From an uncultured Flavobacteriaceae bacterium (GTDB lineage Bacteria; Bacteroidota; Bacteroidia; Flavobacteriales; Flavobacteriaceae), in assembly GCA_947487895.1 (NCBI GenBank), contig CANKYF010000001.1, positions 124,001 to 188,000 on the forward strand: 64,000 nucleotides of DNA, given 5' to 3'. Position 1 is the stretch's first letter. The number at the start of each line of letters is the position of its first letter. Under the pieces are notes generated by a model. That model worked only from the letters and a program-made list of their open reading frames with translations, was not told the origin of the DNA and ran no database searches. The translations under genes were made by a program, and so were the position numbers. Below are positions 1 to 64,000 of this stretch, one piece after another.

Positions 1-35
1 AATGGATTTCGCAAAATGGCCCAACTGAACACGTT

Positions 36-1121
36 TTGGTAGCCTGCAGTCGTTGGAGAGAAAATGCTGTTGTACAAAATGGTATTCTGGAACTTGTTAT
101 AAAAAAAGAAACAAGAGGAGGGCAGGATTGGACGGCAGGTAATGTTTGGACAAAGAAAACATTTGGTTATGGATACTTTGAGGCTAGGTATAAGTATGCA
201 GCTGCACCCGCAACTAATAACTCCTTTTGGTTATGGCCCAAATTTAGACTAGCTAAAGGAGAAAAGGCTTGTGAAGTCGATATTAATGAAGGGCACTTTC
301 CAAGTATCATAAATACAAATGTACATAACTGGACAGATTTTGATACAGCTCCTAGTGGGAGAAAAACACATTCGAGTAATCAGCTACATCATACACTCAC
401 CGCAGAGCCATTACATGAAATAGAGTTGAAAGAAGTAGTAAATGCCAAAAAAATTAGACTCATTTCATCAACACCCAAATCAATTCAAATAAGCGAATTA
501 CGCATTTTTGGAACATCAATCAAGAACTTTCCAAATAGCAATAAGCCATTACCTGAATATATCGAAAATTTAGTGGCTAGTAATGATGTTACCATTACAA
601 CAAACGGAAATAATTCCAATGCTTTAAAGTCAGAACCCAGTTTTGTAGCAGATAATCGTTTAGATACCAGATGGGTATCGAGAAACTCTGGAGATAAGTG
701 GATAGAATTTGAATGGAATGAAGCTAAAGAAATAAAAAGCATTCAGTTTATAAATGGTTGGCTGCAAAATGATGGCATGTCAAGAAACCTAATAACAGAT
801 TATAAAATACAAGTGTTTGAAAATAACATTTGGAAAACAATTTATGAATACAATTTATCTGAAACATCAAACTTTGGAGAAGAATATCATACCTATGGTT
901 TAGAGTGGGATGAAGATTATTTTAAATTCTATTTTGATGGTAAGCTATATAATACAATGCGGAATATGGTTTGTTTTAGCGAAACTAATATCTTGTTTAG
1001 TTTGGCAATTTTAAAAAATAATTATTCAGGCCCTATTACTGATAAATTGATTGGAACAAGCATGAAAATAGATTATGTAAGATATTATAAACCTAAAAAA
1101 GAGAAGCAAATTAAAAATTGA
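36..1121 (+). CDS. GH16 family glycoside hydrolase (agarase/porphyranase-like), possibly 5'-truncated by the window edge, with inserted F5/8C (discoidin-like) domain
   Basis: EVDINE matches the GH16 ExDxxE catalytic motif; NxxFWLWP and EYHTYGLEWDEDYFKFYFDG are GH16 core; middle segment (ADNRLDTRWVSRNSGDKWIEFEWNEAKEIKSIQF) is F5/8 type C-like. Confidence 0.8.
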   Translation: MVACSRWRENAVVQNGILELVIKKETRGGQDWTAGNVWTKKTFGYGYFEARYKYAAAPATNNSFWLWPKFRLAKGEKACEVDINEGHFPSIINTNVHNWTDFDTAPSGRKTHSSNQLHHTLTAEPLHEIELKEVVNAKKIRLISSTPKSIQISELRIFGTSIKNFPNSNKPLPEYIENLVASNDVTITTNGNNSNALKSEPSFVADNRLDTRWVSRNSGDKWIEFEWNEAKEIKSIQFINGWLQNDGMSRNLITDYKIQVFENNIWKTIYEYNLSETSNFGEEYHTYGLEWDEDYFKFYFDGKLYNTMRNMVCFSETNILFSLAILKNNYSGPITDKLIGTSMKIDYVRYYKPKKEKQIKN

Positions 1122-2239
1122 TGAAAAAAGTTTATAAACATATAATCATAATTATTAGCACTATTGCTTTTATAAGTTGTCAAACAAAAGAAAAGATAGC
1201 AACAAAAAAAATAGACTTTCAAATAGAGTTAGGTAAAGTATCACCGCAATCAGTTTTTGTAAACGATTCTTTAAGTATTTGGGGAGGTTCTCTGGTTAAA
1301 GGCGAAGATAGTTTATACCACATGTTTTATTCCGTTTGGCCAAAAAAAATAGGTTGGGAATGGGTTAACTATTCTATTATTTCACATGCCGTTTCAGACT
1401 CACCTTTTGGACCTTTTAAACATAAAAAAGATGTTTTACCAGACCGAGGTCCAGAATTTTGGGATGGTTACACAACGCACAATCCAACCGTACATAAATT
1501 TAATGGTAAATATTACTTGTATTATATGGGTAATAAAGGAGACAAAAAAGTAGTAAGTACTCCAGGGAAAGCAAAAATTAACTGGGAACATAGAAATAAC
1601 CAACGTATTGGGGTTGCTGTAGCTGATAGCCCAAATGGTCCCTGGAAACGTTTTGATAAGCCCGTTTTAGACATTACAGAAAATGATTCTTTAGCACATG
1701 ATGCCCTTATGACGTCTAACCCTTCAGTATGTCAAATGGCTGATGGCAAAATATTAATGGTTTATAAAGCCGTTGGGAAAAAGTTTAAACTACCCGCTGG
1801 TGGTCCAGTTGTGCATATGGTAGCCATAGCAGATTCGCCAACTGGTCCATTTAAAAAATATCCAGAGCCTATATTTACCTTTGAAGATGAGACGTTTCCT
1901 GCAGAAGATCCATACATCTGGTATCAAGACGGAAAATATAGAGCCATAGTAAAACGAATGAATCATGAAGGGAAGAAAAGGATGTTTTCATTGGTGCATT
2001 ATGATTCAGAAGATGGTATACATTGGAAACAAGGTAAATACTTTGATGTTTCTGACAGAACAGTAATGTTTACAGATGGTAGGAAAATTAAATTTGACCA
2101 CCTAGAACGTCCGCAAGTATTCATTGAGAATAACGAGCCAGTTGCACTTTTATGTGCAGCAGATTCTATTGATGTGAATAATATTCGTCATTCATTTAAT
2201 ATTCAAATACCACTAAAAATAACAAAACATAAAAACTAA
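1118..2239 (+). CDS. Lipoprotein, five-bladed beta-propeller glycoside hydrolase (GH43/GH117-like)
   Basis: Signal/lipobox ISCQ; repeated propeller signatures KFNGKYYLYYMG, VAVADSPNGPWKRF, AEDPYIWYQDGKYRAI. Confidence 0.65.
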   Translation: MMKKVYKHIIIIISTIAFISCQTKEKIATKKIDFQIELGKVSPQSVFVNDSLSIWGGSLVKGEDSLYHMFYSVWPKKIGWEWVNYSIISHAVSDSPFGPFKHKKDVLPDRGPEFWDGYTTHNPTVHKFNGKYYLYYMGNKGDKKVVSTPGKAKINWEHRNNQRIGVAVADSPNGPWKRFDKPVLDITENDSLAHDALMTSNPSVCQMADGKILMVYKAVGKKFKLPAGGPVVHMVAIADSPTGPFKKYPEPIFTFEDETFPAEDPYIWYQDGKYRAIVKRMNHEGKKRMFSLVHYDSEDGIHWKQGKYFDVSDRTVMFTDGRKIKFDHLERPQVFIENNEPVALLCAADSIDVNNIRHSFNIQIPLKITKHKN

Positions 2240-2244
2240 AAAGC

Positions 2245-3996
2245 ATGAAGAATATAGTTTACTTATTTGTAATTCTGATAACATGTTATGCATGTACTAA
2301 AAATGTACAAAAAGAAGAATTAAGTCAAATTTCACTTAATGGAACTTGGCAATTTCTAGCTTCTAATGACATAGATGAAAAAGAAGTGCTTTTAGAAACA
2401 TTTAGTCAATGGGACACTATTAAAGTGCCAGGTAATTGGGATACTAGAGAACGTTATTCTGAATATGTAGGGAAAGGCTATTATCAAAAAGAATTTAATT
2501 TACCTCAAAACTGGAAAGCTAAACAAGTAAGATTGAAATTTGATGCGGTATATGAAACTTCAAAAGTATGGCTTAACGGACACTTATTGGGAGAACATAT
2601 TGGGGGCTACACACCATTTGAGTTTAATATTACCGATAAAGTTGATTTTAATAAAGAAAATTCGGTTGTAGTACTCGCAGATAACACCTATAAACGTGGT
2701 GCTTGGTGGGCATGGGGAGGTATTAGTAGAGATGTAACTCTGACGGCTAATGATGATGTAAGATTGGTTTATCAGCACATTACTTCGGTTCCAGATTTTG
2801 AAAAACAAACCGTAGATTTTACAATTAAGTATAAAGTTGAAAATAATGGAAGTACATCTGCTTCAGCTAACATATATTCTGAGATTGAAGGGGTTCATAA
2901 AGATTCTGTGTCTTTAACAGTTGAAAAAGCATCAACGGCGGTCTCGTATTTAAAATTTAAAAAACCGCTTTCAGATGTAGAATTATGGCATTTTAATTCT
3001 CCTAATCTTTATCAACTAAATAGTACAATTTCTATTAATACTAATGAAGTTGATACAGCTTCAGATAAATTCGGAATTAGAAAATTTGAAGTTCGTGGAG
3101 AGCAATTCTTTCTAAATAATGAGGCCGTAAGAATGAATGGAATTAATCGTGTGCACGACCATCCAGTTTATGGCAATACAGAACCTGATGAATTGGTGTT
3201 AAAAGACATGTTAGATATTAAATCTTTAGGTTGTAATTTTTCGCGTTTAATGCATGCTCCTCTCTCTGAAAACTTACTAAAAGTGTGTGATAGTATTGGC
3301 TTTTTATTAGTAGAAGAAATTCCTGTTTGGGGAGATGATGACCCACAAACGTTTCCTGATAACCCTCTAACCAAAAAATGGATGAAAGAAATGATAGAGC
3401 GCGATTATAATCACCCATCTGTGGTTGCTTGGAGCGTTGGTAATGAGTTACGAGAAAATGATTCAATTGCAGCTACATGGCCAGAAAAAAAGATGACTAA
3501 AAATCAATATGATTATGCAAATTCCATGTTAGATTATGTTGCGGAATTGGATCCTTCAAGATTAAAAACATATGTTACTATTACCACGTACAGAAAAGGC
3601 GAAATAGGAAGTGAACCCTATGAAAAAGTAGATTTTATATCAATGAATTCTTATGGAAGTGCAGTAGAGCTTGCTAAAAAAACTCATGATAAATTTCCAG
3701 GGAAACCAATTTTTATCTCTGAAATTGGTATTGGACAAATTGGACCAGCGCCTGAAGGAAAATTAACTGATGCGCTTGTAGGGTATTTAAAAGAACTTAA
3801 AGATTTACCATATGTAACAGGCATATCGCTTTGGAGCTATAATGATTATCGTAGTAACTATCGTGGTACACCAGAATCCGGATTTAGAGAATGGGGTATT
3901 GTTGATGAAAAAAGAAATAAAAAAGAAGCATATAAGCAGCTTAAAGAAATATATTATTATTGGAGTATTAAGGAGCTACCTGAAAACAAGAAATAA
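2245..3996 (+). CDS. GH2 family glycoside hydrolase (lipoprotein)
   Basis: GH2 sugar-binding, Ig-like and TIM barrel regions; acid/base in WSVGNE; nucleophile in IFISEIG. Confidence 0.85.
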   Translation: MKNIVYLFVILITCYACTKNVQKEELSQISLNGTWQFLASNDIDEKEVLLETFSQWDTIKVPGNWDTRERYSEYVGKGYYQKEFNLPQNWKAKQVRLKFDAVYETSKVWLNGHLLGEHIGGYTPFEFNITDKVDFNKENSVVVLADNTYKRGAWWAWGGISRDVTLTANDDVRLVYQHITSVPDFEKQTVDFTIKYKVENNGSTSASANIYSEIEGVHKDSVSLTVEKASTAVSYLKFKKPLSDVELWHFNSPNLYQLNSTISINTNEVDTASDKFGIRKFEVRGEQFFLNNEAVRMNGINRVHDHPVYGNTEPDELVLKDMLDIKSLGCNFSRLMHAPLSENLLKVCDSIGFLLVEEIPVWGDDDPQTFPDNPLTKKWMKEMIERDYNHPSVVAWSVGNELRENDSIAATWPEKKMTKNQYDYANSMLDYVAELDPSRLKTYVTITTYRKGEIGSEPYEKVDFISMNSYGSAVELAKKTHDKFPGKPIFISEIGIGQIGPAPEGKLTDALVGYLKELKDLPYVTGISLWSYNDYRSNYRGTPESGFREWGIVDEKRNKKEAYKQLKEIYYYWSIKELPENKK

Positions 3997-4031
3997 AGTG
4001 AAATTGAAAATAATCTAAAAAAAGTAAGCAT

Positions 4032-5342
4032 ATGAGTTTAATAAAACAAATGTTAGGAACAAGCTTTTTATTCCTATTATGTGTCACATTGGTTTCTTGT
4101 GAACAAACTAAACAAAATAAAGGAGAAGTTGTGCAGGAAACAAAAGAAAATAAAGAAGGTGTATTTCCTTTTAAAATGCCAACAGAAAAACCTAATATAT
4201 CTTTAAGTGCTGCTTCAGAGCGTATGTTTGATTATCCCACACCAAGAGTTCAAGATAATGAGCTTTTTTCACAGTTTAAATATACACGTTTAAAAGGGTT
4301 TGATTACAATAATGGAGATGGAACAATATCGCGAAGAGACCCATCAAGACCCATACATGTTAATGGAAAATATTACGTTTGGTATACAAAGCGCCATACA
4401 ATAGTACCTCCAATAGGTTGGAATAGGGCTGCCGAAGCAACAGATGAAATTCCATCTACAGATTGGGATTTGGCTGAAGTATGGTATGCTACAAGCGAAG
4501 ATGGTATTACTTGGGAAGAACAAGGCGTAGCTGTATCAAGACCAGAAAAACCAAAATCTGGGTGGCGCTCTGTAGCTACGCCAGATATTTTAGTTTGGAA
4601 AGGTAAATACTATTTATACTATCAAGCATTTGATGAACCTAGCGGTTTAAGAGGGGATTTATGTCCAGTATCAATATCGTATGCAGATTCTCCCGATGGT
4701 CCTTGGACACATGGAGGAGACAAAGTCATTCCTTTTGGGAAAGAAAACGAATGGGATCATAAAGCTACACATGATCCTCAGCCTATTGTACATAATGGAA
4801 AAATTTATGTGTATTATAAAGCTGCTTACAATAAATGGCCTGATAATAGATCTAATTATGCAGTTGGTCATGGTTTAGCTATTGCAGACGATCCGTTAGG
4901 TCCTTATAAAAAACATCCATTAAACCCAGTAATGCAGTCTGGTCATGAAACAACCTATTGGCCCTATAAAGGAGGTATAGCAACCTTAGCCATTAAAGAT
5001 GGAAATGAACGAGAGACCATTCAGTATGCAGAAGATGGTGTTAACTTTAAGATAGCTTCATGTGTTTCTTTGGTACCCACAGCAGCGGCTCCGTATGCTG
5101 CAGATGCATTTACAGATACAAAAGATGGCAGAGGATTTACTTGGGGATTGTCTCATTTTATCAATGCAGGAGTTTCAAAAAAAGCGTATTCTATCATAGC
5201 AAGATTTGACTGTGATTTGAGTTTAGATTATGATGAACCTGCATTTAAAAATACAGGAGTATGGCATAAACCAGACGTGTATTTTGCCCAAGGTATGGGT
5301 AGTATTAATAAACATCCTGAGGGCAGGGGGAATAAAAAGTAA
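4032..5342 (+). CDS. GH117-like alpha-1,3-(3,6-anhydro)-L-galactosidase (lipoprotein)
   Basis: WYTKRHT, WDLAEVWYATSEDGITWEEQG, RFDCDLSLD, HKPDVYFAQG resemble GH117; lipobox VSCE. Confidence 0.75.
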   Translation: MSLIKQMLGTSFLFLLCVTLVSCEQTKQNKGEVVQETKENKEGVFPFKMPTEKPNISLSAASERMFDYPTPRVQDNELFSQFKYTRLKGFDYNNGDGTISRRDPSRPIHVNGKYYVWYTKRHTIVPPIGWNRAAEATDEIPSTDWDLAEVWYATSEDGITWEEQGVAVSRPEKPKSGWRSVATPDILVWKGKYYLYYQAFDEPSGLRGDLCPVSISYADSPDGPWTHGGDKVIPFGKENEWDHKATHDPQPIVHNGKIYVYYKAAYNKWPDNRSNYAVGHGLAIADDPLGPYKKHPLNPVMQSGHETTYWPYKGGIATLAIKDGNERETIQYAEDGVNFKIASCVSLVPTAAAPYAADAFTDTKDGRGFTWGLSHFINAGVSKKAYSIIARFDCDLSLDYDEPAFKNTGVWHKPDVYFAQGMGSINKHPEGRGNKK

Positions 5343-5455
5343 TAGTTTTAAGAATAGGATTCCAAAGTTTTCATGTCAAGACCAACATATTATTTAGGTA
5401 AATGTTGATAATTCAGTTGTTAAACTCCAAATATTGTGAGTTCGTAGAATAAGTT

Positions 5456-5584
5456 ATGCATAGAAAAGCTTTTAATGGAATGTGTTTAGCTATTATAAAA
5501 GCAGATAAGGCTTCTGGAGAAATTACGCTATATGCTAAGTCAAAAGGATTAAAAGCATCAATAGTTGAAGTGATTTCAAAGTAA
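5456..5584 (+). pseudogene. C-terminal remnant of a GH2 beta-galactosidase
   Basis: 42-aa ORF MHRKAFNGMCLAIIKADKASGEITLYAKSKGLKASIVEVISK resembles the C-terminal FNGLCLAIV...GEITLTATSEGLK end of GH2 enzymes; no N-terminal part present. Confidence 0.7.
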
Positions 5585-5689
5585 TATTTACAGACTGGTA
5601 TAATTAAACTATATTTCTAGATAATTTATCGTTAGAGGCTATTAAATTAGACTTAATAGTGTTTTAAATAATCTAAAAAATATTTAGAT

Positions 5690-8518
5690 ATGCTAAAAAT
5701 AAAGTTACTATTTGTATTAGTTGTTGTAGCATTACAATCATACTGTTTTTCGCAAAACACTTCTAAAACTGAAATTCATTATTTATCTGGAACAGGAAAA
5801 GATCATACTGTAGATTGGGATTTTTATTGTTCTTATGGAATGAATAGCCAAAAATGGAGTAAGATTGCGGTTCCTTCTTGTTGGGAATTGCAGGGGTTTG
5901 GTAATTATAATTACGGGCATGATGCAAAAGGCAAAAAAAAGATTCATGATGAATATGGACTCTACAAACATAAATTTCAAGCACCCTTAGAATGGAAAAA
6001 TAAAGAAGTTGAAATTGTTTTTGAAGGTGTAATGACTGATGCAGAAGTTAAGGTGAACGGAGAATTAGCAGGAGAAATTCACCAAGGTGCTTTTTATGAA
6101 TTTAAATATAATATTACTAAGCTATTAAAGTTTGGAAAAGAAAATATTATAGAAGTTAAGGTAAACAAAGTATCTTCAAACCAATCTATTAATTATGCAG
6201 AACGAAATGCAGATTTTTGGATTTTTGGCGGCATATTTCGTCCTGTTTATTTAAAGGTATTACCAAAGAATAATATACAGCGTGTAGCTATAGATGCCCA
6301 AGCAGATGGCACAATAAATGTGGATGTTTTTTCAACCTCAAAAAAGGTCAATTCAATAAGAGGATCATTATCAAATATAAACGGAGATAAAATCAAAGAC
6401 CTATCTATTCAAACTTCAAAAGAAAAAGGAAAATGGCATGTCTCTACTAACGTTGAAAATATAAAACCTTGGAACCCTGAATCTCCAACGCTTTATAATT
6501 TAAATATTCAAATTTTAGACAACAAAACAAAAGTACTTCATCAAATAACAGAACGCATTGGTTTTAGAACCGTTGAGGTTGTTGAGGGAGATGGGATTTA
6601 TGTAAACGGAAAGCGCATTAAGTTTAAAGGAGTTAATAGACATTCCTTTTATCCATCTTCGGGAAGAACCACATCAAAAGCTTTGAGTATTGAGCATGTA
6701 AAAATGATGAAGGATATGAATATGAATGCTGTTAGGATGTCACACTACCCACCAGATGTTCATTTTTTAGATGCCTGTGATTCATTGGGGCTTTTTGTAA
6801 TAGATGAGGTTTGTACTTGGCATTCTCCGCACTTAGATACAGAAGTGGGCGAGAAAATTGTGAAAGAAACGGTGGTACGAGATGTAAACCACCCGTCTAT
6901 TTTGTTGTGGGCTAATGGTAATGAAACTGGTTGGAATACAGAGTTAGATGATGACTATGCCATTTGGGATATTCAAAAAAGAGAGGTTATTCATCCTTGG
7001 AATATTTTTAATAAGACTAATACCTTGCATTACCCAAGTTATCATGTATTTGCATATGATACTTATGCTAAAGATAAAATCTTTTTTCCAACAGAATTTC
7101 TTCATGGTCTTTATGATGGCGGACACGGAGCTGGTTTAGAAGATTATTGGAAACAAATGTGGCAGATGCCCCTTGGAGCTGGCGGATTTTTATGGGATTT
7201 TGCAGATGAAGCTGTCGTAAGAACAGATAAAGCAGGCATTTTAGATACAGATGGCAATCATGCAGCAGATGGGATTGTAGGCCCTTATGGAGAAAAGGAG
7301 GCTAGTTATTTTACAATAAAGGAAGTTTGGTCGCCTATTTATATTGAAGACCGTTATATAAAACCAAGTTTCAACGGCGTTTTTAGAGTTGAAAACAGAT
7401 ACCATTTTACAAATTTAAATGAATGTAAAATGATGGCTAAATGGGTACGTTTTAGTAAACCAGAAGAGAAAATAGCATTTAAGGTGATCTCAGAAAGTAC
7501 TATAGATTTACCAGATTTAGCCCCAGAGACAAAAGGGACTTTTAGCATTAATTTACCTGAAAATTGGCAAAACTCTGATGCTTTGCATTTAACGGCAACA
7601 GATAAACAAGGTCAGGAGATTTTCACATGGACGTATCCGGTTAAATCACCTAAACAAATTAACAATACACTTATAAAAGTTAGTAGTGATGGGCAGATCA
7701 CAGCAAAAGATGAAAAGAACTTTATTCATGTAGCGTCTAACGGATTTAGTTATAAATTTTCTAAGAAAACTAGTCTGCTAAATGAAGTGAAAAAGGAAGG
7801 AAAAGTAATTCCATTTAATAACGGACCAATTATATTGAACCACAAAGATGAAATTGAATCGTTCAATGTTAATGTATTAAATGATAGGGTAGAGATAGTA
7901 ACAGTTTTTGAAATGACCGATAAATCTCCTAATTGGGCATCTCATAAAGAATATAGTTCAGATATCATTAAATGGACTATTTATCCTAATGGGGTACTTG
8001 ATTTATATGTAGAAATTAAAGGAAAGAAAATAGTTAAAGGTTTTAAAGGCATAACTTTTTCGTTTCCAGAATCTGAAGTAACAGGAATGAGATGGCTTGG
8101 TGATGGACCCTATAGAGTATGGCGTAATAGGATGAAAGGTACTAAATTTCAAGTTTGGGAAAATGATTATAATAATACCGTAACAGGAGAGTCTGGTTTT
8201 AAATACCCGGAATTTAAAGGATTTTTCTCCAGTTTATATTGGGCAAAAGTAAAGGGTAAAAACAATAATGGATTTACAGTGTACTGTAATTCCAAAAACA
8301 CCTTTTTAAGAATGCTTACTCCACAACACCCAAAGCAAGATCCTAATCATAGGGTGTCTGTTGATTTTCCTGAAGGAGATATTTCATTTGTTAAGAATAT
8401 ACCTGCTATAGGGACTAAATTTAGAAAAAGTGATCTTATGGGACCTCAAGGGAATTCTGAGAATTATTTTGGTAATGATGACGAACCAATTAGAATTGAA
8501 TTAATGTTTCAGTTTTAA
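5690..8518 (+). CDS. GH2 family beta-galactosidase-like enzyme
   Basis: Signal peptide; GH2 N-terminal domain, LLWANGNETGW acid/base region, PTEF nucleophile region, C-terminal beta-gal domain. Confidence 0.85.
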   Translation: MLKIKLLFVLVVVALQSYCFSQNTSKTEIHYLSGTGKDHTVDWDFYCSYGMNSQKWSKIAVPSCWELQGFGNYNYGHDAKGKKKIHDEYGLYKHKFQAPLEWKNKEVEIVFEGVMTDAEVKVNGELAGEIHQGAFYEFKYNITKLLKFGKENIIEVKVNKVSSNQSINYAERNADFWIFGGIFRPVYLKVLPKNNIQRVAIDAQADGTINVDVFSTSKKVNSIRGSLSNINGDKIKDLSIQTSKEKGKWHVSTNVENIKPWNPESPTLYNLNIQILDNKTKVLHQITERIGFRTVEVVEGDGIYVNGKRIKFKGVNRHSFYPSSGRTTSKALSIEHVKMMKDMNMNAVRMSHYPPDVHFLDACDSLGLFVIDEVCTWHSPHLDTEVGEKIVKETVVRDVNHPSILLWANGNETGWNTELDDDYAIWDIQKREVIHPWNIFNKTNTLHYPSYHVFAYDTYAKDKIFFPTEFLHGLYDGGHGAGLEDYWKQMWQMPLGAGGFLWDFADEAVVRTDKAGILDTDGNHAADGIVGPYGEKEASYFTIKEVWSPIYIEDRYIKPSFNGVFRVENRYHFTNLNECKMMAKWVRFSKPEEKIAFKVISESTIDLPDLAPETKGTFSINLPENWQNSDALHLTATDKQGQEIFTWTYPVKSPKQINNTLIKVSSDGQITAKDEKNFIHVASNGFSYKFSKKTSLLNEVKKEGKVIPFNNGPIILNHKDEIESFNVNVLNDRVEIVTVFEMTDKSPNWASHKEYSSDIIKWTIYPNGVLDLYVEIKGKKIVKGFKGITFSFPESEVTGMRWLGDGPYRVWRNRMKGTKFQVWENDYNNTVTGESGFKYPEFKGFFSSLYWAKVKGKNNNGFTVYCNSKNTFLRMLTPQHPKQDPNHRVSVDFPEGDISFVKNIPAIGTKFRKSDLMGPQGNSENYFGNDDEPIRIELMFQF

Positions 8519-8610
8519 AGTGTTACAGTTTAAAAGAATTGTTTTAATGTGAGTTGATATATTACAAAATGATAATCATAGTTTTACACAAGAACAATCA
8601 AGTTGATATT

Positions 8611-8693
8611 GTCATTCCGAACGAGGAACGAGGAGGAATCTCACACTAATGAGATATCTCGTCGCTCATAACTTCGCTCTGTCGATATGACAA
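8611..8693. repeat. Imperfect palindromic intergenic repeat (REP-like)
   Basis: gtcattccgaacgaggaacgaggaggaatctcac ... gagatatctcgtcgctcataacttcgctctgtcgatatgac, arms largely complementary. Confidence 0.6.
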
Positions 8694-8753
8694 GTATTTG
8701 ATTTTCATTATCATAAAAATAAATCATTTATTAGAATTTAAATTGAACTCATG

Positions 8754-8939
8754 TTATTTTATAATAATAATTGGCTCATCTTTATAATACGTTTCGTCAA
8801 ATTCAAATTCTACATTTGGATTAATTCACTTAAATTTTAATGGTTTTATCAAATGTGTTATAACAGTTTGGTCTCTTATTAAGTAAACTCCAAACTCTTT
8901 AAGAATTAAAGTCGCTTTTAAATTTTCAATACGCTCTAA
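8754..8939 (-). pseudogene. Remnant coding segment of unknown family with one in-frame stop
   Basis: Minus frame reads LERIENLKATLILKEFGVYLIRDQTVITHLIKPLKFK*INPNVEFEFDETYYKDEPIIIIK*; in-frame TGA at 8826-8828. Confidence 0.4.
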
Positions 8940-8950
8940 TTAAAATAAAA

Positions 8951-8987
8951 AACGATTTGAGAGTTAACTCAAACCGTTATTAATTAC
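8951..8987 (-). terminator. Intrinsic terminator downstream of VOC gene
   Basis: aacg.tttgag / ctcaaa.cgtt hairpin followed by T-run on the minus strand. Confidence 0.55.
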
Positions 8988-9008
8988 ATATTATATTATA
9001 AAAGTGTC

Positions 9009-9458
9009 TTATTCTTCAGGTTTTGTATACGTTACTATATCTATACCTATTCCATTTGGGTCAACAATTGCGAAATGTCTGTCTCCCCAAGATTCATCTC
9101 TAATTTCAATTTCAATTGCAACACCTTTGCTTTTAAGTTTTTCATACATCTTATCTACATCTTCAACTTCTATTGTTAAATAAACACCTTTCCCACTAAA
9201 TGCTGATTGAAAAACTGGTTTCTGACTTGGATGATTTGGCTTCAGAAAACTAATTTCAGCCAATTTGTTTGGTGTGTGCATTAAAAGATAAAAGTCATTT
9301 TCAAAACTTACTCCAAAGTCTAAAATGTTAGTGTAAAATTCTTTGGTTTCAGTTAGCTTTTCTGTAATTATACCTGCGTTTAGTTTCATTTTACTTTCTG
9401 TTTGGGCATTTGTCCAATTTGTAATTAAAACAAATGTGATTAATAATAATAGTCTCAT
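9009..9458 (-). CDS. VOC/glyoxalase family protein with signal peptide
   Basis: FYTNILDFGVSFEN ... WGDRHFAIVDPNGIGIDIV. Confidence 0.8.
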   Translation of the reverse strand: MRLLLLITFVLITNWTNAQTESKMKLNAGIITEKLTETKEFYTNILDFGVSFENDFYLLMHTPNKLAEISFLKPNHPSQKPVFQSAFSGKGVYLTIEVEDVDKMYEKLKSKGVAIEIEIRDESWGDRHFAIVDPNGIGIDIVTYTKPEE

Positions 9459-9529
9459 TTTTAAATAATTTTATAGAAACAAATTTAGAATGAGACGTAT
9501 TGTAGAAATTGTAAAAATCGGACAAAGTT

Positions 9530-10342
9530 TTATCGAAACGCTTCAGAAGGAGTTACGCCATAAAAGGTTTTAAAGTTTTTGATAAAATGAGCCTGGTCAT
9601 AAAAGCCAATATCAAAATATAATTTATTCTCTTTAAGGCTTTGCTTTGAAGGTTTTGCATTTAAGATGTGTTGAAAACGTACCACATTACTAAACCTTTT
9701 AGCTGTTGTTCCAATATAAAAATTAAACACCCTACGAAGTTGTCGAGGACTCAATCCTGTATTCAATTCTTTCTCGGTATCTAAATACCCTTTCTTTTTG
9801 AAAATAAGGTTTAAAGCACTAAAGAATCGTTGGTCATATTGAAAATTTTGTTGCGTTATGATTTCAATTAACTTTTTGTTCAATTGTTTTGTAACTCTTT
9901 CAAATGATTGTGTTGGTTTAATTTCAGTAGTAATCCATTTAGAAAAGTCAGATAAGATATGTTCTAATTTTTGTGACTGATTGCTTAAAATTTTGGCATC
10001 TATACCAAACAAGACAGGAAAGGCAGAAGGTAAAAAGCGAACACCAATGTAGTTGAATGTCTTACCAATTGGGAACTCTGTGTATTTTTTACAAAAACCC
10101 ATCACAAAATTTTCAGAGGGGCTATTGTGGTTAAAAAATATGTCAATACAGCCATCTGAAACAACTCTATATATAAAAGGGTGATTGAGTTGCTTTTGTG
10201 TTTTTAATTGCCAAAAACAGTATACAAAATTCTCTATGTCTTTATCTGGCAGAGACTCTTGATAGACTATTTTTTCATTTTCAGCTTTTACAGTTGGCTG
10301 AATTGGTCTGTAATAATTTTTTATAATTTCAAATTCTTTCAC
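9530..10342 (-). CDS. AraC family transcriptional regulator
   Basis: C-terminal HTH_18: GLSPRQLRRVFNFYIGTTAKRFSNVVRFQHIL ... DIGFYDQAHFIKNFKTFYGVTPSEAF. Confidence 0.9.
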   Translation of the reverse strand: MKEFEIIKNYYRPIQPTVKAENEKIVYQESLPDKDIENFVYCFWQLKTQKQLNHPFIYRVVSDGCIDIFFNHNSPSENFVMGFCKKYTEFPIGKTFNYIGVRFLPSAFPVLFGIDAKILSNQSQKLEHILSDFSKWITTEIKPTQSFERVTKQLNKKLIEIITQQNFQYDQRFFSALNLIFKKKGYLDTEKELNTGLSPRQLRRVFNFYIGTTAKRFSNVVRFQHILNAKPSKQSLKENKLYFDIGFYDQAHFIKNFKTFYGVTPSEAFR

Positions 10343-10448
10343 ATCATTTTAGTCTGTATTAAACATAACATTACACTATGTTCTATTGTCTGTTTTTTGT
10401 GAATATAATGAAAAATCATATTGATGATTACCAAATAAAGGCTTGATA

Positions 10449-10462
10449 TTGGTAATTACCAA
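10449..10462. promoter_or_regulatory. 14-bp perfect palindrome TTGGTAATTACCAA, candidate operator
   Basis: Perfect inverted repeat in the AraC/GH16 divergent intergenic region; additional half site attaccaa just upstream. Confidence 0.35.
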
Positions 10463-10595
10463 CTGTAAAGTAGCAAGGACTATCTTAATTTTTTCAGTTA
10501 TGAAGAATAAAACACATATGTTATTTCATGAAACACATTTGTAATCATTATTTACAAGCCTTGTAAATACTTTTGAAGTATTAAAACTAATTATC

Positions 10596-11459
10596 ATGAA
10601 ATTTGCTACAATTATTTTGTTCGTGGTATGTGGTGTTCTACATGCTCAAAAATCTCCAACGTTTGTTCAAGGTGATAACCCTTTACCGCAAGGAAAAAAG
10701 TGGAAGTTAATTAAGAACATGTCTGATGAGTTTAAGGGAAAGAAAATAGATGAGAGTAAATGGCAAATTTCTGGTCAAGGCTGGATTGGTAGAGCTCCTG
10801 GTTTATTTTTAGCTAATAATGTGAGTGTTGCAGATGGTAACTTAAAAATTAAAACAACCAAATTACCAAAACCAGTAATAAAACGAGGAAAAACATTTAC
10901 GCATGGTGGTGGTTATGTAGGTTCTTGGAAAGGAATGACCTATGGATATTATGAATGTAGAATGAAGGCTAATAAAACGTTTATGTCTTCTACGTTTTGG
11001 TTAATTAATGAAAGAAGTAAAGAAAAAGATTGCGATAAAAGAGTCATAGAACTAGATATTCAAGAAGCTATAGGGCAGGTTACTACAGACAAGCCATTTG
11101 CTCAAAAAATGAAAAATCATATGAACTCTAACACGCATAGTAGAGGTATTAAAGAAGGGTGTGATTTTGAAAAAGGATCTCTAGGCGCTAAGCAATCATT
11201 AAATGAAAACGCTTCTGATGATTATCATATTTATGGTGTTTGGTGGAAAAATAAAGATGAGGTTTTGTTTTATTTAGATGGTAAGTTTCATTCTAAAGTA
11301 ACCCCACCAGCAGATTTTAATTTAGTAATGTACCTAAGAATGGTAGTAGAAACTTATGATTGGAATCCGGTACCTTTTGATGGTGGAATGAATGGCTCTT
11401 TAGAAGATAGAACTACAAATTATGATTGGGTACGCTCTTGGAGATTGGTTAATGATTAA
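10596..11459 (+). CDS. GH16 family beta-agarase/porphyranase-like enzyme, secreted
   Basis: Signal peptide; ELDIQE matches ExDxxE; YGYYECRMKANKTFMSSTFWL. Confidence 0.85.
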   Translation: MKFATIILFVVCGVLHAQKSPTFVQGDNPLPQGKKWKLIKNMSDEFKGKKIDESKWQISGQGWIGRAPGLFLANNVSVADGNLKIKTTKLPKPVIKRGKTFTHGGGYVGSWKGMTYGYYECRMKANKTFMSSTFWLINERSKEKDCDKRVIELDIQEAIGQVTTDKPFAQKMKNHMNSNTHSRGIKEGCDFEKGSLGAKQSLNENASDDYHIYGVWWKNKDEVLFYLDGKFHSKVTPPADFNLVMYLRMVVETYDWNPVPFDGGMNGSLEDRTTNYDWVRSWRLVND

Positions 11460-11582
11460 TTTTAGTTTTTAATAGACTTAAAAATGAATTCATAATAATT
11501 TACATGTATAAAAACTATTGATAATTAATAAGTTAGCTTATTAAAAGAGTCTGCTGATATTTAAAAGTCAAATTTGTCTGAT

Positions 11583-11879
11583 TTGCATGACCATATCATA
11601 CAAGTTTCTTAAAATGTAGATATCTATCGTGAAATGATTTGAGGGTTAATGGACATACATCAAACTACATTGAGCAATAAAATGAACGAGATAATGAAGG
11701 TGCTCACCATAATAGCAACCATATTCATTCCATTAACATTTATGGCAGGAATTTATGGAATGAACTTTGAAAATATTCCAGAGTTAAAATATAAGCACTC
11801 TTACTTTATTTTATGGAATTTAATGGGGCTTATTTTTGTTGGAATGCTCTATTATTTTAAACGAAAAAAGGGTCTATAG
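11583..11879 (+). pseudogene. CorA-type Mg2+ transporter, C-terminal remnant with two in-frame stops
   Basis: [61 protein letters not shown]; stops at 11610-11612 and 11640-11642; GMN motif retained. Confidence 0.85.
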
Positions 11880-11890
11880 TCATATAAAAT

Positions 11891-11918
11891 AAAAGGATAG
11901 ATTTACTCTATCCTTTTT
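11891..11918. terminator. Bidirectional intrinsic terminator
   Basis: aaaaggataga tttac tctatcctttt. Confidence 0.65.
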
Positions 11919-11921
11919 AAA

Positions 11922-12233
11922 TTATTCAACCAATTCTAGTTGAACAATTACCCAGACATAATATTCTTGACCTAAATCATCTTTTTCAGTTTCAATCCTG
12001 TAAGTGACATTGAATACTTTTCCAACAAACTTTTTATCTCTTAGATTAAAAACTTCAAGAGCCTTTTTATCTATTTTTTCAAACTCATAGGGTTCCTGTT
12101 TTTCGTTATTCTCTGTGAAATAAAATGTACCGTCTTCATCAATAAAATCAAAGGAAGCTTCAATAGTACTATTATTTATTGGGTTTTTTGCTAATGCTGC
12201 AAATAACAACAACATAACAAATGGTGTTTTCAT
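11922..12233 (-). CDS. Small secreted hypothetical protein, paralog of 12283..12597
   Basis: Signal peptide; FVGKVFNVTYRIETEKDD shared with neighbour. Confidence 0.7.
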   Translation of the reverse strand: MKTPFVMLLLFAALAKNPINNSTIEASFDFIDEDGTFYFTENNEKQEPYEFEKIDKKALEVFNLRDKKFVGKVFNVTYRIETEKDDLGQEYYVWVIVQLELVE

Positions 12234-12282
12234 TTTTTTAACTTTTAAAAGGCAAAGGGTAGATTAAATCTACCCCTTAACC

Positions 12283-12597
12283 TTACTTAACCATGTCTAA
12301 TTTAATAATAATCCAAACGTCATAGCTCTCTTCAAAATCGTCCTTTTCAGTTTCAATTCTGTAGGTAATATTGAATATTTTACCTTCATATTTTGAATCT
12401 GTTAAATCATAAGTCTTAAAGACATTTTCATCTACTTTCAAAAAAGTATAGGTTTCATTTTCATCAACAGCGTCAATAAAATAAAAAGTGCCGTCATCGT
12501 GAAAATCAAAAATTGCTTTTATAGTTTCGGTATTTTGGCTAATGTTATTATTTGAAACTAAACCAAAGAATAATACAATTACATATAGTGCTTTCAT
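12283..12597 (-). CDS. Small secreted hypothetical protein, paralog of 11922..12233
   Basis: Signal peptide from MKALYVIVLFFG (ORF-track start at 12639 probably too long); YEGKIFNITYRIETEKDD. Confidence 0.7.
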   Translation of the reverse strand: MKALYVIVLFFGLVSNNNISQNTETIKAIFDFHDDGTFYFIDAVDENETYTFLKVDENVFKTYDLTDSKYEGKIFNITYRIETEKDDFEESYDVWIIIKLDMVK

Positions 12598-12803
12598 AAT
12601 TTTAAATTTTAATAATTGAAATAATAATAAAGAGTACATTCCTTTTTTAAGAATGTAAGAGACAGTGATTATTTATTAGATATCTAATATCTAAACAAAT
12701 GATACTAAACCCTTACTGCAACCAATAATTGGGGGCGATGTATTAAATTAGAAAAAGATAAAACAATTAGATATTCCATGTAGGAATAAACTATGCGAAG
12801 GCT

Positions 12804-12882
12804 GGAAGTAAACCTAAAAGTCCAGTTTCTTAAACCATAAGAATGTTTTGAATTTGACTTCCAAAAATTCAAAACTCTGAAC
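12804..12882 (-). ncRNA. Candidate structured RNA (copy 1): three helices plus pseudoknot
   Basis: Minus strand GTTCAGAGTTTTGAATTTTTGGAAGTCAAATTCAAAACATTCTTATGGTTTAAGAAACTGGACTTTTAGGTTTACTTCC; same length and fold as 21780..21858. Confidence 0.6.
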
Positions 12883-13084
12883 CCAATAACATGTTTCATT
12901 ATGTTTTGTTTGTTACTTAAAACCAGGTAACAAAGACTATAGTAAATATAGTTTATTTTTTAATTCAAAGTATTATTTCAATCTTTTTTTTAAAAATATT
13001 TTCTTTTTTTTCAGGTGATAATTTATATCAAACAAAATACTTTTTTTACTAATTTAGTTAGTATGATATTTAATTTTAATCACG

Positions 13085-13918
13085 ATGAAAAATGTTTTAA
13101 TACCTATTGATTTTTCAGAAAATTCAATAAATGCCTTAAACTATGCCGAAGCATTTTTTAAGAACACGCCTATTAATTTTTATCTATTGGGCGTTTACAT
13201 TAGTATGCCTTCAAAATTAATGAGTGATGATTATAATGAGGATTGGTTGGGTAAAATGGATGATACTATTTCTGAAGACCTTAAGAATCTTGTAGAAAGA
13301 TATAGTGATTCAAGTGATTTGAAACACAATTACAAAGCTATAACCATGGCTGATTCTTTAGCTAGTGCCATGAAAAGAGCTATAAATGATAAAGAAATTG
13401 ATTTGGTTATTTCTGGCACTAAAGGAGCTTCTGGGCTAAAAGAAATTTTTATAGGTAGCAATACTCTTAAAATGATTAACCATATAGATAATTGCCCTAT
13501 ACTTGTTATTCCTAATGGTTATAAGTTTGAGGGGATACATCAAATTGTATTTTCTACAAATTATAAAAGAAGTTTCAAGTCTAATGAATTAAAACCTTTA
13601 ATACAGATAGCCGTAATGCATAATGCTTTAATAGAAGTAGTGCAATTAATCTCTGAAGATTTCTTAAGCGATACTCAGAAAAGAAATAAAACAGATTTAC
13701 AAGGTTTCTTGGAAGATTTTGAATTTGATTTTAATAAACTTGACTGGGAAGGTTCTGAGACAGAAACCATTCAAAACCATGTTGAAAATTGCAAGAGTGA
13801 ATTATTAACACTTATCAATCATAAATACAACTTCTTCAATAAATTAACTGAAGAAGATGTTATTAAGAAATCTAGTTTCCATAGTAAAATACCGCTATTG
13901 GTTTTACCTGAGTTATAG
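13085..13918 (+). CDS. Universal stress protein family (tandem Usp domains)
   Basis: MKNVLIPIDFSENSINALNYAEAFF; DLVISGTKGASGLKEIFIGSNT. Confidence 0.9.
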   Translation: MKNVLIPIDFSENSINALNYAEAFFKNTPINFYLLGVYISMPSKLMSDDYNEDWLGKMDDTISEDLKNLVERYSDSSDLKHNYKAITMADSLASAMKRAINDKEIDLVISGTKGASGLKEIFIGSNTLKMINHIDNCPILVIPNGYKFEGIHQIVFSTNYKRSFKSNELKPLIQIAVMHNALIEVVQLISEDFLSDTQKRNKTDLQGFLEDFEFDFNKLDWEGSETETIQNHVENCKSELLTLINHKYNFFNKLTEEDVIKKSSFHSKIPLLVLPEL

Positions 13919-14050
13919 AAATGAAAATAATAAATTAAGGATATCAATTGAACCTCAATTCCAAAACTAAGATATTTAATTATCTGTTTAAGGTTTCAGT
14001 ATGATTTATATTTATAATGGTCAATTCTATAAAATCCATATAATAGTATT

Positions 14051-14314
14051 TTAAGCAAAATCTAATTTATCTATTTTGTATACAATGAAATCTTCATCAT
14101 CATCTTCAACTTGAAAAGAATATGTGATTTCAAAACTCTTGCCAATAAATATATTTGCTTTAAGATTAAATTTTCTATCAGCTAATTGTGATATTGCTTC
14201 AAATACAATAATCTCACCATTATCCATTATAAATTTGTAGTAACCGTCATAGTATTTAACAAAAACACCATATTCTATATTTTTAGTAGTCATAGTTTCG
14301 TTATTAGTTATCAT
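14051..14314 (-). CDS. Small hypothetical protein, distant paralog of 11922 and 12283 ORFs
   Basis: DGYYKFI...FNLKANIFIGKSFEITYSFQVEDDDEDFIVYKIDKLDF aligns with the other two; ATGA overlap with SET gene. Confidence 0.65.
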   Translation of the reverse strand: MITNNETMTTKNIEYGVFVKYYDGYYKFIMDNGEIIVFEAISQLADRKFNLKANIFIGKSFEITYSFQVEDDDEDFIVYKIDKLDFA

Positions 14315-14910
14315 ACTTCTTTAGAAATTGGGGCAAAGTAATTTTTTAATATGGTTTCCATCTCCATTTCCCCTTTACCTATTTTTATTGCCAATTCCCA
14401 TAATTCTTCTCCCAATAGTTCTGATAAAGGTTGTTTTACTTTTGTTATCTGTTTAAAAGCTTTAATTAATTTATTATCCCAAGACTTATGATATTTCAGT
14501 AAATCATTAGGGTAAACTGTTTTTCTTCTTGTACCTTCATCTATTCCTCTAAAGGGTTTATCAATGTTTAAGTACCCATAATCATCTGTTAATTGTTCTC
14601 CAGGAAGAATGTCACGAATTGCGAGTTCAAAATTATATGCAGTAGTTAGGCAATTAGATTTAAAACTGTGGTTTACAAATCGCCCATTATCCCAGCAAAG
14701 TACTAAATTACCAAGATTGTTTTTAAAGGCATAAGTATCTAATATTTCTTTATAAATAGGTTCAAGTTTATTGATTTCATTTTGGGTAAATTCTCTATCA
14801 AGTTTATCTAGCACCCAAGTAATTGTTCCTTTAGGAATAAAATCTGTAGCTACAACTCCGTATCCTACCTCCTTGTTTATAAATTTTATTTCAGTATGAG
14901 GATGTATCAT
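14311..14910 (-). CDS. SET domain-containing protein (putative lysine methyltransferase)
   Basis: [17 protein letters not shown] ... [12 protein letters not shown] ... [19 protein letters not shown]. Confidence 0.85.
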
Positions 14911-16283
14911 CTTTTAAATTTTAATTTCTTTTCAATAGCTTCAATCATAATATTGGCTATATCTAGACCTGTTGCATTTTCAATGCCCTCTAAACCAGGA
15001 GATGAATTAACTTCTAATAAAAGCGGTCCTTTATTAGAGCGAATAATATCTACTCCAGCTACAGGTAAATTTAAAATCTTAGCAGCTTTTATAGCTAACT
15101 TTCGTTCTTCTGAGGTAATTTTAATTTTAGAAGCCGAACCTCCCTGATGAATATTTGCTCTAAATTCACCCTTAGCTGCTTGACGCTGCATGGAAGCCAC
15201 TACTTTACCATTTACAACAAAGCATCTTATATCTTGACCATTCGCTTCTTTTATAAATTCTTGAACTAGTATGTTGGTTTTAACACTCTTAAATGCATTT
15301 ATAACACTTTCTGCAGCTTTATTGGTTTCAGCTAAAACAACTCCTTTTCCTTGAGTACTTTCTAATAACTTGATGATGAGAGGTGCTCCGTTTACCATCT
15401 TTATTAAATCTTTGGTGTCTAAAGGTGAATTTGCAAAACCAGTGGTAGGTATATGAATGTCATTTTTGGCAAACAATTGAGTGGCAAAAAGTTTATCTCT
15501 GGATTGTGTTATAGCTTCTGCCGAATTTAAACAATACACTCCCATAGCGTCAAATTGTCGTATCAGAGCACAGGCATAAAAAGTCATAGATGGTTTTATT
15601 CTAGGTATAATAGCATCAAAAGCATCTATCACATTTCCGCCTCTATACCTAACTTGAGGTTCGGTTGCATCAAACTTCATGTAAGCTTGCTGAACATTTA
15701 AAAATACCATGTCATGACCTCTGGCTTTACCTGCTTCTATTATGCGTTTATTACTAAATAGCTCTGGATTACTAGCTAATAAAGCAATTTTCAACCCTGT
15801 TTTTTCAGGTATAAATGGTTCATATTTTTTATCTATCTCTTCTTGTGTGAAGCTCATCTGTAAATTAATTGAAGCAGCATCAACAACATAACGTCGTGCT
15901 AAAGCTTCTCTTCCTAAGAGCATTCTAAATTCCATTGAATCTCTATTTGCTAATGTAAGCTCAATATCAAAAGTATCTTCTCCTAAAGTTAAAGCGGTTT
16001 TAATAACAAAACGTTCCTCAGAAATACCAAGAGAACTTTTCACCATTCTCTTGGCTATGATTTTAGACTCACATTTAATAGAAATACTTCGATTTTCTTG
16101 AAGCGGATTTACTTCAAATTTCACCCAATCTTCTCCTTTTTTTGAGAAAGATTTTATATTGTTGGCCTGTATTGATGATGTCTTAGCTCCAGAGTCTATT
16201 CGTGCTTTTATAGCAGGGATTCCAAATTCTTTAAAAATGCACCACTCTTCGCTACCAACGACTTTGTAATGTGTTGTATTCAA
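14907..16283 (-). CDS. RimB (retropepsin-like ATP-dependent zinc protease) fused to RimK-type ATP-grasp ligase
   Basis: N-terminal [19 protein letters not shown] (RimB/DUF785-like); C-terminal RimK ATP-grasp [45 protein letters not shown]. Confidence 0.9.
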
Positions 16284-16305
16284 TTTTATATTATGATTTT
16301 TTGAG

Positions 16306-17097
16306 TTAGTTGAACTTTAAAACGAATAGATCTATCACCTCAATAACAATTAAAATGATAATTATCCATTCTAATTTGCTGCTTTCTCTATGGAACATGA
16401 TTTCTTTAAATAAATCGAGATTTTCTTTAACGATATCTATTTGATAGTGAATCATATGATGTCTATCAATTAAATCAAACTTTTTCTTGAGTTCTATATT
16501 TAACCAATTCAGATTTTTATCATCACTTGCAACATCATGTGATTCAAAAATGTATAGATTCTCAGAAATTTTATTTTTTACGTTTAATACTTTGCCTATG
16601 TATCGTTTTAGTTTTTTACCATTTATGTTCAATTTACCTTTTTCTTCAAGAACGCTAGTATGTCTTCTTGTATCTTCTAAAATCTGTTCAGCAATGTTAT
16701 AGTAAAAATTTAGTGCCACAGATTGCGATAAATTCAACATGATGAGCCTGATTTTTTCAGAGTTTTTATTGCTTAATTTTATGCTATCAAAATCAATACT
16801 GGTCTCACTTGAATTTAATATAACATTAATACTCTCAGAAACAGGGTTTTTTATAATAGTACCTTTTAGTGCAGAGGTTATTTTTCTTTTTAATGCATCA
16901 ATCTCTATTGAAGAAAAATTAAAAAAACAGATAATACCGTATTTAAAAACATAGAAATATTTTTCATCCTCTAGATTATAAAACAATTCGTCGTTATCCG
17001 AAAATATAGGAGGTTTGTTAAAAACTGTCTTTAAAGCATTGATATTGATACTTTCAGATACCTTAAGGGCAACTGCATTTGTTTTATTTGAGTTCAT
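16306..17097 (-). CDS. RMD1/YagE (DUF155) family protein with C-terminal TM helix
   Basis: [15 protein letters not shown] ... [22 protein letters not shown] ... [17 protein letters not shown]. Confidence 0.75.
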
Positions 17098-17099
17098 GG

Positions 17100-17513
17100 C
17101 TAAGTTTCAAAAATCTCTTTTTTACTTTTAAAACTTTTGAATTCAATCATATAACCATTTGGGTCAGTTATAAAAAAAGAAAGATGTTCACCAATCTTGT
17201 TTTCCATGAAGGTTACTTCGGTTGTTACTTCCTGATCGGATTGTAAAAGTTTTTTATATAATATTCCCCATGTCTCTATACTAACAATAACTCCAAAATG
17301 AAAAGATGGTAAAATGTTATCATCTAATTTGTAGTTTTTATATTTAAAATCAAAAGAACCAGATTGGGTAAAAGTAAGTTGATTGTTGTATAAATTTACA
17401 TCAATCCATTTATCTGTATGTCTACCTAAAGGCATTCCTAAAATTTCTGAGTAAAACTTTTTTGTTTCTTTTATATCTTCACATGGAAGCGCTAAGTGAA
17501 AGTGTGATTTCAT
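17100..17513 (-). CDS. VOC/glyoxalase family protein
   Basis: HLALPCEDIKETKKFYSEILGMPLGR ... FFITDPNGYMIEFKSF. Confidence 0.85.
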   Translation of the reverse strand: MKSHFHLALPCEDIKETKKFYSEILGMPLGRHTDKWIDVNLYNNQLTFTQSGSFDFKYKNYKLDDNILPSFHFGVIVSIETWGILYKKLLQSDQEVTTEVTFMENKIGEHLSFFITDPNGYMIEFKSFKSKKEIFET

Positions 17514-17525
17514 TGTAATTAAAAT

Positions 17526-17966
17526 TTAATTTACCTTTTTATTAAACTGTCCAAAATACAGTTTTACAACAAAGCGATCATCTTTGTCTAAATAGTCAAG
17601 CGCATCATACCAATATACCCAAGAAGCAGCTTTAAATTTGTGATCTTCTAAAATTTTTATATCATCTATCATTAAGGTAGAAACAAAGTAATGTTTCATT
17701 ATTTCAACATTATCTTTATTACTACCTTTTCTAGAAATGAAATAGGTTAATTCTTCTTTTTTTAGTTGTACACCAATTTCTTCAGAAGTTTCTCTTATAA
17801 GAGACTCGTAGTCGGTTTCCTTTTTTTTCTTTATACCTCCTGCAAGTGAGTATTTCCTTTTGTTTCCAACTTTCTCAAGAACTAACAGTTTATCATTATT
17901 AAAGGCCAACAACCTAGATTTATCCATTCTTTTCAAAATCTTGTTCTTTATTATTTTACTCTTCAT
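17526..17966 (-). CDS. NUDIX hydrolase
   Basis: Nudix-box-like GGIKKKKETDYESLIRETSEEIGVQL. Confidence 0.8.
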   Translation of the reverse strand: MKSKIIKNKILKRMDKSRLLAFNNDKLLVLEKVGNKRKYSLAGGIKKKKETDYESLIRETSEEIGVQLKKEELTYFISRKGSNKDNVEIMKHYFVSTLMIDDIKILEDHKFKAASWVYWYDALDYLDKDDRFVVKLYFGQFNKKVN

Positions 17967-18234
17967 CTTCTAAGGCACTAGTGTCTAAACCATCATTTAT
18001 ACCATCACTATCATCATCTGAATCAAAGCTTTCCATAGCTTGAATTAGACGTTTTCCTACTTTAACTAAGTAAATAGTATCAGTTGTTCTAACTTCTACA
18101 GCTTCAACAATTTCATTTTGTAAATTTTTATAAGTGATTATATCGTCATCGTCATAACCGTCTGGAAATTGGTTTATTAAAAGTGTTAAAATATCGTCGT
18201 TTAATTTATGGTAATCTACTATTTTACGTATCAT
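17956..18234 (-). CDS. Small acidic-tailed hypothetical protein
   Basis: Intact ORF in tight directon; C-terminus DSDDDSDGINDGLDTSALEDEE. Confidence 0.6.
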   Translation of the reverse strand: MIRKIVDYHKLNDDILTLLINQFPDGYDDDDIITYKNLQNEIVEAVEVRTTDTIYLVKVGKRLIQAMESFDSDDDSDGINDGLDTSALEDEE

Positions 18235-18245
18235 TTTTTTAGTAT

Positions 18246-19229
18246 TTACATGTCTAACAAATAGGCAAAAATTAAAGGAGCAACAATGGTCGCATCACTC
18301 TCAATAATAAATTTTGGTGTATTGATATCTAGTTTTCCCCAAGTAATCTTTTCATTAGGTACTGCGCCAGAGTAAGAACCATAGCTGGTGGTAGAATCGC
18401 TAATTTGACAAAAATAACTCCAAAACGGTGTGTCTGTGCGTTCCATATCTTGATATAGCATTGGCACTACACATATTGGGAAATCTCCAGCTATGCCACC
18501 GCCAATTTGAAAAAAACCAATACCATTTTTCGAATTGTTAGTGTACCAATCTGCCAAAAACGTCATATATTCTATTCCAGATTTTACAGTGCTTGCTTTT
18601 AATTCTCCTTTTAATACATAACTAGCAAAAATATTTCCCATAGTACTGTCTTCCCAACCAGGACAAACAATTGGTAAGTTCTTTTCTGCTGCTGCAAACA
18701 TCCAAGAGTCTTTAAGGTCTATTTCATAATATGCTTCTAATACACCAGATAACAGTAACTTATACATAAATTCATGTGGTAGGTAACGTTCTCCTTTATC
18801 GTTAGCTTCTTTCCAAAGCGCATAAATATGTACTTGAAGCCTCCTAAAAGCTTCTTCTTCTGGAATACAAGTATCTGTAACCCTGTTTAAACCCATTTCT
18901 AATAAATCCCACTCATCTTCTGGAGTTAAATCACGATAATCTGGAATTCTTTTATAGTGCGAATGTGCCACCAAATTCATGATATCCTCTTCAAGATTTG
19001 CCCCAGTACAGGATATAATATGTACTTTATCTTGTCGTATCATTTCTGCAAAAATCTTTCCCAATTCTGCCGTACTCATAGCTCCTGCTAGTGATACTAG
19101 CATTTTTGCATCATTTTCTAGCTGTTCTTCATAAGCTTTTGCAGCATCTACAACTGTAGCTGCATTAAAATGCAAGTAGTATGTCTCTATAAAATTTGAA
19201 ATTGCACCTTTAGTATTCATCTTCGTCAT
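18246..19229 (-). CDS. Deoxyhypusine synthase family protein
   Basis: ISCTGANLEEDIMNLVAHSHY, PIVCPGWEDSTMG, QIGGGIAGDFPICVVPM, NEKITWGKLD (DHS active-site lysine context). Confidence 0.85.
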   Translation of the reverse strand: MTKMNTKGAISNFIETYYLHFNAATVVDAAKAYEEQLENDAKMLVSLAGAMSTAELGKIFAEMIRQDKVHIISCTGANLEEDIMNLVAHSHYKRIPDYRDLTPEDEWDLLEMGLNRVTDTCIPEEEAFRRLQVHIYALWKEANDKGERYLPHEFMYKLLLSGVLEAYYEIDLKDSWMFAAAEKNLPIVCPGWEDSTMGNIFASYVLKGELKASTVKSGIEYMTFLADWYTNNSKNGIGFFQIGGGIAGDFPICVVPMLYQDMERTDTPFWSYFCQISDSTTSYGSYSGAVPNEKITWGKLDINTPKFIIESDATIVAPLIFAYLLDM

Positions 19230-20148
19230 TAAATTTTGTATGGTTATTTAAACGATTTGGTTCTTTGTAGGTATCATCATAACTATCTTCAATTTCTTCG
19301 TTATAAAACTTATAACTCAACATTTTATAGTATAATTTGGCGGCAAGAAAATCTGATGATTTATCATTGTCATTTGGGCATAATTCAACAATATCAAAAC
19401 CAACCACATTCTTCTCTACAAATACTTGTTTTAGAAAATCTAAGGTTTCATACCAAAATAAACCACCCGGTTCTGGTGTACCTGTACTAGGTAGTATTGA
19501 TGGATCAAAAGCATCTAAATCGAACGTTATAAAAACATTATCCGTCATTTGCTCTATTGCGGAATCTACCCATGTATCATCTACTGCCATATCATGAGCA
19601 AAATACGTCTTGTCATAGTCCATTACAGATTTCTCCTGAATATCCATAGAGCGTATCCCTACTTGTATTAGGTTGGTGTTTAAGCTAGCATCATAAACTG
19701 CACAAGCATGATTACAAGTGCTTCCTTCATAAGATTGTCTCAAATCTGCATGGGCATCAATATGTAATACTGTCAAATTATCAAAAGCTTCATTAAAAGC
19801 TTTAATAGTTCCTATTGAAATAGAGTGCTCACCACCAAACAGGGTAACAAACTTATTTTTCTTGATGTATTTTTTAGTTTCTTGATGCACAGCGTTTACC
19901 ATATCTTCAGGTTTTACAAGTGCACCAACTGGAGGTGTTAGGTAAATTCCGTTTTTATATACCTCAGAATCTGTTTCTATATCATAGAGTTCCATGTTTT
20001 CTGAAGCTTCTAAAAAAGCTTCGGGACCTTTATCAGCTCCTTTTTGCCAAGTACTTGTTCCATCATAAGGAACAGGGATTAAAACAATTTTGGCTTGTTC
20101 TAATTTGGCATATTGTTCTGGTATGCCTGCGTAAGTTTTAGTATTCAT
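19210..20148 (-). CDS. speB: Agmatinase (ureohydrolase)
   Basis: GGEHSIS, HIDAHADLR, TFDLDAFDPS metal-binding motifs. Confidence 0.9.
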   Translation of the reverse strand: MNTKTYAGIPEQYAKLEQAKIVLIPVPYDGTSTWQKGADKGPEAFLEASENMELYDIETDSEVYKNGIYLTPPVGALVKPEDMVNAVHQETKKYIKKNKFVTLFGGEHSISIGTIKAFNEAFDNLTVLHIDAHADLRQSYEGSTCNHACAVYDASLNTNLIQVGIRSMDIQEKSVMDYDKTYFAHDMAVDDTWVDSAIEQMTDNVFITFDLDAFDPSILPSTGTPEPGGLFWYETLDFLKQVFVEKNVVGFDIVELCPNDNDKSSDFLAAKLYYKMLSYKFYNEEIEDSYDDTYKEPNRLNNHTKFNDEDEY

Positions 20149-20153
20149 TTTAT

Positions 20154-21614
20154 TTATTTGCTAGCTGCAAATGGTTTGCAGGTTCTAAAATCTGAATTAT
20201 TTTCTTCTACCAATGGCTCTTTTTTGTAGCCTAAGATTTCTAGTAAATCTTCACTTTTTTGTTGTTCTTTAAAAAGTGTGGTAATGATATTTCCTTGCTC
20301 ATCTTTATCTATTAGGATATGCTTTGGGTTTGGTATTAAGCAGTGTTGTAAACCTCCAAAGCCTCCAATAGTTTCTTGATAAGCGCCAGTGTTAAAAAAG
20401 CCAACATAAAGAGGATTATCGTTATCATACTTTGGTAAGTAAATAGCGTTAATATGTTGTTCGCTATTATAATAATCATCACTATCACAAGTTAACCCGC
20501 CTAACAATACACGCTCGTAAGAACTATGCCACCTGTTTATTGGCAGCATTACAAAACGCTTATTTATAGCCCATGTATCAGGAAGCGTGGTAATGAATGA
20601 TGAGTTTATCATGTTCCATTTTTCTCTGTCGTTTTGTTGTTTTTGATACAACACTTCGTAAATGGCTCCACCGCTTTCGCCTACAGTAAAACTTCCAAAT
20701 TCAGTAAATATGTTTGGTACGTCTACACCTTCTTCTTGGCAAGTAAGTTTGATTTGATTTATGATTTCATCTACCATGTATTCGTAGTCAAAATCAAAAG
20801 CTAATGAGCTTTTTATTGGGAATCCGCCTCCAATATTTAAACTATCTAACGAAGGACAAATCTTTTTTAAACTGGTATACACTTTTAAACATTTTAAAAG
20901 CTCATTCCAATAGTATGCATTATCCCTTATACCTGTGTTAATAAAGAAATGAAGCATTTTTAGCTGAACTTTAGGATTGTCTTTTATCTGCTTGTTATAG
21001 AACGGTACAATATTTTTATATCCTATTCCTAAACGAGATGTGTAAAATTCAAATTTTGGTTCTTCTTCTGATGCTATTCTAATACCAATATTGAAATTGT
21101 CTTGAATCTCATTAGATAAAAGATTTATTTCTTCATAATTGTCTATAACAGGAATGCAGTTTTGATGCCCATTGTTAATTAATCTTGCAATGTTACTAAT
21201 GTATCTTTCTCTTTTAAATCCATTGCATATTATATAAGTATCCTTATTTATTTTATCAGATTTCTTAAGGTTTTCTACAATATCTATATCAAAAGCTGAT
21301 GATGTTTCTATATGAATATCATTTTTTAAAGCTTCATCTAATACATGTTTGAAATGTGAGCTTTTCGTGCAATAGCAATAATTGTAATTTCCTTTGTAGC
21401 TATGTTTTTTAAAGGCTACTTCAAACCACTTTTTTGCTCTACTAATGTTGTTTGATATTTGCGGTAAATAAGTAAATTTTAATGGTGCTCCATAAACTTC
21501 GACTAATTTGTTTAAGTCAATATCATGGAAAAATAGCTTATTGTTTTCTAAGGCAAACTCAGGTTGCGGAAAATCAAAAGTCTGATTGATTAAATCAATA
21601 TATTTAGTATTCAT
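20154..21614 (-). CDS. speA: Biosynthetic arginine decarboxylase
   Basis: Alanine-racemase-fold PLP decarboxylase; YNYCYCTKSSHFKHVL, LNIGGGFP, GAYQETIGGFGGLQHCLIPNP. Confidence 0.85.
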   Translation of the reverse strand: MNTKYIDLINQTFDFPQPEFALENNKLFFHDIDLNKLVEVYGAPLKFTYLPQISNNISRAKKWFEVAFKKHSYKGNYNYCYCTKSSHFKHVLDEALKNDIHIETSSAFDIDIVENLKKSDKINKDTYIICNGFKRERYISNIARLINNGHQNCIPVIDNYEEINLLSNEIQDNFNIGIRIASEEEPKFEFYTSRLGIGYKNIVPFYNKQIKDNPKVQLKMLHFFINTGIRDNAYYWNELLKCLKVYTSLKKICPSLDSLNIGGGFPIKSSLAFDFDYEYMVDEIINQIKLTCQEEGVDVPNIFTEFGSFTVGESGGAIYEVLYQKQQNDREKWNMINSSFITTLPDTWAINKRFVMLPINRWHSSYERVLLGGLTCDSDDYYNSEQHINAIYLPKYDNDNPLYVGFFNTGAYQETIGGFGGLQHCLIPNPKHILIDKDEQGNIITTLFKEQQKSEDLLEILGYKKEPLVEENNSDFRTCKPFAASK

Positions 21615-21779
21615 GATAAATAATATTCTATTTTGAAAAATAATGTGTAGTGAGCTTACAGAATAGACCAGCTCATTAAATAAAAAATCTCAAAAAAAGA
21701 ATTTCTATCAAATACGAATTTGATTTATAGTTGTGGGAACAAAACCAAACAAGAATTGGTTTATGTATAATAGTGCAAC

Positions 21780-21858
21780 GGAAGTTAGCTTTAAATTTCG
21801 GATGCTTACACCATAAGCTGCTTTTGAATTTGACTTCCTAATTTTCAAAAGCCCGAAC
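21780..21858 (-). ncRNA. Candidate structured RNA (copy 2): three helices plus pseudoknot
   Basis: Minus strand GTTCGGGCTTTTGAAAATTAGGAAGTCAAATTCAAAAGCAGCTTATGGTGTAAGCATCCGAAATTTAAAGCTAACTTCC; covaries with 12804..12882. Confidence 0.6.
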
Positions 21859-22046
21859 GTAGAAACAGTTTTCACTTTGTTCAGCTAAAAACTCCTATGA
21901 TAAAAGTTTTCTAATACAAATGAAATAAAAAAAACAATAAGTTACACAAATTATTAAAAAAAAATCACTCTATAACTTCAAAATTATTAATATAAGTAGC
22001 GTTGTAAAACCTTTAATTTGGATATAAATATGTTAAAAAGAAAGAA

Positions 22047-22080
22047 TTAAAAAAGGGTTTCAAAAAATTGAAACCCTTTT
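22047..22080 (-). terminator. Intrinsic terminator downstream of tRNA-Met
   Basis: aaaagggtttcaa/ttgaaaccctttt stem with flanking A/T runs. Confidence 0.75.
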
Positions 22081-22089
22081 ATTTTATTG

Positions 22090-22163
22090 TAGCGAGATCG
22101 AGATTTGAACTCGAGACCTCCGGGTTATGAATCCGACGCTCTAACCAACTGAGCTACCTCGCC
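22090..22163 (-). tRNA. tRNA-Met (CAT anticodon)
   Basis: GGCGAGGTAGCTCAGTTGGTTAGAGCGTCGGATTCATAACCCGGAGGTCTCGAGTTCAAATCTCGATCTCGCTA folds as cloverleaf, anticodon CAT. Confidence 0.92.
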
Positions 22164-22176
22164 ATTATTTATGATT

Positions 22177-22242
22177 ATCAATCCGACGCTCTAACCAACT
22201 GACCTGCCCGAGTGAACTCGTTCAGGCGGGGCTACCTAGCCA
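22177..22242 (-). repeat. tRNA-Met 5'-half remnant interrupted by 28-nt palindrome (copy A)
   Basis: ggctaggtagc + cccgcctgaacgagttcactcgggcagg + tcagttggttagagcgtcggattgata on minus strand. Confidence 0.85.
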
Positions 22243-22474
22243 AATTTTGTTTTCGCCACCGTCTACCAGCAGCAGATTTTAAATATTTTTCTCTTTGTCT
22301 TGCTTCAATTCTAGTGTCATAGATTTCACTATGGACAATTTTCCAAGGTAAATAAGCTTTAGTAGATTTTACACTTCCAGAATTGTGATTTTTTAGTCTT
22401 CTATCTAAATTTGAAGACATACCAACATAAAACTTTTCAAACTTGACGCTATATAAAATATAGACAAAGAACAT
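22232..22474 (-). CDS. GIY-YIG (URI-type) endonuclease family protein
   Basis: FFVYILYSVKFEKFYVGMSSNLDRRLKNHNSG...TRIEARQREKYLKSAAGRRW. Confidence 0.9.
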   Translation of the reverse strand: MFFVYILYSVKFEKFYVGMSSNLDRRLKNHNSGSVKSTKAYLPWKIVHSEIYDTRIEARQREKYLKSAAGRRWRKQNLAR

Positions 22475-22492
22475 ATTTTTTATAAAATTGAC

Positions 22493-22545
22493 GTTAACCA
22501 ACTGACCTGCCCGAATGAATTCGTTCAGGCGGGGCTACCTCGCCA
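22493..22545 (-). repeat. tRNA-Met 5' remnant interrupted by 28-nt palindrome (copy B)
   Basis: ggcgaggtagc + cccgcctgaacgaattcattcgggcagg + tcagttggttaac on minus strand. Confidence 0.85.
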
Positions 22546-22677
22546 TAATTTTGTGGCTGCAAATATAAAAACATTATTAAAGCTAACAAATAATAGTGAA
22601 ACAAAATATTATTAAAAAAGTTGCCGTACTTATCAATTAATGTATATATTAGGCAAAGTTAAATTTTCAAAGTACAC

Positions 22678-23070
22678 ATGGACGAAAAAATTAGATTTGA
22701 TATTGAATTTCCAATACAAGCTTCCCCTCAATTATTATATCAATACATATCAACCCCTTCTGGTTTATCAGAATGGTTTTCTGACAATGTAAACTCCAGA
22801 GGAGAGTTATTTACATTTATTTGGGATGACAGTGAGGAGCAGGCTAAATTACTGAGTAAAAAAAGTGGAGAACGTGTAAAATTTAGATGGTTGGAAGATG
22901 AAGAAGAAGATCAGTCTTATTACTTTGAAATTAGAATTCAAGTAGATGAAATTACTAAAGATGTGTCTTTAATGGTAACAGATTTTGCTGAAGAAGATGA
23001 GGTTGACGAATCTAAAATGCTGTGGGAAAATCAAATATCAAGTTTAAAACAGGTATTAGGTTCCGCTTAA
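22678..23070 (+). CDS. START-like/SRPBCC domain protein
   Basis: FPIQASPQLLYQYISTPSGLSEWFSDNV. Confidence 0.8.
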   Translation: MDEKIRFDIEFPIQASPQLLYQYISTPSGLSEWFSDNVNSRGELFTFIWDDSEEQAKLLSKKSGERVKFRWLEDEEEDQSYYFEIRIQVDEITKDVSLMVTDFAEEDEVDESKMLWENQISSLKQVLGSA

Positions 23071-23135
23071 ATTTAAGTAGATTAATTACGTTATATTTGC
23101 CCCATTCTGGCTAAAAATCAGGATGGGATTTTTTT

Positions 23136-23978
23136 ATGATAAATTTTAACGGAGAAATTTTAGAAAGCACTAGAAATCTTTCAATAGAAAACAGAGGTTT
23201 TACCTATGGTGATGCGCTTTTTGAGACTATTAAAGTAAATTTAGGAAAGGTACAGTTTTTAGAAGATCATTACTTTAGGTTAATGGCTTCTATGCGTATT
23301 ATGAGAATGGAAATTCCTATGAGTTTTACCATGGAATTTATTGAAGAGGAAATTCTAAAAACTTTAGAGGCTAATAATTTACTAAATGCTACTTCTAGGG
23401 TGAAATTTATTGTAAATAGAAACTCTGGAGGTTTGTATACACCAACCGATAATAACGTTACGTATTTGATAACGGTTAGATCTCTTGATAATGATTTTTA
23501 TATTTTAAATGAAGATGCCTATGAGGTAGATTTGTTTAAAGATTATTACGTAGCACCTGGGTTGTTATCTACACTTAAAACAAATAACAAAGCATTAAAC
23601 GTAGTTGGCAGTATTTATGCTAAAGAAAATGGGTTGCATAATTGCTTAGTATTAAATACCAATAAACAGGTGGTTGAAGCTTTAAATGGCAATTTATTTG
23701 TTGTTAGAGGTAATACGATTAAAACGCCTCCAATTGCAGACGGGTGTTTAAAAGGAGTTATGAGAAAGCAAATTATTGAATTGCTAGAAAAAATTGATGG
23801 TTACGAGTTAATTGAAACTTCTGTATCACCATTTGAGCTTCAGAAAGCAGATGAAATCTTTTTAACCAATGTAATTGTTGGAATTCAGCCTATTACTAAA
23901 TATAGAAAAAAGGAATACACCAATACAGTTTCTAAACTATTAATCGGGAAATTAAATGCAGCTGTTAGGTTTGGTTAA
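23136..23978 (+). CDS. Aminotransferase class IV
   Basis: NRGFTYGDALFETIKV; DEIFLTNVIVGIQPI. Confidence 0.85.
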   Translation: MINFNGEILESTRNLSIENRGFTYGDALFETIKVNLGKVQFLEDHYFRLMASMRIMRMEIPMSFTMEFIEEEILKTLEANNLLNATSRVKFIVNRNSGGLYTPTDNNVTYLITVRSLDNDFYILNEDAYEVDLFKDYYVAPGLLSTLKTNNKALNVVGSIYAKENGLHNCLVLNTNKQVVEALNGNLFVVRGNTIKTPPIADGCLKGVMRKQIIELLEKIDGYELIETSVSPFELQKADEIFLTNVIVGIQPITKYRKKEYTNTVSKLLIGKLNAAVRFG

Positions 23979-24535
23979 TTGTAATTAGGATCTTCTGGAG
24001 CATTAGACCATATACTATATTCACCACCAAATTCAAGCATTTTTTCTTTCCAGAAAGATTGATGGTCTTTTTCAATAATCTCTTTTTTATAGATGTTCTC
24101 TGTAACAACCCAAGAGTTCGCTTTAAGCTCATCTTCTAATTGAAAAGCGCTCCATCCAGAATATCCTAAAAAGAATTTTAGGTCTTTTTCTTTAATGGCA
24201 CCTGTTTTTATTAATTCAACTACGGTATTAAAATCACCACCCCAATAAATTCCTAAAGAGATTTCAATGCTATCAGGAATGAGTTCTGGAATCTTATGAA
24301 TAAAATATAAATTGTCTTGTTCTACAGGGCCACCATTATAGACTTTAAAATCTACTTCAATTTCAGGAACCAATTCTTTTATGGTATAATCTAGTGGTTT
24401 ATTGAGAATGAATCCTATAGTGCCTTCTTCAGAATAATCAGCAATAAGCACAATAGATCTATTAAAAGACACATCTCCAATAATAGAAGGTTCAGCAATT
24501 AATAAATTTCCTTTTTTTGGCTTTAAGGTTGTCAT
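23975..24535 (-). CDS. YqgE/AlgH family protein
   Basis: KGNLLIAEPSIIGDVSFNRSIVLI; FLGYSGWSAFQLEDEL. Confidence 0.9.
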   Translation of the reverse strand: MTTLKPKKGNLLIAEPSIIGDVSFNRSIVLIADYSEEGTIGFILNKPLDYTIKELVPEIEVDFKVYNGGPVEQDNLYFIHKIPELIPDSIEISLGIYWGGDFNTVVELIKTGAIKEKDLKFFLGYSGWSAFQLEDELKANSWVVTENIYKKEIIEKDHQSFWKEKMLEFGGEYSIWSNAPEDPNYN

Positions 24536-24607
24536 TCTTTAAAAAGTTTAATAACTAAATCTAGTATTTATTTCTTAAAAAAACAACTATTTAGATTTTA
24601 GATATAA

Positions 24608-24637
24608 AAAAAAGCCTTCAAATTTTGAAGGCTTTAT
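24608..24637 (-). terminator. Intrinsic terminator of HU gene
   Basis: aaagccttcaaa/ttttgaaggcttt hairpin plus minus-strand T-run. Confidence 0.75.
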
Positions 24638-24660
24638 ACGTTATAGGGAGTAACTAATAA

Positions 24661-24933
24661 TTAGTTTACAGCATTTGATAAATCTGCACCAGCTTTAAAC
24701 TTAACAACGTTTTTAGCTTTGATTTTGATTGTCTCTCCAGTTTGAGGGTTTCTACCTTCTCTAGCTGCTCTTTTAGAAACAGACCAAGAACCAAACCCTA
24801 CTAAAGAAACTCTGTTACCTTTTTGTAAAGCACCTTCAATTTCAATAATTGCACATTCTAAAGCTTTTTTAGCAGCAGCTTTAGTGATTCCTGCGTGTTC
24901 TGCCATAGCATCGATTAAATCTGTTTTGTTCAT
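24661..24933 (-). CDS. HU family DNA-binding protein
   Basis: MNKTDLIDAMAEHAGITKAAAKKAL; GFGSWSVSKRAAREGRNPQTGETI. Confidence 0.95.
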   Translation of the reverse strand: MNKTDLIDAMAEHAGITKAAAKKALECAIIEIEGALQKGNRVSLVGFGSWSVSKRAAREGRNPQTGETIKIKAKNVVKFKAGADLSNAVN

Positions 24934-24987
24934 AATATAAAGTTTAATTATTAATAAATTGGTTAAACATCTTTGTTAAATCCTCTA

Positions 24988-25017
24988 CAAATTTATACGG
25001 ATAATCGTATCACGCAA
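24988..25017 (-). promoter_or_regulatory. Candidate Bacteroidota promoter of HU gene
   Basis: Minus strand TTG - 19 nt - TAAATTTG, matching the -33 TTG / -7 TAnnTTTG consensus. Confidence 0.6.
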
Positions 25018-25122
25018 GTAATAGCAAGGGAAATACTTGCTTTTGTTGATAACTTAAAGCTTTTGTTAATAACAAGTACGATATTCTGCACATAATCTAT
25101 AATGGTCAGTGTTAGTAGGGGT

Positions 25123-26070
25123 TTAGAGCATTTTAGCATTGGCTTCAAAGGAATATCCGTTTAAGAATGATTTTACATCCATATTTCGTTTTCCTTGAAG
25201 TTTAATTTCCTTAACTATTATGTACCCCTCTAAAACTGATACTTTTAATTCGTTTTTAGAAGAAACGATGGTTCCTATATCATTATTATGATCACTAGCT
25301 TCTTTTTCTGCTTTATAGATTTTAACATCTAATTGATCTTCACCATTAATTAAAGTACACCACGCTGCTGGATACGGACTCAAGCCACGAATATGGTTAT
25401 ATATATTGTCTAAAGAATTGTTCCAATCTATTTTACAGTTATCTCTATTCAGTTTATAAGCTGTTTTTATATCATTGGTATCTACTTGCGGTTGTGTTTC
25501 AACATCACCTTTTTCTATAGCTTTCACTGTTTTTAAAACCAATAGACTTCCAATACCCATTAATTTATCATGAAGACTACCAGCATTTTCTTCAGCATCA
25601 ATAGTTGTTTCTTCTTGAAGAATCATTTCTCCAGTATCAATTTTTTCATCTATAAAAAATGTAGAAACCCCTGTTTTAGTTTCCCCATTAATAATAGCCC
25701 AGTTAATAGGAGCAGCACCTCTGTAGTTTGGTAGAAGAGACGCATGTAAATTAAAGGTGCCATATTCTGGCATTTGCCAAACAGCTTTTGGTAACATTCT
25801 AAAAGCTACCACAATTTGAAGATTGGCATTTAGAGCTTTTAATTCATCAAGAAAATCTTCGCTTTTTAAATTAGTAGGCTGTAGTATATTTAGGTTATTT
25901 TCTTTAGCGTATTTTTTAACCGCACTTTCATTAAGTTTTCTACCTCTACCAGCAGGTTTATCTGGTGCCGTAATAACACCAACAATAGTGTACTGGTTAT
26001 CAACTAAAGTTTTTAAAGTATTCACCGCAAAATCTGGTGTTCCCATAAAAACGATTCTTAGATCCTTCAT
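25123..26070 (-). CDS. fmt: Methionyl-tRNA formyltransferase
   Basis: RIVFMGTPDFAVNTL; FNLHASLLPNYRGAAPINWAIINGE. Confidence 0.95.
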   Translation of the reverse strand: MKDLRIVFMGTPDFAVNTLKTLVDNQYTIVGVITAPDKPAGRGRKLNESAVKKYAKENNLNILQPTNLKSEDFLDELKALNANLQIVVAFRMLPKAVWQMPEYGTFNLHASLLPNYRGAAPINWAIINGETKTGVSTFFIDEKIDTGEMILQEETTIDAEENAGSLHDKLMGIGSLLVLKTVKAIEKGDVETQPQVDTNDIKTAYKLNRDNCKIDWNNSLDNIYNHIRGLSPYPAAWCTLINGEDQLDVKIYKAEKEASDHNNDIGTIVSSKNELKVSVLEGYIIVKEIKLQGKRNMDVKSFLNGYSFEANAKML

Positions 26071-27971
26071 AAATGACTTAATTTATAGGTATTTATTTCT
26101 GTTATGGTTATAATATTATGTTCTAGCATACCTTTTAAAGTAGTTTTTAAATCTTGCTCAGAACATTTTAAATTTGAAATAATGGCTCTTGATGATGCAT
26201 CACCTTTTTCTAAAAGCTCAATAATACGTTTTTTTAATGTAGTTGTTTCATTCTTTGAACTCTTTTTTTTAGACAGCATACATACAGAACAAACGCCACA
26301 GGGTTTCACGTTTTTTTCTCCAAAATAGGAGAGCAGTTGCATGCTTTTACATACAGTATCGTTTTCAATATATTTTAATACCGCTTGTACTTGTGTTTGC
26401 TTTAATTGGTTTTGCTTTTCTATGGTTTTAGCAATTCTATTAATAGTTTTATCGTCTTCTCTGGGTTGAATAAATGTGATCTGCGCATCGGTTTTAGCCG
26501 AATTAAACGTAATCACCCCATCTTTTTCTAAAACATGTAGCGTTTTAATTAAAGTAGCTTCAGAAACTGATGCTTTTTCAGCAATTTTATGGGTGTTTAT
26601 TTTGGTTTCGTAATCAAAAATACCACCATACATTCTTAACATAGATTTCACCATGACATTTAAATCCTCATGCGTATCCAGATAGTTAAATATCGCCTGA
26701 CTTGGCATTATAAATTGTACAGTGACATTGTTCTTAAACTGCTTAGATAAATTGATAATACTGTTTCTATCTAGTAATTGTAAGGTGTTGTAACACAGTA
26801 TGGCATTGAACTTATAGGTTTTACAAAAGGCATTGAAATTAAAATCGAACACCATGTATTCACCCTCTCCGTAAGAGATTTGAAAATAGTTACATAGCTT
26901 TCGGTATACCTGTTTGGTATAGTCCACCGTTGGTAAAATACTTAAAAATTGATGTTTAACCAAGTCTACATCAGCATCATTTTTAAGAATAACAGCAAAC
27001 GCCTTTTCGCCATTTCTTCCTGCTCTTCCAGCTTCCTGAAAGTAACTTTCAATACTTTCTGGTAAATTAATATGAATAACGGTTTTAACATCGGGTTTGT
27101 CAATTCCCATTCCAAAGGCATTGGTTGCCACCATGACTTGCTTTTGGTTGTGTAACCATGCATTCATGTTGGTTTCTTTTTCAATGTTAGAAAGTCCGCC
27201 ATGGTAGTAGGTCGCCATAATGTTTTTTGACTCTAAATGTTTAGAAACTTCTAAAGTAGATTTTCTATTTCTAACATAAATAATAGAAGCCTGTGTATAC
27301 TTTTTTAAAATGGTTTCTAAGCGGTAATATTTATCATTTTCATGATATACCATGTATCCAAGATTGGCTCGTAAAAAGGATTGTTTAAATAGTTTAGGTT
27401 GAATAAAATCTAACTCTTTTACAATGTCTTTAACCACCTCTGGTTGTGCCGAGGCCGTTAAAGCTACTATATTTACAGAGGGTTGAAGTCTGCGTAATTG
27501 GATAATGTTTTTATAAGAAGGTCTAAAATCATTTCCCCATTGTGAGATACAATGTGCTTCATCTACCGCAATGAGATTCACGTTCATTTGTCGTATTCTA
27601 TCTTGAACCAATTCTTGTTGAAGTCTCTCAGGTGATAGATAAAGAAACTTATAATTGCCGTAAATACAATTATCTAAAAGAGTATCTAAATCAGATTGAG
27701 ATAAGCCGCTAGTGATTGCTAAAGCCTTAATCCCTTTATTATTTAAGGCTTGTACTTGATCTTTCATTAAAGCAATTAAAGGTGAAATAACAATACAAAT
27801 CCCATTTTTTATCAGGGCAGGTATTTGAAAACATATAGATTTTCCACCACCAGTGGGTAGTAATACAAATGTATCTTCACCAGCAAGAATAGCTTCAATA
27901 ATAGCCTCTTGGTTATTCCTGAATTCAGTATAATTCCAATAACGTTCTAATATGTTAATTGGGTGTTCCAT
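26067..27971 (-). CDS. recQ: ATP-dependent DNA helicase RecQ
   Basis: LLPTGGGKSICFQIPAL; AVDEAHCISQWGNDFRPSY; CGVCSVC zinc motif. Confidence 0.92.
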   Translation of the reverse strand: MEHPINILERYWNYTEFRNNQEAIIEAILAGEDTFVLLPTGGGKSICFQIPALIKNGICIVISPLIALMKDQVQALNNKGIKALAITSGLSQSDLDTLLDNCIYGNYKFLYLSPERLQQELVQDRIRQMNVNLIAVDEAHCISQWGNDFRPSYKNIIQLRRLQPSVNIVALTASAQPEVVKDIVKELDFIQPKLFKQSFLRANLGYMVYHENDKYYRLETILKKYTQASIIYVRNRKSTLEVSKHLESKNIMATYYHGGLSNIEKETNMNAWLHNQKQVMVATNAFGMGIDKPDVKTVIHINLPESIESYFQEAGRAGRNGEKAFAVILKNDADVDLVKHQFLSILPTVDYTKQVYRKLCNYFQISYGEGEYMVFDFNFNAFCKTYKFNAILCYNTLQLLDRNSIINLSKQFKNNVTVQFIMPSQAIFNYLDTHEDLNVMVKSMLRMYGGIFDYETKINTHKIAEKASVSEATLIKTLHVLEKDGVITFNSAKTDAQITFIQPREDDKTINRIAKTIEKQNQLKQTQVQAVLKYIENDTVCKSMQLLSYFGEKNVKPCGVCSVCMLSKKKSSKNETTTLKKRIIELLEKGDASSRAIISNLKCSEQDLKTTLKGMLEHNIITITEINTYKLSHL

Positions 27972-27975
27972 TAGG

Positions 27976-28512
27976 TTATTTTAAGGAATTCAGTATAAAA
28001 TCGGTACGTTCTTTAACAGTACCAAAAGGAACATCAATAAGGTGATAATTATAAGATTGATAAGTGTTTACAAGGTGCTCATGAATGTTGAGCGCTTGCT
28101 CAAAGTTTTCGTAACGTTCATTATCACTTTTGTAAATGGCTTCCCAAGGTTTTAAAATGAATACTTGGTCGTACACACAAGTGTTACAAACAGCTTTAAA
28201 ACTATTAGGGTAGGTATCTCCAATAAAATCCATATATGCTAAAACGTCATGTACCCCACGGTCAAGAAAAACAAGTTTGGTAACAGCATTATCTGCATCT
28301 ATAAACTGTTGTTCACGTCCTTTTAAAAGGCGTTCACTAAACAGTAACGGATTGCTTAAAAATAATTGCTCAATACCTTCTTTTTGAGCATCAAGAGTTA
28401 CTTGTCTAGAAATTTCTTCAAAACAAGGGTAACCTTGTTCAATTAGTTCATTAATTAGTGTAGATTTTCCAGTACCCGGACCACCTGTTATTACAACTCT
28501 TTTTACGCTCAA
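27976..28512 (-). CDS. P-loop AAA family ATPase
   Basis: VVITGGPGTGKSTLINEL; FLDRGVHDVLAY. Confidence 0.8.
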   Translation of the reverse strand: MSVKRVVITGGPGTGKSTLINELIEQGYPCFEEISRQVTLDAQKEGIEQLFLSNPLLFSERLLKGREQQFIDADNAVTKLVFLDRGVHDVLAYMDFIGDTYPNSFKAVCNTCVYDQVFILKPWEAIYKSDNERYENFEQALNIHEHLVNTYQSYNYHLIDVPFGTVKERTDFILNSLK

Positions 28513-28600
28513 ACTCTCAAATTTATTTGTAAAAATCGGAATTTAGAATTGATTAAAAAAATAGATTTGAAACTGTATATTTGCATCATACAAAAATACT

Positions 28601-28894
28601 ATGAGTACATCTCCAAATTCAGAAGAATTTTACGAAAAATTAAAGAATCAACTTTACGAAACTATAAGTTGGCCAGCAGAATATTTATATAAGTTTATAG
28701 TGAAATCCGATAGTGAAAAGATTGCAAAACTTGCTGGCATCTTTGATAATATGGGAGCCGTAATTAATTCGGTAGAATCTAAAAATGGGAAATATACCAG
28801 TGTTTCTGTGAATGTTTTAATGAAAGACCCTAATATTGTTATAGAAAAATATAAAGAAGTTGCTGAAAAGGTAGAAGGCGTTATAAGTCTTTAG
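28601..28894 (+). CDS. DUF493 family protein
   Basis: FYEKLKNQLYETISWPAEYLYKFIVKSD; KYTSVSVNVLM. Confidence 0.8.
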   Translation: MSTSPNSEEFYEKLKNQLYETISWPAEYLYKFIVKSDSEKIAKLAGIFDNMGAVINSVESKNGKYTSVSVNVLMKDPNIVIEKYKEVAEKVEGVISL

Positions 28895-28960
28895 TTTTTT
28901 TTCGTATTTTGCACAGGCATAAATAACTACATGCATAAAATTTAATTCCGCACATTTATT

Positions 28961-29602
28961 TTGATAGATAATCTAGAATATAATACAGAGCGTGAGCATT
29001 TAATCATCCCTGAATATGGACGCCATATGCAAAAAATGATTAATCACGCTAAAACAGTTGAAGATAAAGAAGAACGCAATAAAATTGCTAAAGCCATTAT
29101 TTCTGTAATGGGAAATATGCAACCGCATTTAAGAGACGTTCCAGATTTCCAGCATAAACTTTGGGATCAATTATTCATTATGTCTAATTTCGAGTTAGAT
29201 GTAGATTCTCCATACTCAAAGCCTACTAAAGAACTTTTAGAAGAAAGACCAGAGCCTTTAAGGTATCCGCAAAATCATCCAAAATATCGTTTCTACGGAA
29301 ACAATATAAAAACTATGATAGATGTTGCTAATACATGGGAAGCTGGAGATTTAAAAGAAGCTTTAGTTTACACGATTGCAAACCATATGAAAAAGTGTTT
29401 TTTAAATTGGAATAAAGACACGGTTGAAGATGTTGTGATTTACGATCATTTATTCGAATTATCTGGAGGAAAAATTGACTTACGACAATCTGAAGAAGGT
29501 TTATCAGATGCTTCAAGTTTAATGCGTTCTAAGCATAAGTTTTCAGGTAAAAAAGGAGGACACCATAAAAAGCAAAACAACAGACAAAGAAAACGCTACT
29601 AG
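28961..29602 (+). CDS. DUF4290 domain-containing protein
   Basis: NLEYNTEREHLIIPEYGRHMQKMI characteristic Bacteroidota protein upstream of murA. Confidence 0.8.
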   Translation: MIDNLEYNTEREHLIIPEYGRHMQKMINHAKTVEDKEERNKIAKAIISVMGNMQPHLRDVPDFQHKLWDQLFIMSNFELDVDSPYSKPTKELLEERPEPLRYPQNHPKYRFYGNNIKTMIDVANTWEAGDLKEALVYTIANHMKKCFLNWNKDTVEDVVIYDHLFELSGGKIDLRQSEEGLSDASSLMRSKHKFSGKKGGHHKKQNNRQRKRY

Positions 29603-29610
29603 ATTAAAGC

Positions 29611-30918
29611 ATGGGAATATTTAAAATTGAAGGTGGTCATCAGCTAAAAGGAAGCATACAACCGCAAGGCGCAAAAAATGAGGCGTTACAAATTTTATGT
29701 GCAGTTTTATTAACTCCAGAAAAAGTTACTATTAATAATATTCCTGATATTGTTGATGTAAATAAACTCATAAAACTTTTGGGGAAGCTTGGAGTAAAAA
29801 CAGAAAAGCTTTCTAAAGGCACCTACACGTTTCAAGCAGATCAAGTAAATTTAGAATATTTAGAATCCGATCAATTTAAAATTGATGGTCGTGGTTTACG
29901 TGGGTCTATTATGATTGTTGGGCCTTTATTAGCTCGTTTTGGTAGAGGGTACATCCCTAAACCAGGAGGTGATAAAATTGGTCGCCGCAGACTAGATACC
30001 CATTTTGAAGGCTTAATTAATTTAGGAGCTAAATTTAGATATAGTAAAGAAGAGCAGTTTTACGGTGTTGAAGCCGATAGGTTAAAAGGAACATACATGC
30101 TTCTAGAAGAGGCATCTGTTACGGGGACTGCTAATATAGTAATGGCAGCCGTTTTAGCCGAAGGGCAAACTACCATTTACAACGCAGCTTGTGAACCTTA
30201 TTTACAGCAATTATGTAAAATGCTGAATAGAATGGGGGCTAAAATTTCTGGTGTTGGTTCAAATATGTTAACCATTGATGGTGTTGAGAGCTTAGGAGGT
30301 ACAGAACATACCATGCTACCAGATATGATTGAGATTGGTAGTTGGATAGGGTTAGCAGCCATGACTAAAAGTGAGTTAACCATAACTAATGTATCTTGGA
30401 ACGATTTAGGAGTGATACCAAGCGTTTTTAGAAAATTAGGAATTACAGTTGAGAAACGTGGTGATGATATTTTCATTCCTGCACATACTGATGGTTACGA
30501 AATTCAAAACTTTATAGATGGTTCTATTTTAACCATAGCAGATGCGCCGTGGCCAGGATTTACACCAGATTTATTAAGTATTATATTAGTGGTAGCTACT
30601 CAGGCTAGAGGGAGCGTTTTAATACATCAAAAAATGTTTGAAAGCCGCTTATTCTTTGTGGATAAGTTGATAGATATGGGGGCCAAAATTATTTTATGTG
30701 ATCCGCACAGAGCAACGGTTATAGGTCATGATTTTAAATCTACTTTAAAAGCTACAACTATGACTTCGCCAGATATTCGTGCTGGAGTTTCTTTACTTAT
30801 AGCGGCACTGTCTGCAAAAGGAACTTCTACCATTATGAATATTGAGCAAATAGACCGTGGTTACGAAAATATAGATGAACGTTTACGAGCTATAGGAGCT
30901 CATATTGAAAGAGTATAG
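29611..30918 (+). CDS. murA: UDP-N-acetylglucosamine 1-carboxyvinyltransferase
   Basis: QPQGAKNEALQILCAVLLTPE; GDKIGRRRLDTHFEGL; TAPWPGF-like ADAPWPGFTPDLLS. Confidence 0.95.
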   Translation: MGIFKIEGGHQLKGSIQPQGAKNEALQILCAVLLTPEKVTINNIPDIVDVNKLIKLLGKLGVKTEKLSKGTYTFQADQVNLEYLESDQFKIDGRGLRGSIMIVGPLLARFGRGYIPKPGGDKIGRRRLDTHFEGLINLGAKFRYSKEEQFYGVEADRLKGTYMLLEEASVTGTANIVMAAVLAEGQTTIYNAACEPYLQQLCKMLNRMGAKISGVGSNMLTIDGVESLGGTEHTMLPDMIEIGSWIGLAAMTKSELTITNVSWNDLGVIPSVFRKLGITVEKRGDDIFIPAHTDGYEIQNFIDGSILTIADAPWPGFTPDLLSIILVVATQARGSVLIHQKMFESRLFFVDKLIDMGAKIILCDPHRATVIGHDFKSTLKATTMTSPDIRAGVSLLIAALSAKGTSTIMNIEQIDRGYENIDERLRAIGAHIERV

Positions 30919-31024
30919 GCTTAGCTTTTACTCGTATTTATTGGTCAATCTTACGAACTTTCTTGTCTTTTAGTAATTGATATTAAGTTAATTACTTAAT
31001 TTGCGATAACTAAAATTAAAGATC

Positions 31025-31924
31025 ATGAAAAAAATCCTTTTACTAGTTTCAGTTATTTCCATTTGTGTTTGGTCTTGTAATACTAAAAACAAGAAAAAAG
31101 AATTAAAAGAAGACGTTAAAGTAGAAAAACTAAAGCCTTCTTTAGAATTAGTATGGGAAACAGATTCGCTATTAACTACATGTGAGGCTGTTTTGTATGA
31201 TAAAGCATCGCAAACTATTTATGTATCTAACGTAAATAATAACCCATGGGGAAAGGATGATAACGGATTTATTTCTACTATAAATACCAAAGGAGAAATT
31301 ACAAATTTAAAATGGACTGAAGGGTTAAGCGGACCTAAAGGCTTGGGAATTAGTAACGGAAAGTTATACGTAAATGATATTGACAGGGTTGTTGAAATTG
31401 ACATTGCCTCTCAAAAACATACAAATTCATATACAGTTGAAGGAAACCCTCAATTAAATGATATATCTGTTGATTCTCACGGAACTGTATCTATTTCTGG
31501 ATCTGGTTCTAATGCTATATATCAAATAAAAGATCAGGCAATAAGTAAATATACTTCTGATACTCTTAAAGTAAAACGATTAAACGGATTGTTACACCAA
31601 AAAGAGGGGATCTATTATTTAGACTCTGGTACCCATCACTTTGGTGTTTATGATACAGCTTCAAAATCCTTTAAAAAACTAACTGAAGATATTGGGCACG
31701 GAGATGGTATTGTTAGGTTAGAAAATGGTGATTTTATAACCTCTAGTTGGAAAGGTGAAATTTTTTATATTGACGGAAAAGATTGGAGTAAAACACAACT
31801 TTTAGATACCAGAGAAGAATCTATAAACGCCGCCGATATTGATTTTATTCCAGAAACTAAAACACTTCTAATACCAACGTTTTTTCATAATAGGGTAATG
31901 GCTTATAAGTTGAAATTCGAATAG
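31025..31924 (+). CDS. SMP-30/gluconolactonase-like beta-propeller lipoprotein
   Basis: Lipobox WSCN; LSGPKGLGISNGKLYVNDI; RLNGLLHQKEGIYYLDSG. Confidence 0.65.
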   Translation: MKKILLLVSVISICVWSCNTKNKKKELKEDVKVEKLKPSLELVWETDSLLTTCEAVLYDKASQTIYVSNVNNNPWGKDDNGFISTINTKGEITNLKWTEGLSGPKGLGISNGKLYVNDIDRVVEIDIASQKHTNSYTVEGNPQLNDISVDSHGTVSISGSGSNAIYQIKDQAISKYTSDTLKVKRLNGLLHQKEGIYYLDSGTHHFGVYDTASKSFKKLTEDIGHGDGIVRLENGDFITSSWKGEIFYIDGKDWSKTQLLDTREESINAADIDFIPETKTLLIPTFFHNRVMAYKLKFE

Positions 31925-31952
31925 GATATATTGCGAATAAGAACAAGTAATT

Positions 31953-32525
31953 TTAAAGTAATTCTAACGTTTCTTTAATAAATTCGGTTTTTCCTAAAAC
32001 ATAAGCACCTCTATCATTTTTGAATTTGGTAGCCAATTCAAGTTTTAGATTTTCATACTCTTTGGCTTTACTTTCATTTGAGTTTAAGTAATCTCGAAAA
32101 TCAATTTGTTTCCACATAACATTTTCTTTGGGACACATGTGAATATGAAAAATTTGTTCTTTAGTTCCGTCTAAATTATATCCTTTACCAAAAGTAGAGT
32201 AGGCTTCAATATCATCTCTTTTAGAAACAACAAAATGAGAATAACCTAATTCAGTGAATTTTGCTATTACATCTTCATTAAAAAGTTTGTCTTTCGGGAT
32301 TTCGATCATTAAATCTATATATGGTTTAGATTTAATAGTAGGAATTGAAGAGCTACCAAAGTGTTCAATACGTAAAATAATTTGGCTTCCTACTTTGTCA
32401 AGTATTCTATTTTTTTCTTTTTCGTAACTATTTTTCCATTCAGGGTTATGTTCTACCAATTTTATAGGAAACAATCTATTCCAATCTTCTTTAGTTAGAT
32501 CATATAAGGTTTTCTTCATTTTCAA
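31953..32525 (-). CDS. GrpB family (UPF0157) protein
   Basis: LVEHNPEWKNSYEKEKNRI; EHFGSSSIPTIKSKPYIDLMIEI. Confidence 0.9.
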   Translation of the reverse strand: MKMKKTLYDLTKEDWNRLFPIKLVEHNPEWKNSYEKEKNRILDKVGSQIILRIEHFGSSSIPTIKSKPYIDLMIEIPKDKLFNEDVIAKFTELGYSHFVVSKRDDIEAYSTFGKGYNLDGTKEQIFHIHMCPKENVMWKQIDFRDYLNSNESKAKEYENLKLELATKFKNDRGAYVLGKTEFIKETLELL

Positions 32526-32558
32526 TAATTTGTTATGGTGAATGGAATAAGGATGTAT

Positions 32559-32915
32559 TTAATTAAATGAAATAAATCCCTGTATGTTAATTGCATACGC
32601 CGAAATAAGTAGTCCTACGTTATCAAAGTGAATGCGTAAAAGTTTTTCCTTTTTTTCAATAACACTTCCTTTTTCTCTGTATCTTTCTAGTAGATATACC
32701 AGAGAAAATCCAACAGCGTTATTTTCTTTAGATTTATTAGGGGTATATGTTAAATTTACTTCGTCTGGAAGCTGCATTATTTCTATTACTTTTTTGTCTG
32801 TCATGCCCTTTTTTAGCATATTCATGTGTTTGAGTATAATTGCTTCTCTTTGATTAGAAGCCACATAAGGGTAAATTATATTTTTTTGAAAAAGTTCAAT
32901 GTTTTTGGGGTTCAT
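32559..32915 (-). CDS. Hypothetical protein
   Basis: Intact 118-aa ORF, no recognised family. Confidence 0.5.
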   Translation of the reverse strand: MNPKNIELFQKNIIYPYVASNQREAIILKHMNMLKKGMTDKKVIEIMQLPDEVNLTYTPNKSKENNAVGFSLVYLLERYREKGSVIEKKEKLLRIHFDNVGLLISAYAINIQGFISFN

Positions 32916-33003
32916 AGCTTGTTAGAATTTACTATCTAAAGTAAATCAAAATATTTATTGTTTTTGTTTGATAAAAACTAAAATCAATTAATATAAATAA
33001 AGA

Positions 33004-33028
33004 AAGCCTCAAATAATTGAGGCTTCTA
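33004..33028 (-). terminator. Intrinsic terminator
   Basis: aagcctcaa/ttgaggctt hairpin with T-rich minus-strand tail. Confidence 0.6.
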
Positions 33029-33054
33029 AGTTTTTACAGATATACTAAAATAAT

Positions 33055-33297
33055 TTAACTAATTAAATCATCTTGTCTTCCTTTTAAGCGTTTTTCTATT
33101 TTTTGTTTGATAACAGTTAAACGCTTCATAAGGTCCATTAATTCTGGATCTTTACTTTCTTTATAAACATTGTTAATGTCCAATATAAGTGCTTTAACTT
33201 CGCGAGAAGACTCTATTCTTTCACTAGTTGTTTTAAACGTATGCTTGCGCTTTTCAAACGCTAATGCTCTTTCTATCAATTCCATATTCAGTTTCAA
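33055..33297 (-). CDS. Small coiled hypothetical protein, paralog of 35169 ORF
   Basis: MELIERALAFEKRK...SSREVKALILDINNVYKESKDPELMDLMKRLTVIKQKIEKRLKGRQDD. Confidence 0.7.
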   Translation of the reverse strand: MKLNMELIERALAFEKRKHTFKTTSERIESSREVKALILDINNVYKESKDPELMDLMKRLTVIKQKIEKRLKGRQDDLIS

Positions 33298-33452
33298 TTT
33301 TGTGTTGTTCTTGCAATAAAGATTGCTGTGCGAGACAATATAATAAAATTTGCCAAACTTATGCTTTTTAATCTAATTTAATGAATAATTTTTCTTTTTT
33401 TAACCTAATTTAACAATTACTGTTTTCTTTTAAACTTAGATATAGTTTTAAG

Positions 33453-33950
33453 TTAAGATACTACGTTTAATTTAAGATCTTCAGGAGATTTAAAAGCCCC
33501 AAAAAGTTCTTCAAGCTTTTTGGTTCTATAATTAAATATTTCTTCAAGTTTTGGTTTTACTAAAAAAGGGTGAATTATCCTTCCCAATATACCAAAGGGA
33601 ATTTTATAATGTATAATGTCTTCCATTTCTACGCCATCTCTTATTTCTTTTATAAAATGCTTATGATGCCATAATGCATATGGACCAAACCTTTGTTCAT
33701 CTACAAAATATTTTTTATCAATAACATGTGTTATTTCTGTAACCCATTTAGTTTTTATACCAAAAGCTGGAGTAACAATGTATTGAATTATTTGACCAGC
33801 ATACATTGGTCTATCTGCACCAGATAGTATGTTGAACCTCATATAATTTGGAGTAATTATTTTTAAATTTTTTGGGTTTGACAAAAATTCCCAAGCAGTT
33901 TCAACCGATATTGGAAGCTTTTGTTTTTTGTGTAGTGTATATATTTTCAT
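33453..33950 (-). CDS. SRPBCC family protein
   Basis: LPISVETAWEFLSNPKNLKIITPNYMRF; start trimmed to MKIYTLHKKQ to limit overlap with TspO. Confidence 0.8.
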   Translation of the reverse strand: MKIYTLHKKQKLPISVETAWEFLSNPKNLKIITPNYMRFNILSGADRPMYAGQIIQYIVTPAFGIKTKWVTEITHVIDKKYFVDEQRFGPYALWHHKHFIKEIRDGVEMEDIIHYKIPFGILGRIIHPFLVKPKLEEIFNYRTKKLEELFGAFKSPEDLKLNVVS

Positions 33951-33952
33951 TT

Positions 33953-34417
33953 TTAATTTTTCAATAGAATGTAACCGTTTAATGAGGTGGCTATTAGTAG
34001 CCATAGAAAATAAGGTGTAATTAGTAACGATTTGTTTCCAAGTATTTTAAGGTAATAAAACATGAAAACTGAGATGACTATGCTAAGTGATAGAATAACA
34101 ATAAATCCTAAGCTTATTTGATGCTGATTGAAAAAGATATAATTCCAGCTTACATTTAAAATAAACTGTATTATAAACAAAGGCAGTATCATTTTTGATT
34201 GTGGTGCTAGCTTGAATAAATACCCCATATAAATAGAGAAACAAATCATAATAGTAAACCAAGCAAAACCAAATACCCAACCAGGAGGTGTCCATGGTGC
34301 TTTGTTAAGACCTGCATACCATTCTTTTTGTGGACCGTCTGCCATAAGCCAATTACCGATGGCTAGAGCTCCAAAATTTATGATTAAAAAAACAATGACG
34401 TTAGTATAGATCTTCAT
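33953..34417 (-). CDS. TspO/MBR family protein
   Basis: WYAGLNKAPWTPPGWVFGFAWFTIMICFSIYMGYLF; SWNYIFF. Confidence 0.9.
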   Translation of the reverse strand: MKIYTNVIVFLIINFGALAIGNWLMADGPQKEWYAGLNKAPWTPPGWVFGFAWFTIMICFSIYMGYLFKLAPQSKMILPLFIIQFILNVSWNYIFFNQHQISLGFIVILSLSIVISVFMFYYLKILGNKSLLITPYFLWLLIATSLNGYILLKN

Positions 34418-34423
34418 ATTATA

Positions 34424-35107
34424 CTAAATTTTAAAGCTTACAATACCACAATCCATTTCAAATATTTGTCCAGAGATAGCCAATGTTTTCTCAGAAAGTA
34501 AAAACACTCCCATGTCTGCAACCTCTTCTGGCGACAAGAATTTTTTAAGTGGGTGACGTTCAGTGATGTTTTCTATCATTTTATCATTTCTTAACAACTT
34601 AGAGGCTAGTTCTGTATTGGTTACTGTTGGAGCAATAGCGTTTATACGAATGGTTGGTGCTAATTCTGCACCAAGAGATTTTACCAAGCCTTCTATACCA
34701 GATTTAGCTGTAGCTATACTAGCATGAAATGGCATACCTAATTTAGCTGCAACTGTACTAAATAGTAAAATAGATGGACTCTTACCTTGTTTTAGAGCAG
34801 GTAAGTATTTTTGAATAGCTTTAACAGCTCCTAATACATTAATCTCAAAATCATTTTTAAAATCATCTAAACTTAATCTAGAAATAGGCTTAAGGTTGAT
34901 GCTACCAGGACAATACACCAACTTATCTGCATTATCAATATTAGGCAACTCATCTTGAGTAACATCACATGTATGATGTGTTAGGTTTTTATGTGATATA
35001 TCGGGTACTGTTCTACTTATATTAATAACGTTGTTATTTAGAAGCAACTTCTCTATTAAGGCTTTACCAATACCTTTACTGCCACCAATTACAATACATG
35101 TATTCAT
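34424..35107 (-). CDS. SDR family oxidoreductase
   Basis: CIVIGGSKGIGKALIEKL Rossmann motif; LLFSTVAA...ATAKSGIEGL. Confidence 0.85.
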   Translation of the reverse strand: MNTCIVIGGSKGIGKALIEKLLLNNNVINISRTVPDISHKNLTHHTCDVTQDELPNIDNADKLVYCPGSINLKPISRLSLDDFKNDFEINVLGAVKAIQKYLPALKQGKSPSILLFSTVAAKLGMPFHASIATAKSGIEGLVKSLGAELAPTIRINAIAPTVTNTELASKLLRNDKMIENITERHPLKKFLSPEEVADMGVFLLSEKTLAISGQIFEMDCGIVSFKI

Positions 35108-35168
35108 TTTAATGATTTATTAATTATTAAATTTGGTTATATTGAGAGATTACCTTTTAAGCGTTTTT

Positions 35169-35363
35169 CTACTTTTTTTTTATAGTAGTTAGTCGTTTCA
35201 TTATGTCCATTATTTTTTCATCTTTCTTTATTTTATAAATTTGATTTAAATCTAGTATCAACACTTTTGCTTCTCTTGAAATTTTTACACGATCACTAGT
35301 AGATAAACTTCTCATTTTTCTTTGTTCAAACTCTAACGCTTTATTTATTAATTCTAATTCCAT
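35169..35363 (-). CDS. Small hypothetical protein, paralog of 33055 ORF; C-terminus cut by homopolymer frame change
   Basis: MELELINKALEFEQRK...SREAKVLILDLNQIYKIKKDEKIMDIMKRLTTIKKK*. Confidence 0.65.
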   Translation of the reverse strand: MELELINKALEFEQRKMRSLSTSDRVKISREAKVLILDLNQIYKIKKDEKIMDIMKRLTTIKKK

Positions 35364-35367
35364 GATA

Positions 35368-36063
35368 TTAGTTATTTAAATAGTTTTGTAATTCTGCAAT
35401 TTTTTCTGAAGTATTAAACTGTCCGCCATAATAGGCAGTAACAGTTTGTGATGTATCATCTTTTATGCCTCTAGATGATACGCATAAATGTTTAGCATCT
35501 ATAATAACAGCAACATCTTCTGTATTTAAAATTGATTTTAGTTCACTAGCTATTTGGTTTGTTAAACGTTCTTGTACTTGCGGGCGTTTGGCATAGTATT
35601 GTACTATTCTATTAAGTTTTGATAAACCAATAACTTTTCCAGAAGAGATATAAGCTATATGTGCTTTTCCTATAATTGGTACAAAGTGGTGTTCACAATT
35701 AGAATAAAATGTGATGTTTTTTTCTACCAACATTTGATTGTATTGATATTTGTTATCAAATAATGCAACTTTGGGTTTGTTTTTAGGGTTTAATCCTGAA
35801 AAAATCTCATCTATGTACATTTTGGCTACACGTTGTGGGGTACCTTTTAAAGAGTCGTCTGTTAAATCTAAGCCCATAACCTGCATGATTTCTTCAAATA
35901 AAATGGCTATACGCGCTTTCTTTTCTGTGTCACTTAGCTTAAAAGCATCTTCTCGCATAGGGGTTTCTAACCCAGTAAATAGGTGATCATCACCAATATC
36001 TTCAATTGTAAATCCGTTTAAATAATGTCCGTTTGTTTGTGTTTTTTCTTTTTCTAATTGCAT
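35368..36063 (-). CDS. folE: GTP cyclohydrolase I
   Basis: FYSNCEHHFVPIIGKAHIAYI; GLSKLNRIVQYYAKRPQVQERLT; HLCVSSRGIKDDTS; start trimmed to MQLEKEK. Confidence 0.95.
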   Translation of the reverse strand: MQLEKEKTQTNGHYLNGFTIEDIGDDHLFTGLETPMREDAFKLSDTEKKARIAILFEEIMQVMGLDLTDDSLKGTPQRVAKMYIDEIFSGLNPKNKPKVALFDNKYQYNQMLVEKNITFYSNCEHHFVPIIGKAHIAYISSGKVIGLSKLNRIVQYYAKRPQVQERLTNQIASELKSILNTEDVAVIIDAKHLCVSSRGIKDDTSQTVTAYYGGQFNTSEKIAELQNYLNN

Positions 36064-36220
36064 ATGATCTTTTTTATGTGCTGTCTTGATAATTTGTATC
36101 AACCAAAGCACGTTAACGTTTTAAATTCTGTTGTGTATTATATGTTTTGTTTCTTCTGTATACTATATTTCTATATCTAACTTGTTTTACAATTTTTACT
36201 TTTTCTAAGAACACTCGTAT

Positions 36221-37690
36221 TTAAAGATTGGACACGTTTTCTGTTGTAAATACTGTTTTTTGTGAATCAACTTCAATTAATTTGTTGATCATTCCAGAGA
36301 ATATAAAACTATGAAAGGGGAGTACGCTATACCAATACAATCTACCCCAAAGCCCACGAGGTCTGAAAGTAGCCGTTTGTATGAGTTTATTATTTCGAAT
36401 TTTAAATTCTAACCAAGCTTCTCCTGGTAAGCGCATTTCAGCATAAAGTAATAATTTTTGTTGATCTTTGTTAGCGTAAATGACACGCCAAAAGTCTAAT
36501 GCATCTCCAGCATCTAAGTCATTTGGGTTAGTTCTACCACGACGCAAGCCAATACCACCTAAAAGTTTATCTACATAGCCTCTTATTTTCCATAAAAAGG
36601 TACCATAATACCAACCTGTTTCGCCACCAATACTCCAAATTTTTTCAATGGTTTGGTCTATATTTAATACATAGCGTTCTCTTTGATCGCGAAAACAACC
36701 AAATCTGGGGACATTTACATAGTTATGTAGCCTATTTTTTAGTCTACCACTACTCACCATGGAATCTTTCCAACTAGAAATAATACTATTTTGTTCTATT
36801 TTTTCAAACGCTAATTCTACTGCTTCTTTATAAGTAATAGGAGTTACTTTAAGTAATTTGTTAACATTACTAGGTTTCCCAATTATTTGAATTCCCATAC
36901 TGTCTACCAAAGAAGTTGCCAATTTATAAGACGTTGAAGTCACAAAATATAACCAGTAAGAAGATAATTTTGGTGTCATTATTGGAACCGTCAAAATATA
37001 ACGCTTTAAACCTCTTACTTCAGCAAATTGTAATAACATTTCTTTATAAGTAATTATTTCTGGTCCAAAAACATCATAGGTTTGGTTGTAAACATCTTCT
37101 TTACCAGCTGCATTATATAAGAAAGCGAGAACATCTCGTACTGCTAGTGGCTGTGTTTTTGTATTTAACCACTTTGGTGCAATCATAAAAGGAAGTTTTT
37201 CAACTAAATCCCTAATAATTTCGAATGAAGAACTACCTGAGCCCACAATGATTCCCGCTTTAAACACGGTAAGTGCGTAATTGTTTGATTTTAAATATGC
37301 TTCTACATTTTTTCTAGAACGTAAATGTTTTGATAATACAACGTCATTTGTAATACCACTCAAATAAATAACTTGCTTGGTATCGGTAATTTCGATATAT
37401 TTTTTAAAATTTATAGCACAACGTTCCTCCAAGGTTTCAAAATCTTTAGAAGAATTAGACATAGAGTGAATCAAGTAGTAAGCAACATCAATCTTTTTTG
37501 GAATATTTTCTAGAGTTTCTGGTTTTAAAAAGTCTGCTTCAATAACGTAAACATTACCCTCTTCAGAATAGCTTTTATCTGCCCTTAATCTATCTCTAAC
37601 AACACATACAACGGTATGACCTTGATTTAGTAAAAACGGAATTAAACGTTTACCAATATAACCTGTTGCACCTGTTACTAGAATAGTCAT
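36221..37690 (-). CDS. NAD(P)-binding SDR family with DUF2867 C-terminal domain
   Basis: ILVTGATGYIGKRLIPFLLNQGH; AGDALDFWRVIYANKDQQKLLLYAEMRLPGEAWLEF. Confidence 0.85.
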   Translation of the reverse strand: MTILVTGATGYIGKRLIPFLLNQGHTVVCVVRDRLRADKSYSEEGNVYVIEADFLKPETLENIPKKIDVAYYLIHSMSNSSKDFETLEERCAINFKKYIEITDTKQVIYLSGITNDVVLSKHLRSRKNVEAYLKSNNYALTVFKAGIIVGSGSSSFEIIRDLVEKLPFMIAPKWLNTKTQPLAVRDVLAFLYNAAGKEDVYNQTYDVFGPEIITYKEMLLQFAEVRGLKRYILTVPIMTPKLSSYWLYFVTSTSYKLATSLVDSMGIQIIGKPSNVNKLLKVTPITYKEAVELAFEKIEQNSIISSWKDSMVSSGRLKNRLHNYVNVPRFGCFRDQRERYVLNIDQTIEKIWSIGGETGWYYGTFLWKIRGYVDKLLGGIGLRRGRTNPNDLDAGDALDFWRVIYANKDQQKLLLYAEMRLPGEAWLEFKIRNNKLIQTATFRPRGLWGRLYWYSVLPFHSFIFSGMINKLIEVDSQKTVFTTENVSNL

Positions 37691-37798
37691 GACTAAATAT
37701 TAAAGTAATATTAGTCATAAAATTACAAAATGTTTAAATTTTTTCAAAAAAAGTTAAACAAAATAAAATATAGTGCTATAAACTTAATCTATAGAAGT

Positions 37799-38455
37799 TT
37801 AGCAACATTGGTCATCTTTAACTAGCTTACATGTTGAAACAGCTACTATTGCACCTAGAATTGGAGCTACAATATATAGCCATAAGTGTTCAAAATTACC
37901 AGTAAATAGAGCAGGGGCAATGGAACGTGCTGGATTCATAGAAGCTTTAGTCATTGGACCAGCAAACATGGCTTCAAGTAGTATAATACCACCAACCGCA
38001 ATGGCAGCCATGGTACCTATTTCTTTACTTCCTGTAGATACATTTATAATAGTAACCATCAAAAAGAAGGTGAGTAGAAATTCCAAAATAGCAGCTTTAT
38101 ATGGAGGGAAACCATCAGCAGGCGTAGTTTCTCCTAAAAACTGACTTTCTGGAAATAAAAACCATAACAAGAAACTTGCAAAAATGGCACCTATTAATTG
38201 GGCAGAAATATATTTTGGAACTTCTTTCCATGCGAATTTTTTAGCAAAAGCAAAGGCTATGGTTACGGCTGGGTTAAAATGTGCACCAGAAATTTCACCA
38301 AATGCATAAATCATTCCCATTACTATAAGTCCCCATGTCGCAGCAATACCTACATGAGAAATTGCTCCGTTGGTAATTTCATTAATAGTCATGGCACCAC
38401 AACCACAAAAAATTAAAGCAAATGTACCTATTATTTCTGCTATGTATTTTTTCAT
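37799..38455 (-). CDS. MIP/aquaporin family channel
   Basis: SGAHFNPAVTIAFAF (NPA1), SMNPARSIAPAL (NPA2). Confidence 0.92.
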   Translation of the reverse strand: MKKYIAEIIGTFALIFCGCGAMTINEITNGAISHVGIAATWGLIVMGMIYAFGEISGAHFNPAVTIAFAFAKKFAWKEVPKYISAQLIGAIFASFLLWFLFPESQFLGETTPADGFPPYKAAILEFLLTFFLMVTIINVSTGSKEIGTMAAIAVGGIILLEAMFAGPMTKASMNPARSIAPALFTGNFEHLWLYIVAPILGAIVAVSTCKLVKDDQCC

Positions 38456-38704
38456 ATTTAATATTGCAACCTCGTAGGATTTTCTTTTTAATTATACTTT
38501 TATTCAATGTTTATTTGGTACTAAGCAACTTCTTTCTACTTAGTCAGCTATGAACAAAATTAGAATATGACTAAAAGGTGATAGTCATTTAAATTAATTT
38601 CAGGCAAATATACGACCTCTTATTTTAAGCTTTTGTTAACATTAAGCGGTTTTTTAATCATTAATTTTGATGGGCAAACATAAACTTATTAAACAATCAA
38701 AAAA

Positions 38705-39556
38705 ATGAAAAAAACACTATTATTTTTCATGGCATTTGCTACTATAACTATGGTAAATGCGCAAGTAAAAACCCCTCAGCCAAGTCCGTCTGCAAAATTA
38801 GAGCAGAAGGTAGGTTTAACAGATGTTACTATTGAATATTCTAGACCAGGGGTTAAAGGAAGAGCCATTTTTGGTGATTTAGAGCCATGGGGGACTGTTT
38901 GGAGAACAGGAGCCAACAAAAACACAACAGTAACTTTTAGTGATGATATAACTTTTGCTGAACAAGAAGTGAAAGCTGGAACGTATGCACTTTATACAAG
39001 ATTGAATTCTGCTAAGCAATGGGATATCATGTTGTATGCCGATTCTAACAATTGGGGGACGCCAAGAGAATGGGATGATAGCAAAGTAGTTGCAACTGCT
39101 AAAGTGGAAGTACATGAAGTGCCTTTTAATGTAGAAACATTAGCAATTGATATTAACCAAATTAAAAACGATAGTGCTGTTTTAGAAATAATTTGGGAGA
39201 AATCTTATGCGGCTGTTCCTTTTACAGTGCCAACAGATAAAAAAGTAAGTAAGAGCATTGAAAACGTAATGGGAGGACCTTCTTCAGATGATTACTTTGC
39301 TTCTGCTGTATATTATTTAGAATCTGGTAAAGATATAAAAGAGGCTGTTAAGTGGATTGATAAAGCTGTTGATATGGATAAAGACAAACCTAAGTTCTGG
39401 GTTATTCACCAACAAGCTTTAATTCATGCAAAAGCAGGAAACAAAAAAGGAGCAATAGAAGCTGCTAAAACGTCTTTAAAGTTAGCTAAAGATAATAACT
39501 ATGCACCTTATGTAGCTAAGAACGAAAAGGTTCTTAAAGAATGGGGAGCATTATAA
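38705..39556 (+). CDS. DUF2911 domain-containing secreted protein
   Basis: PSPSAKLEQKVGLTDVTIEYSRPGVKGRAIFG; C-terminal helical repeat. Confidence 0.8.
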   Translation: MKKTLLFFMAFATITMVNAQVKTPQPSPSAKLEQKVGLTDVTIEYSRPGVKGRAIFGDLEPWGTVWRTGANKNTTVTFSDDITFAEQEVKAGTYALYTRLNSAKQWDIMLYADSNNWGTPREWDDSKVVATAKVEVHEVPFNVETLAIDINQIKNDSAVLEIIWEKSYAAVPFTVPTDKKVSKSIENVMGGPSSDDYFASAVYYLESGKDIKEAVKWIDKAVDMDKDKPKFWVIHQQALIHAKAGNKKGAIEAAKTSLKLAKDNNYAPYVAKNEKVLKEWGAL

Positions 39557-39595
39557 AAGAATATAGATAGTTAGATTTTTAGACTATTTAGATGA

Positions 39596-39622
39596 AAGCG
39601 CAACTTTTGGTTGCGCTTTTTT
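39596..39622 (+). terminator. Intrinsic terminator
   Basis: aagcgcaac ttttg gttgcgctttttt. Confidence 0.75.
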
Positions 39623-39627
39623 ATTGA

Positions 39628-39828
39628 TTAATCTTCATCTTCTAAAAAGAAAATCTCTTCTACTGGTTTTTTGAATAGACGTGCAATTTTTAGAGAAAGG
39701 ACAGTAGAGGGCACATACTTATTCTTTTCCATGGCGTTAATGGTTTGCCTGCTTACACCTATTCTTTCAGCTAAATCTGCTTGTGTCATATCAAAAATAG
39801 CACGTTGTACTTTTATGCTATTCTTCAT
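39628..39828 (-). CDS. XRE/HTH_3 family transcriptional regulator
   Basis: RAIFDMTQADLAERIGVSRQTINAMEKNKYVPSTVLSLKIARLF. Confidence 0.9.
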   Translation of the reverse strand: MKNSIKVQRAIFDMTQADLAERIGVSRQTINAMEKNKYVPSTVLSLKIARLFKKPVEEIFFLEDED

Positions 39829-40297
39829 GACTTCTGGTTTTTATTTTTAAAAAATTAAATCGAAATATAAAGAATAAAAGTGGTGTAAACATATTAAATA
39901 CTAAAATGTCAAAGAAAGTATAGTGGAAAACAAAAACTGTCGTAATAATCAAAATAGTATAGTTAGCTATAATAGCCCAAACTAATGAATCTTTTCTTAA
40001 CTTATAAATGTATTCATCTTCTTGTTTTTCTTTAGAAAAACCAACCAACAAGCCTCCTATAATTATAAATAAAGTAGACAGTTCGTCGGCTATAGGATTT
40101 TCAATAATTTTGAAAAAACTGTAACCTTCTTCAGGTTCTAAAAAGTTATTTTCATGAATAAGTGAAATTACTTTAGTTGTTAAGAAGTTAAATTCATAAT
40201 CATTTATAAATAGAAATATTCCTGAAATAATTCCAATAAATAAAAGGATCCAACCTGGTATTTTGTACTTGTTGGGTAATAAATAATTTGTTTTCAT
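39818..40297 (-). CDS. Membrane protein, partner of XRE regulator
   Basis: Several hydrophobic TM segments; overlaps the HTH gene start. Confidence 0.6.
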   Translation of the reverse strand: MKTNYLLPNKYKIPGWILLFIGIISGIFLFINDYEFNFLTTKVISLIHENNFLEPEEGYSFFKIIENPIADELSTLFIIIGGLLVGFSKEKQEDEYIYKLRKDSLVWAIIANYTILIITTVFVFHYTFFDILVFNMFTPLLFFIFRFNFLKIKTRSHEE

Positions 40298-40422
40298 AAC
40301 TGTTCGTTTTAGATACTGAAATAAATTCAGTACATGTTGATTTATGTTTCAAAAGTAAAGCAAACTTTACATTTAGACAAATAAAAATGACTTTAAGTCA
40401 TAAAAACCAAACTTTTTAATGT

Positions 40423-41394
40423 TTAATAATTAAGATTAATAGCCTTTCTAACCTTATCAAGAAGTGATATAAGCTGTTGACTAAACTCAAAAGTCATAAT
40501 ATCACTTTCTGTTTTATTATTTCTTATGAGTTTATTGAAATGAGAGATTTCGTAGTTGTAGCCAATGGTTGAGTAATTAAAATCAATAAGTTTTTCTATG
40601 CCATCAACTATTAGAGTGACTGTTGTAGGACCAAAAAAGCCTTTATTAATTTTTATAATTCCTTTTTCACAATAAAAAATAGCTTCTGTAGGTGTGTCTT
40701 CTAGAAGTGTACTTTTTAGATTTGCGGTAACATTATTATCATATTTAAAATTGATGTTACAAGACGAGTCTGCGCCATTTTCAAAAAAAGTGGCATTAGC
40801 TTCAATATTTTCAGGAACTCCTAACGAAGATAATGCAGCAAAAATTGGATAGATACCAATATCTAGTAAGCTACCACCACCCAATTCTTTATTAAAAAGT
40901 CTGACATTGTTGTTAAAAGCTCTGTAAAAACCAAAGTCAGCTTCTAACTTTAATACTTTACCATAGGTATCTTTTTGTATTACATCTAAAACATATTGAT
41001 AATGAGGTAAAAAATATGTCCAAAGGGCTTCCATTAATAATACCTTTTTTTCTTTGGCTTTACTAGTCATTTCATTGACTTGGTCAATGTTCATAGCAAA
41101 TGGTTTTTCGCATAACACAGGAATATTATGTTCTAAACAAAGTAGTGCATTTTCTTTATGTAAAGCATGCGGTGTTGCTACGTATATAGCATCTACACTT
41201 TTATCTTTTACAAGGGCTTCATAATTTGAATAAGCTTTTGCGGCATTATATTCTGAAGCAAATTCATTAGCTTTTTCTTGAGTTCTAGAAGCTACGGCGT
41301 ATAGTTTAGCATCTTTAAAAGTTAGAAGATCTTTAGCAAATTTATGAGCAATATTTCCCAGACCTATAATACCCCAATTAATGGTTTTAGACAT
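40423..41394 (-). CDS. Gfo/Idh/MocA family oxidoreductase
   Basis: INWGIIGLGNIAHKFAKDL; VLCEKPFAMNIDQVNEM; start trimmed to MSKTINW. Confidence 0.92.
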   Translation of the reverse strand: MSKTINWGIIGLGNIAHKFAKDLLTFKDAKLYAVASRTQEKANEFASEYNAAKAYSNYEALVKDKSVDAIYVATPHALHKENALLCLEHNIPVLCEKPFAMNIDQVNEMTSKAKEKKVLLMEALWTYFLPHYQYVLDVIQKDTYGKVLKLEADFGFYRAFNNNVRLFNKELGGGSLLDIGIYPIFAALSSLGVPENIEANATFFENGADSSCNINFKYDNNVTANLKSTLLEDTPTEAIFYCEKGIIKINKGFFGPTTVTLIVDGIEKLIDFNYSTIGYNYEISHFNKLIRNNKTESDIMTFEFSQQLISLLDKVRKAINLNY

Positions 41395-43195
41395 GTAATG
41401 TTTCTTTGTTTTTGTTAAATGGTTGTATAGCATTCGCTATAATTATAACAAGTAGACAGCCAAATAAATTTAACCATAAATAAGGCATCCAATCAAACCA
41501 CCAACCTATAATTACTATGACTTGAGTAATTATGGCTGCAATAAAAACGGCATTAGCTTTTATATGCTTAAAGAAAAATGCAAGCATGAATATTCCTAAA
41601 ACATTTCCGTAAAATATAGAGCCAATAATATTTACTAACTGAATAAGGTTTTCAGCTAGATTTGCAAAACAGGCAATGATTATAGCTATTATACCCCAAA
41701 CTAAAGTAAAAAGTTTTGTGGCATTTACCATATGTTTTTCGTCCTTGTTTTCTTTTAAGTTTCTACCGTATAAGTCTATAGATGTAATAGTAGCCAAAGC
41801 ATTTATTTCAGAGGCTGTAGAAGACATGGCTGCCGATAATATTACGGCTAAGAGTAAACCAATTAAACCCTTTGGAAGATATTTAAGAATAAATGTGATA
41901 AACATGTAATCTCTATCATTGGTCTTGGTGTCTTTGGCAGACTCTTTATATAAATCCTTTAGTTCATTCTTTTTTTCTTTATAGAATTTACTATCCTTAT
42001 CCTCTATTAAGTTTAATTCATTGCTTAGTCTAGCATATTGATTAACGTAAGCCGTATCAATAGCTTTCTTTATTAAAAATTTAGATTCCTTTCTATATGT
42101 TTTCTCAATACTATCTAGAGCAAATAAATCTTTTCTTAAATTATCATTATCTGTTTTAGTTAGCTGAATACTAATGGCTTTCTTTTTATTAAAAAGTGTG
42201 TTTTGTTTGTTTTGAAGTGCTTGATATTGTTCTGAATATTCTGAAGCTAAAACAGTTTCTGTAGACGAGTTAATAAAGTTTAACGGAGGTGGGTTAAATT
42301 GGTAAAAAACAAACACCATGATACCTACTAATAAAATGAAAAACTGCATTGGGACTTTTAATAATCCGTTGAATATTAAACCCATTTGCATTTCTTTTAC
42401 AGATTTAGCGGATAGATAACGTTGAACCTGACTTTGGTCTGTTCCAAAATATGCCAAAGCTAGAAATGTGCCTCCAATTAATCCAGACCAAACTGTATAT
42501 CTGTTTTCTAAATCGAATGAAAAGTCTAATATTTCCATCCTTCCATTAGATCCAGCAATGTCTATGGCTTTGGTAAACGAGACATCGTCAGGAATTAAGT
42601 TTAAAATAATAAATAGAGCCGCTAACATGCCAGCAAAAATGACAAACATCTGTTGTTTTTGCGTTACAGTAACTGCTTTGGTGCCTCCAGATACTGTATA
42701 AATTATGACTAAAACACCAATAGCAATATTAAGGTAAGTTATATTCCAACCTAAAACAACAGATAGAATTATTGCAGGTGCAAAAATGGTAATTCCAGCT
42801 GCTAATCCGCGTTGAATTAAAAATAAAATAGCTGTTAATGTTCTGGTTTTTAAATCGAATCTATCTTCTAGAAATTCATAAGCTGTATAAACTTTTAGCC
42901 TATGATAAAGCGGAATAAATACCATACAGATGACTACCATAGCTATGGGTAAACCAAAGTAGAATTGTACAAAACCCATTCCGTCTGAGAATGCTTGACC
43001 TGTAGTAGATAAAAATGTTATAGCACTGGCTTGGGTTGCCATAACCGATAAACCAATGGTCCACCATTTTGTAGAGTTTCCACCTTTTATATAATCTTGA
43101 GCACTATTTCTACCTCTTGTTTTCCAAGTACCGTAACCAACAATTGTTAGTAAAGTGACTACTAAAACGGTCCAATCTATCCAATTAAGTTGCAT
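41387..43195 (-). CDS. Sodium:solute symporter (SSS) family
   Basis: RNSAQDYIKGGNSTKWWTIGLSVMATQASAITFLSTTGQAF; many TM helices. Confidence 0.9.
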   Translation of the reverse strand: MQLNWIDWTVLVVTLLTIVGYGTWKTRGRNSAQDYIKGGNSTKWWTIGLSVMATQASAITFLSTTGQAFSDGMGFVQFYFGLPIAMVVICMVFIPLYHRLKVYTAYEFLEDRFDLKTRTLTAILFLIQRGLAAGITIFAPAIILSVVLGWNITYLNIAIGVLVIIYTVSGGTKAVTVTQKQQMFVIFAGMLAALFIILNLIPDDVSFTKAIDIAGSNGRMEILDFSFDLENRYTVWSGLIGGTFLALAYFGTDQSQVQRYLSAKSVKEMQMGLIFNGLLKVPMQFFILLVGIMVFVFYQFNPPPLNFINSSTETVLASEYSEQYQALQNKQNTLFNKKKAISIQLTKTDNDNLRKDLFALDSIEKTYRKESKFLIKKAIDTAYVNQYARLSNELNLIEDKDSKFYKEKKNELKDLYKESAKDTKTNDRDYMFITFILKYLPKGLIGLLLAVILSAAMSSTASEINALATITSIDLYGRNLKENKDEKHMVNATKLFTLVWGIIAIIIACFANLAENLIQLVNIIGSIFYGNVLGIFMLAFFFKHIKANAVFIAAIITQVIVIIGWWFDWMPYLWLNLFGCLLVIIIANAIQPFNKNKETLHV

Positions 43196-43196
43196 A

Positions 43197-43307
43197 TTAA
43201 AAGGCTTTCATTATTAAGTAGAACAATATGAAATATATAGCATTGGCAATTAAAACTAAAGAGTAAAGCTTTAGCCATGGTTGTTTAGGTTGGTTCTTGT
43301 CTTGCAT
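43197..43307 (-). CDS. 36-aa single-TM small protein (not in supplied ORF track)
   Basis: MQDKNQPKQPWLKLYSLVLIANAIYFILFYLIMKAF*; stop 1 nt before symporter start. Confidence 0.6.
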   Translation of the reverse strand: MQDKNQPKQPWLKLYSLVLIANAIYFILFYLIMKAF

Positions 43308-43309
43308 GA

Positions 43310-45838
43310 CTAGTTTTTTATTTTGGCTTCTAATTTTAAATCTTCTTTCCCCAAAGAAAGCATGTTGGCAAATAGTCTGTACGCCCCTGAAATTCCGGCA
43401 GGAAACTCCCTAAAGAAACTCAACCCCGTATAAATGTAATGCCCTTTGCCATGTTTGGCTACCAATAGACTTCCATTTTTTGGACTTTCATTTTTATCAT
43501 TCATAGATAGTATAGGGGTGAATTCATTTCCCCACTGGCTTGGGAAATACAACCCACGTTCTTGGGTCCAGCCTTCAAAATCTTTTTGTGTGATTTTATT
43601 AGGGAAGTTTAATACTGGATGCTCAGGATTTAAGAATCTAACTTCAGCATTCTCATCGGTTACTCGGTCTCTAGATAATTTTAAATTATAGGGTGCTAGT
43701 TGTTGAGTTTTTAACCTGTGAGAGGTGTTGTATTGCACAATCATATTACCACCATCTGCCACAAAATCAAATAATGTTTGTTGTTTAAAGTCTAAATCTT
43801 CAAGTGTATTGTAGGCTCTAATACCAACTACTACTGCATCAAAATTGTTCAATAACTCAGCAGTTATATCTTCGGTTTTAATAATACGTACATTATATCC
43901 AATTTGTTCTAAACTTTCAGGAACAACATCACCAGCTCCTTGAATATATGCAATATTTTCACCACGTTTTTTAATATCTAATCTTACTACTTTACTTTCA
44001 CTTGGTAATAATACCGTTTGATACGGAATATGCTCATAAGTGATTTCAACGAGCTCTTTGGTGTGATCTTTATCGCCTACATGAACTATAGGACCAATAA
44101 GTCCTTCACTTTGGTTTTTAGGTGGCACAATGGTAAATACCAAAGACTGTTCTTCGTCTTTATGTTTTATAGATACTTTTTGATTCTTTGGAAAAACGCT
44201 CCAGCCTTCCGGATGACAGATTTCTACATGCCCTTCTAAATCATTTTTTCCTGCTTTAACAACAACTGTAATGTCATGTTGTTTTTCAGTATCAAAAATG
44301 ATGACTTTTTCAGAAATTTTAGCTGACGCTTCAGGAATGATTTCCAATGGACGATATAGCTCTCCTTTATCTGGTTTAGAATAACGATGAATCACATCTT
44401 TTTCAAAATTTATGGAATAGCCATTAAAATCTAATACAAAATTGGCTTGAAGTGCTCTTTTGGTTTCTGGGTTTCCTATGATGGTTTTATCATCCACTTT
44501 ATACATGCCCAAGGTTCCTTTAGAGTTTAACCAATAGGGGTTTGTAGTTTTTAAATTTTTAGGAATAATACTGTTGAAAGAAAATGTCTGTTTTTTATTA
44601 TTTTCCAAATTAATATCTGGATTTTGAATTTGCTCTAAAGGAGAAATACTAATATTTTTTAGAGTAATATTTATGTTACTTCTTTTAAGAACTTCAATAT
44701 TAATTTTAAGATCGTTATTAACTGAAACTGAAGGTGAAGAGGCGGAAGCTTCTAAATAAAGCCCTGCACACATTTCAATGATAGTTTTTAGCTCTTTAGA
44801 TTTTAAGTTTTTCCAATGTTCATCTTCAACATTTTGCAACAATTTATATGCTTTTGTAAGTTGTGATACATGAACTGCTGGGTTTGTAAAATTGAAGTTG
44901 TTTTCTATATCATATAAAATATCTCCAATAGCTTTACCTCCTTTAATTCTATTCCAAGAAGTATCAACGCCTGCAAAAATATTATCTCCTTCTAAAGGTT
45001 CACCTTTTATTAATTCAACATACTCTTCTTGTGAGCCACGTTGTGATAATCTACCAAAGCCTTGACATAAGTGTTGGCTACTAGCTAGAGAAGCTAATTC
45101 GTTATTAGATATGCCTTTTAGAGGGTAATACACACCAATATCAAAATGAATCATATTACTTTTATCTGCTTCTGCAAATTTTTCTCTGCTACCATAAAAC
45201 CACCAGTTGGTATTAAAAAACAAACGCTTTGGTTGCCATGTATCAACTTGATTTAATAAATCTGTATACGCATTTTTATCTCCTGCCAGATCAAAAGCTT
45301 CGTGACTTAACATTGCAGATGTTGTATGATGACCATGAGTAGTTCCTGGAGTTCTGTGATCAAACCTATTTATAATTACATCAGGTTTAAACTTTCTAAT
45401 AGCTAAAACTACATCACTTAATACGTCTTCTTTATTCCAAATAGAAAGGGTTTCCTCTGGGTGTTTAGAGTAGCCAAAATCATTAGCTCTAGAGAACATT
45501 TGTTCGCCACCATCAACTCGTCTTGCTGCTAATAACTCTTGAGTTCTTATAACTCCTAATAATTCTCTAATTTCTGGTCCAATTAAGTTTTGTCCGCCAT
45601 CACCTCTAGTTAAAGACAAATAAGCTGTTCTTGCCTTTACTTGGTTAGACATGTAAGATATCAATCTGGTATTCTCATCATCTGGATGAGCAGCTACGTA
45701 TAGAACAGATCCTAAAAAGTTGAGTTTTTGAACAGACTCATAGATTTGTGAAGATGAAGGGGTTTTAGGTTTTTGAGCGTTTACAATTGTAAACGATACT
45801 AAAAAAACAATAAAAAAAGTAATGTGTTTTCGCATCAT
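43310..45838 (-). CDS. PIG-L (LmbE-like) family deacetylase, large secreted form
   Basis: YVAAHPDDENTRLISYMSN; RFDHRTPGTTHGHHTTSAML. Confidence 0.9.
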   Translation of the reverse strand: MMRKHITFFIVFLVSFTIVNAQKPKTPSSSQIYESVQKLNFLGSVLYVAAHPDDENTRLISYMSNQVKARTAYLSLTRGDGGQNLIGPEIRELLGVIRTQELLAARRVDGGEQMFSRANDFGYSKHPEETLSIWNKEDVLSDVVLAIRKFKPDVIINRFDHRTPGTTHGHHTTSAMLSHEAFDLAGDKNAYTDLLNQVDTWQPKRLFFNTNWWFYGSREKFAEADKSNMIHFDIGVYYPLKGISNNELASLASSQHLCQGFGRLSQRGSQEEYVELIKGEPLEGDNIFAGVDTSWNRIKGGKAIGDILYDIENNFNFTNPAVHVSQLTKAYKLLQNVEDEHWKNLKSKELKTIIEMCAGLYLEASASSPSVSVNNDLKINIEVLKRSNINITLKNISISPLEQIQNPDINLENNKKQTFSFNSIIPKNLKTTNPYWLNSKGTLGMYKVDDKTIIGNPETKRALQANFVLDFNGYSINFEKDVIHRYSKPDKGELYRPLEIIPEASAKISEKVIIFDTEKQHDITVVVKAGKNDLEGHVEICHPEGWSVFPKNQKVSIKHKDEEQSLVFTIVPPKNQSEGLIGPIVHVGDKDHTKELVEITYEHIPYQTVLLPSESKVVRLDIKKRGENIAYIQGAGDVVPESLEQIGYNVRIIKTEDITAELLNNFDAVVVGIRAYNTLEDLDFKQQTLFDFVADGGNMIVQYNTSHRLKTQQLAPYNLKLSRDRVTDENAEVRFLNPEHPVLNFPNKITQKDFEGWTQERGLYFPSQWGNEFTPILSMNDKNESPKNGSLLVAKHGKGHYIYTGLSFFREFPAGISGAYRLFANMLSLGKEDLKLEAKIKN

Positions 45839-45909
45839 ATATTTGATTAGCTAAAACCAAATATAGGAAAGTAAGCTTGGGTATGGTTGGGTTTTAATGT
45901 TTCTTTAAC

Positions 45910-46437
45910 TTATAATTCAGTGTTTTCTTTAATAGCATCTTTCTCTATTAAAGTAACAGGTTTTTGAAGTATTAAATTGTTTGGATACGTTACTAAATCA
46001 CCATTCTCTAATCTTAAGTTTACTTGAAATGCTCCAATGTCTTCAATAATAGCTTTCATAGGAATATCATTATCATGAATTTTAATTTTATCGCCCACTT
46101 TGTAAGGATAAGAAAAGAATAAAATGATACCAGACGTAACATTACTAAGCACAGACCAAACGGCAAACATAGCTATGCCTAAAATGGCAAAAACTGAAGA
46201 GAAAATAACAGCTATGTCTTCAAAATTTACTCCAAAAACAAAGGCTTCAATAAGAAGAGCAATTAGAAATAAACTTACGGTTACATATTTACAAATAAGA
46301 TTAATTCTAGCCTTTATGATACCATATTTCTTACCTCTTTTTCTAATAATAAGATTGGTTATAAAACCAAATAAACATAATATAAGTAATACAACAGCAC
46401 TGTAGAAAAGCTCTTCTTTATAAGTTTCAAAAAACAT
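45910..46437 (-). CDS. Small MscS-like mechanosensitive channel domain protein
   Basis: FAVWSVLSNVTSGIILFFSYPYKVGDKIKIHD. Confidence 0.8.
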   Translation of the reverse strand: MFFETYKEELFYSAVVLLILCLFGFITNLIIRKRGKKYGIIKARINLICKYVTVSLFLIALLIEAFVFGVNFEDIAVIFSSVFAILGIAMFAVWSVLSNVTSGIILFFSYPYKVGDKIKIHDNDIPMKAIIEDIGAFQVNLRLENGDLVTYPNNLILQKPVTLIEKDAIKENTEL

Positions 46438-46487
46438 ATAGGATCTTTAAAGAATTCAATAACAAAGATACACTAAAAAGGTAAAAA

Positions 46488-47408
46488 TTAATTGAGTTTT
46501 AATGTGTCTCTTAATGTTTCGTATTTATTAGAATTCTTGCTCCAATAAGGGGATTTTAATGTTTTTAGTTTGGTGGCTTTTGTAGTTAACTCTTTAGCGT
46601 TTGCTCCAAATCCGCTTTTAAACGTTTCTTCCCAGCTAAGAATATCATATGGGAAATTAGGGTTGAAATTAATAACTAATTGTCTATGTAATTCAGGGTA
46701 TTGAATAGAATAGGAATTTGTTGTTAGACTTGCTGTAGCTTTATATGCTTTAACAGGTGTATGACGCATTCTAGTATATTCAAATGAAGGAATGATTTCT
46801 AAATTACCTGTTGGTAATGATTTTGGATTCATTCTTAACTGAGTCCATAATTCATTTTCAAGAATAGATTTATTTAAGCTGAAGTTTTTATCAGCTTCAC
46901 CTTCAAAATAAGAGTGTGACATCACTTCAAAGGTATTTCTGTTATTAAGTTGGGTATATACATGTCCGCACCATTCTTGCATTGAGCTTGATACTTTTAT
47001 AGCATGTTTGTTATTGGAAACAGGATAAAATACACTTTGCATAATAGAATACGGATAAATACCTGTATTGAAGTTTTTAGTAGTGTTTAATTTTAAAACA
47101 GGGATATTTGTAGTATTCTGGTTGTCTGCTTTTACCTGAGCATCTGGTAGAAAATCTTCGGTTACATAAATTAAAACAGCTTTTCCTTTTCTAATTTCTC
47201 CGTAACGGGCTTGTTCTAATTCATAAGATGAAACTTCAGCTTCACCTGAATACCAGTAATCTTTAAATTCTGGAGATAAGGGTTGAGGTTTCTTAGAGAT
47301 TTCTCTTATAGGTTTTTCAAAATTACTGGCTAGCAATGCTTTTTTAGGTTGTTCTCTACACGATATTATGAATACACTAAGTGCTAGAAGTTTTAAAAAC
47401 GTTTTCAT
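46488..47408 (-). CDS. Hypothetical lipoprotein
   Basis: Lipobox IISCRE; conserved-looking 306-aa ORF upstream of mscS-like gene. Confidence 0.55.
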   Translation of the reverse strand: MKTFLKLLALSVFIISCREQPKKALLASNFEKPIREISKKPQPLSPEFKDYWYSGEAEVSSYELEQARYGEIRKGKAVLIYVTEDFLPDAQVKADNQNTTNIPVLKLNTTKNFNTGIYPYSIMQSVFYPVSNNKHAIKVSSSMQEWCGHVYTQLNNRNTFEVMSHSYFEGEADKNFSLNKSILENELWTQLRMNPKSLPTGNLEIIPSFEYTRMRHTPVKAYKATASLTTNSYSIQYPELHRQLVINFNPNFPYDILSWEETFKSGFGANAKELTTKATKLKTLKSPYWSKNSNKYETLRDTLKLN

Positions 47409-47438
47409 TTTAACTCATTTAGACTTAAAATTACGAAG

Positions 47439-48032
47439 TTATTTACTGTCTACAATGTCATTTAACGTTTTATAAACAAGGTGAACGGGTAAGCCTACAA
47501 CATTAAAGAAAGAGCCTTCAATTTTAGTAACTCCAATTTCACCAATCCATTCTTGTATGCCATAAGCTCCAGCTTTATCAAACGATTTAAAAGTGTTTAT
47601 ATAGTACCAAATTTCATCATCAGCTAATTCTTTAAAAGTAACTTTTGTAATGCTATGTAGCGTTTTTTTATAAGTTGCATTTGTAAAACAAACAGAGGTA
47701 ATCACTTCATGAGTTTGGTTACTCAACGATTTTAAAACTGAAAAGGCTTCTTGTTCATCTCTAGGCTTCCCTAAAGCTTTTTCATTATGCCAAACAATGG
47801 TGTCACTTGTAATTAAAATATCGTGATCATTTAGTTCGTTTTCAAAAGGAAGTGCCTTTAGTTGAGCCAAATAATTACTGATTTCAAAATGCCTCAATCT
47901 TTCAGGATATTCTTCTTTTACGGGTTTTAATCTAATTTCAAAATCTAAACCTAAACCTTTAAAAAATGCTTGTCTTCTTGGAGACCCTGATGCCAAAATA
48001 ATATTAAAATCTTTAAGTTTTTCGTTAAGCAT
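47439..48032 (-). CDS. maf: Maf family nucleotide pyrophosphatase
   Basis: IILASGSPRRQAFFKGLGLDFEI; ITSDTIVWHNEKALGKP; VVGLPVHLVYKTL. Confidence 0.93.
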   Translation of the reverse strand: MLNEKLKDFNIILASGSPRRQAFFKGLGLDFEIRLKPVKEEYPERLRHFEISNYLAQLKALPFENELNDHDILITSDTIVWHNEKALGKPRDEQEAFSVLKSLSNQTHEVITSVCFTNATYKKTLHSITKVTFKELADDEIWYYINTFKSFDKAGAYGIQEWIGEIGVTKIEGSFFNVVGLPVHLVYKTLNDIVDSK

Positions 48033-48933
48033 ATGTGTATAAAAGTAGTGAAAGCATTCCTAATAATAGCACTAATTTGAGTATGTTACTAATATGTTGA
48101 AAATGTTTTTTGGTTTTTGCACTAAACGCTTTTATTGAGATATAAATTAAAGGTCCTAAAACAAAAAGTAGAAAATAAATGACTTGAGTTGGATGCTTAT
48201 ATATTCTAAAAATAATATAATAGGCTATCACTAAAACAGGAATGAGCGTTAAAGCAAATAAAATATTGCTTGCTCGTTCTCTACCAATAGCAATGGGTAG
48301 GGTGTTCATATCCGCTTTATAATCGCCATCAATGTCTTCAATATCTTTAGCAATCTCTCTAATAAAATTGATTAAAAAAGCGAAAAATGCATAGTTTAAA
48401 ATAAGTTTAAAATATACCAATTGTAACTGTTGATTATTATTAGTAACAGCAGGGAGTAAATCAAAAATGCCAACTATTAAAACGCTTAAACCTACCAAAA
48501 CCGAAATCACAATATTACCAACTAAAATATTACGTTTTAAGTAGCTCGCGTAAATATATAGTAGAGCTGAAATAACTACAAATAACGAAAAGAAAGCAGT
48601 TCTACCTACTAAAAAAGATAAATAGTAACCTAGACTTACGCCCAAAACATTGCATACAATAAATAAAGTAAAGGCGTTTTTTTCTGAAATGGATTTGCCT
48701 ACAATAACTTTCTGGGGTTTGTTTACTAAATCGGTTTCAATATCATAAATGTCATTGATGATGTTGCCAGCAGCAGCGATACTTACAGTAGCGAGAATTA
48801 GTATAGAAATACCCAAACCATCTAAACTTGTAAGAGCACCTAAAGGTTCTAGTAGCGCATATTTAACTAATAATTGTACTAGGACAATCATTAATAGATT
48901 TTTCCAACGAATAAGATTTAGAATAGGTAGCAA
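48025..48933 (-). CDS. UbiA family prenyltransferase (geranylgeranylglycerol-phosphate geranylgeranyltransferase-like)
   Basis: GNIINDIYDIETDLVNKP; REIAKDIEDIDGDYKADMNTLPI. Confidence 0.85.
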   Translation of the reverse strand: MLPILNLIRWKNLLMIVLVQLLVKYALLEPLGALTSLDGLGISILILATVSIAAAGNIINDIYDIETDLVNKPQKVIVGKSISEKNAFTLFIVCNVLGVSLGYYLSFLVGRTAFFSLFVVISALLYIYASYLKRNILVGNIVISVLVGLSVLIVGIFDLLPAVTNNNQQLQLVYFKLILNYAFFAFLINFIREIAKDIEDIDGDYKADMNTLPIAIGRERASNILFALTLIPVLVIAYYIIFRIYKHPTQVIYFLLFVLGPLIYISIKAFSAKTKKHFQHISNILKLVLLLGMLSLLLYTYA

Positions 48934-48949
48934 CTATTATAGTTTATTT

Positions 48950-49606
48950 TTAAAGTTGACCAATTACCTTTAAAAGTATAGTAATTGGTACAATTATCAA
49001 TCCAATATAAAAAATATATTTTCCATGTTTTCTATCTCTTTTTGAATACGAATAAACTTTTTGACCATTAGGTAAAGTCTTTTTAGAAGTCCAAAGAAAG
49101 TAGCCAATTATTAATCCTAAAAAGCCACCAATAAAGGAGAAAATATATCCAGCAATAATCCAAGGTTTTTGGTTTTCTTCAGGTTTAGCTAGATCTTTTA
49201 ATCTTTCGATTTTTAGTGAATTAAGAAGTTCTTTGTCAATTGATTTCCCTCTTTGTTTTAATATTTTTTGAGCTAAGCTATAGTCAAACGGATTCCATTC
49301 GTCAGACTTTAATAAAATTTCATAAAGCTCTTCGTTAGAAAACTCAAATAAATAATAATCTTTATCAATTTGATCAATTAATTCCTCAGCATTTTTCTCA
49401 AGAATTTCTTCTGCTTTTTCAAATTCAGATTGTTTTATTCTTATTTCAAATTCGTTTTGTAAAGTATTTCCTGAAAATGTAACATCAACAGAAGGAAGGT
49501 TATCTGCAATTATGGTCTCTATTCCATTTTTTTCTAATAGACTTTTTAGCTCATTTGCCTGTTCTAAAGTTGGAAATTTTTTGAATATAGAATAGTTATT
49601 TTCCAT
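48950..49606 (-). CDS. DUF2007-type N-terminal domain membrane protein
   Basis: FPTLEQANELKSLLEKNGIETIIADN; C-terminal TM segments. Confidence 0.65.
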   Translation of the reverse strand: MENNYSIFKKFPTLEQANELKSLLEKNGIETIIADNLPSVDVTFSGNTLQNEFEIRIKQSEFEKAEEILEKNAEELIDQIDKDYYLFEFSNEELYEILLKSDEWNPFDYSLAQKILKQRGKSIDKELLNSLKIERLKDLAKPEENQKPWIIAGYIFSFIGGFLGLIIGYFLWTSKKTLPNGQKVYSYSKRDRKHGKYIFYIGLIIVPITILLKVIGQL

Positions 49607-49629
49607 TAAAGAGGTTTTAAGAATTAAGA

Positions 49630-50163
49630 TTAATCATACTTAGCATTAAAATTCCCATTCCATTTGTTATGTACTTTAAGCACTTGTTCAATGACATCAC
49701 GTACAGCACCTTTGCCCCCATTTTTATGCGAAATATATTTTGAAATACCTTTAATTTCCTGGACAGCATCTTGCGGGCAACAAGGTAAACCTACCATGGT
49801 CATAACAGGATAATCAGGTATATCATCACCCATATATAATACATTTTCAAGTTTAACACCTTTGCTATTAAGATATTCTTGTAACTGATCAATTTTATTG
49901 TGAGCGCCTAAATAAATATCTTTTATACCTAAACCATCTAAACGTTTGCGAACGCCTTCATTTGATCCGCCAGAAATAATACAAACATTAAAACCTGCGT
50001 CTACAGCTGTTTTTAAAGCATACCCGTCTTTAATATTCATGGTTCTTAGCATGTCTCCATTAGTCATAACAGTAACACTTCCATCGGTTAGAACACCATC
50101 AACATCAAAAATGAAGGTGTTTATGTTTTCTAGATATTCTTTATAGCTTTTATTATCGTCCAT
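49630..50163 (-). CDS. kdsC: HAD hydrolase, KdsC-like 3-deoxy-D-manno-octulosonate 8-phosphate phosphatase
   Basis: NTFIFDVDGVLTDGSV; VLYMGDDIPDYPVM; CPQDAV. Confidence 0.85.
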   Translation of the reverse strand: MDDNKSYKEYLENINTFIFDVDGVLTDGSVTVMTNGDMLRTMNIKDGYALKTAVDAGFNVCIISGGSNEGVRKRLDGLGIKDIYLGAHNKIDQLQEYLNSKGVKLENVLYMGDDIPDYPVMTMVGLPCCPQDAVQEIKGISKYISHKNGGKGAVRDVIEQVLKVHNKWNGNFNAKYD

Positions 50164-50226
50164 TGTCTGTTTTTTTGGTTGCTGAGTGTCACATTAAGCA
50201 TCGTCGAAATGCGTAGTCGAAAATGC

Positions 50227-50988
50227 TTACTTGGCACCATGGGTATTTTGAATTGATTTGGTTATTAGTGTATAAATATCTTTATGATGCTCGTTATTTA
50301 AAATCGCCAAATGTTTTTTAATCGTTTTTAAATTACTTCGTTTGGCTGGACCAGTTTGCGCCATATATGGAGACATATCCTGAATTTTTCGAGCGGTTTC
50401 CATTATAAGAGGTTTTAACAAGTCGAACTCTGCTGCTTCAGATTCTGTAATCTCATGAGCAATACGATACATCTGATTTGTAAAGTTATTTACAAAAACT
50501 GCCGCTAAATGCAACACTTTACGTTGGTCACTATTTACTTTTTTTACAGGGCCACCTAACGTTAAGGCTAATGATTTTAAAATTTGATAGTCATTTTTAT
50601 CAATAGTTTCAATACAAATAGGGATCTCAGAAAAATCTAACTTTGCACCTTTAGTAAATGACTGTAAAGGATAAAAAACACCGCGTCTATTTTTTTTATC
50701 TAAATCATGAATATTAATACTGCCCCCAGTATGAACAACCAATCTGTTTTCAAAAGGTAATAAGGATGAGATGTTTGCAATGGCTTCGTCGCTAACCGCT
50801 ATTATATAAATATCTGCTTCAACTAGACTATTTAAATCATCTGTAATTTCAACGTTATTTTTATAATGAGCTATAGTGTCTATATTTCTATTATACCATT
50901 GTTTTATGGTGACTTCATTGTTTTTGTTGAAAGCTTTAAATAAGTGTGTGCCTATATTACCGGCACCAAGAATAGTTATTGAAATCAT
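50227..50988 (-). CDS. Rossmann-like/DUF2520 domain protein
   Basis: ITILGAGNIGTHLFKAF; FYPLQSFTKGA; LHLAAVFVNNFTNQMY; TGPAKRSN. Confidence 0.88.
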   Translation of the reverse strand: MISITILGAGNIGTHLFKAFNKNNEVTIKQWYNRNIDTIAHYKNNVEITDDLNSLVEADIYIIAVSDEAIANISSLLPFENRLVVHTGGSINIHDLDKKNRRGVFYPLQSFTKGAKLDFSEIPICIETIDKNDYQILKSLALTLGGPVKKVNSDQRKVLHLAAVFVNNFTNQMYRIAHEITESEAAEFDLLKPLIMETARKIQDMSPYMAQTGPAKRSNLKTIKKHLAILNNEHHKDIYTLITKSIQNTHGAK

Positions 50989-51048
50989 GTTGCTAAAATA
51001 AATAATATAAGTATAAATGAGTATGTATTCACTTATCTTTGTTCAACC

Positions 51049-51441
51049 ATGCAGAAAACAGACATCAAAAATAGAGACGATGTGTATTCACTAGTCTCGT
51101 CTTTTTATAAAAAAGTGAGGAAAGATAAGACTTTAGGCCCTTTTTTTAATGATGTTATTAAAGATTGGGATGAACATTTAGAAAACCTCACCACTTTTTG
51201 GGAGTCTAGCCTGTTTTTAAAAACGAGGTATTATGGTAATCCGTTAGAAGCACATGTAAAGGTAGATAAAGATAATAACCATAGCATTACTGAAATGCAT
51301 TTTGGTATTTGGCTAAACCTTTGGTTACAAACTATAGATGAACTTTTTGCGGGAGATTATGCCGAAAATGCTAAAAGACGAGCCAGAAAAATGGGCACAT
51401 TTCTGTACATGGAAATTTTTAAGGCAAGACAGTTTCAGTGA
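51049..51441 (+). CDS. Group III truncated hemoglobin
   Basis: YSLVSSFYKKVRKDKTLGPFFND; HLENLTTFWESSLF; HFGIWLNLW. Confidence 0.88.
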   Translation: MQKTDIKNRDDVYSLVSSFYKKVRKDKTLGPFFNDVIKDWDEHLENLTTFWESSLFLKTRYYGNPLEAHVKVDKDNNHSITEMHFGIWLNLWLQTIDELFAGDYAENAKRRARKMGTFLYMEIFKARQFQ

Positions 51442-51494
51442 GCAATATTCAGTCTCAGTTTACAGTCGCAGTAAACAGTTTCATATAGGTATAA

Positions 51495-51690
51495 TTGTCA
51501 TTGTGAAGGAGGTACAACTGTGGCAATCTGTTGTTAGAACACATTTTCATGTTTTTTACGAAAACATGGAATAACATATATTCATTCTTTGCGTCTCTGC
51601 GTCTTTGCAAGCGTATTTTTTAGTTTTGATGAGATTCTCACGTCGCACTTTGGTGCTCCTCAGAAAGATATACTTATATTTTGTGTTTTT
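51495..51690. repeat. Decayed intergenic repeat sequences
   Basis: gtcattgtgaaggaggtacaactgtggcaatct; tctttgcgtctctgcgtctttgcaag; gagattctcacgtcgcactttggtgctcctcagaaa. Confidence 0.4.
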
Positions 51691-51848
51691 AACCAGAAAA
51701 AACACTTGTACATTTTCTTCAGAATAACATAAGACTTTTTTAGAATTCGATATTTTATTCTTGAAATTTTATCACTTTGGCCATCTGTCATTTATCACTG
51801 GTCTTTAGTATAACTTTAACATCATAAAATAAACTTAAATACTTAAAT

Positions 51849-54800
51849 TTGCAGCACCTTAAAAGGGCTTCTATTATGCAGAAAAAACTTGCCAATATTC
51901 TTTTTTCAACACGTCTTACCGGAATTTTATTTATTGTATTTGCAGCAGCAATGATTACAGGTACGTTTTTAGACGCAGGACAAGAAACATCACCAACCCC
52001 ATACACAAGAAATTTAATTTACAATGCCTGGTGGTTTGAGGCCATTATGGGACTATTTGTTGTCAACTTTGTGGGGAATATTTTTAGATACAGGTTGTAT
52101 AAAAAAGAAAAATGGGCAACATTAATACTACATCTAGCATTTATATTCATTTTTATAGGTGCTTTTATTACCAGATACATCAGTTTTGAAGGGATGATGT
52201 CTATCCCAGAAGGAGGCACAGAAAATACATTTTTATCTCAAAAAACATATATTTCTGGTCACGTAGATGGAGATTATGAAATTGACGGTATACAACAACG
52301 CTTACCTTTAGAATATGAAGTAGATTTTTCTAAACGATTAGATAATGATTTTACAATTGAAACTAACTATAACAAACAACCTTTTAAAGTTGCATTAGAA
52401 AAATTTATTGTTGGTGCCGAAGAAGGTATTATTCCTGATGAAAATGGTGAAGAATATTTAAAACTAGTAGGAACTAGTGGTGGGGGTAGACATAATCATT
52501 TTTTAAAAGTTGGAGAGCAAGCCAGTATTCACAATGTGATTTTTACATTGAATAATCCTGAAAAAGGAGCAGTTAACATATTATATCAAGGAGACTCCTT
52601 ATCAATAGATTCGCCTTTTGAAGGTAATTATATGGTAATGGCTACACAAGAGCAAGGTACTTTAGTAAAAGATAGTTTGCAACCATTAAAATTACGTTCG
52701 CTTTATAGAATTGGCACTATGCAAATTGTGATTCCTGAACCTGTTGTAAAAGGTGTTTTTGATATAGTTCAAAAAGAAGTCGTAAATAAAAATGATGAAG
52801 ATGGTATTGTTTTAAAAGTGACTTCAAATGGAGAAACTAAAAGAGTTAGTATGCTTGGTGGTCAAGGTATGTATAAACCTCATAAACAAGTAAATGTTGG
52901 AGGCTTAGATTTTGCATTTCAATATGGAGCAAAAGTTTTAGAATTACCTTTTAGTATTAAACTGAATGATTTTGAAGCAGATAAATTTCCTGGGTCTGAT
53001 ATTAATTCAGCGTATTCAAGTCAGGTAACAGTGGTTGATGAAAAGGAAGGAAGCTTTGATTATAAAATCTATATGAATCATATATTGGACCACCGTGGAT
53101 ACCGATTTTTTCAATCTAGTTTCTTCCCAGATGAGTCTGGGACCATTCTATCAGTAAATCATGATTATTGGGGAACATTGGTAACCTATATAGGGTATTT
53201 TATGTTGTACTTTGGTTTAATGGCTATTTTGTTTGTAAAAGGGACTAGGTTTTCAGATTTAAGAAAGCAACTTAGAAAGGTAAAAGATAAAAAATCTAAT
53301 CTTCTTACTGTATTGTTATTGGTTGTTACGTTGAGCGGTTTTGGACAAGAACATTCTGAGCATGATGAACATGACCATAGTGCACCTACAACAGTAAGAA
53401 CCAGATTAGATAAGGCTGCAATAGATTCTATTTTAAAAGCTAATATAACATCTAAAGAGCACGCCGAAAAGTTTGCACATTTAGTGATTCAGGATTTAGA
53501 TGGACGTATGAAACCTGTAGGGACTTATGCTTCTGAAATGCTTAGAAAAGTTAGTAATAATGATACTTATGGAGATTTTGATGCAAATCAGGTATTTCTA
53601 TCTATGCAAGAAAGCCCAAGATTGTGGTATAATGTTCCCTTAATTGACTTGGAATATAAAAAGGCTGACACTATACATTATATTATAGGAACTAATACTA
53701 AGGATAGACGTGTAGCATTAGCTGATTTTTTCACCGATAATGGAGCATACAAGTTAAAACCGTATTTGGATGACGCTTTTAGTACCACTATACCTAATGG
53801 GTATCAAAAGAAAATACAAGAAGCTCACAGACAAGTAAATTTACTTTATAATACCATTGAAGGGGCTTCTTTAAAATTATTCCCTGTACCTAATGACCCT
53901 AAAAACACTTGGATATCATCCTACGATTATAAGTTTGGAAAAGATAAAATACAAGATTCACTCTATGGTGGTTTTATAAAAAATGGATTTAAAGCGTATT
54001 TAGTAACACTAAATAAAGCAAAACAAACAGGAGATTTTTCAGAGCCTGAAAAATTGTTAGAAGCATTTAAAAAAACGCAATACAGGTTCGGTAGTGAGGT
54101 CATGCTATCTGATGATAAAATTCATACCGAAGTGCTGTATAATAAATATAATATTTTTAAGAAGCTTTATAAATGGTATATGTACACAAGTATTTTAATG
54201 TTTGTGTTTTTGATTATTCAAATATTGAAAGAAAAGAATAAAACTATAAACACTTTAGTAGCAATCTTTAAATGGATTATTGTTGGATTGTTTTTTGTGC
54301 ATTTAGGAGGTTTAATAATGCGTTGGTATGTATCTGGCCATGCACCTTGGAGTAATGCCTATGAGTCTATGATTTATGTAGCCTGGTCAACCATGTTATT
54401 TGGTTTAATCACTGGTATAAGTAGTGGGAAAAAGAAAAAAATAGAAGTTGAAGATATGGCTGTAGCCTTTGCTTCTCCATTATTAGGGATTTTTAAAAAC
54501 AAAGGTTCAGATTTAACGGTAGCCGCTGCTGCTTTTGTAACATCTTTTTTATTGTGGGTTGCACATCAACAGTGGATGGATCCAGCAATAGGTAATTTAC
54601 AACCAGTATTAAACAGTTATTGGTTAATGATTCACGTGGCTGTTATTGTGGCTAGTTATGGACCTTTTACATTGGGTATGACCTTAGGTGTTGTATCATT
54701 GCTTTTAATGGCTTTAACTAACGGTAAGAATAAAACCAAAATGGATTTAAATATAAAAGAGCTTACTATTATTAATGAAATGGCATTAACTGTTGGTTTA

Positions 54801-55163
54801 GTAATGTTAAGTATTGGTAACTTTTTAGGAGGTATGTGGGCCAATGAGAGTTGGGGCCGTTATTGGGGGTGGGACCCTAAAGAAACTTGGGCTTTAATTA
54901 GTATCATGATGTATGCATTCGTTATTCATATGCGTTTGATTCCTGGATTACGTGGCCGTTGGATTTTTAATTTAAGTTCAGTCATTGCTATTTCGTTTAT
55001 CATCTTTACCTATTTTGGTGTGAACTTCTATTTAGCAGGATTACATTCGTATCAATCTGGTCAACAGTTAGATAGTGTAAAGAGTATTGCTGTTGCTTTT
55101 AGTATAGTAGCTATTTTAGGATTCTTTAGTCATAGAGGTTACATAAAGTATTATAAGAAATAA
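51849..55163 (+). CDS. Fused cytochrome c biogenesis protein (ResB-CcsA, CcsBA type)
   Basis: N-terminal ResB-like region; C-terminal CcsA WANESWGRYWGWDPKETWALISIMMYAFVIHMR. Confidence 0.92.
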   Translation: MQHLKRASIMQKKLANILFSTRLTGILFIVFAAAMITGTFLDAGQETSPTPYTRNLIYNAWWFEAIMGLFVVNFVGNIFRYRLYKKEKWATLILHLAFIFIFIGAFITRYISFEGMMSIPEGGTENTFLSQKTYISGHVDGDYEIDGIQQRLPLEYEVDFSKRLDNDFTIETNYNKQPFKVALEKFIVGAEEGIIPDENGEEYLKLVGTSGGGRHNHFLKVGEQASIHNVIFTLNNPEKGAVNILYQGDSLSIDSPFEGNYMVMATQEQGTLVKDSLQPLKLRSLYRIGTMQIVIPEPVVKGVFDIVQKEVVNKNDEDGIVLKVTSNGETKRVSMLGGQGMYKPHKQVNVGGLDFAFQYGAKVLELPFSIKLNDFEADKFPGSDINSAYSSQVTVVDEKEGSFDYKIYMNHILDHRGYRFFQSSFFPDESGTILSVNHDYWGTLVTYIGYFMLYFGLMAILFVKGTRFSDLRKQLRKVKDKKSNLLTVLLLVVTLSGFGQEHSEHDEHDHSAPTTVRTRLDKAAIDSILKANITSKEHAEKFAHLVIQDLDGRMKPVGTYASEMLRKVSNNDTYGDFDANQVFLSMQESPRLWYNVPLIDLEYKKADTIHYIIGTNTKDRRVALADFFTDNGAYKLKPYLDDAFSTTIPNGYQKKIQEAHRQVNLLYNTIEGASLKLFPVPNDPKNTWISSYDYKFGKDKIQDSLYGGFIKNGFKAYLVTLNKAKQTGDFSEPEKLLEAFKKTQYRFGSEVMLSDDKIHTEVLYNKYNIFKKLYKWYMYTSILMFVFLIIQILKEKNKTINTLVAIFKWIIVGLFFVHLGGLIMRWYVSGHAPWSNAYESMIYVAWSTMLFGLITGISSGKKKKIEVEDMAVAFASPLLGIFKNKGSDLTVAAAAFVTSFLLWVAHQQWMDPAIGNLQPVLNSYWLMIHVAVIVASYGPFTLGMTLGVVSLLLMALTNGKNKTKMDLNIKELTIINEMALTVGLVMLSIGNFLGGMWANESWGRYWGWDPKETWALISIMMYAFVIHMRLIPGLRGRWIFNLSSVIAISFIIFTYFGVNFYLAGLHSYQSGQQLDSVKSIAVAFSIVAILGFFSHRGYIKYYKK

Positions 55164-55279
55164 AATAATTATTCAGAATAATAAATTTAAAAAGAGCTTC
55201 TTTTTATAAGAAGAAAATTCGTAGGTTTGAATAAGAGGTTTTTTTATAAGCCATAAATACTAACCAAATTCAAACCATC

Positions 55280-56170
55280 ATGAGGAGAGTATTTTTCTCT
55301 TTACTTCTATTTTTTTCAATAGCTGTAAATGCCCAACAAGAAGTTGATTCTTTAGCAATTAAAGAAGAGATTTATAAGGCAGTGCTAGATAGCATCAATC
55401 ATTCTTTTACTTATCAAACAGGTGTTATAGAATTAGGCGAAGGGTTAGCGACCCTTAAGGTACCTGAAGGATTTAAATTTTTAGATGAAGCACAAAGTCA
55501 ACGTGTCTTAACAGATTTATGGGGTAATCCACCAAGTAATTCAATGGGATTACTATTTCCCGAAGACATGACACCTATGCATGATAATTTCACCTATTGT
55601 GTTGAAGTAACTTATGCGGAAGAAGGCTATATTGATGATGAAGATGCCAAAGATTTAGATTATAACGATTTACTTGAAGAAATGCAAGAAGATACAAAAG
55701 CATCAAATGATGAACGTGTTCAATTGGGGTATCCTTCTGTTGAATTGGTAGGCTGGGCATCATCACCTTATTATGACAAAGAGAACAAAAAATTACACTG
55801 GGCAAAAGAATTAAAATTTGACGATACCGAAATCAATACCCTTAATTATAACATTAGAGTTTTAGGTAGAAAAGGGTATCTAAACTTAAATGCTATAGGA
55901 GATATTTCTGTTTTAAATACATTCAATGCAGATAGAGATAATATTCTACATAGTGTTGAATTTACACCTGGAAATAGGTATTCAGATTTTAATCCAGATA
56001 TAGATAAGGTTGCTGCTTATGGAATTGGGGGATTAATAGCAGGTAAAATATTGGCTAAAGCAGGCTTTTTTGCTTTAATTTTAAAGTTTTGGAAGTTTAT
56101 AGCCATTGGAGCTGTTGCATTATTTAGTGGTTTTAGAAAAAAGATTTTTGGAGATAAAAAAGAAGTTTAA
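55280..56170 (+). CDS. DUF2167 domain membrane protein
   Basis: LGEGLATLKVPEGFKFLDEAQSQRVLTDLWGNPP; WASSPYYDKENKKLHWAKEL. Confidence 0.88.
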   Translation: MRRVFFSLLLFFSIAVNAQQEVDSLAIKEEIYKAVLDSINHSFTYQTGVIELGEGLATLKVPEGFKFLDEAQSQRVLTDLWGNPPSNSMGLLFPEDMTPMHDNFTYCVEVTYAEEGYIDDEDAKDLDYNDLLEEMQEDTKASNDERVQLGYPSVELVGWASSPYYDKENKKLHWAKELKFDDTEINTLNYNIRVLGRKGYLNLNAIGDISVLNTFNADRDNILHSVEFTPGNRYSDFNPDIDKVAAYGIGGLIAGKILAKAGFFALILKFWKFIAIGAVALFSGFRKKIFGDKKEV

Positions 56171-56304
56171 TATTTTAAATAACTGTATTTTAGAATGTTA
56201 AATATATATTTTGCTGATTTTTTTCAAGTAAATCATTTTAATCTGTGACTTGTTAAATATTAGTGTGTCTTAACACATAACAACTAAATGGCGACTAGCT
56301 AAAT

Positions 56305-56874
56305 TTGGAAACCCTAGAAAATATTAATAAACTGTCCGATGAGGACTTGGTAGGAGCAATCGTTAAAAATAACGATACATTGCTTTTTGAAATACTGTAT
56401 GATAGGTATTCAATGCTTGTATATAATAAGTGTTTAGGTTTTGCAAAAGATGATGATGAAGCTAAAGACCTTGCACAAGATATATTTTTAAAGCTTTTTG
56501 TTAAGTTAGCAAGTTTTAAAAGTAAATCTAAATTTTCAACGTGGTTATACGCGTTTACATATAATCATTGTGTAAATTACGTCACTAGAAATACTGCTAA
56601 AAAGTTTCAAAAACAAGCAGTAGATTATAAAGATATAGAAAACCTTTCGGAAGATGAAGACGATAACAGTTTTCTAAGTATGAAAGTTGACAAATTGAAG
56701 GTAGCACTAGAAAAAATTTCACCAGATGAGAAAATGATTCTATTGCTAAAATATCAAGATTCACTATCAATAAAAGATATTGAAAGTGCCTTAGGTATAG
56801 GAGAGAGCGCTGTTAAAATGCGAATTAAACGTGCAAAAGATAAATTAATAACCGTATATAACGACCTTAAGTAA
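56305..56874 (+). CDS. ECF-type RNA polymerase sigma factor (TTG start)
   Basis: EAKDLAQDIFLKLFVKL; STWLYAFTYNHCVNY; LGIGESAVKMRIKRAKDKL. Confidence 0.9.
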   Translation: METLENINKLSDEDLVGAIVKNNDTLLFEILYDRYSMLVYNKCLGFAKDDDEAKDLAQDIFLKLFVKLASFKSKSKFSTWLYAFTYNHCVNYVTRNTAKKFQKQAVDYKDIENLSEDEDDNSFLSMKVDKLKVALEKISPDEKMILLLKYQDSLSIKDIESALGIGESAVKMRIKRAKDKLITVYNDLK

Positions 56875-57071
56875 TGGAAAATCCATTCAAATACGTAAAT
56901 ACGCCTCTTAAGGAAGTTCCTCAGGAACTTAAGTCCAAGGTTATGAGTGATATTGCTATGGCAAAATTACTTATGGAGTTGGCTGCGTTGTTCTCTTATA
57001 ATATTGGAGATATTATAGAGTCAGTTATTAAACAAAGAGATGCCAAAACCAAACAGAATCCCCCTAACTAA
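56874..57071 (+). CDS. Small hypothetical protein translationally coupled to the ECF sigma gene
   Basis: MENPFKYVNTPLKEVPQELKSKVMSDIAMAKLLMELAALF; overlaps sigma stop by 1 nt. Confidence 0.65.
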   Translation: MENPFKYVNTPLKEVPQELKSKVMSDIAMAKLLMELAALFSYNIGDIIESVIKQRDAKTKQNPPN

Positions 57072-57081
57072 ATATTTATAT

Positions 57082-57909
57082 ATGGAAAATGTAGAAGAAT
57101 GGAAAAACATTGCTCTAGAATCCTTGAAGGCCATGTGGCTTGAAATAACTAAGGTTTTTCCGAGTATTATAGGAGCTCTAATTATTTTTATTATTGGTTG
57201 GTTGGCTACCAAACTCATAGTGAAAATCATTAAAAAAGCATTAAAACTTGCTAAAGTTGATAAGCTTGACGAAAAGATTAATGACATTGAAATTGTTGAA
57301 GGTAAGAAACTAAATTTCAATACTGTTAAAGTAGTTTCAAGTGCAGTAAAATGGATTATGTATATCATGCTCATTATCATGGTTTCAGATATACTAAGTC
57401 TTACAATGATCTCTAAGCAAATAAGTAATTTACTTGGTTATCTACCCAAATTGTTTTCGGCATTAGTCATTTTTATGATTGGTTTATTTTTAGCAAATAC
57501 TATAAAAAAAGCATTGAAGTCCTTTTTTGAATCTATGGATTTGTCTGGAGCCAAAATTATTAGTCAGATCGTATTTTTTATCATACTTATTTTCACTTCT
57601 ATAACAGCTTTGAATCAAGCAGATGTAGATACTGAAATAATTACTAGTAATATTACGTTAATATTAGGAGCGTTACTTTTAGCTTTTGCCATTGCATTTG
57701 GTTTAGGTGCTCACAAAATAGTTACTGAATTATTGAAAACATTTTATGCTAGAAAAACATTTGAAGTTGGTCAAAATATTGAGTTTAATGGTATAAAAGG
57801 TGAAGTAGATAGTATAGATAATATGCGTATTACACTAAAAACAGATAGTGGTAAACTTGTAGTGCCTATTAAAGATTTAGCTGAGAGTCAAGTAAAAATA
57901 CAGAATTAA
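57082..57909 (+). CDS. MscS-like protein with conserved TM helix repeats
   Basis: FPSIIGALIIFIIGWLATKLIVKIIKKAL repeated; VGQNIEFNGIKGEVDSIDNMRITL; start trimmed to MENVEEW. Confidence 0.8.
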   Translation: MENVEEWKNIALESLKAMWLEITKVFPSIIGALIIFIIGWLATKLIVKIIKKALKLAKVDKLDEKINDIEIVEGKKLNFNTVKVVSSAVKWIMYIMLIIMVSDILSLTMISKQISNLLGYLPKLFSALVIFMIGLFLANTIKKALKSFFESMDLSGAKIISQIVFFIILIFTSITALNQADVDTEIITSNITLILGALLLAFAIAFGLGAHKIVTELLKTFYARKTFEVGQNIEFNGIKGEVDSIDNMRITLKTDSGKLVVPIKDLAESQVKIQN

Positions 57910-57969
57910 CTTTTAGTTAGGGTTAAAATTTGGTTGGTTACTTTCTGTAAATTGAAAGACTTTTAGGTA

Positions 57970-57998
57970 CCCTTCTCATTTATTGAGAAGGGTTTTTT
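57970..57998 (+). terminator. Intrinsic terminator
   Basis: cccttctca tttat tgagaagggtttttt. Confidence 0.8.
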
Positions 57999-58041
57999 AT
58001 TATGTTCTAAATTAATAACTTAGAGCATTAATTATTCTTTT

Positions 58042-58743
58042 ATGAAATTGGTGCTTTCTCTGGCTATTGTATTGTTTTTTAAGTTTGATTTATACAGTCA
58101 AGCTAACATTCCTAAGAATTATGAATTAGTGTATTCTCAAGATTTTGGGCTGCCTCAGGTTCTAAATAATTTAGAAATGTCTGATACTAGTGCTTGGAGA
58201 ATTTCGCAAGCAGAAAACAGTAAATTTTTAGAACTTTTTAAACAAAGTGAGTATACACCAGAAGTGCGTTCACCATTCAACATAGCTATTATTAAAAATA
58301 TAAAAGTTGCAGACTTTATAATGGAAATTAGGTTGAATCAAAATGGAAGAGAGTATGGGCATAGAGACCTTTGCGTAATGTTTGGAATTAATAACGCTTC
58401 AAACTTTTATTATACACATATAGCCTCTAAATCAGATGAGCATGCTAATAGTATTTTTATAGTTAATGATGAGCCACGAAAAAACATTGCATCAAAAAGA
58501 ACAAATGGAACTAATTGGGGAGAGACAAATTCTTGGCACACAGTTAGAATTGTTAGAAGAGTCGATAATGGACTTATTGAAATTTATTTTGATGATATGA
58601 GCACACCTATTATGACAGCTACAGATATGCATTTTAAGTCTGGTTATTTAGGTTTTGGTTCTTTTGATGATACGGGGAAATTTGATGATATAAAAATTTG
58701 GGCACCAAGCCTTATTGAGGAAAAACGGGGGCTTTTTAAGTAA
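58042..58743 (+). CDS. Secreted concanavalin A-like/DUF1080-like domain protein
   Basis: Signal peptide; WHTVRIVRRVDNGLIEIYFDD; SGYLGFGSFDDTGKFDDIKIW. Confidence 0.6.
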   Translation: MKLVLSLAIVLFFKFDLYSQANIPKNYELVYSQDFGLPQVLNNLEMSDTSAWRISQAENSKFLELFKQSEYTPEVRSPFNIAIIKNIKVADFIMEIRLNQNGREYGHRDLCVMFGINNASNFYYTHIASKSDEHANSIFIVNDEPRKNIASKRTNGTNWGETNSWHTVRIVRRVDNGLIEIYFDDMSTPIMTATDMHFKSGYLGFGSFDDTGKFDDIKIWAPSLIEEKRGLFK

Positions 58744-58773
58744 CAATGCTAAATTTAATGACTGCATTTTAAT

Positions 58774-59580
58774 ATGAAACGAAAAGAGTTATTTGAGTTT
58801 GAAGATTTTAACTGGTTTCCAGAAAGTATAAGAGCAGGAATGACAAATCTCATTTTAGTATTGCACAAAATGATGGGGACAACAGAGGTGTTGTCAAACT
58901 TAATAGTTAAACTTAGAAATAAATTAGAATTTAATACAATTGTTGATCTGGGTTCAGGATCTGGAGGCCCTATGCCAAGTGTTGTGAACACTATAAATGA
59001 AAATTCGGCAGAATCACCATTAAAATTAATACTTTCAGATTTACACCCCAACACTAATCTTGTTGAAAAAATAAATAATAATAAAATAGATACTATACGT
59101 TATCATACCTTCCCCCTAAATGCTGTGGATTTGAAAGATGCTCCTAAAGGGCTAAAAACCATGATTGCTAGTTTTCATCATATGTCTCCTGCTAATGCAA
59201 AACAAATTTTAAAATCGGCTGTAGAAAACAAACAACCTATTTTAATTTATGAAATAGCAAAGAATAACATCCCCTTCATAGTTTGGTTATTATTGTTACC
59301 AATATCTTTAGTAGTTTTAATGCTTATGTCATTATTAATGACGCCTTTTTCTAAAAACTTGACATTAACACAAGTATTCTTCACCTATATTATTCCAATA
59401 ATACCAATAGCTTATGCATGGGACGGACAAGCATCATTAATGAGAACGTATACTTTTGATGATGTGAAATCATTAATTTCAGATATAAAAACTAATGATT
59501 ACCAATGGGAAATAAGTAATGCCTTAAAAGACAATGGTAAAAAGTTAGGTTATTATATTTCCGGGTATCCAACACACTAA
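58774..59580 (+). CDS. Class I SAM-dependent methyltransferase with TM segments
   Basis: IVDLGSGSGGPMPSV motif I; hydrophobic IPFIVWLLLLPISLVVLMLMSLLM. Confidence 0.75.
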   Translation: MKRKELFEFEDFNWFPESIRAGMTNLILVLHKMMGTTEVLSNLIVKLRNKLEFNTIVDLGSGSGGPMPSVVNTINENSAESPLKLILSDLHPNTNLVEKINNNKIDTIRYHTFPLNAVDLKDAPKGLKTMIASFHHMSPANAKQILKSAVENKQPILIYEIAKNNIPFIVWLLLLPISLVVLMLMSLLMTPFSKNLTLTQVFFTYIIPIIPIAYAWDGQASLMRTYTFDDVKSLISDIKTNDYQWEISNALKDNGKKLGYYISGYPTH

Positions 59581-59665
59581 TCTTAGGTTTACTCTTTGAG
59601 ATATCATATAAAAAAGCTTCTAACATCAACATCTGTGAAAGACGCTTTTAATTTTAATTGATCTT

Positions 59666-60385
59666 TTATTGAAATTGCTCTAATAGTTTTAAAACATCTT
59701 TTTTATAACTTCTGCTAATGGGAAGTGATTTTTTATTGATGGTAATTTCTTCATTAGTAAAAGATGATATATTGGTTAATGAGATGATAAAGGAACGGTG
59801 AATTCTAATAAACTTAGAATTAGGTAATTTAGCTTCAACAGCACTAATGGTTTCTCTAGTTACAATAGTTTCGTTGTCTAAATGAATTTTAATGTAATCA
59901 CTATAACTTTCTATAAAAATAATAGATTCAAAATTCACTTTAATCATTCGTCTATCAGAACGTACAAACATAAATTCATTAATACTAGATGTTTTAGTAG
60001 AATTTGATGCTATCTCACCGTAAATATCAAAGTAGTTGTTCACAGCTTTGAGTAACCTTTCAAAAGAAATAGGTTTTAACAAGTAATCTACTGCTTGTAG
60101 TTCAAAACCTTCTACAGCATAATCTCTGTAAGCAGTGGTAAATATTATTTTAATGTCTTTACTTATAGATTTTGCAAACGAAATACCAGATACTTCAGGC
60201 ATATTAATATCTAAAAAAACTAAATCAACATTATTGTTTCTTAAATAATTAAACCCTTCTATAGCACTACTACAGCTTTCTGTCTTTTCTATGTTGGGTA
60301 TTTTAGATAGGTGAGATGCAATGATTTCTTGGGCAATAGTTTCATCGTCAATAATTAAACACGATATGTTCTTATTTTCATTCAA
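59666..60385 (-). CDS. LytTR family response regulator
   Basis: CLIIDDETIAQEII; VDLVFLDINMPEVSG; LytTR C-terminal FVRSDRRMIKVNFESIIFIESYSDYIKIHL. Confidence 0.93.
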   Translation of the reverse strand: MNENKNISCLIIDDETIAQEIIASHLSKIPNIEKTESCSSAIEGFNYLRNNNVDLVFLDINMPEVSGISFAKSISKDIKIIFTTAYRDYAVEGFELQAVDYLLKPISFERLLKAVNNYFDIYGEIASNSTKTSSINEFMFVRSDRRMIKVNFESIIFIESYSDYIKIHLDNETIVTRETISAVEAKLPNSKFIRIHRSFIISLTNISSFTNEEITINKKSLPISRSYKKDVLKLLEQFQ

Positions 60386-60388
60386 ATT

Positions 60389-61441
60389 CTAATAGGTATT
60401 TAGAGTAAGATATACTTTAAAGATACCATTTTCACAATCTATTTTAAGTTTGTATTTGTCTTTATACAATAAGTTTAAGCGTTTTTTAATGTTGGTAAGA
60501 CCAATGCCATTTTTTAATTCGTCTTCTTCAGAACAGGTGTTTTCAATATAAAAATGAATCTGTTTTTTTTTGTATTCTATGCTAGAGGTAATATTTAGAA
60601 CACCGTTTTTAATAATACCATGTTTAAAACTATTTTCAATAAAAGGCAACAATAACATGGGGGCTATTTTTATATCTTCTGAAATATTTTTAGTTGAAAA
60701 TCCAATATTTAGAGTATTGTTGAAGCGCATTTTCTCTAACTCAATGTAGTCTTTAATGTGGTTGATATCTTCAGACAATAACACAAAAGGTTTATCTACT
60801 TTATAAAGTAAATAGTCTAATAAATTAGATAGTTTTAGAATCATTTCAGGTGTTTCGTTAGCCTTTTTTAATGCAAAACCATACATGGTATTTAAGGTGT
60901 TAAACAAGAAATGAGGATGAATCTGCATTTTTAAATAATTCAACTCTTGCTCTTTTAGTTTTAGTTGCGCTTCTAGGATTTTGTTTTCTAGTTTACTGGT
61001 TTCTTTAGAGTGTTTTAAGTTTAATTTCAAGAGTTTGTAACCACTTACAATAATAACTACCAGATAAACAGCGGTGGTAACAAAAAGTAAGCTTCGGCTA
61101 ATAGGAGCCATATCTGAATATTGAAAATTTGATAAATATATCAAACCATAAAAAACAGAAATAACAATTAAATAAGCAGAAATAACTAAAGCACAAAATG
61201 TGTAAAATCCAAACTTTATATATTGCTTGGTAACAAAATAGTCTGGAATTAGTTTATAAATAAATGTGTAGGTAGTAGCAATGGTTATAGGCATTAAAAA
61301 AATGGAAAAAGACAACACATAATTAAAGTTACCGCTACTATACCCAAAGAAATAAGTGTAAAATAGCAAGACAGCTCCCCAAAAGAGGATATGCAGAATA
61401 ATTTGCCCTGTTTTTTTTAAAATGAATTTAATGTTTACCAT
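60389..61441 (-). CDS. LytS-type sensor histidine kinase
   Basis: LKMQIHPHFLFNTLNTMYGFA; LLPFIENSFKHGI; NGIGLTNIKKRLNLLY. Confidence 0.93.
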   Translation of the reverse strand: MVNIKFILKKTGQIILHILFWGAVLLFYTYFFGYSSGNFNYVLSFSIFLMPITIATTYTFIYKLIPDYFVTKQYIKFGFYTFCALVISAYLIVISVFYGLIYLSNFQYSDMAPISRSLLFVTTAVYLVVIIVSGYKLLKLNLKHSKETSKLENKILEAQLKLKEQELNYLKMQIHPHFLFNTLNTMYGFALKKANETPEMILKLSNLLDYLLYKVDKPFVLLSEDINHIKDYIELEKMRFNNTLNIGFSTKNISEDIKIAPMLLLPFIENSFKHGIIKNGVLNITSSIEYKKKQIHFYIENTCSEEDELKNGIGLTNIKKRLNLLYKDKYKLKIDCENGIFKVYLTLNTY

Positions 61442-61496
61442 TTAGAATAATAAAATACAATATTAGAATATTTTTTCACAGATAGCTGTTTTTGTA

Positions 61497-61563
61497 GACG
61501 GATAACCAATTTAAAGCTGGTTTTGGTATTTGGTAATTCAAGTAGCTAAATTGGTTGTCTGTC
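61497..61563 (+). repeat. Long inverted repeat (about 20 bp stem, 25-nt loop)
   Basis: gacggataaccaattt(aa)agct ... agctaaattggttgtctgtc. Confidence 0.7.
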
Positions 61564-61628
61564 GCATTTTAAATTTTGGCAAGCATTACCAAGCTAAGTT
61601 TGTTCATGTTTAACAAAATCACTTACCT

Positions 61629-62957
61629 ATGAAACATGTATTAATATTCTTTCTACTCTTATGCTCGTTAAGTTTTTCCCAACAAAAAAAGTTTAAACAA
61701 CTAGATACTCTCTTTAATTTATTAGAATCTAAAAATAAAGTAATGGGAAGCATGGCTATTATGGAAAATGGTAAAGTTGTTTATACTAATATTATTGGGT
61801 ATCAGTATAAAACTGAAGAAAAAAAAGAAAAAGCAACCGAAAAATCAAAGTATAGAATAGGTTCTGTAACAAAAGTTTTTACAGCAACCATGACCTTTCA
61901 ACTAATTGATGAAGGTAAATTATCTTTAAATGATAAGTTGTCTGAATTTTATCCTGAAATTCCTAATGCCTCTAAGATAACTATTGCTCATTTACTAAAT
62001 CATAGTAGTGGTTTGTTTAATATAACAGAAGAACCTGATTTTCATGAATGGATGGTAAAACCATCATCACAGGAAAAAATGTTGGAGAGAATGAAAAGTC
62101 ATAAAGTGAATTTTGAATCAGGTGAAAAAAATGAATACAGTAATACTAATTTCATACTCCTGGGGTACATTCTTGAAAAAGTAGAGGGTAAATTATATGG
62201 AGATATTTTAAAAAATAAAATTACCGATAAGTTAGAGCTAAATAGTACTTATTATGGTGATGTAATAGCTGTTGAAAATCAAGAATGTCAGTCTTATTAC
62301 TATGAAGAGGGTAAATTAAAACCTGCTACAGAAACGAATATGGGGCACCCTGGAGGTGCAGGAGCGATTGTTTCTAATCCAACAGATATGGTAGTTTTTA
62401 TAAACGCACTTTTTAATAATAAGTTAATAACAGTAAATAGTTTAGAGACTATGACAAAAGTTTCTAAAGATCCATACTGTAGTGGTATCATGACTTTAAA
62501 AAAGGATGGACAAACCATTTTTGGACATGGCGGAGCTATAGATGGCTTTCAATCCTTTTTGCTATGTGTGCCAGAATCTAAAATATCTATAGCCGTCACT
62601 ACAAATGCCTCTAACTATAATACACACGCCATTGCTTTTCATGGTTTAGATGCAGTAAATGGTAAAACATTTCATATACCTGGTTTTAGTAGTATAAAAC
62701 TAACTGAACAACAGGTGAAAATGTACGAAGGTGTTTATGAAAATGAAAAACTCCCTTTTGATCTATTTTTTGTTGCAGATGGTAAAGACTTAAAGGCAGG
62801 TCCAGATTCAAACCATTTGAATAAACTGGTTGCTACAAAAGAAGATGAGTTTTCACTTGAAGCCATGGGGGTAACATTAAAGTTTGATTTGAAAAAGAAC
62901 ACAGTACTTTTTAATGATCAAACAACAGAACCAAAACTATTCACTAAAAAACAATAA
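61629..62957 (+). CDS. Serine hydrolase (beta-lactamase/penicillin-binding-like)
   Basis: RIGSVTKVFTATMTFQLIDEGKLSLNDKLSEFYPEIPNASKITIAHLLNHSSGL; HGGAIDGFQS. Confidence 0.92.
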   Translation: MKHVLIFFLLLCSLSFSQQKKFKQLDTLFNLLESKNKVMGSMAIMENGKVVYTNIIGYQYKTEEKKEKATEKSKYRIGSVTKVFTATMTFQLIDEGKLSLNDKLSEFYPEIPNASKITIAHLLNHSSGLFNITEEPDFHEWMVKPSSQEKMLERMKSHKVNFESGEKNEYSNTNFILLGYILEKVEGKLYGDILKNKITDKLELNSTYYGDVIAVENQECQSYYYEEGKLKPATETNMGHPGGAGAIVSNPTDMVVFINALFNNKLITVNSLETMTKVSKDPYCSGIMTLKKDGQTIFGHGGAIDGFQSFLLCVPESKISIAVTTNASNYNTHAIAFHGLDAVNGKTFHIPGFSSIKLTEQQVKMYEGVYENEKLPFDLFFVADGKDLKAGPDSNHLNKLVATKEDEFSLEAMGVTLKFDLKKNTVLFNDQTTEPKLFTKKQ

Positions 62958-62967
62958 ATTTATAATT

Positions 62968-63372
62968 ATGTATTTATCTATTTTACCATTATTTCAAAGT
63001 TTAGGCTTAGAGCTATTAAAACGTTTCAATGAAGGCGGACCATTTTTTATGTCGCTCATACTAATATGTTTATTATTGTCTCTACTTTTTTTGATTTTAG
63101 GCTTTTTAAGCTTAAAGAAAGATGTTGCAAAATCTAAAAAAATGATGCGTCTGGCATCAGATGCTAGCATCTTGGGGTTAGTGATTGGATTTTTAGGATC
63201 TATTATAGGTATGATAAGCGCTTTTGATGCTATTGAATCTTTAGGAAATGTAAGTCAAGGTATGATGGCAGGGGGGCTAAAAGTGGCTTTCTTAACAACA
63301 GTGTTTGGTTGTATCACATTTATTCTGCCAAGAATAGGAATTATTGTTTTGAAATATTTGCAGAAGATTTAG
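62968..63372 (+). CDS. MotA/TolQ/ExbB proton channel family protein
   Basis: LGSIIGMISAFDAIESLGNVSQGMMAGGLKVAFLTTVFGCITFIL; start trimmed to MYLSILPLF. Confidence 0.75.
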   Translation: MYLSILPLFQSLGLELLKRFNEGGPFFMSLILICLLLSLLFLILGFLSLKKDVAKSKKMMRLASDASILGLVIGFLGSIIGMISAFDAIESLGNVSQGMMAGGLKVAFLTTVFGCITFILPRIGIIVLKYLQKI

Positions 63373-63396
63373 GCAGATTGCCTTAATATATTTTAA

Positions 63397-63435
63397 TATC
63401 CTTTTCAAAAGTGTGAAAAGGGGATTTTGTTTTTA
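63397..63435 (+). terminator. Intrinsic terminator
   Basis: ccttttc aaaagtgt gaaaagg followed by T-rich tract. Confidence 0.6.
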
Positions 63436-63506
63436 AGTTGTTAATAATTATTTTTTAAAATCCGTACTTAAAGGATTACATTTGAAAGAATTGTATCTCT
63501 TTTGAA

Positions 63507-64000
63507 ATGTGGATAAAACTTATAATAACAATAGTTACACTGTTTTTACTTTTTGACGAGTATTTTAAAATATTCGATAAGGTGATAAAAAAGAATCGAA
63601 GGAGGGTTGTACTTTTGATTCTAGCAGTTTTAGCAGTTTTTTCATTAATTGATGTTATAATTCAAGTTAACGAAGGAGAGAATTTGGTAAAAAAGGCTAA
63701 TACAATTATTATTCAATCCGACAGCTTAATAGGAAACACAAATTCTATTATAAAAGATTTGGAGAGAAATATAGAAAAAGTTGAAAAATCAGGAAAGAAT
63801 ATAGTGGTTATGGATAGTGTTCTCCGTCAAGTGAGAGATACCGTTGATAACCAAGTGGAATTATTGAAAAGAGCAACTAAAAAGTCAATTGAGTTAGTAA
63901 GGTTAGAAGAAAAAAAGTTTGAACAAGATGAAGCCAAAATATATATTCCAACTATTTCTATGAAAATTGTAAATAATAAAGACCTTGATACTTCATATTA
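63507..64000 (+). CDS. Membrane-anchored coiled-coil protein, truncated by window end
   Basis: Open frame MWIKLIITIVTLFLLFDEYFKIFDKVIKKNRRRVVLLILAVLAVFSLIDVIIQ...; two TM segments then coiled coil; no stop before 64000. Confidence 0.6.
   Translation, partial: MWIKLIITIVTLFLLFDEYFKIFDKVIKKNRRRVVLLILAVLAVFSLIDVIIQVNEGENLVKKANTIIIQSDSLIGNTNSIIKDLERNIEKVEKSGKNIVVMDSVLRQVRDTVDNQVELLKRATKKSIELVRLEEKKFEQDEAKIYIPTISMKIVNNKDLDTSY

Follow-up and report, generated by a model that had tools for sequence, protein, structure and literature searches.

The speA-led polyamine operon of an uncultured Flavobacteriaceae bacterium is preceded by a pseudoknotted RNA element nested in a leader open reading frame. 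The element occupies positions 21858-21780 of the minus strand of the window, the 64,000-nucleotide stretch of DNA analysed here. The RNA element is real. Judged from the way its sequence evolves, it is also dual-coded: a leader ORF (uORF) of coding type spans the whole structure.

The element reads G-TTCGG-GCTTTTGAA-AATTA-GGAAGT-CAAA-TTCAAAAGC-A-GCTTA-TGGTG-TAAGC-AT-CCGAA-ATTTAAAGCTA-ACTTCC. Helices P1, P2 and P3 and the pseudoknot, all upstream of speA, are exactly where the first-pass annotation had placed them (Table 1), and the second copy of the same design that it had reported is present at 12882-12804 of the minus strand. The fold of the proposed 79-nucleotide element has been confirmed; however, the conserved unit is larger and extends from a promoter approximately 45 nucleotides upstream of the uORF start to the start codon of speA. 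The region had been regarded as non-coding, which is incorrect, since it overlaps a conserved small ORF.

Table 1 Features of the leader, the polyamine operon and the paralogous leader copy, in window positions.
Feature	Position	Strand	Details
P1	21797..21857	minus	TTCGG 21857-21853 with CCGAA 21801-21797
P2	21820..21852	minus	GCTTTTGAA 21852-21844 with TTCAAAAGC 21828-21820
P3	21804..21818	minus	GCTTA 21818-21814 with TAAGC 21808-21804
Pseudoknot	21780..21838	minus	GGAAGT 21838-21833 (P2 loop) with ACTTCC 21785-21780
Leader ORF (uORF), 55 aa	21708..21875	minus	GTG start 21875, TGA stop 21710-21708: MKTVSTFGLLKIRKSNSKAAYGVSIRNLKLTSVALLYINQFLFGFVPTTINQIRI
Promoter -7 box T[AT]nnTTTG	21917..21924	minus	TTCATTTG; placed in the window by eye
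Post-stop segment, proposed mask of speA start	21691..21710	minus	TGATAGAAATTCTTTTTTTG
Mask partner	21614..21635	minus	ends at A of speA ATG (21614)
Hairpin TGAGCT/AGCTCA between uORF stop and speA	21651..21675	minus	predicted in the window
speA, PLP-dependent decarboxylase	20154..21614	minus	first gene of operon
speB, agmatinase	19210..20148	minus	second in operon
Deoxyhypusine-synthase-like protein	18246..19229	minus	probably homospermidine synthase
Copy 1 of RNA element (paralog)	12804..12882	minus	covariance-model match in own genome
Copy 1 uORF, 64 aa	12705..12899	minus	ATG start, ends AVRV-stop; in register with copy 2 uORF
Gene behind copy 1	12283..12639	minus	small protein, signal-like N-terminus, no known family

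The structure has been evaluated in 88 distinct homologs, which align almost without gaps, and the fold is far beyond chance. Paired cells make up 96.9% of the total, and the value drops to 30–54% once partners are shifted by one to three columns. Changes on both sides have occurred in 21 of the 25 pairs. The covariation score of 0.290 is not reached by any of 500 shuffles, which give 0.162 ± 0.004. The fraction of paired cells is 98.6% in P1, 95.7% in P2 and 95.2% in P3, with double changes in all the pairs of each helix (5/5, 9/9 and 5/5, respectively). The pseudoknot is 98.7% paired, with double changes in two of its six pairs, one-sided changes in two more, and two invariant pairs. Unprompted, RNAalifold predicts identical P1, P2 and P3.

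The helices have been rebuilt repeatedly. Many lineages show a GC-rich re-pairing of P3 and others a rewritten P2, and the pseudoknot arms change in concert from GGAAGT/ACTTCC to GAAAGT/GCTTTC or AGAAGT/ACTTCT. The frozen synonymous codons together with the double changes rule out that the arms are due to coding alone. Inspection by eye indicates that the pseudoknot of one locus (L139) is apparently fully re-paired as GAAGAA/TTCTTC, and a few weak matches look alike. The architecture is kept in more distant leaders that were reached starting from speA (L144, L145, L147 and L148). An alternative 5′ stem, CTGAAC/GTTCGG, that rivals P1 is conserved, with nearly no covariation (three cells).

One reading frame is open in all 99 homologs compared, with an NTG start at a fixed place (TTG in 68, ATG in 22 and GTG in nine) and a TGA stop in 89; the two other frames contain 5.4 and 2.8 stops on average. 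The length of the uORF is 55 residues in most homologs. The RNA-type and the protein-type evidence are drawn from different parts of this one ORF, the core and the tail. In 70 sequences, the divergence of the tail 3′ of the pseudoknot is 0.30, 0.25 and 0.54 at the successive codon positions, and its single differences comprise 7728 synonymous versus 3982 nonsynonymous ones. Codons for the same residue are identical in 0.556 of the comparisons in the tail and 0.544 in the N-terminus of speA. By contrast, the value for the core is 0.877; therefore, the core is under an additional constraint at the RNA level. By these measures the tail of the uORF evolves like ordinary coding sequence, and the tail statistics and the fixed frame rule out that the ORF is a mere by-product of RNA conservation.

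The uORF nearly always closes with Arg/Gln-Ile/Val-UGA. A C-terminal [RQKM][IV]-stop is present in 76 of the 95 speA-linked loci, compared with 2.4% of ORFs after shuffling, and 88 of the 95 use TGA as the stop codon. The tail has been replaced wholesale in some lineages. In gap-free columns, P1 begins at a constant position, +19 from the uORF start, which we take to be the edge of the initiating ribosome.

The proposal that the element acts in cis upstream of the polyamine operon agrees with its genomic context: in 95 of 101 loci the next gene, in the same orientation, is speA, in most cases 60–120 nucleotides past the uORF stop. The six exceptions include a contig end (L037), a spurious short match (L124), two loci from one genus in which the leader precedes a homolog of the gene trailing the operon in the window (L075 and L083), and copy 1 and L102, which both have genes for homologous small proteins downstream. 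Tabulation of the downstream genes in a named genome collection also places speA next in 76 of the 80 loci listed out of 96, and three of the four others sit at locus edges. In L075 and L083 (genomes G025 and G255), the pseudoknot is intact and the uORF tail has decayed before the homolog of 17956-18234. A search for speA in G025 did not find it. It is possible that these leaders represent a natural experiment after the loss of their gene.

The promoter box is located within 75 nucleotides of the uORF start in 89 of 99 homologs, where 15.2 would be expected, and TTTG at 21950-21947 may be its -33 element. The terminator that had been proposed at approximately 21760-21735 sits inside the uORF, and a scan for terminators detects no intrinsic one. 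The gaps between the uORF and speA cover all three phases, so the two share no frame, which excludes an antizyme-like frameshift into speA. Farther upstream, a tRNA-Met(cat) gene at 22089-22163 is followed at 22175-22551 by repeated tRNA-like fragments of the 3′ part. The fragments carry an extra GC-rich palindrome (CCTGCCCGA..TTCAGGCGGGG) and flank a short minus-strand stretch that by eye resembles a GIY-YIG endonuclease gene, possibly an insertion into the tRNA copies.

The 22 nucleotides from the uORF stop are complementary to the start of their own speA, with a mean duplex energy of -6.56 kcal/mol versus -4.68 ± 0.18 kcal/mol for duplexes from swapped loci; none of 20000 permutations reaches the matched value. 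The excess is limited to segments starting at most six nucleotides from the stop codon. It is kept in most trials after the thinning of close relatives, and under the strictest thinning it is weaker and not significant in every draw. The predicted fold of the window pairs the post-stop segment with bases up to the AUG of speA. However, MFE folds of the whole intergenic region do not separate true from swapped segments (37/86 versus 29–38). Therefore, the evidence that the post-stop segment pairs with the speA start region, and with it the case for masking, is moderate. Hairpins similar to that predicted in the window lie between the uORF stop and speA in several relatives, with different sequences.

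The 4.39 Mb genome contains two copies of the element only, 21858-21780 and 12882-12804. They are homologous over 102 nucleotides with 73% identity, and their differences are compensatory: G-C to A-T in P1, C-G to G-C in P2, and G-C to T-A in P3. Copy 1 is a paralogous leader ahead of a different target, a gene for a small predicted secreted protein, the start of which may be an internal ATG (MKALYV). The gene behind the leader in L102 is homologous to that behind copy 1 (37% identity), and the ortholog of copy 1 in a congener (L176) has a similar small gene downstream. The minus-strand segments 11922-12233, 12283-12639 and 14051-14314 encode related small proteins with the pattern DG-YYF...GK-F-ITY and no Pfam family. 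These proteins cluster near leader copies, with relatives behind the leaders in L102 and L176 and another near the leader in L075. At 14311-16283 of the minus strand, between the two leader copies, a SET-domain gene overlaps a fusion of a RimK ATP-grasp and a putative zinc protease.

Element DNA is present in six of seven genomes of the genus and in 102 of 251 genomes sampled from the family, in most cases as a single strong match per genome. When 398 genomes of the order and 295 of the class were screened with a covariance model at reduced sensitivity, the element turned up in the family only; weak copies could escape because the pre-filter scores few candidates per genome. In the named genome collection, 96 stretches match one exact pattern, and the 80 of them that are listed include Winogradskyella, Olleya, Lacinutrix, Psychroserpens, Tamlana, Algibacter, Formosa, Bizionia, Hyunsoonleella and others. 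In one genome (G187), two copies stand head to head and one of them faces speA (L138/L179). A mobile or phage repeat has been rejected as an explanation, with two copies in this genome and none in viral contigs that matches an exact pattern.

The pseudoknot was also sought in a Flavobacterium-like genus (g129), and no convincing consensus fold was obtained. Most of these genomes have a uORF of approximately 59 residues that ends in ...YANIRV or FANIRV, with its TGA 50–70 nucleotides ahead of speA. Because this genus keeps the uORF and no pseudoknot was found in it, the pseudoknot appears to be dispensable for some versions of the leader. In loci L154, L156, L164 and L166-L174 of the genus, a different leader peptide precedes speA, and in some leaders a hairpin begins, by eye, directly after the stop.

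The preferred reading, which is given about an even chance of being correct, is that the element is a dual-coded cis leader of the speA-speB-homospermidine-synthase operon, in which ribosomes on the uORF would unmask speA and the pseudoknot would gate them. The leader probably adjusts the production of polyamines. The fold, the translated-type evolution of the ORF, its conserved (R/Q)-(I/V)-UGA terminus, the speA linkage and the complementarity are directly supported; to these the model would add masking, unmasking by ribosomes, and control of the pseudoknot and C-terminus by an arginine or polyamine signal. The mRNA would begin shortly upstream and first encode the 55-residue leader ORF with its weak start codon. 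A three-way junction locked by the pseudoknot would form approximately 18 nucleotides into the uORF, at the leading edge of the initiating ribosome. The segment beginning at the uORF stop would mask the speA start, and ribosomes reaching or pausing at the UGA would displace the mask and permit the translation of speA. The pseudoknot and the C-terminal residues at termination would set the number of such ribosomes according to the arginine or polyamine signal. The simplest direction would be feedback repression by polyamines. Copy 1 would be a duplicated leader through which a gene for a small secreted protein has come to obey a similar signal.

More tentatively, the leader may be a polyamine- or arginine-sensing RNA with its aptamer wholly inside the leader ORF, so that the ligand-stabilised fold would gate the ribosomes and the ribosome at the stop would unmask speA. 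If true, this would be a new class of sensing RNA and a module copied to other target genes; the description of the spermidine riboswitch in 2023 stated that more polyamine-sensing classes surely await discovery (PMC10853860). A riboswitch is expected to show a conserved, covarying fold in the 5′ leader ahead of a metabolic operon, as is found here. The junction and pseudoknot could form an aptamer that binds a polyamine, agmatine or arginine, with the peptide being incidental, and the ligand would block the ribosome on the uORF or refold the leader. Such a metabolite riboswitch, somewhat more doubtful again, would account for the strongly covarying fold with its invariant-rich loop and linker, the cis position ahead of a biosynthetic operon, and the rewriting of P2 and P3 regardless of the amino acids encoded. 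However, the peptide tail is under protein-type selection, the C-terminus persists in leaders in which no pseudoknot was found, and known aptamers give no match.

That persistence is the strength of the opposite explanation, pure leader-peptide control, in which a metabolite would arrest the growing chain at the C-terminus of the leader peptide, in the manner of SpeFL or TnaC, and the RNA fold would merely slow ribosomes or protect the mRNA. Conserved C-terminal residues before the stop with a metabolic gene downstream are the mark of an arrest leader; (R/Q)-(I/V)-UGA is kept more widely than any other feature, leaders with no fold found included, and the TGA stop of 88/95 loci agrees with it. 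Nevertheless, the covariation of the core is too strong for a passive role, and lineages differ widely in their tails except for the last two or three residues, which makes this explanation unlikely. It is very unlikely that the product of the ORF is a small protein with a function of its own, such as an antizyme-like regulator of SpeA, the dose of which is set by the fold: the tail is conserved at the protein level and the N-terminal half is basic and conserved, but the core peptide changes where the stems re-pair, the tail has been replaced wholesale in some lineages, and there is no protein family match. An independent trans-acting sRNA, which the first-pass annotation had considered, would lie upstream of speA by happenstance and could claim the promoter-like box as its own. 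It is scarcely credible, because the region, the proposed terminator included, is coding, the scan detects no other terminator, and speA follows on the same strand in 95/101 loci and in 76/80 of those listed.

The dual-coded leader matters beyond this genome. It fronts the polyamine operon in dozens of marine genera that can be cultured and makes polyamine control in Bacteroidota testable by simple reporter mutants, and its second copy predicts another, uncharacterised target gene family.

Rfam 15, including SAM-type riboswitches, 6S-Flavo and Flavo-1, gives no gathering-score match in the window besides a tRNA. The sole match on the leader is a chance snoRNA (E 3.1), and two divergent homologous loci have none. 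The uORF peptides of two members match no Pfam or NCBIfam family at E up to 0.1, and a search of a literature collection found no paper on this leader.

The orf34/SpeFL leader of Salmonella and E. coli also places a uORF before a decarboxylase gene that starts putrescine synthesis, and translation of orf34 unfolds a structure that masks speF (PMC6386406), as uORF translation would open the masked start here. That leader responds to arginine and ornithine (PMC6386406). By contrast, its unrelated peptide has 34 residues, its gene, speF, encodes an ornithine decarboxylase, and its control is Rho-dependent (PMC6386406), whereas the present peptide of 55 residues precedes speA; these differences argue against membership. 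The masking partner and the long leader also differ, and no pseudoknot nested in the ORF has been described for it (PMC6386406). The odc1 motif of alpha-proteobacteria, which precedes an ornithine decarboxylase gene, shares with the leader a polyamine gene, a conserved pseudoknot RNA, a uORF and UUG starts (PMC8632094). However, it has one long hairpin with a pseudoknot at the 5′ end (PMC8632094) rather than three helices within a 55-residue uORF, an architecture that sets the two apart. Its RNA is mostly upstream of its uORF, which has 11 residues and starts two nucleotides from the main start (PMC8632094), whereas here the RNA is inside the uORF and 60–120 nucleotides separate the uORF from speA.

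The spermidine riboswitch, a SAM-I variant, resembles the leader in the control of polyamine genes by leader RNA; however, it combines a SAM-I aptamer with transcription termination and no uORF (PMC10853860), whereas the present leader folds differently and the scan detected no terminator. TnaC of E. coli, in which a small molecule prevents RF2 from acting at the stop codon, is comparable in its manner of working only, as a short leader ORF that ends in UGA (PMC8429421). It differs in its 24-residue unrelated peptide, response to tryptophan, Rho control and lack of an internal pseudoknot (PMC8429421). Neither the fold nor the peptide recurs in orf34/SpeFL, odc1, TnaC or the spermidine riboswitch. 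Polyamine operons with a uORF leader are known; the pseudoknotted RNA nested in the ORF is new, and the leader thereby unites in shared nucleotides a pseudoknot RNA that covaries and a leader peptide that is conserved, two principles that usually occur apart.
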